Below, piece by piece: positions 1 to 22,631 of a stretch of 22,631 nucleotides of DNA. This DNA is from an uncultured Oscillospiraceae bacterium (GTDB lineage: Bacteria > Bacillota > Clostridia > Oscillospirales > Oscillospiraceae): positions 1-22,631 of the forward strand of contig CAKTPO010000029.1 of NCBI GenBank assembly GCA_934591845.1. The letters are read 5' to 3'. The position numbers were made by a program, and so were the translations under genes. Below the pieces are notes generated by a model. That model did no database searches, was not told where the DNA came from, and saw nothing but the letters and a program-made list of their open reading frames with translations. Position 1 is the first letter of the stretch; each line of letters starts with the position of its first letter.

Positions 1-1
1 A

Positions 2-205
2 AAAACCTTCCCCGCCGGGGAAGGGGGACCGCCCGCAGGCGGTGGATGAGGGGCGGTACGGCGTTGTACGTTGTAGGAACAATGGGCGCAGAGGTTGAAG
101 CGTTTCTACGGATTCGCCTATTGTTTCTGGAATGTTTTACGCTGCCCCGCCCCTCATCAGTCAGGGCTATGCCCTGCCAGCTTCCCCGGAGGGGAAGCTT
201 TTGTA
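2..205. repeat. Palindromic intergenic repeat, copy 1
   Basis: A GC-rich unit of about 204 bp built of nested inverted repeats. It opens with a CCTTCCCC/GGGGAAGG hairpin (6-24) and an ACCGCC/GGCGGT hairpin (28-43). It then has GGATGAGGGGCGG (44-56), whose reverse complement recurs near 147-158, and closes with an AGCTTCCCC/GGGGAAGCTT hairpin (179-200). A second unit follows at 254. No gene is supported here: the overlapping ORFs on both strands are by-products of the palindrome. I read it as a dispersed non-coding repeat; its copy number elsewhere is unknown. Confidence 0.75.
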
Positions 206-253
206 CCGGCCTTTTGGGTGTCGGGTTTACCGGAACGCCACAGGGAAGCTCTC

Positions 254-606
254 AAAACCTTCCCCACCGGGGAAGGGGGACCGCCCGCAGGCGGTGGATG
301 AGGGGCGGTACGGCGTTGTACGTTGTAGGTACGGTGGGCGCAGAGGTAAAACGTTCCCCCCACATGTCATTCCGAGCGAACGCAGTGAGTCGAGGAATCC
401 ACGCAAGTTGCAGATTTTATCTTGTGGTGGTTCATCATCCCACGTGGTGGATTCCTCCACTCCGCTTATCGCTCCGGTCGGAATGACATAATGGGGGGAC
501 GTTTCTACGAATTCGCCTACAGTTTCTAGAGTGTTTCAGGTCGTACCGCCCCTCATCAGTCTCGGCTGCGCCGAGCCAGCTTCCCCGGAGGGGAAGCTTT
601 TGTACC
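254..606. repeat. Palindromic intergenic repeat, copy 2, interrupted by a MITE-like insert
   Basis: Same architecture and order of hairpins as copy 1, with long identical stretches (for example around 270-320 against 20-70). The closing GCTTCCCC/GGGGAAGC hairpin lies at about 579-600. Removing the insert at 356-498 plus one 5-bp duplication shortens it to about 204 bp, the length of copy 1. Contains no supported gene. Confidence 0.75.
356..498. mobile_element. MITE-like inverted-repeat element inside repeat copy 2
   Basis: A ~143-bp non-coding element. Its core ends are perfect 12-bp inverted repeats (ATGTCATTCCGA at 364-375 and its complement at 478-489). Outside them are runs of C (left) and G (right), so the terminal repeat extends further with small mismatches. 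ACGTT stands immediately outside both ends (351-355 and 499-503), consistent with a 5-bp target duplication. Copy 1 shows a comparable uninterrupted sequence (gcgtttctac). Too small to encode a transposase, so it must move in trans if at all. Repeats beginning GTCATTCCGA are, as I recall, common in gut Firmicutes. Confidence 0.7.
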
Positions 607-681
607 GGGCTTGGGGGGGCGGGAGAAAATGGGTGGGGCGTTTTGAAATTCTTAATTTTTTGTTGCTTTTTTTGGATGATA

Positions 682-710
682 TTGAAATAAGTGCCCGCTT
701 ATGGTAATAT
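682..710 (+). promoter_or_regulatory. Sigma-A-type promoter of the surface-protein gene
   Basis: TTGAAA (682-687) and TAATAT (705-710) are separated by exactly 17 bp. The preceding stretch is T-rich. The 5' untranslated region would be about 95 nt to the ATG at 814; I see no known riboswitch in it. Confidence 0.65.
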
Positions 711-813
711 GATATCAGAGAAAGAAGATTCTGAGACCGTGGTAGAAAGCTCATGGTGTCCGTGGGTTTTTCGGTACGGTTTGAGAACATTTTTTGGAAA
801 TGAGGGATCCATT

Positions 814-3800
814 ATGAAGAAGAAAACCATTCAAAGAGCCTTCGCCTGGGCCCTGACTTTGGTTATGGTTCTGTCTGCGGCACCCTTGGGTGTTTTTGCG
901 GAGGGCGAAGAAGAACAAAAGTGCACTTGCACGGTGAAATGCGGCGAGGTAGGCAATATAGACTGCCCCGTCTGTAACGAAAATGCGGAAAAATGCGCCG
1001 TTACGCCCCAGAAGCAGGAGGATGAGGAGAATAAAGACGGTGGATCCGGTACTCCGGACGTAGTGCCGCCTAAAACTGGCGGGGAAACCCCCTCCGGCGG
1101 TGAAGGAGGCCCCACCGGTAACGACACCACCAAGAGCGGCACCACCAACAGCGGCAGCGACAGCACCAACACCAACAACAGCAGCGCCAACAGCAGCAGC
1201 ACCGGTGGCGGCAAAACATCCGATCAGACCGGCGGAAGTGGCGACGGTACGACCACCGGGACAGGAAGCGGTTCCTCTGAAAGCAAAGGTACGCCTTCGG
1301 ACAAGGATGGAGAAGGCTCTGGCGGCAGCGGCACTGGCGAGAATACCGGTAACAAGACTGAAAAGAAGACATTTAGCATTTCTTTTAATGTCCAAGGGCA
1401 TGGTAATAAGCCCGAGGACATGACCACCGGTGAAGATGGCATGCTGACGGGCGGACTGCCTGCGCTTAATAATGTGGATGGCTTCACTTTTGTCGGCTGG
1501 TATCTGGACAAAGATTGCTCTGAAGGCAAAAAAGTTGAGAACGACTATCCGTTTACGGCGAACACCCCCCTGTACGCCAAGTGGACGGAGAACACGCCCA
1601 CCGGGACAGGAAGCGGTTCCTCTGGAAGCAAACAGGATGAATCTGATAAGTCCCAGAATTATGATGAAATAGGCTCTGACGACACTGGCAGCATCAGCGG
1701 AAGTACCATTACAACCAAAGCCTATAAAATCACCTTTAATACCCAGGGAAAAGGTAATGCTCCTCAGGAACAGTACACCGGCGAAGGTGGCAAACTGACG
1801 GGCGAGCTGCCTACGCTTGATAATGTGAATGGCTTCACTTTTGTCGGCTGGTATCTGGACAAAGATTGCTCTGAAGGCAAAAAAGTTGAGAACGGGGATA
1901 CATTTACCAAGAACACCGAACTCTACGCCAAGTGGACAGCCATTACTTACACCGTGGTTTTCCACCGCAATTACAGCACCCCAAACGAAACCTACACCCA
2001 GACATTTGGCTATAATTCATCTGACCAATTGGGATCAATCAGCCGGGATTACTATAATTTTGTTGGCTGGGCCGAGGCCCCTGACGGAAACGCAATATAC
2101 GAGCAAACGCATCCTGTGGATGACCTGTTTTTCGGGCAGGGAACCACGCTGGATCTCTATGCGGTATGGAGATATATACCCCGGGAGGTGACCTTTAACG
2201 CTTGCGGCGGCACGATCACAAAGGACGGCAAGGAGGTAACTTCTGATGAAGTAAAAACCCAGGAATCCCCCCTCAACACGGTAAAGGCCGAGGAGGTTCC
2301 CACCCCCACCCGGGAGGGCTATACATTCCTTGGCTGGTACGACCCGGAAACGAATAACAAGTTTTCCTTGAATACGCCCTACAATACGGAGACCACCCTG
2401 GAAGCCCGTTGGGTTGTTCTTAATAAACCGGATAATGTCACTCTTGGCGAGAACTTCCTGAATGAGAATTCAGAGAAACTGAAACCAGGCACCGAGAAAG
2501 TAGAAATTCGTGTAGAAGAAGTAAAGGATGAAACACACCTTAAACTAATCAAGATTGAATTGGGAGGAAAGCTGGACGGCAAGAATCTTCTGGCAGTATA
2601 CGACCTGTCCGTATATATGATAAAAGATAACGAGCATCAGCCCCTTACACCAGTCAAAGGCCTGATTCAGTTTGACTTCCCCGTGACCGGAAACGTGGCA
2701 GCCGTTTACCATAACAAAGACTCCATGCCCGTCTCCGATGGCAGCAAGGCAGGCTACCTCCAGAATGGCAGCACCCTGACCATCTGGGCCGACAGCTTTT
2801 CGCCCTATGCCATCGCTATCGACGGCTATCAGATTGAACTGGATCCCCAGGGCGGCACCCTTGCTGCGGATGTTTCCAATCCCATAATCACCAAGCTTGA
2901 TGGAACGCTGAAAGAGCCACTGCCCACGCCAACGAAAACCGGCTATACCTTCGGCGGCTGGTATCTAACGGCAGACTGCACTGGCAATAGAGTAACAGAT
3001 GATGCAAAATTTGAGACGAACGCCAAGCTTTACGCCAAGTGGGCACCCATTACTTACAAAGTGGTTTTCCACGACAATTACAGAAAACTGGAGAAGGAGG
3101 AAACCAGCGAGCAGACCCTTACCTATGATCAGGAAGAAGCACTGCATTACGATGATACCAAAATCAACCGGGACTACTATCATCTGGACGGCTGGGCCGA
3201 GACTCCTGACGGGAAAATTAAATATGAAACCGGGAGCAAAGTCAAGAACCTGTGTTCCCAGCAGGGGGCCGAAAAGCACCTCTATGCGGTATGGAGCTAT
3301 CAGCCCCAGACGGTGATCTTTGATGCCGACGGCGGCAAGATCAAAGACAACGGCCAGGAGGTATACTCTGTTATAGTACAAACCCAGGAATCCCCCATCA
3401 ACACGGTAAACGCCAAGAAAATCCCCGTCCCCGAGCTTCGGGAGGGGTACTACTTTGGCGGCTGGTACACCGAGAAAGATGGCAAGGGTGACCTGGTGAA
3501 GCCGGATAAAACGGAGTTTCCCCAGGGGCGGACTACGGTTTACGCCTATTGGATCAAGTTTGAGCCTGTCACCGTGACATTCAAGTGCCAGGGCGGCACC
3601 GCCCGCATTGGCTCTACGGATGTGAAAGAATTCACCATGCAGACCAAGTGGCCCGGCGTTCTGGACGGAACCCCCACCACCCCCAGCCGCAGCAGCTACA
3701 AGTTTGAGGGCTGGTACACCGCCGCCGGGGTGAAGGTGGATGAAGACACCCTGTTCCTGAAAGACTCCACCGTCTACGCCCGGTGGAAGCGTGCCGTATC

Positions 3801-3921
3801 CATCACCGGCAACCCCCGCACCGGCGACCAGGTAAAACTGGAAGCGGCCATTGCCATTCTGGTGGCCGCCGCCATCGGCCTGGGTGCCACGGTGGTGCTC
3901 AAGAAGCGGAAAGACAAATAA
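814..3921 (+). CDS. Cell-wall-anchored InlB B-repeat surface protein
   Basis: A secreted, probably sortase-anchored protein of 1035 residues. Start chosen at ATG 814 because it gives a signal peptide (MKKK, then a hydrophobic run ending VFAEG) and has GAGG just upstream; the reading frame is open further 5' to 691. After the signal come a short Cys-rich patch, a long Gly/Ser/Thr/Asn linker, then about eight repeats ending GW...LYAKW or similar, as in the List_Bact_rpt/InlB B-repeat family. A non-repeat domain of about 140 residues sits between repeats four and five. The C-terminus has NPRTGD, a hydrophobic helix and KKRKDK, matching an NPxTG-type sorting signal. Two repeats share a 66-bp exact DNA duplication. 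Role is probably adhesion or envelope scaffolding; no enzymatic motif is seen. Monocistronic, closed by a hairpin at 3936. Confidence 0.88.
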   Translation: MKKKTIQRAFAWALTLVMVLSAAPLGVFAEGEEEQKCTCTVKCGEVGNIDCPVCNENAEKCAVTPQKQEDEENKDGGSGTPDVVPPKTGGETPSGGEGGPTGNDTTKSGTTNSGSDSTNTNNSSANSSSTGGGKTSDQTGGSGDGTTTGTGSGSSESKGTPSDKDGEGSGGSGTGENTGNKTEKKTFSISFNVQGHGNKPEDMTTGEDGMLTGGLPALNNVDGFTFVGWYLDKDCSEGKKVENDYPFTANTPLYAKWTENTPTGTGSGSSGSKQDESDKSQNYDEIGSDDTGSISGSTITTKAYKITFNTQGKGNAPQEQYTGEGGKLTGELPTLDNVNGFTFVGWYLDKDCSEGKKVENGDTFTKNTELYAKWTAITYTVVFHRNYSTPNETYTQTFGYNSSDQLGSISRDYYNFVGWAEAPDGNAIYEQTHPVDDLFFGQGTTLDLYAVWRYIPREVTFNACGGTITKDGKEVTSDEVKTQESPLNTVKAEEVPTPTREGYTFLGWYDPETNNKFSLNTPYNTETTLEARWVVLNKPDNVTLGENFLNENSEKLKPGTEKVEIRVEEVKDETHLKLIKIELGGKLDGKNLLAVYDLSVYMIKDNEHQPLTPVKGLIQFDFPVTGNVAAVYHNKDSMPVSDGSKAGYLQNGSTLTIWADSFSPYAIAIDGYQIELDPQGGTLAADVSNPIITKLDGTLKEPLPTPTKTGYTFGGWYLTADCTGNRVTDDAKFETNAKLYAKWAPITYKVVFHDNYRKLEKEETSEQTLTYDQEEALHYDDTKINRDYYHLDGWAETPDGKIKYETGSKVKNLCSQQGAEKHLYAVWSYQPQTVIFDADGGKIKDNGQEVYSVIVQTQESPINTVNAKKIPVPELREGYYFGGWYTEKDGKGDLVKPDKTEFPQGRTTVYAYWIKFEPVTVTFKCQGGTARIGSTDVKEFTMQTKWPGVLDGTPTTPSRSSYKFEGWYTAAGVKVDEDTLFLKDSTVYARWKRAVSITGNPRTGDQVKLEAAIAILVAAAIGLGATVVLKKRKDK
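1478..1543 (+). repeat. 66-bp exact in-frame repeat, first copy
   Basis: Identical base for base to 1829-1894, 351 bp (117 codons) downstream, in the same frame. It encodes the GFTFVGWYLDKDC core of two neighbouring InlB B repeats. The flanking parts of the two repeat units have diverged, so this core was recently duplicated or homogenised. Confidence 0.9.
1829..1894 (+). repeat. 66-bp exact in-frame repeat, second copy
   Basis: Second copy of the segment at 1478-1543. Recombination between them would delete exactly one 117-residue unit without a frameshift. Confidence 0.9.
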
Positions 3922-3935
3922 TACCCCATAAACCA

Positions 3936-3964
3936 CACCGCCCCCGGAAAAACCGGGGGCGGTG
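3936..3964. terminator. Shared hairpin terminator between convergent genes
   Basis: A perfect 12-bp GC-rich stem (3936-3947 with 3953-3964) and an AAAAA loop, 15 bp after the surface-protein stop and 16 bp before the stop of the minus-strand ATPase. No strong T-run follows on either strand, so the direction is uncertain. Position and stability suggest it serves both transcripts. Confidence 0.7.
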
Positions 3965-3979
3965 CTTGTATATAGGGGG

Positions 3980-4768
3980 TCATTGACCTGCGCTGAACAG
4001 CATCCGGTCCGACTCCACCTGGAAGGCTTTCAGTAACTCTTCCGGGGTCATGGAGGAGCGTTTGGTGCCAGAGAGTTCCAGAAGGACGCTGCCGTCTTTC
4101 ATCATAATGGTCCGGTTACCGAGGCTTAAGGCAGAGGGAATGTTGTGGGTGATCATCAGGCAGGTGATGCGGTGGTCTGCCACGATTTTTTTGGTCAGTT
4201 CCAGCACCTTTTCCGCCGTGGCCGGGTCTAAGGCGGCGGTGTGTTCGTCCAAAAGCAGCAGCTTGGGGGTCACCAGGGTGGCCATGAGCAGGGTCAGGGC
4301 CTGACGTTGGCCCCCGGACAGGAGCCCTACAGGGTGGTTCATCCGGTCTTCCAGACCCAGGCCCAGCATGGAGAGCCGGTCCCGGAACTCTAATCGGTCT
4401 TTTTTGGTAATGGTGGAAAAGGGGGAACGGCTGTGGCTGGCCCGCAAGTAAGCCAGGGCCAGATTTTCCTCAATGGTCATATTGGGGGCGGTACCCCGCA
4501 GGGGGTCCTGAAAAAGTCTGCCGATGAATTTGCCCCGCCTGTAGTCCGGCATCTGGGTGATGTCCTGGCCGTCTAAGACCACGCTGCCCCGGTCTAGGGG
4601 GAAGGAACCGGCAATGGCACCAAAGAGGGTGGATTTGCCCGCACCGTTGGAGCCCAGCACCGTGACAAAATCCCCGGCATCCAGGTGAAGGTTCACCCCT
4701 TGCAGGGCCTTTTTTTCATTGACGGTGCCTTTTCCAAAGGTTTTTTCCAAATTGGTCAGGGTCAGCAT
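3980..4768 (-). CDS. trpZ: ABC transporter ATP-binding protein (tryptophan uptake type)
   Basis: Cytoplasmic ATPase (262 aa) powering the permease encoded just upstream. Walker A GSNGAGKST (39-47), Q-loop Q87, signature LSGGQ (150-154), Walker B LLLLDE (170-175) and H-loop H208 are all present, so it should be active. Start taken at ATG 4768: AAAGGAGGGG lies at the right distance, and only one base separates it from the permease stop, which implies translational coupling. The longer open frame to 4813 reads back into the permease gene and was rejected. The order lipoprotein-permease-ATPase under a Trp T-box matches the trpXYZ systems of Firmicutes; the symbol is by context, since related ATPases serve other ligands. 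Confidence 0.85.
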   Translation of the reverse strand: MLTLTNLEKTFGKGTVNEKKALQGVNLHLDAGDFVTVLGSNGAGKSTLFGAIAGSFPLDRGSVVLDGQDITQMPDYRRGKFIGRLFQDPLRGTAPNMTIEENLALAYLRASHSRSPFSTITKKDRLEFRDRLSMLGLGLEDRMNHPVGLLSGGQRQALTLLMATLVTPKLLLLDEHTAALDPATAEKVLELTKKIVADHRITCLMITHNIPSALSLGNRTIMMKDGSVLLELSGTKRSSMTPEELLKAFQVESDRMLFSAGQ

Positions 4769-4769
4769 G

Positions 4770-5642
4770 TTATACCCCTCCTTTCTTTTCCGCCCGCAGG
4801 GCCGGAATACCAATGGCCAGGGCCACGATCACGGCGGAAATCAGCTTCAGGCACTCACTGGGCAGATCCAGCCGCAGGGCAATGGCGATGATGAACCGGT
4901 AGAGAATGCTGCCAAGGACGGCGCCAAAGGCCTTTTTCCCGATGCTGCCCTTTCTGGTCAAGGTCTCCCCGATGATGAGGGAGGCAAGACCAATAATCAC
5001 CATGCCGGTGCCCAGATTGATGTCCGCGGTTTTCTGGTACTGGGCCAGCAGCCCGCCGGACAGGGCCGTCAGGGCGTTGGCCATGCACAGGCCCACGGTT
5101 ACGGTAAAGGCCGTGTTGATGGAGCTGGCCCGAACCATATCCGGGTTGTCTCCCGTGGCCCGGATGGAAAGCCCCAGCCGGGTCTTGAGAAACAGTACCA
5201 GAAGCCCTGCGGTAAGCACCGCCAGCACTGCCGCAGGCAATAGCCGGTAGTAGGCACCTAAAAAGGGTTTCAGCACCGTAAACACCGTGGGGGCTTTCAG
5301 CATGCTGACGTTGGAGGAAAAGCCCATAACCGCCAGATTCACGGTATACAGCCCCGTATTGGTGATGATGCCCGCCAAAATCGAGGGAATGCGCATTCTG
5401 GTCTGCAAAAAGGCGGTGATGAAGCCCGCGGCGGCTCCGGCCATCATGGCCAGGGGGATGGCCAGGAAGGGGTGGCCCGCCACGGCCACGGTGGCAGACA
5501 CGGCGCAGCCCAGGGTAAAGGCCCCGTCGGTGGTCATATCCGCAATGTTCAGGGTTTTGTAGCTCAAAAACAGGGCCAGGGCGACCAGGGCGTAAATGCA
5601 GCCCAGCTCCAAGGCGCTGCAAACAAGGGCAGTTGAAATCAT
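4770..5642 (-). CDS. trpY: ABC transporter permease (tryptophan uptake type)
   Basis: Integral membrane protein of 290 aa with about eight hydrophobic segments, resembling the BPD_transp_2 family (branched-chain-type permeases) found beside ABC_sub_bind lipoproteins. The loop ATGDNPDMVRASS around residue 160-175 resembles the conserved cytoplasmic contact loop for the ATPase. AAAGGAG precedes the ATG at 5642. It follows the lipoprotein gene after a 54-bp gap holding a stable hairpin, and is followed by the ATPase with a 1-bp gap. Substrate is inferred as tryptophan only from the T-box. Confidence 0.85.
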   Translation of the reverse strand: MISTALVCSALELGCIYALVALALFLSYKTLNIADMTTDGAFTLGCAVSATVAVAGHPFLAIPLAMMAGAAAGFITAFLQTRMRIPSILAGIITNTGLYTVNLAVMGFSSNVSMLKAPTVFTVLKPFLGAYYRLLPAAVLAVLTAGLLVLFLKTRLGLSIRATGDNPDMVRASSINTAFTVTVGLCMANALTALSGGLLAQYQKTADINLGTGMVIIGLASLIIGETLTRKGSIGKKAFGAVLGSILYRFIIAIALRLDLPSECLKLISAVIVALAIGIPALRAEKKGGV

Positions 5643-5666
5643 GGTGGACTCCTTTACATTCTCACA

Positions 5667-5688
5667 GGGGAGCCCCGAAAGGCTCCCC
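5667..5688 (-). promoter_or_regulatory. Intercistronic hairpin between lipoprotein and permease genes
   Basis: Perfect 8-bp stem GGGGAGCC/GGCTCCCC with a 6-nt loop. Read in the operon's direction it has no U-run after it, so it is not a convincing terminator of the operon. The run of T lies on the other strand side. Such a hairpin can protect the 3' end of the lipoprotein message and so raise binding-protein yield over permease, which is inferred here. Confidence 0.6.
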
Positions 5689-5696
5689 TTATTTTT

Positions 5697-6683
5697 TTAT
5701 TCCGTGGTGACTTCTTTCACGGTTCCGGCCATGGAGGAGAAGACACTGTAGTCTAGATTCAAAACCTTGGCGGTGTCGGTGTTCACGGTGATGATGCCGC
5801 CGTCCATCACGTGGTACTCGGGAACTTCCCCGCCCAGGAGGATGTCAACGGCCATATCGGCGGTGTAGGCCCCCAGCTCGCTGTAGTTCACGCCGCAGGT
5901 GGTAAAGGCACCGGCGGTGACGAAAGAATCGGCGCCAGTGTAGAACGGAATACCCGCCTCATTCAGGATTTCTGCCACGGCACCGGCGGCAGCCATGACC
6001 GTATTGTCCGTGGGGGTGAACACCGCCTGGACACGGCCTACCAGGGCACTGGCAGCGGTGAGAATTTCATCGGTGGAGTTTCCGGTCTTTTCAATGTAGG
6101 CAATGCCCTTGGCATCCAGGTATTCCTTTGCCTGGGCAATGGGGGTGGCGGAGTTGATCTCACTGTTGGAGTACAGCAGGCCCACGGTTTCCACTTCCGG
6201 CTGGACGGCAAAGAGCATATCCATGATCTGCTGGGTGTTCAGGGCATCGGAAGTGCCGGTGACGTTGGCAATGCCGGTGAGCTCCGAAGAAGCGGGGTCA
6301 GAGATGGCGGCGTAGATCACGGGAGTCTTGGTCTCCTCGGTGGCGGTGGCCATGGTGGTGGCGGCCAGGGTGGCAATGGGGAGGATGGCATCATAGCCGT
6401 CGGAGACCACCTGGGCCCCGATTTGATTCAGGACAGAGGCATCATTCTGGCCGTTGAATTCCTTGTAGGTGATGGTGATGTTTTTTTCCGCGGCCTTGGC
6501 ATCCAGCTCCTTTTCCATGGCCAGACGAATTTCATCCAAAGAGCTGTGATCCAGCTGCTGGACAATGGCCACTTTGAAACTGGTTTTTTCCGTATCGGCG
6601 CTGCCCTGGGGGGCAGAAGCGCAGCCGGTGAAAGACAGGGTGATAAGAGACAGGGCGCACAGCGCAGACAGAAGCTTTTTCAT
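5697..6683 (-). CDS. trpX: ABC transporter substrate-binding lipoprotein (tryptophan type)
   Basis: Extracytoplasmic ligand-binding lipoprotein of 328 aa. The N-terminus MKKLLSAL, a hydrophobic core and LSFTGC give a lipobox with the lipidated Cys at residue 21, then a short polar tether. The body resembles the ABC_sub_bind (PF04392) fold: KVAIVQQLDHSSLDEI at the start of the first lobe, a motif like TPVIYAAISDP, and a late GVNYSELG segment, all typical of this family. AAAGGAG lies 8 bases before the ATG at 6683. It is the first full-size gene of the operon and lies behind a T-box with a UGG specifier and a short leader ORF, which argue for tryptophan (or an indole relative) as ligand. Confidence 0.87.
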   Translation of the reverse strand: MKKLLSALCALSLITLSFTGCASAPQGSADTEKTSFKVAIVQQLDHSSLDEIRLAMEKELDAKAAEKNITITYKEFNGQNDASVLNQIGAQVVSDGYDAILPIATLAATTMATATEETKTPVIYAAISDPASSELTGIANVTGTSDALNTQQIMDMLFAVQPEVETVGLLYSNSEINSATPIAQAKEYLDAKGIAYIEKTGNSTDEILTAASALVGRVQAVFTPTDNTVMAAAGAVAEILNEAGIPFYTGADSFVTAGAFTTCGVNYSELGAYTADMAVDILLGGEVPEYHVMDGGIITVNTDTAKVLNLDYSVFSSMAGTVKEVTTE

Positions 6684-6741
6684 AATTAGAACTCCTTTTT
6701 GAATTGAAAAATTTTGAAATTTGATGGGTTTGTCCTTGATT

Positions 6742-6771
6742 TCACCATCGTCTCCCGGGATGATTTTTCAT
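6742..6771 (-). CDS. Candidate 9-residue Trp leader peptide MKNHPGRRW
   Basis: A short ORF in the leader RNA, between the T-box terminator and the lipoprotein gene. A perfect AGGAGG (6781-6786) stands 9 bases before its ATG, at least as strong as the ribosome sites of the main genes. The ninth codon, UGG, is the only Trp codon and directly precedes UGA. The bases CGAUGG at its end can pair weakly with CCCAUC about 20 nt downstream. This architecture fits a tryptophan-sensing or ribosome-stalling leader peptide, but no product or function is shown. It could also be a fortuitous ORF, although the strong ribosome site then has no purpose. Confidence 0.6.
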   Translation of the reverse strand: MKNHPGRRW

Positions 6772-6793
6772 AGCAATGTCCCTCCTGAAAATG

Positions 6794-6828
6794 AAAAAAG
6801 CCCCTGTTCCCCCTAGGGGGGAACAAGG
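6794..6828 (-). terminator. T-box intrinsic terminator
   Basis: A 12-bp stem including one G-U pair (6802-6813 with 6817-6828) and a CUA loop, followed in the operon direction by UUUUUU (6794-6799). It lies just after the T-box antiterminator sequence and would be replaced by the antiterminator when uncharged tRNA binds. Confidence 0.9.
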
Positions 6829-7080
6829 ACAGAAATGATCAATTCTGCGGTACCACCTTGTTTGCCGAAAAAATTCGACCGCTCAGCACGGTGCCAACAC
6901 ACCGTCTGCCCCATAACGCTGGCATTGCGTCAGAAGATACTTAGGATACTCTGTTCTCTCTGCCCTCGGCGGCCCATTTGCTGCTCCGCTTTTCGCCCCG
7001 CTCTCAGCCCCCGGGACTCTCTGTGGATGCGCTTACAGCTTTACTTCCGCTTCATAGGTTTGTCTTTTGAAGTTGGTTTG
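6794..7080 (-). promoter_or_regulatory. T-box riboswitch, tryptophan specifier (UGG)
   Basis: Minus-strand leader of the trpXYZ-type operon. The T-box sequence AAGGUGGUACCGCAG is at 6845-6859 and the terminator at 6794-6828. Stem I can be traced: GCGG (7047-7050) pairs with CCGC (6969-6972), and GCUG (7036-7039) with CAGC (6980-6983). These enclose an internal loop with AGUA on the 5' side and AAAUGGG on the 3' side. The only complete sense codon at the specifier position is UGG (6974-6976), Trp. The AGAGAG distal motif follows the 5' strand. Uncharged tRNA-Trp should favour read-through into the transporter genes. Confidence 0.92.
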
Positions 7081-7109
7081 GTTATACCACCAATTTGTGC
7101 GTTTGTCAA
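7081..7109 (-). promoter_or_regulatory. Sigma-A promoter of the T-box/transporter operon
   Basis: Perfect TTGACA (complement of 7104-7109), a 17-bp spacer, and TATAAC (complement of 7081-7086). Transcription would begin near 7074, just ahead of stem I of the T-box, so lexA read-through is not needed. Confidence 0.85.
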
Positions 7110-7149
7110 GAACTTTTTTCCGTGACGGGTGGATTTATTTGGAGTTTCC

Positions 7150-7725
7150 TTAATACTCCCGGACAACGCCTTTTACAAGGCCCAGAATCTGGGCATGAGT
7201 GCCGTCAATGGGGTCGTAGGCCTCATTTTCCGGCATGAGCCAGATTTTCCCGTTTCTCCGGCGCAGCCGCTTCACCGTGGCCTCGTCTTCGATCATGGCC
7301 ACCACAATCTGGCCGTCATCCGCCGTGGACTGGGGCCGGACAATGACCTTGTCGCCGCTGAGGATGCCGGCGTTGATCATGCTGTCTCCCCGGACCCGCA
7401 GGGCAAAGCAGCTGGGATCCTCCCAGGGAATGGTGCCCTCCTGATTTTCCATGGCCAGAATGGGCAGGCCTGCCGTGACCACCCCGATCACCGGGATCTG
7501 CCCCGGCCGGGCCCCGGTCATCAGTGCCCGCTTCCGGCCCTTTCCATCCGGGGCCTGAAACACGCCCTTTTCCTGCAGGGCCTGCAAATGATAGCTGACA
7601 GAGGCGGTAGAGCGCAGACCCACCGCTTCCCCAATCTCCCGGACAGAGGGGGAATACCCATTTTCCGCAATAAACGCATTGACAAACTCCACGATTTTCT
7701 CGGCTTTGTTGCTGGTTCTGGGCAT
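7150..7725 (-). CDS. lexA: LexA SOS repressor
   Basis: Transcriptional repressor of the DNA-damage response, 191 aa. The N-terminal winged helix-turn-helix covers about residues 1-65 (GYSPSVREIGEAVGLRSTASV). The C-terminal S24 self-cleavage domain carries the A85-G86 scissile bond in VVTAG, catalytic S115 in RGDSM and K152 in EATVKRL. All catalytic residues are present, so RecA-stimulated self-cleavage should work. GGAGG lies 7-8 bases before the ATG at 7725. No clear terminator is seen before the T-box promoter on the same strand. Confidence 0.95.
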   Translation of the reverse strand: MPRTSNKAEKIVEFVNAFIAENGYSPSVREIGEAVGLRSTASVSYHLQALQEKGVFQAPDGKGRKRALMTGARPGQIPVIGVVTAGLPILAMENQEGTIPWEDPSCFALRVRGDSMINAGILSGDKVIVRPQSTADDGQIVVAMIEDEATVKRLRRRNGKIWLMPENEAYDPIDGTHAQILGLVKGVVREY

Positions 7726-7751
7726 AAGGCCACCTCCAAAGTGTTTTTTTG

Positions 7752-7780
7752 ATTATAGCACAAATGATTGAAAAAGAAAA
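7752..7780 (-). promoter_or_regulatory. Extended -10 promoter of lexA
   Basis: TGCTATAAT (complement of 7752-7760) is a perfect extended -10 element. The -35 position at 17-bp spacing reads only TTTTCT. I do not see a CGAAC-N4-GTTCG type LexA operator near it. Confidence 0.65.
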
Positions 7781-7802
7781 GGGGAAGAATGAAAAATTTT
7801 AA

Positions 7803-7825
7803 GGGGAAGCGCTGTGCGCTTCCCC
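7803..7825. terminator. Hairpin between lexA and the TIGR02452 remnant
   Basis: Perfect 10-bp stem GGGGAAGCGC/GCGCTTCCCC with a 3-nt loop. On the minus strand it is followed by an A/T-rich run with TTTTT, so it looks like a terminator for leftward transcription, yet no intact leftward gene lies directly to its right. It may be left from a gene lost when the region decayed. Confidence 0.5.
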
Positions 7826-7851
7826 AAACTGCTCATACATAAACGGTACCG

Positions 7852-8253
7852 TTGGTTTTTCCGGTAATGGAGGCAGTTTTGACAATTCCAATACGGTCCG
7901 ATGACAGCATCCCGCAAATTCTGGATAAGCCATTCTGCGTAGACGTGATCACCTGTGCGGCCCCTTACCTGACGGGCTGCAACAAACCGGACGATGCGCT
8001 TCTGGCGATATATCGCTCCCGAATCAGAAACATTCTGGAAGTGGCCATGTCACAAGAAGTCGATTGCCTGGTTCTGGGTGCATTTGGCTGTGGAGCGTTC
8101 CATAATGACCCCCAATTCATGGCCGATGCGTTTGCGGATCTGCTGATTGGGGAAAACTACGCACCTTTCTTCCAAAAGGTGGTTTTCGCAATCAAGCGCA
8201 CAGGAGTGCATTGTCGCAATCTAAGCGCATTTCAGGCGGTGTTTGCGCTGTGA
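7852..8253 (+). pseudogene. 5'-truncated TIGR02452/PARG-like protein
   Basis: An open frame of 133 codons from a TTG with no convincing ribosome site. It matches only the C-terminal half of TIGR02452 (DUF2263, microbial poly(ADP-ribose) glycohydrolase-like) proteins, which are normally about 260-280 aa. The family's late motifs are visible: LDKPFCVDVITCAAPYL and VLGAFGCGAFHNDP, then a normal-looking end. The N-terminal half, which carries the macrodomain Gly-rich loop and catalytic acidic residues, is missing, so no activity is expected. Truncation point is near 7850-7890. Confidence 0.75.
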
Positions 8254-8299
8254 GCCATTGAGGGAGAGCCATCGAAAACAGGAAATCGGTTTTACGAAA

Positions 8300-8480
8300 C
8301 GAAACATCCGGAAGCCCATCCGATTTCTCAAAAGCAGCACAATATACGCTTTCCCGGCAGGTGCCGGAGGTGCATTCGAAAATTTTCCTTTATCATTTTG
8401 ACCGTCCAGCCATCCAAATAGATGACTGGACGATTTTTCCCCGATTTTGCAAAAACCTCCTGCCACAGCTTGTACCTCAT
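8300..8480 (-). pseudogene. Frameshifted fragment of a PF01637-type ATPase gene
   Basis: Minus-strand remnant related to the intact ATPase gene at 16511-17833. In one frame RYKLWQEVFAKSGKNRPVIY matches its YKLWEDFFAEIGAIKNRPVIF. After a frameshift near 8400, NDKGKF and PAGKAYIVLLLRNR match NDKEDF and LAGTAYVVLIVRNQ. DNA identity is obvious over 8425-8475. The fragment covers roughly residues 70-125 only (Walker B region); the P-loop and C-terminal half are absent. Not functional. Confidence 0.8.
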
Positions 8481-8574
8481 TCCCTTTTCCCATCTTCCCA
8501 TACATAATTCCCCTTTTCCTGCAAATACTTCTACGGAAGAAACCGCAAAAGACGGGCATAAAGGAGAAAACAAT

Positions 8575-8748
8575 ATGAAAGCAACAGGCATTGTACGCCG
8601 CGTAGACGACCTGGGCCGGATCGTGATCCCAAAGGAGATCAGACGAACCCTGCGAATCCGGGAGGGTGACCCGTTGCAGACATCATTGACACGGTGGGAA
8701 GTGTTCTGCTTTTCTATGTTGGATTTGGCTAAACGGCGGGGGTGGTAG
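8575..8748 (+). pseudogene. 3'-truncated AbrB/SpoVT-family regulator
   Basis: AAAGGAG and an ATG at 8575 begin MKATGIVRRVDDLGRIVIPK, the swapped-hairpin DNA-binding domain of AbrB/SpoVT/MazE proteins, running as far as RIREGDPL (about residue 34). The following 23 codons do not resemble the family, whose members go on with a second beta-hairpin for about 80 residues or more. The gene was therefore probably cut near 8672 and fused to unrelated sequence. The DNA-binding fold needs the whole domain as a dimer, so function is doubtful. The 5' end appears intact. Confidence 0.75.
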
Positions 8749-8888
8749 TTGTACATAGTGACGGATGTGAGGGGCGGAACCGTGGGTATTTGGGAGGGGT
8801 ATCTCTGATATTTGCCAACCATTGGAGCTAATTGTGCCAGTCTCCGGAATTTCAAAATACGATCAGAGTGTGGAACAGGAAAACATTC

Positions 8889-8900
8889 GTAAGCGTCAAA
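8889..8900. repeat. IS66 left terminal inverted repeat
   Basis: GTAAGCGTCAAA, matching the complement of 12197-12208 over 12 bp. Confidence 0.88.
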
Positions 8901-8992
8901 ACTAATAACGTCGCATCCTATCAGTCGGAATCCCCAATGCCTAAGTCGAGGGGACTCGAACCCCACCAAAATACTCGTTTCGGTAAATGCTT

Positions 8993-9021
8993 ACGGCAGG
9001 CCCACCCAGTGAGCCTGCCGT
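8993..9021. other. Hairpin after the last IS66 passenger ORF
   Basis: Perfect 9-bp stem ACGGCAGGC/GCCTGCCGT with an 11-nt loop, five bases beyond the stop of the minus-strand passenger ORF. No U-run follows, so it may be a weak terminator or an mRNA end-stabiliser. Confidence 0.5.
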
Positions 9022-9025
9022 TCTG

Positions 9026-9400
9026 CTATTCTTTGTATTTACTGAAATCCATCCAATCTACGGCAGGGCGCTTACTCTCGCCATAGCACTTATCCAAGTA
9101 TAGATTGCAATACGGATTGTAGAGCTTGCGCATTTCTTGTTTCTGCTTATAAAGGTCAGCTTCAATTGCTCTGCGGACCCGTTCCAGGAAAGTTCCTCCG
9201 GTTGCAAGCTTTGCTTCTGCGCAATGGACGACAATCCCCATAAAGAAATCATCTTCCTCCATCAGGTATTTACCATTTTCGTACGGATACAGGGCGAAAA
9301 TGATATCACATTCTCTTGGAAGCGCATCTATTTCTTCCTTGTGCTTCGGATAGTTTGCGAGGGCTTGCCAGTAGGGTTTACCTGAAGTGCTCCTCTCCAT
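9026..9400 (-). CDS. IS66 passenger ORF 2, unknown protein
   Basis: 124 aa, starting at ATG 9400 (MERSTSGKPYW). The frame opens a little earlier with a TTG at 9418. Acidic and aromatic-rich, no signal or membrane segment, no motif I recognise; PRECDIIFALYPYENGKYLMEEDDFF is the most distinctive stretch. It lies within the IS66 boundaries and overlaps the 3' end of the preceding ORF by 73 bp in another frame, with no strong ribosome site. Translation may be coupled to ORF 1 or reached by frameshifting. Probably a non-transposase accessory of this IS66 type; function unknown. Confidence 0.6.
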   Translation of the reverse strand: MERSTSGKPYWQALANYPKHKEEIDALPRECDIIFALYPYENGKYLMEEDDFFMGIVVHCAEAKLATGGTFLERVRRAIEADLYKQKQEMRKLYNPYCNLYLDKCYGESKRPAVDWMDFSKYKE

Positions 9401-9732
9401 TTTACATTTTCGCCACAAATCTCGCCGTTAAAAATTGCTGGAAATTGAATTCTGTTCTCTCTGAGGATTTTTGCGGCATTGGGAACTGTTTTTCTGCCGC
9501 TCTTTGGAAATGTCACGCTGTCCCCACTTCCTGCTGCGCAAATCTGGATCGCGGTACAATCCTTGTTGAATCGAATCTGGACGGGCATCTTTGCCATTTT
9601 TTCTGCCACTTTACTGCTGAGCAGTACAATCCCTATTTCCTCTATTTTTACATACATGGCGGCCTGCGGAGCGGAGGGGGTGACTAGAATACTGAATTCT
9701 TCGTCTGTCATGTTTTTCAGATCCAACATCAT
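9328..9732 (-). CDS. IS66 passenger ORF 1, unknown protein
   Basis: 134 aa when started at ATG 9732, chosen because GAAAGGG lies 6 bases upstream; ATG 9729 is an alternative and ATG 9738 is too close to it. Begins MMLDLKNMTDEEFSILVTP and is soluble with a basic C-terminus (TRKK). I recognise no catalytic motif. It starts 14 bp after tnpC stops, so it is probably co-transcribed with the transposase. I recall similar small ORFs behind tnpC in clostridial IS66 copies, but cannot confirm it here. Confidence 0.65.
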   Translation of the reverse strand: MMLDLKNMTDEEFSILVTPSAPQAAMYVKIEEIGIVLLSSKVAEKMAKMPVQIRFNKDCTAIQICAAGSGDSVTFPKSGRKTVPNAAKILRENRIQFPAIFNGEICGENVKWRGALQVNPTGKPSQTIRSTRKK

Positions 9733-9746
9733 ATTCATCCCTTTCT

Positions 9747-11348
9747 TTATTTTGGAGCAGAAATTCTGCATTCCAACGGAGCGTTCTCTGGCAGCAATGC
9801 GGCAACATTTTCAGGTTTTGTCAAATCCATCCTAGCTGCCATGCGGAGGGTGTGAGAAAGATACTCGTAGGGATCCAATCCATATTCCATAGCGGTGCGT
9901 ATAAGGCTGAACATAACTGCGCTTCCGGCAGCACCTTTTGGGGTATTGGCAAACAGGAAATTTTTCAGGTCGATGACAAAGGGCTTGATACTCCGTTCCG
10001 CCCGGTTATTGGATATCTCCAGCCTGCCGTCTTTCAGATAATTCGTCAGGTAAGGCCATTGCTCTTTCAGATAAGTCAGTGCTTTGCCCAGCGCAGATTT
10101 CGGTGCGGCGTTCCGGATACTTGCCCACGACCACAAAGCGTCTAAAACAGGTTTTGCCTGCTTCAGCCGCTGCTTATAACGTTCTTCCGGTGCTGTCCCT
10201 TCCAGACTCTGCTCTATTTCAAACAGCACACTGCAGTACGCCAATCCTTGGGATGCGGAGCTTCCTTTGGCTTTTCCCTTTGGAAGAGATTTTACCGCCT
10301 CGTCAAATTTCCTACGGGCATGAGCCCAGCAGCCAACCACGGTTATCTCCTCCGGAAGATTATGATACCCGGCATAGCCGTCTGTATGGAGGTATCCATG
10401 GAAGCTATTCAGAAATTCCTTTGGATGTTTTCCACCCCGCCCCGGCTGGTATTCGTACAGCACAATGGGCTTTTGCGTATCCCCGCTGGTGCGGTAGAGC
10501 CACATATAGCTGTCGCTCTGAGGTGCTCTTCCAGGCTCGTGGAGGACTTGGAGCGTCGTTTCATCCGCATGGAGTACTTCTCGGACAAGCAGTTCCCGGT
10601 GCAGTCGGTCATATACCGGCTTTAAGTAGTCTTCTACCGCTTTTAGAATCCAGTTAGACATGGTCTGTCGGCTTAACTGAATACCACGGCGATCCAGCTC
10701 TTGTTCCTGACGGTAGATGGGTATACCCATGACAAATTTTTGTGTCATAATATGGGCAACGGCCTCTGGCGTAGCAAAACTGCCAGGCAGGAAACGATTC
10801 TCTCTGGGCGCACGTACCACAGGTGTTGTAATATTCTCCTTGTTACAGTGCTGGCAGGCATAGCTGTAGTAGATATGCTGTTCCACAACCACCCGTGCGG
10901 GAATGATTTTCATCTTGTTGATAACTTCTTTTCCAATCTCCGTCAGCTCTCCACCGCATTGGGGGCAGACCAGTTCTTGTCCTTCCAGCCGGTGCTCAAC
11001 TTGTTCTACCGGAACATCTTCTGGGATTTTGTCCAACGTGTATTCATGCTTTTTGTGACGCTTATGGGCAGCTACAACGGTCACATCTTCCTTGTTCCGC
11101 TGTTCTTCCGCAAACACTTCCGCTTCGTTAAACAGAAAGCTCAGCTGCTCGGAGAGTGTGTCCTCGCTCTTTTCAGAAGACGCACCGAAACGCTTGCGCT
11201 GCGCAAGGCGCAGTGCCTCCATGAGTACGTTCATACGCCCCTCAAGCTCAGAAACACGTCTGCTCTGAGCTTGAAGTTCCTCATATTCCGCCCGGGAAAT
11301 AGTAACGGTTTCCGGGGTGCTTGTCTGGAAAGAATCTGTCTTTTTCAT
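9747..11348 (-). CDS. tnpC: IS66 family transposase TnpC
   Basis: DDE transposase of 533 aa, normal full length. In order: an N-terminal coiled coil/leucine-zipper region (about 18-50), a zinc finger with C128, C131, C165 and C168 (CPQCGG and CQHC), and the catalytic core with D262 (HADETT), D323 (HTDGYAGY) and E451 (NNRAERSIKP). The usual C-terminal IS66 domain ends the protein. All catalytic residues are present, so it may be active. No ribosome site precedes the ATG, but TATGGTATAAT, an extended -10, lies about 10-20 bases before it, so a nearly leaderless transcript is possible besides read-through from tnpB. Confidence 0.94.
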   Translation of the reverse strand: MKKTDSFQTSTPETVTISRAEYEELQAQSRRVSELEGRMNVLMEALRLAQRKRFGASSEKSEDTLSEQLSFLFNEAEVFAEEQRNKEDVTVVAAHKRHKKHEYTLDKIPEDVPVEQVEHRLEGQELVCPQCGGELTEIGKEVINKMKIIPARVVVEQHIYYSYACQHCNKENITTPVVRAPRENRFLPGSFATPEAVAHIMTQKFVMGIPIYRQEQELDRRGIQLSRQTMSNWILKAVEDYLKPVYDRLHRELLVREVLHADETTLQVLHEPGRAPQSDSYMWLYRTSGDTQKPIVLYEYQPGRGGKHPKEFLNSFHGYLHTDGYAGYHNLPEEITVVGCWAHARRKFDEAVKSLPKGKAKGSSASQGLAYCSVLFEIEQSLEGTAPEERYKQRLKQAKPVLDALWSWASIRNAAPKSALGKALTYLKEQWPYLTNYLKDGRLEISNNRAERSIKPFVIDLKNFLFANTPKGAAGSAVMFSLIRTAMEYGLDPYEYLSHTLRMAARMDLTKPENVAALLPENAPLECRISAPK

Positions 11349-11398
11349 GGAATGATTATACCATATAAATGTAGAAAAGTACAGAAAAATGATCCGTT

Positions 11399-11755
11399 TT
11401 ATACAATTTCCAATCCACTTATCTGCCTATGCGCTTTTGGCTGGTCAATGCTGAGCCCCTCCATGAGCCAGCGGTATTGCTGCTTGATGAGGGCTTTGGC
11501 TTCGCTTTCTTTCCGCGGCCACTGGAAGATGCCCGATTCCAAACGCTTGTAGAGGAGAAGAAAGCCGTTTCCCTCCCAATATAGGGCCTTGATCCGATCC
11601 CGCCTTCTTCCGCAGAAAAGAAACAGACAGTTCTCCAAAGGATCCAATGAAAATTGCTGCTTGACCAGTGCAGCCAGTCCGTCGATCCCAAGCCGAAGAT
11701 CTGTATAGCCGCAGGCGAGGTAGACCTTGTCAGCTCCTGTAAAATCACTCAGCAT
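11399..11755 (-). CDS. tnpB: IS66 accessory protein TnpB
   Basis: 118 aa, the IS66 'Orf2' family. Diagnostic motifs: YLACGYTDLRLGIDGLAALV, LFLFCGRRRDRIKALYWEGNGF and the later WLMEGLSI. Required with TnpA and TnpC for IS66 transposition; its biochemical role is unresolved. The ATG overlaps the end of tnpA by 7 bp (ATGCTGAGTGA), implying coupled translation. Complete. Confidence 0.94.
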   Translation of the reverse strand: MLSDFTGADKVYLACGYTDLRLGIDGLAALVKQQFSLDPLENCLFLFCGRRRDRIKALYWEGNGFLLLYKRLESGIFQWPRKESEAKALIKQQYRWLMEGLSIDQPKAHRQISGLEIV

Positions 11756-12087
11756 GACCGCAGTCCCCGGAACACCGCTTCCAATGTCGCTGCGTCCGCT
11801 CCGTTGTATATTTCAATCTCCGAACCTAAGATATGGACCTTTGCGGCGATTTGGCCAGAGCCTCCTACGTTGGCTGGCGTTATATCCACAAACCCGCTGC
11901 CCTGCGCCTGTGTGCGTATTAATTCCTGAAACAGCCGCCGCTGCCAGTAGTAATACGTTTTTTCCGAAATGCCACGTTCCTGACACCACGCCCGAACCGT
12001 TATCCCACTGCCACGGCAGGCCGCAATTTTTCCACTCCACTGCTCCAGCCGTTCCTGCTTGGACAGTGCTTGTAGACTTTGTTCCAT
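11749..12087 (-). CDS. tnpA: IS66 accessory protein TnpA (helix-turn-helix)
   Basis: 112 aa from ATG 12087, preceded by AGGGAG about 9 bases away; the frame is open to a TTG at 12111. The N-terminal half is the IS66 Orf1 helix-turn-helix (GSGITVRAWCQERGISEKTYYYWQRRL), expected to bind the element's ends. The C-terminal half ends in the typical IEIYNGADAATLEAVFRGLR segment. First gene of the element's operon. Confidence 0.92.
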   Translation of the reverse strand: MEQSLQALSKQERLEQWSGKIAACRGSGITVRAWCQERGISEKTYYYWQRRLFQELIRTQAQGSGFVDITPANVGGSGQIAAKVHILGSEIEIYNGADAATLEAVFRGLRSC

Positions 12088-12196
12088 TTTGACCATCTCC
12101 CTATATGCCAAATGTATCCCATGCAGATTGAGGGAGACATTTGGAGTTTGAAGTATTATCTCACGGAGATGGTATGGTAGGCAAGATGTAGGGAGG

Positions 12197-12208
12197 TTTG
12201 ACGCTTAC
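12197..12208. repeat. IS66 right terminal inverted repeat
   Basis: TTTGACGCTTAC, complement of the left end at 8889-8900. The next base begins the IS1182 remnant. Confidence 0.88.
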
Positions 12209-12345
12209 GAATTTTCTCCGGTTGTGGTTGGTGTGCGCATTTTTTGCCAAAAAGTTATCCACAGCCTTGATGGGTAAGAAAAAGCAGACCCTTTCCATTT
12301 TGGAAAAGAGTCTGCGATTTGCTTTTGGGGTTATTTAACAGCCCC
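12209..12345 (+). mobile_element. IS1182-family right-end remnant (137 bp)
   Basis: Matches 16374-16510, the right end of the IS1182 element further right, with a single difference that I can see (12329 g, a in the other copy). It ends in the same terminal AACAGCCCC. The rest of this copy is gone; the cut coincides with the IS66 right end. It retains a hairpin that can terminate leftward transcription. Confidence 0.9.
12279..12315 (-). terminator. Terminator for the three-gene operon, supplied by the IS1182 remnant
   Basis: GCAGAC (12284-12289) pairs with GTCTGC (12310-12315) and the inner CTTTCC with GGAAAAG, one bulge apart. In the leftward direction the hairpin is followed by UUUUU (12279-12283). 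Confidence 0.65.
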
Positions 12346-12378
12346 TTTCGCACTCATTACTAAGAATGTTAGTCGAGT

Positions 12379-12429
12379 ACGCTCCCGGTTAGAGAGGTTA
12401 CGCACCTCTCCAACCGGGCAAAGGAGCGT
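12379..12429. other. Long imperfect hairpin downstream of the three-gene operon
   Basis: GAGAGGT/ACCTCTC (12392-12398, 12404-12410) closes a 5-nt loop TACGC. CCCGGTT/AACCGGG (12384-12390, 12412-12418) and ACGCT/AGCGT (12379-12383, 12425-12429) continue the stem with a one-sided bulge. That makes 19 base pairs in about 51 nt, with no T-run on either side. It lies 63 bp past the operon's last stop. It may be a structured RNA end or an old terminator; nothing coding is seen in 12346-12491. Confidence 0.6.
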
Positions 12430-12491
12430 TTCAATATGCGGGATGTTTACTTTACTGGGATACCAAAAGCAACTTGAAATTGAGAATGTAC

Positions 12492-13220
12492 TTAGCATTG
12501 ACCACGAAATTGCAAGCCATATTCCGAATTGAATATCTCGAGCTGCACTTTTCGCTTAATGATCTGTCCATGGATATTTGTAAATTGCTCAGAAAACTTA
12601 ATGCACAATACTTTATTCCTTATAGCGTTGTTTCGCTTCTCATTAAGTAATAAGGAAAAACAAATGAATATTTTAGACCCAGATTGGTACAGTTTGTCAA
12701 CCCTTAAAAAGTCGTTAGGAAATGATTCTGGCAATTGCAATATTTCGATATTGTCTGCGCTACTCGTATATCCAATTTCGAGATCTGATAGAACTACACT
12801 TTTTCCATCTGTCTTGGTTGTTATAGTAGCTTCGATTGGTATATGCAATGCGCATTTTGCACAGGGCTCTTGGTAAGCTTGGATAAAATAATATGGCTCT
12901 AACGACGCAAGCTCACCAGGTCGTAATAATTGATATACCCATGGTGAGATACTAACACAACTGTCTACGCCAGGCTCCATCTTTGGTGTTGAGGGTTGGA
13001 ATGACATAACTGTACTTTTCTTTTCTTCACTATCTTGAATAAAGAATAAAGAAATTGTAATCGCAATGTCAATCAAGAGTAATAGACTATTTAAGTTTTC
13101 GTTTTCAAGGATTAGAGCAAACTTTGTATCTGACAAAAACGTTGGCTTAAAGATTGATGCAATTGTGATTAAGCATATTACTATCAATACACACAGAAGA
13201 ATTTTTCGGTAATTTTTCAT
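12492..13220 (-). CDS. Two-transmembrane protein with beta-rich C-terminal domain, unknown
   Basis: 242 aa from ATG 13220; a TTG 18 bases earlier lies inside the upstream gene and was rejected. Two hydrophobic helices (about 7-24 and 44-62) are separated by a short loop. An acidic/lysine stretch (QDSEEKKST) and a ~175-residue soluble domain rich in alternating hydrophobic residues follow. A CAKC pair lies near residue 122-130. No signal-peptide cleavage site or catalytic motif is recognised. The start is 1 bp after the stop of the XRE gene, with GGAAAAGAG as ribosome site, so translation is coupled. The layout recalls '2TM, beta-rich' effector domains of bacterial defence systems in shape only. 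Strikingly AT-rich compared with the chromosome part. Confidence 0.75.
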   Translation of the reverse strand: MKNYRKILLCVLIVICLITIASIFKPTFLSDTKFALILENENLNSLLLLIDIAITISLFFIQDSEEKKSTVMSFQPSTPKMEPGVDSCVSISPWVYQLLRPGELASLEPYYFIQAYQEPCAKCALHIPIEATITTKTDGKSVVLSDLEIGYTSSADNIEILQLPESFPNDFLRVDKLYQSGSKIFICFSLLLNEKRNNAIRNKVLCIKFSEQFTNIHGQIIKRKVQLEIFNSEYGLQFRGQC

Positions 13221-13221
13221 A

Positions 13222-14103
13222 TTACTCTTTTCCAACAATCATTAACTGAGCATCCATTGTACTTAATAGTTTCGCTGTAGTTTCAATACTTGCGTTTTGT
13301 TGTAGCTTTTCAATTTTTGCTATCATTGTGCGATCAACTCCACTTTTTTGAGCCAATTCGTTTTGTGTCATATTGTTTTTAGTGCGCCATGTAAAAACAT
13401 ATTTTGATAACTGAGAACGAAATAGTTCACTTGTTATATCAGCTGGATTGGATTCTGAATTCTCTTTGTGATCTGTTGCATTACTGTCAAGTAGCAACGC
13501 AAGATTAGTTTTCCTCTTATCTAATGCTATGCGGTACAATTTATTATATCTTTCGCAAAGCGCATTTACATATATTCTATAGCTGAATCTTTTGCTGTCA
13601 GTAAAGTAAGAAAGTGCATTACTATCTATCTGATATTTAGCACATTTTTGCTGATGTTGAGAAGTTAAAAAGTTCTTTATTCCAGTCGAAATGTTATAGT
13701 TAATAAGTATATAGACATCCTCTGGGGGGATTTTTACGTTGGCCTCTTGAGAAGTCTGCGCCAAATCAATAATAAAGAAGGAAATATCCCGACTGGTACA
13801 TTCAAACATCTTATCTACAATATTTATATACAGTTTTTCGCTCTTGTTATAGTGTTCGTGGCTTTCTGGAGCATCGTCGTCAAATAATGCTTCGAGATAT
13901 TCGAGATACTGGACTGTGCTAATAAGCTCATCAAGTTTCTTCCGTCGCTCAGTCAACTCGGAAAGCAACGACCGTATCTTTTGCTTTCTCTTGTGTTGGC
14001 TGATTGCTTTGTATAGCTTTGCAAACATTCCATCAATGCGCTCACTTTTTTCATTAAAGAAAGTCGCACTATCAAGATACATATAAAAATCACTATGTTT
14101 CAT
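13222..14103 (-). CDS. XRE-family protein with large novel N-terminal region
   Basis: 293 aa from ATG 14103 with GGAGAGG at good spacing. The C-terminal 66 residues (about 228-293) are a helix-turn-helix of the XRE/HipB type: WRTKNNMTQNELAQKSGVDR, then TMIAKIEK as recognition helix. Residues 30-75 are highly charged and probably coiled-coil (KRKQKIRSLLSELTERRKKLDELI). The middle region (80-220) matches nothing I know. A C-terminal DNA-binding domain on a long unknown body is unusual for a plain repressor and suggests a combined sensor or antitoxin and regulator. It could autoregulate the operon through the TGTGA-N7-TCACA site at its promoter. Confidence 0.8.
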   Translation of the reverse strand: MKHSDFYMYLDSATFFNEKSERIDGMFAKLYKAISQHKRKQKIRSLLSELTERRKKLDELISTVQYLEYLEALFDDDAPESHEHYNKSEKLYINIVDKMFECTSRDISFFIIDLAQTSQEANVKIPPEDVYILINYNISTGIKNFLTSQHQQKCAKYQIDSNALSYFTDSKRFSYRIYVNALCERYNKLYRIALDKRKTNLALLLDSNATDHKENSESNPADITSELFRSQLSKYVFTWRTKNNMTQNELAQKSGVDRTMIAKIEKLQQNASIETTAKLLSTMDAQLMIVGKE

Positions 14104-14118
14104 AAAATTACCTCTCCT

Positions 14119-14457
14119 TCAGTTGGAAGACCGATATGTAACATCGTAGATACACATCATCCGCAGCCCATGAAAAAACATTTTCATGCCTCTCAGAGGG
14201 GTGACATACCATTGACCTTTTTCGTTTATCTCTACCAGCGATTGGAGGTAAAATGTTAAATGAATATCTTTCTCTCCAATGTCGTCTGAGACCTCCTGTA
14301 GAATAATGAAGCAAAACGCTGTCAAATACTTCCGGATTTTTTCCACTTGACCTTCCGTCAATTGAATCTCCGGATGGCAGGCTAAAAACTCCTGGAGGCT
14401 CAATCCATCTTTCCCGTTAGCCCTAAAACTTATCTTGAAAACACCTTCGTCGTACAT
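14119..14457 (-). CDS. 112-aa protein of unknown function, first gene of the AT-rich operon
   Basis: Starts at ATG 14457 with AAGGGGG 6-8 bases upstream. Ends 15 bp before the XRE gene. A soluble, mixed alpha/beta protein (KISFRANGKDGLSLQEFLACHPEI near the N-terminus, YVTPLRGMKMFFHG near the C-terminus). I recognise no family. Its place directly after a near-consensus promoter shows that it leads a three-gene operon. Confidence 0.72.
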   Translation of the reverse strand: MYDEGVFKISFRANGKDGLSLQEFLACHPEIQLTEGQVEKIRKYLTAFCFIILQEVSDDIGEKDIHLTFYLQSLVEINEKGQWYVTPLRGMKMFFHGLRMMCIYDVTYRSSN

Positions 14458-14476
14458 ATCGCTGCCCCCTTGCGTT

Positions 14477-14493
14477 TGTGAATATTTATCACA
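14477..14493 (-). promoter_or_regulatory. Candidate operator at the operon's transcription start
   Basis: TGTGA and TCACA are 5-bp inverted half-sites separated by 7 bp of pure A/T, lying over the expected transcription start (just past the -10 at 14497). XRE repressors often bind such short dyads. No second copy is seen nearby. Confidence 0.4.
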
Positions 14494-14496
14494 TTC

Positions 14497-14525
14497 ATAT
14501 TATCCCGCTCCGGCAGTTTTGTCAA
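14497..14525 (-). promoter_or_regulatory. Sigma-A promoter of the three-gene operon
   Basis: Perfect TTGACA (complement of 14520-14525), 17-bp spacer, TAATAT (complement of 14497-14502). Predicted leader about 30 nt. The stretch 14526-14622 up to the IS1182 holds no gene; it has an isolated AAAGGAG (14613-14619) just before the IS end. Confidence 0.82.
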
Positions 14526-14653
14526 GTAGTATCTACGGAAAAGAATTAGTTTTAATATATACGCCATCCCCAATGAGACTATAGGTGGCGACAATATAAA
14601 AAGGAAAGGAGTAATCCGCATTGGGGCTGTTAGAGAAGTCCCCATCTAACGCA

Positions 14654-14680
14654 GTGGCCAGTGATTCCAGCACTGGCCAC
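14654..14680. other. IS1182 subterminal hairpin
   Basis: Perfect 10-bp stem GTGGCCAGTG/CACTGGCCAC with a 7-nt loop, followed by AAAAAA. Lies 31 bp inside the left end; perhaps part of the transposase binding region. Confidence 0.6.
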
Positions 14681-14694
14681 AAAAAATATTAAGA

Positions 14695-14729
14695 AACGGC
14701 TGCAGCCAGTTGAGGTTGCAGCCGTTTTG
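14695..14729 (+). terminator. Hairpin insulating the IS1182 transposase
   Basis: Perfect 10-bp stem AACGGCTGCA/TGCAGCCGTT (14695-14704, 14717-14726) whose 3' arm runs into TTTTGT. Placed 26 bp before the transposase ATG, where it would stop transcripts entering from outside. Confidence 0.6.
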
Positions 14730-14754
14730 TAGTATCATTAAAGTCCCACCAAAA

Positions 14755-16344
14755 ATGAAAACTACAAAAATGAATTATACACCAATCCAGCTGAAATTAC
14801 CAGTGGATATGGAAAGAATTATTGAAATAAATGATTCGGTATATACTTTCAATGAAGTGGTGTCCCATATTGATCTGAAAAAATACTTTGTAGAGAAGGA
14901 CTACAAGGCCACGGGTCGTCCAAGATATGAACGCGAAAAACCTTTGAAAGTGTTGCTGTTTGCATTTATGGAGCACGGTTATCCGTCTTTACGAGAGACT
15001 GAGAAGCTGTGCAAAGTGGATATTCGGTTTATCTGGCTGCTGGATGAGATGAAAGCTCCCAGTTATGCCACGCTGTGTGACTTCATAAACCAGGAGCTAA
15101 GCTGCTCTCTGGAAGAAATTGTTCAGGAGATCAATAACTACATTTTTGCCCAAGAACATGTGGATCTCGACCATGTTTATATTGACGGGACCAAGATAAA
15201 GGCAAGCGCCAACAAATACAGTTGGGTGTGGAAAAAGAACTGCTTAACAAGTATTTCCAGGGAATTTGAGAAGATTACGAAAACATTCCAGGACGCAAAC
15301 GAAACGGTTCTGCAATATCTGGGATTGAAGCTGGGTGTTCGGGAGGAATACACTGCGGAATATTTATCTGAGATTCTGGAAGAATTTCTAAAGGTCACAG
15401 GCATGAACCAGGAAGAGTTTGTCCATGGGTCTGGTCGGCGGAAAACAGCAGGCCAGAGGCTGTATGAGCGGATAGATGACAGTCGAAAAAAGCTGAAGGG
15501 TTACAGGGAAAAGGTGGATATCTGCGGGGACAAACGCAATAGCTTCTCCAAAACCGACCACGACGCTACCTTTATGCGGGTAAAAAAGGATTATATGGGC
15601 AATGACCAGCTTCTCCCGGCCTATAATGTGCAAATGGGTGTCTGTGATGGATATATCGCGGTTTATGGGGTTTACCAATATGCCTCAGATTCCGACTGTT
15701 TTCAACCGTTAATAGAAGAATTTAAGAGAAGATACCACAAATATCCAAAGTATCCTGTGGCAGACGCTGGTTATGGCAATCTGAATAATTATCTGTACTA
15801 CCAAGAGCATGGAATGGAAAAATACATGAAGTTCCCCATGTACGAAAAGGAAACCAAGGACAAGAAGTACCGTGACGACCCGTATCGTGCCGTGAATTTC
15901 CGAGTAAATGAAGCGGGACGGCTGGTTTGTCCAAACAACAAGGAATTTCTTTTCCTACGGACAGAACCGGTAAAGGGCAACCAATATGGGAGGACCGTAG
16001 AACTTCACCAGTGCGAGGATTGTAGCGGCTGTCCGCACCGAGCCAAATGTCACAAAAGCGGATCTGACCGAATCATCCGGCTGAACTATGAACTGACATC
16101 CATACACAAGGAGGTTCTCGACAACCTGAACAGCATTCATGGCGCGTTGCTCCGTATGAACCGTTCCATACAATCCGAAGGGACTTATGGCGAAATAAAG
16201 GCAAACTGAGGATACGAGCGGTTCCGAAGAAGGGGCATAAACAAGGCAATTTTGGAGATTGCCCTGATAAGCTGCGGTTTTAATCTGCACAAGTACCATT
16301 TGAGCAAATTAGCAAAGGCCAATCCGGCCAAGGCTGCTGGATGA
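14755..16344 (+). pseudogene. IS1182 family transposase with internal TGA
   Basis: ATG 14755 starts MKTTKMNYTPIQLKLPVDME. The N-terminal DUF772-like region (GRPRYEREKPLKVLLFAFMEHG), the first catalytic aspartate block VYIDGTKIKA, a Cys-rich segment (CEDCSGCPHRAKC) and SEGTYGEIK are all in place. Codon 485 is TGA (16207-16209), probably from CGA, since the family reads G-N-R-x-Y-E there. Beyond it 44 codons continue the family ending in the same frame (GINKAILEIALISCGFNLHKYH) to TGA 16342. A 484-aa product would lack this tail, so activity is doubtful unless the TGA is read through. Confidence 0.87.
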
Positions 16345-16443
16345 ATAGTCCCCAAAAACTGCCGAAGAAAGACGAATTTTCTCCGGTTGTGGTTGGTGTG
16401 CGCATTTTTTGCCAAAAAGTTATCCACAGCCTTGATGGGTAAG

Positions 16444-16480
16444 AAAAAGCAGACCCTTTCCATTTTGGAAAAGAGTCTGC
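16444..16480 (-). terminator. Terminator for the ATPase gene inside the IS1182 right end
   Basis: GCAGAC (16449-16454) pairs with GTCTGC (16475-16480) and the inner CTTTCC with GGAAAAG. Leftward it is followed by UUUUU (16444-16448). It is 30 bp past the ATPase stop codon. Confidence 0.65.
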
Positions 16481-16510
16481 GATTTGCTTTTGGAGTTATT
16501 TAACAGCCCC

Positions 16511-17833
16511 CTAAACACGCTCAAATAGCTTCTTGTTCTTCTGCCCCAGCATAGACTTCAAATCCACCACCGAAACCGTTTCTAGATTCCGAAGCTGCTC
16601 CACATAGTTGCAAGCTCTGCCGACTGAAAACAGGAAGTAGATGTTCTCATAAAATGGACGGTTTTTTGTCGTTACTGTCTCAATCTTTTTAAATTCTGCT
16701 TTGGGAAAGCCCTCTCCAATATCATCCCAGATTTTTACATAGATCGTGTGATCCTTTGTTTCCTGCACATAATCAAAGTGAATGCCGTTGACTGTTACAT
16801 CCTGCTGCTTTGGATCTTCAAAACGTAGAATTTCATCCCAGTAATACTCACCGTAGTTTTTCTTCATCCACTTCCAGCATACCTTTTTGAAATATTCCGC
16901 AACAATTGAGTGGTCGATATCATTTGTCAGCAGCTGCAAACTGTCCCCCTCAAGTGGTTTCAGGCAGCGTCCCTGAAACGGAAACACATAGCGAAACCAC
17001 GTTTTCCAATAGCCGCCTTTGGGATAGTAGTGCGTGCGAACGTGGCCAGCGGTATCTTTCCTTTGCACTGTTTCCAAAAGCTCGACTTTATCCAAGGCTT
17101 TCAAATACTTATCGCACTTGTTCTGCGGAAAGCCGGAAAACTCCGCAAGCTGGCTGATACGGTTATGCCCGGTTGCCATGCCGTAAAGCAGGATATTGTA
17201 TGTCTCTGGTGTTCGGAAGTGCCGCCGCAGTTCTGATTCAGCATAGCGGAAATAGGTGGAATTCTGAGTAAAAAGCAATCCCAGATTCTCAGCAAAGGTC
17301 CTTTGAAAATCGAATAGCTGCACCAGCTCTGGAATACCGTCGGTAATCGCAATTGTCCGAAGCGCATCCAGCGGGTCAAGTGCCTTGTTTTCAGTCAAAA
17401 GCATAGGCACCGTGACTGTCGTCATTTGGAGAATATCAGACGGGAACGGCATTTCTATCTGATTCCGAACAATTAACACAACATAAGCTGTCCCGGCGAG
17501 TTCCGGAAGCGCATTCAAAAAATCTTCCTTATCATTTCTATCGTCCACATCATCGAAAAAGATGACTGGGCGATTTTTTATTGCGCCGATTTCCGCAAAG
17601 AAATCCTCCCACAGCTTGTACCCGGGCCGGAATATCTGCGGGGCAAATGCCGCATCCAGATTTCGGAAAGAAAAGTATTGCCCGCCGTATGCTTCCAGGT
17701 AGCTTTGCGCCAAGGAGGTCTTTCCCATTCCGCTTTTGCCGCAGAGCTGCGTAATCCACAGAGATGATTTCTGCATCCAATAATTGCTGACGCTGGTGTG
17801 GAGCTGTTTCGTATATTCTTCAATTCGTTTCAT
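16511..17833 (-). CDS. PF01637-type (archaeal ATPase family) ATP-binding protein
   Basis: 440 aa from ATG 17833; a GTG 9 bases earlier is an alternative, and the ribosome site is weak (GAG). P-loop GKSGMGKTS (32-40), Walker B RPVIFFDDVDD (88-98) and a sensor-like VLIVRNQ (119-125). A winged-helix part follows (around HNRISQLAEFSGFPQNKCDKYLKALDKVELL). The C-terminal domain, with FDYVQETKDHTIYVKIWDD and later YFLFSVG, resembles DUF234/PD-(D/E)xK-like tails of this family. Such ATPases are often solitary accessory genes of unknown task; mobile-element or defence links are inferred. The TAG stop is the first codon outside the IS1182 end. A decayed relative lies at 8300-8480. Confidence 0.82.
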   Translation of the reverse strand: MKRIEEYTKQLHTSVSNYWMQKSSLWITQLCGKSGMGKTSLAQSYLEAYGGQYFSFRNLDAAFAPQIFRPGYKLWEDFFAEIGAIKNRPVIFFDDVDDRNDKEDFLNALPELAGTAYVVLIVRNQIEMPFPSDILQMTTVTVPMLLTENKALDPLDALRTIAITDGIPELVQLFDFQRTFAENLGLLFTQNSTYFRYAESELRRHFRTPETYNILLYGMATGHNRISQLAEFSGFPQNKCDKYLKALDKVELLETVQRKDTAGHVRTHYYPKGGYWKTWFRYVFPFQGRCLKPLEGDSLQLLTNDIDHSIVAEYFKKVCWKWMKKNYGEYYWDEILRFEDPKQQDVTVNGIHFDYVQETKDHTIYVKIWDDIGEGFPKAEFKKIETVTTKNRPFYENIYFLFSVGRACNYVEQLRNLETVSVVDLKSMLGQKNKKLFERV

Positions 17834-17871
17834 TTTTATCACTCATATCATAAGTTGATTGAATATCGCTC

Positions 17872-17900
17872 ATTGTAGCACATCCTTCAATGTGTTTCAA
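17872..17900 (-). promoter_or_regulatory. Promoter of the ATPase gene
   Basis: TTGAAA (complement of 17895-17900), 17-bp spacer ending TGC, TACAAT (complement of 17872-17877), so an extended -10 promoter. The start codon lies 38 bp downstream. Confidence 0.72.
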
Positions 17901-18332
17901 TACGGCTTTTGAATTTTTTCTTCCGTAATTTTAATTTATTTCTCTTAATGTTTGATTTTCCCAAACAATACAAGGAAAATACGTCAAAACACTTCGATGT
18001 TTTAAGACATCTGATTTCACAGAAAACCCGTCTCGATGCCTACCATATGAGGGGATCAATAATTTTTCCGGAAAACACCCTAACAAAACCTCATTTTCCC
18101 CGCGATAAGTGAAAGGGAAATTTCCGGCGGCGGTTGTCATATCCTACAAAAAGGAAATATTTTCTAAAATATGTAAAAAATCAACCCGTTTCGTGGGCTC
18201 CATAAGTGAGAGGACATTTGCAGCTCCCATGAGTCCCGGGAAAAGCCAAACTGAGATTAAAAATTTCCCCTCTTCATTTTGGCTGAAAATTCTCAGACGA
18301 AATGGTAGGGCATTAAATCACCTCCATGTACC
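17901..18332. other. Non-coding stretch without recognised features
   Basis: About 430 bp between the divergent ATPase promoter and the parM leader. The short ORFs here (for example 17909-18112) have no ribosome site or recognisable protein. I see A/T-rich runs and small dyads such as GGAAATTTCC, but no promoter that clearly drives parM except possibly TTGACA at 18333. Confidence 0.5.
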
Positions 18333-18349
18333 TTGACAATTTTACACTC

Positions 18350-18597
18350 ATTCATCTGATACATTCTCCCCCATCCGAGCCGGGAGGCCGTGCGCCATGA
18401 CCATCTTATGCGAGCGACAAACACGAGCCTCCACTGCCGGATAGCAACCGGCAAGGCGATGACGGTGGGGGCAGGACAATGATACTTCTCGAAAGAGCTG
18501 GGCGGAAGCGCAGGGGTGAAACTCCCATGGACCCGATTTGCTATCGGGCGTCAGATGAATCCAGTGCGCACGGGGGGCGAGGTCAAATAGGTGCGCA
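18350..18597 (+). ncRNA. Candidate structured RNA (or DNA site) upstream of parM
   Basis: A perfect 10-bp long-range helix pairs ATTCATCTGA (18350-18359) with TCAGATGAAT (18551-18560). It encloses further stems: CCTCCAC/GGTGGGG (18429-18435 with 18464-18470), TGCCGG/CCGGCA near 18436-18453, CTC-GAAA-GAG near 18488-18497, GGGGT/ACTCC near 18513-18525 and CCCGAT/ATCGGG (18532-18537, 18543-18548). Outside it, TGCGCAC (18565-18571) pairs with GTGCGCA (18591-18597). No ORF explains it. It ends about 30 bp before the parM start. It matches no riboswitch I know. If TTGACA at 18333 is the real -35, the first helix arm would not be transcribed, which would favour a DNA role such as a centromere. Confidence 0.5.
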
Positions 18598-18625
18598 AGA
18601 ATCTAAATTTTGAAAGGAAAACCAA

Positions 18626-19540
18626 ATGAAAACAATCAACAACATTAAAATCATCGGCGTGGATGCCGGGTACGGAAACATGAAAACAGCAAATTTCTGC
18701 TTCCACACCGGCCTGACCGCCTACGACACGGAGCCTTTGTTCACCAAGAATATGCTGGCCTACGAGGGCCGCTACTACCTGATTGGTGAGGGTCACAAAA
18801 CCTACACCGCCGAGAAAACTTTGGACGAGGACTACTACGTTCTCACTTTGGCGGCTATTGCCATGGAGCTGAGCCGGGAACACCTGACGGAAGCGGACGT
18901 TTACCTCTCCGCCGGACTGCCCCTTAGCTGGGTGCTGGAGCAGAAGGACGATTATCTTGCCTACTTGCTGAAGAATCAGGAAGTGGAATTTTCGTTTAAG
19001 GGGGTACGGTACAAAATTTGCATAGTCGGTGCGGACATTCTCCCCCAAGGGTACGCCGCCATTGCGGACAAGCTGGATGACCTGAAAGGGATGACATTGC
19101 TCTGCGATATTGGCAATGGGACCATGAATCTCATGTATCTTCGGGATGGGGATGCCATTCCTGATAAAATGTACACAGAGAAATTCGGGACTCAGCTGTG
19201 TGTGAACGCCGTCCTGGAAGCAGTTATGAACAAGTACCAGGTGGTCATGGACGAGGGAATCGTGGAGTCGTACCTGCGAACCGGCGAGGCGGATGTCGCC
19301 AAGGAATATCTCAAGATCATGAAAACAGCGGCCAGTCGGTATGCCCAGGAAATTCTCCGTCGGCTCCAGGTGCATGATTATACGCCGTCCCTCATGCGGC
19401 TGTATGTGGTAGGCGGCGGGGGCTGCCTGCTGCGGAATTTCGCCAAGCTGGACAGCAGCCGTGTCACATTCGATGATGACATCTGTGCCACTGCCAAGGG
19501 CTACGAGTTCCTGACGGAATATCATCTGCGCAATGGCTGA
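18626..19540 (+). CDS. parM: ParM/StbA-like actin-family segregation ATPase
   Basis: 304 aa, GAAAGGAAAACC before the ATG. The actin-fold nucleotide motifs are in place: phosphate-1 GVDAGYGNMK (11-20), the ParM-typical SAGLPLSW (95-102), phosphate-2 CDIGNGTMNL (160-169) and the adenosine loop VVGGGG (261-266). It should polymerise with ATP and push or pair element copies at division, using the RHH protein encoded downstream as adaptor. Overlaps that gene by 8 bp. The symbol follows the family; sequences in clostridial mobile elements are distant from plasmid R1 ParM. Confidence 0.86.
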   Translation: MKTINNIKIIGVDAGYGNMKTANFCFHTGLTAYDTEPLFTKNMLAYEGRYYLIGEGHKTYTAEKTLDEDYYVLTLAAIAMELSREHLTEADVYLSAGLPLSWVLEQKDDYLAYLLKNQEVEFSFKGVRYKICIVGADILPQGYAAIADKLDDLKGMTLLCDIGNGTMNLMYLRDGDAIPDKMYTEKFGTQLCVNAVLEAVMNKYQVVMDEGIVESYLRTGEADVAKEYLKIMKTAASRYAQEILRRLQVHDYTPSLMRLYVVGGGGCLLRNFAKLDSSRVTFDDDICATAKGYEFLTEYHLRNG

Positions 19541-19871
19541 AAACATTCGGAATATCAAGCTCCGCTTGAATCTCGACAAGCCGGAGGCCAGGAGAGTCAA
19601 CGAGATTTTGAGCAGCAGCGGACGATCCATGAGCCAGTTTATCATTGCAGCGGTGAATGCCTATGGGAGCTACCTGGACGAGGAAGAAGCGAAGCGGCAC
19701 TTTGTTCAGCAGGTCAATGATTCTCTGCGAAAGACGTTGCTGGAAGTATTAGGGAATGCCATTGCCCAAACTGTTCCAGCGGAAGCCGTGCCGGAAGCTT
19801 CGTCCGGGAATCAAAAGGCTATGGAAAGAAGTGCGGAAAAGGCTGGAAATTTCCTGAAAAGCTTCTTCTGA
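19533..19871 (+). CDS. parR: ParR-like ribbon-helix-helix adaptor
   Basis: 112 aa. IRNIKLRLNLDKPEARRVNEIL, then GRSMSQFIIAAVNAYGSYL, reads as a ribbon-helix-helix DNA-binding domain of the StbB/ParR type. The rest is charged and low-complexity, ending AGNFLKSFF, which may be the tail contacting the ParM filament. The 8-bp overlap with parM implies coupled translation. No repeated centromere is plain; the structured region upstream of parM, with its GTGCGC repeats, is a candidate binding site. Confidence 0.72.
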   Translation: MAENIRNIKLRLNLDKPEARRVNEILSSSGRSMSQFIIAAVNAYGSYLDEEEAKRHFVQQVNDSLRKTLLEVLGNAIAQTVPAEAVPEASSGNQKAMERSAEKAGNFLKSFF

Positions 19872-20130
19872 CTGCAAGAATCTCCGAAAATTGCAGGCAA
19901 ATGGCAAAAATTGGCTGCAAATCCTGTAGCTTTTTGACAGCAGACGAAAGGCAGATGAGAATGCCATATTTTATCCTGCTGTCAGGAAAATAGAGAAATT
20001 GGGAGCAGTCGGTGTAAATGATTCCGTCGTCCTCATATCTCAGTGGAACACATAGCGTCCGACCTGTGTGATCCATTTTATCCCCGAAGCCAGGAAGTCT
20101 GATGGTATGTCCTTAGAGGTAGCGAGCATC

Positions 20131-20177
20131 GGATTTGTTGGCACAAATCCAGAATCCACACCGCTTCCGGGTGTGGA
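20131..20177. other. Candidate origin of transfer (oriT): two adjacent hairpins
   Basis: GGATTTGT-TGGC-ACAAATCC (20131-20150) and TCCACACC/GGTGTGGA with a 7-nt loop (20155-20177) are two perfect 8-bp stems four bases apart, 27 bp before mobC. Inverted repeats directly 5' of mobC-relaxase genes are the usual place of oriT in mobilizable elements. The nick site is not identified. The preceding stretch 19872-20130 shows no gene. Confidence 0.5.
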
Positions 20178-20203
20178 CTATTCTAAGAATCAACAGGAGG
20201 TTT

Positions 20204-20461
20204 ATGAAGAAAAACGACACAAGACTTCAATTGCGGTTGAGCCTAAAAGAGAAAGACAAAATTGAACGCAACGCCAGACGTTGCGGTATGAGTGTATCCG
20301 GGTATGTCCGGCAATGTTGCCTGGGCCGGGAGCCGAAAGGCAGGCCGCCGGATGTGTTCTGGGAGTTGCTGGAAGAACTGTACACTATAACGGCACTTCT
20401 CCCAATGCCGGAACAGCAGCGACTTTCCGGGCTGATTCTGCGGCTACAGGAGGCGGTGTAG
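20204..20461 (+). CDS. mobC: MobC-like relaxosome accessory protein
   Basis: 85 aa from ATG 20204, preceded by AGGAGG at only 3 bases, a short spacing. TRLQLRLSLKEKDKIERNARRCGMSVSGYVRQCCLG is a ribbon-helix-helix as in plasmid MobC proteins, and the C-terminal helix is leucine-rich. It should bind oriT and open the strand for the relaxase. The stop codon touches the relaxase ATG directly, so the two are one translational unit. The longer frame to 20135 would run through the hairpins and was not chosen. Confidence 0.82.
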   Translation: MKKNDTRLQLRLSLKEKDKIERNARRCGMSVSGYVRQCCLGREPKGRPPDVFWELLEELYTITALLPMPEQQRLSGLILRLQEAV

Positions 20462-21802
20462 ATGGCGACTACAAAGCTATGGCATATCCAGGGGCGGTTA
20501 AAAGACTTGGTAGATTATGTGGAAAATCCGGATAAGACGGTGAAGCCGGGATTGGAGGATTTCTTCAATGTGTTTTCCTACACCCAGAATCCAGACAAGA
20601 CAGCGGACGGCCAATTCGTCACCGCCATTAACTGCCAGAAAGACATTGCCTTGCAGCAGATGATTCTCACCAAACAACGCTACGGCAAGGAGGACGGCTA
20701 TATTGCGTGGCACGGCTACCAGAGCTTCAAGACGGGAGAGGTCACGCCGGAACAGTGCCATGCGCTAGGCGTGGAGCTGGCAAGGCAGATGTGGGGAGAC
20801 CGGTTTCAGGTCATTGTCACCACCCATCTGGACAAGGAGCATCTGCATAACCACTTTTGCATCAACTCCGTGTCCTTCAAGGATGGTGGCAAGTACAATT
20901 TCTCAAAGAAAGAGTTAATGCGTCTGCGGGATACCTCTGACCGCCTGTGCCGGGAACATGGCTTGTCGGTGGTGGAACGTCCTCACAAAGCCCCGTCCCG
21001 GCAGGTGTGGCTGGATGAACAGGCGGGGAAACCTACCCGGTACAACATCTACCGGGCGGATGTGCAGAAAGCCATCGACTGCAACGCCACCGGGAAACAG
21101 GTCGTACAGCACTTGCGGAAGACGGGGTATATCATAGATACCACAGACTCATGTTTGAAAATCCGTCTGCCCCAGTATCCGCATTTCACCCGGCTGGACA
21201 CGCTGAATCCCAGATGGACCAACAAGGGGCTGGAACACCTGATTTATGACCGGGACATATCCGAGTTTGGCCGCCCGGAACGTCCACAGGTGCTTGAAGT
21301 CCCGGACTGGCTGAAAGCAGCATACCAGCCCCGGAAACGCACAACTAAAATTTATAGGCTCTATCTCTACTATTGCTACCAGCTGGGGATTTTGCCCAAA
21401 GGAACGACTTACCACCCGGCAAGTCCACAGCTGCGGGCTGATATACGGCACTTGGATGATATTGACCGACAGACCCGGTATCTAGCCAGTCACAACATCG
21501 AAACCGTGGAGGAATTGTTGGCAGATCGTTCTAAAAAGGAAGTACAGCTGGAATCCCTGGTAGACCAGCGTACCAAACTCCAGAACAAAATCCGCCGTGC
21601 TTCCCCGGAACAGAAGATTCTTCTCCGAAAAGAGAAAGCGGAGGTTACTGCCAGAATCACAGCCCTGCGCAAGGACATTCGTGACAGCAAGGAAATTGAA
21701 CAGCGTTCCTTGGAAATCCAGGATACGCTGGACCGTGCTTTTGAAGCGGAGTTTACCGGCAGGAACAGGAAGGAGCATGCCTATTCGCATGAAAACCGAT
21801 AA
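20462..21802 (+). CDS. MOBP-like relaxase/mobilization nuclease
   Basis: 446 aa, PF03432-type. The N-terminal domain has Y19 in DYVENPDKT as likely nucleophile, H84 in WHGYQSF, and the metal-binding motif HLDKEHLHNH (122-131), characteristic of relaxases. A linker with DNA-contact-type basic residues follows, then a coiled-coil C-terminal region (about 355-430). No helicase or primase domain. It should nick oriT and pilot the strand through a helper's secretion channel. AGGAGG lies inside the mobC 3' end. Complete at both ends. Confidence 0.9.
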   Translation: MATTKLWHIQGRLKDLVDYVENPDKTVKPGLEDFFNVFSYTQNPDKTADGQFVTAINCQKDIALQQMILTKQRYGKEDGYIAWHGYQSFKTGEVTPEQCHALGVELARQMWGDRFQVIVTTHLDKEHLHNHFCINSVSFKDGGKYNFSKKELMRLRDTSDRLCREHGLSVVERPHKAPSRQVWLDEQAGKPTRYNIYRADVQKAIDCNATGKQVVQHLRKTGYIIDTTDSCLKIRLPQYPHFTRLDTLNPRWTNKGLEHLIYDRDISEFGRPERPQVLEVPDWLKAAYQPRKRTTKIYRLYLYYCYQLGILPKGTTYHPASPQLRADIRHLDDIDRQTRYLASHNIETVEELLADRSKKEVQLESLVDQRTKLQNKIRRASPEQKILLRKEKAEVTARITALRKDIRDSKEIEQRSLEIQDTLDRAFEAEFTGRNRKEHAYSHENR

Positions 21803-21837
21803 AATTGGAAATCATTGGGAGAAAAGGGGGCTGTAAC

Positions 21838-22101
21838 ATGGAAATTATTCAGGATGATGCAAAGAAGCTGGTACAGGTGTGGCTGAGCCGGAAAGAGAGT
21901 GGGGACGAGGCACTGCAAAATCAGCTGAAGCCCATGTATGCCCAGTGGAAGCAGCAGAAATATATGGTGGCGGTATTTCACTCCGGGCAGGAGGACTTGA
22001 AGGAGAACACCATGGCCCTGCTGGCGTATAACAAACGGCGCAGTGCGGAACTGGCGGTGCAGCGGGAGAAGAAGCGGCGGACGGCAAACATGGAACGCTA
22101 A
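21838..22101 (+). CDS. Small unknown protein of the mobilization operon
   Basis: 87 aa, AGGGGG before the ATG at 21838. Mostly helical and charged with a basic tail (REKKRRTANMER). No motif recognised. It follows the relaxase by 35 bp and ends at a strong terminator, so it closes the mob operon. Possibly a DNA-binding accessory. Confidence 0.7.
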   Translation: MEIIQDDAKKLVQVWLSRKESGDEALQNQLKPMYAQWKQQKYMVAVFHSGQEDLKENTMALLAYNKRRSAELAVQREKKRRTANMER

Positions 22102-22107
22102 AAAACT

Positions 22108-22139
22108 GGCGGGAAGGATCGATCTTTCCCGCCTTTTTT
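22108..22139 (+). terminator. Terminator of the mobilization operon
   Basis: GGCGGGAA (22108-22115) pairs with TTCCCGCC (22126-22133), followed by TTTTTT (22134-22139). Confidence 0.9.
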
Positions 22140-22149
22140 CTCTTTTGTC

Positions 22150-22178
22150 TTGCAATAAGCAAAACTTTGTGTTACAAT
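22150..22178 (+). promoter_or_regulatory. Promoter of the RhuM-like gene
   Basis: TTGCAA (22150-22155), 17-bp spacer, TACAAT (22173-22178). The ATG follows 50 bp later; AACGATATG occurs twice in that leader (22205-22213 and 22222-22230). Confidence 0.72.
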
Positions 22179-22227
22179 ATCATCTGTGATAGAAAAATTA
22201 GAAACAACGATATGGAGAAATAACGAT

Positions 22228-22631
22228 ATGAGCGAGGAAATGGTGAACGGCGGCGAAATCCTGCTATACCAGAACGGTGCAGAAAAGGAAGTCGTGAATG
22301 TGGTATTTCACGATGAAAACTTCTGGCTGACACAAAAGGGTATGGCAGAACTTTTCGGTGTCAAAGTGCCTGCCATCAGCAAGCACTTGAAGAACATCTT
22401 CCTGGACGAAGAATTGGATGAATCCATGGTTGTTTCCAAAATGGAAATAACCACGCCCCATGGAGCAATAGAGGGAAAGACCCAGACAAATGAGGCAAAC
22501 TTCTACAACCTCGATGCCATCATCGCCGTAGGCTACCGTGTGAACTCCAAAAAGGCCACCCGATTCCGCCAATGGGCGACGAAAACGCTGAAAGAGTACA
22601 TCCAGAAGGGCTTTGTTCTCAACGATGAGAT
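22228..22631 (+). CDS. RhuM-family protein, 3' end outside window
   Basis: 134 codons are visible from ATG 22228 (GGAG upstream), still open at the window end. ENFWLTQKGMAELFGVKVPAISKHLKNIF, NFYNLDAIIAVGYRVNSKKATRFRQWA and TLKEYIQKGFVLND are the hallmark blocks of the Virulence_RhuM (PF13310) family, usually about 330 aa. The first block looks like a helix-turn-helix. The biochemical role of the family is unknown, and the genes are frequent on mobile elements. Separate transcription unit from the mob operon. Confidence 0.86.
   Translation, partial: MSEEMVNGGEILLYQNGAEKEVVNVVFHDENFWLTQKGMAELFGVKVPAISKHLKNIFLDEELDESMVVSKMEITTPHGAIEGKTQTNEANFYNLDAIIAVGYRVNSKKATRFRQWATKTLKEYIQKGFVLNDE

Follow-up and report, generated by a model that had tools for sequence, protein, structure and literature searches.

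OptE (Panoptes) and Cap15 (CBASS) are described in PMC12657218 as effectors with two transmembrane (TM) segments, or 2TM effectors, and a cytoplasmic sensor domain; the soluble beta-barrel construct of OptE begins at residue 73. PMC11014256 describes the type III CRISPR protein Csx23 as having a cytoplasmic domain at its C-terminus, behind two TM helices predicted at the N-terminus. Among DNA-binding proteins, the HipB and Y4mF antitoxins and the restriction C-proteins carry an XRE helix-turn-helix (HTH) of the HTH_3 type. In a 22,631-nucleotide stretch of DNA (the window, by which we mean the whole stretch analysed), we characterized a gene trio whose second protein, P2, aligns with these DNA-binding proteins over residues ~229-287, where its model also superposes, but differs from them by a helical body of ~220 residues in front. 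The three genes are as follows.

14119 to 14457, minus strand: P1, an acidic protein of no family (open frame with 8 relatives)
13222 to 14103, minus strand: P2, mostly helical, with a C-terminal HipB-like XRE HTH at about residues 229-287 (HTH_3, E 9e-9)
12492 to 13220, minus strand: P3, two N-terminal TM segments and a C-terminal part predicted to be beta-rich (hydropathy, charges and a low-confidence model)

The minus strand holds three open frames, encoding proteins of 112 (P1), 293 (P2) and 242 (P3) aa. The spacing is 15 nt between P1 and P2 and 1 nt between P2 and P3 (stop TAA, T, then ATG), and a purine-rich tract lies ahead of each start codon. A longer, 248-aa form of P3, from a TTG within P2, was given by the frame lister. 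Since all six P3 relatives begin at the later Met, alignment indicates that P3 is most likely 242 aa, with its ATG at 13220 (13220-12492). Relatives exist for P1 (8), P2 (9) and P3 (6), and thus the three are not chance frames. These results bear out the original prediction of an unrecognised three-gene set at this place with tight coupling of genes two and three, as well as its claims, detailed below, that only the C-terminal HTH of P2 belongs to a recognised family and that the third protein has two TM segments.

The HTH_3 match covers P2 residues 239-283, scores 35.7 bits against a 23-bit cut-off, and was found in 10 of 10 rows of the P2 alignment at E up to 1. By profile, the PDB chain nearest to P2 was one of HipB (E 3.9e-6), and HipB was nearest by fold as well (Foldseek, best E 1.8e-3, with no match at E 0.001 or better). 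In the structure searches that the original prediction had called for, the P2 model, with a pLDDT of 48 and confident in the HTH alone, returned HTH proteins only, and the P3 model (mean pLDDT 46) returned no family. The nine P2 relatives are 35-99% identical to it. Comparison of the six distant rows revealed 59-69% identity in the HTH versus 20-39% in the body; on this alignment, the HTH is conserved and the body fast-changing. The first 32 residues weakly match DUF7002 (PF22531), covering 33 of 195 profile positions with 17.4 bits against a cut-off of 27; with E limited to 1, four of the 10 rows match this family, the best of them at E 1.6e-4. All 10 PADLOC matches of P2 fall within residues 222-287, giving no match to a PADLOC system beyond the HTH. 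Across nine window frames, PADLOC matched only two: P2, solely in its HTH, and a truncated RhuM frame at a distance of 7.7 kb.

The trio could be a toxin-antitoxin-like maintenance module of a mobile island, with P3 as membrane toxin and P2, with or without P1, as antitoxin and autorepressor. The P2 HTH is closest to the HipB and Y4mF antitoxins, a putative repressor gene lies next to the gene of a small membrane protein, and the trio is cargo adjoining mobilization genes. However, P3, at 242 aa and with a large non-membrane part, exceeds the usual membrane toxins in length, and P2, with 293 residues, would make a large antitoxin. P2 also scored below the cut-offs of two HipB-type families (27.8 of 79 bits for NF007271 and 33 of 71.65 bits for TIGR03070) and was not assigned to either, and no HipA, the partner expected in HipBA, was matched in 20 window frames including the trio (Pfam, E up to 1 or up to 0.01). 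We regard this explanation as possible, on the unlikely side.

Hydropathy analysis identified two membrane segments in P3 and its six relatives (62-98% identical), with overlapping extra windows in two of the six. Net charge is +2 to +3 at the N-terminus, -1 to -2 in the loop and -2 to +1 in the stretch behind the second segment. According to the positive-inside rule, the positive side of membrane segments is the cytoplasm. From the N-terminal charge and the even number of segments, the N-terminus and the C-terminal remainder are therefore probably both cytoplasmic. An aspartate in the second segment, Asp57 in the 248-aa numbering, is invariant in the seven rows. In the low-confidence model, the helices extend to about residue 70 and seven strands are predicted from residue 130 onwards; the remainder is probably beta-rich. 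The Foldseek/VIA matches listed for this model comprised beta proteins, Ig-like sandwiches among them. P3 had no match above curated cut-offs in Pfam or NCBIfam and none at all in PADLOC, and its best weak match was GNAT_C (E 0.072).

The smallest protein, P1, has eight relatives (50-98% identity), and the nine-row alignment contains 32 invariant columns. P1 is acidic in all nine rows (net charge -2 to -6), with no membrane segment by hydropathy. As with P3, Pfam and NCBIfam gave no match above curated cut-offs and PADLOC gave none at all; the best weak match was to phrog_35464 (24 residues, E 0.0029), and comparison with the PDB gave no convincing match. An invariant GGDD-like motif was absent from the nine rows.

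By hydropathy and charge, P3 shares with S-2TMbeta proteins, such as Cap15 and OptE, the trait of two N-terminal TM helices, followed by a soluble part that is predicted, at low confidence, to be beta-rich. We weighed a divergent CBASS- or Panoptes-type unit, in which P3 would be related to Cap15 and OptE and would respond to a cyclic nucleotide. The order of two TM segments and a soluble part, with modelled helices to about 70 and strands from 130, fits this idea. However, PF18153 was unmatched in 7 of 7 P3 rows at E up to 5, hhalign of P3 against six Cap15-type sequences gave a probability of 0.5% (the P3 alignment being shallow, Neff 1.6), and P3 was not assigned to the family. No adjoining cyclase or nucleotide synthase, such as the CD-NTase or mCpol gene expected of CBASS or Panoptes, was recognised: nucleotidyltransferase and polymerase profiles had no match in P1, P2 or the other window frames scanned, P1 lacks the GGDD-like motif, and the trio includes an XRE regulator and P1. 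Such a unit is highly improbable. P3 also resembles Csx23 in its two N-terminal TM segments and probably cytoplasmic remainder, and its likeness to Cap15, OptE and Csx23 is one of layout only. In a genome of the same class (locus L085), we observed a CBASS-like pair, in which a nucleotidyltransferase-like frame is followed by a protein above the PF18153 (Cap15) cut-off.

P3 is evenly conserved over its length (62-77% in the TM region, 57-75% in the linker and 62-73% in the rest; five rows, near-identical ones left out). This evenness is compatible with a mobile element's ordinary, non-toxic operon for membrane signalling, in which P3 would be an envelope sensor or a tether for P2 and P2 would regulate the operon or its neighbours. 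Pairing of a regulator with a membrane protein is common in signalling, which favours such an operon, while the IS-bounded position and the lack of a convincing relative in the genomes searched argue against a core regulator, not against a mobile-element regulator. We judge this explanation unlikely.

The trio lies between insertion sequences.

8889 to 12208, minus strand: IS66-type element with ends GTAAGCGTCAAA and TTTGACGCTTAC, abutting the IS1182-type remnant (match to an annotated TnpB)
12207 to 12345, plus strand: IS1182-type right-end remnant of 139 nt (1 of 139 bases differs from 16372-16510)
14623 to 16510, plus strand: IS1182-type element, complete-looking (transposase 14710-16209; DDE_Tnp_1_6, DUF772)

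The ends of the first element are presumably IS66-like, and an annotated IS66 TnpB matches 11433-11625. The IS1182-type element has end repeats at 14623-14641 and 16492-16510, and an annotated IS1182 transposase is 74% identical to it over 103 bases. The trio is thus flanked by the right end and the left end of one IS kind in direct order, a composite-transposon-like layout whose left IS1182-type copy would have been cut by the IS66-type element. Because no target-site duplication was seen by eye beside either element, later rearrangement is likely.

To the left is a chromosomal ABC-transporter/lexA block. Its LexA shares up to 86% identity with MAG loci titled Oscillospiraceae, Clostridia and similar. 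Of the ten best loci at the DNA level (L002-L011), seven match the ABC-transporter side too and three match lexA alone; similarity ends at or before ~7781 in all ten, some of which reach only ~1 kb beyond. Right of the block come the IS66-type element, the trio, the IS1182-type element, an AAA ATPase, an actin-like gene, a NikA-like gene, a relaxase and the cut-off RhuM frame, in agreement with the predicted location among IS elements, an ATPase and mob genes. GC content is 0.369 over 12346-14622 and 0.573 over the block (3980-7725). The claim of an AT-rich operon in a GC-rich setting is therefore right about the operon and, since the flanking IS elements and ATPase have values of 0.445-0.492, right about the setting on the chromosomal side only. 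On sequence grounds, the AT-rich trio segment is mobile cargo beside the chromosomal lexA.

Several other features were observed in these surroundings. The AAA ATPase gene (16511-17842, minus strand) has its stop codon immediately next to position 16510, where the IS1182-type element ends; as this gene also shares the trio's strand, the IS1182-type element may have split an older neighbourhood. A remnant resembling the ATPase gene lies at 8317-8474 (minus strand), as two pieces in different frames, one of 34 aa at 50% identity and one of 43 aa at 47%, and adjoins an AbrB/MazE-like frame (28 of 48 profile positions covered). The Rfam pemK RNA motif RF02913 occurs at 18476-18530 (plus strand, 52.1 bits), upstream of the actin-like (ALP_N) gene at 18626. 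The RhuM-family frame (PF13310; 22186-22629, plus strand) runs off the window and matches the PADLOC phage-defence candidate PDC-S05 (best E 4.8e-52).

We also examined the DNA flanking the three frames for regulatory signals.

14497 to 14525, minus strand: promoter-like TTGACA-17-TAATAT upstream of P1 (10/12 consensus match, well placed)
14477 to 14493, no strand assigned: inverted repeat TGTGA-N7-TCACA between the -10 and the P1 start, a candidate P2 operator
12384 to 12418, no strand assigned: strong hairpin downstream of P3 with 15-nt arms (93%) and no T-run (-34.5 kcal/mol)
12284 to 12315, minus strand: hairpin with T-run that resembles a terminator, downstream of the trio and within the IS1182-type remnant (from a scan)

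The near-consensus promoter of the original prediction holds as to match and placement; as a scan pattern it is not above chance, because six sites were found versus 8.2 (sd 2.9) in shuffles. The inverted repeat is the sole match in the window at one mismatch or fewer (it has none), and is within reach of chance, with at least one match in 44 of 100 shuffles. The region 12375-12440, which contains the strong hairpin, folds at -34.5 kcal/mol (z -6.6); 38 nt separate this hairpin from the IS1182-type remnant, and no copy was found in viral contigs or 90 loci. The terminator-like scan gave three sites versus 1.6 (sd 1.3) in shuffles.

Protein relatives were searched among 5.8 billion proteins; none of the 23 found (P1 8, P2 9, P3 6) was named by its source. 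Equal lengths of the longest contigs suggest, indirectly, that pairs of the genes co-occur, P2 with P3 once (P0007 and P0017, 2645 in both) and P1 with P3 twice (P0022 and P0015, 13741 in both; P0023 and P0018, 21890 in both). No longest-contig value was common to P1, P2 and P3, no P2 match had 13741 or 21890, and four P2 clusters, with longest contigs of 36128, 12232, 22933 and 27008, had no P1 or P3 match of equal size; P0005, among these four, is 99% identical to P2. Given these unshared values, the three genes may not always travel together. The original prediction's worry that the genes never co-occur is partly countered, for pairs, by the three shared contig values, and not for all three together.

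The trio looks rare. A scan with two short conserved patterns of P2 over one genome each of 84,980 species gave 43 stretches, none of them relatives. Among viral contigs, 1 of 35 stretches for P2 matched (HTH only, 28%), and none of 277 for P3 or 97 for P1. Plasmids held no P1, P2 or P3 relative, and phages no P2 or P3 relative. In whole genomes, P2 was matched in 1 of 12 (HTH only, E 2.9e-4), 0 of 394 at E 1e-9 and 0 of 391 at E 1e-8, the last two limits being set low to exclude bare HTH matches; P3 only partially, in 2 of 400 at E 0.001, and in 0 of 291; and P1 in 0 of 300. The two partial P3 matches, neither of them convincing, lie in a frame that we read as resembling a sugar ABC-transporter permease (L083) and in a 27-aa frame with a stop (L084). 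The genome sets overlap, and for want of a genome with a known match to serve as positive control, these searches show rarity only loosely. A word search of the literature found no description of the trio, and such searches cannot exclude one.

The reading we prefer, with a probability of roughly 38%, is an autoregulated cargo operon in which P2 is a repressor with a fast-changing input domain and P3 a membrane effector. The operon would be accessory and horizontally moved, with its three genes transcribed together. With its C-terminal HipB-like HTH, P2 would bind at the promoter region of the operon and hold expression down, and its helical body would take the input, which may be a partner protein, a phage or some other foreign trigger. 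P3 would be the effector, its two inner-membrane helices, with the invariant Asp, being gated by the cytoplasmic beta-rich domain; once released, it would harm or depolarise the membrane. P1, small and soluble, would be a partner that most likely regulates or chaperones P2 or P3.

In favour of this repressor and effector arrangement we count the 15- and 1-nt spacing, the HTH (E 9e-9) with HipB nearest by profile and fold, the TGTGA-N7-TCACA repeat (weak), the 2TM order in 7 of 7 rows, the P3 charges and Asp57, the differing rates of change in the P2 body and HTH, the contigs shared by pairs, the IS1182-type ends, the relaxase, the NikA-like gene and the RhuM frame rightward. Against it, no family or structure backs the effector action (models at pLDDT 46 for P3 and 48 for P2), and no known trigger gene, nucleotide cyclase included, was found. 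The charge behind the second P3 segment, the lack of a PADLOC match for P1 and P3, the possibly incomplete linkage of the trio and an operator repeat within reach of chance also count against it. An unrecognised operon of a regulator and a 2TM protein in mobile surroundings is supported as predicted, and any defence or toxin-antitoxin role is one that we infer.

A bolder form, which we consider quite unlikely, is an undescribed three-gene immune module in which P2, as one-component sensor-repressor, its sensor body diversifying and its HipB-like DNA-binding tail fixed, would together with P1 directly control a 2TM/beta membrane effector with no nucleotide messenger.

If the operon is only regulatory mobile cargo, the trio is a catalogue entry. 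If P3 is a regulated membrane effector, the locus would add a Cap15-like layout in which a sensor that binds DNA takes the controlling place of the cyclic nucleotide, and two new protein families, those of P1 and P3.
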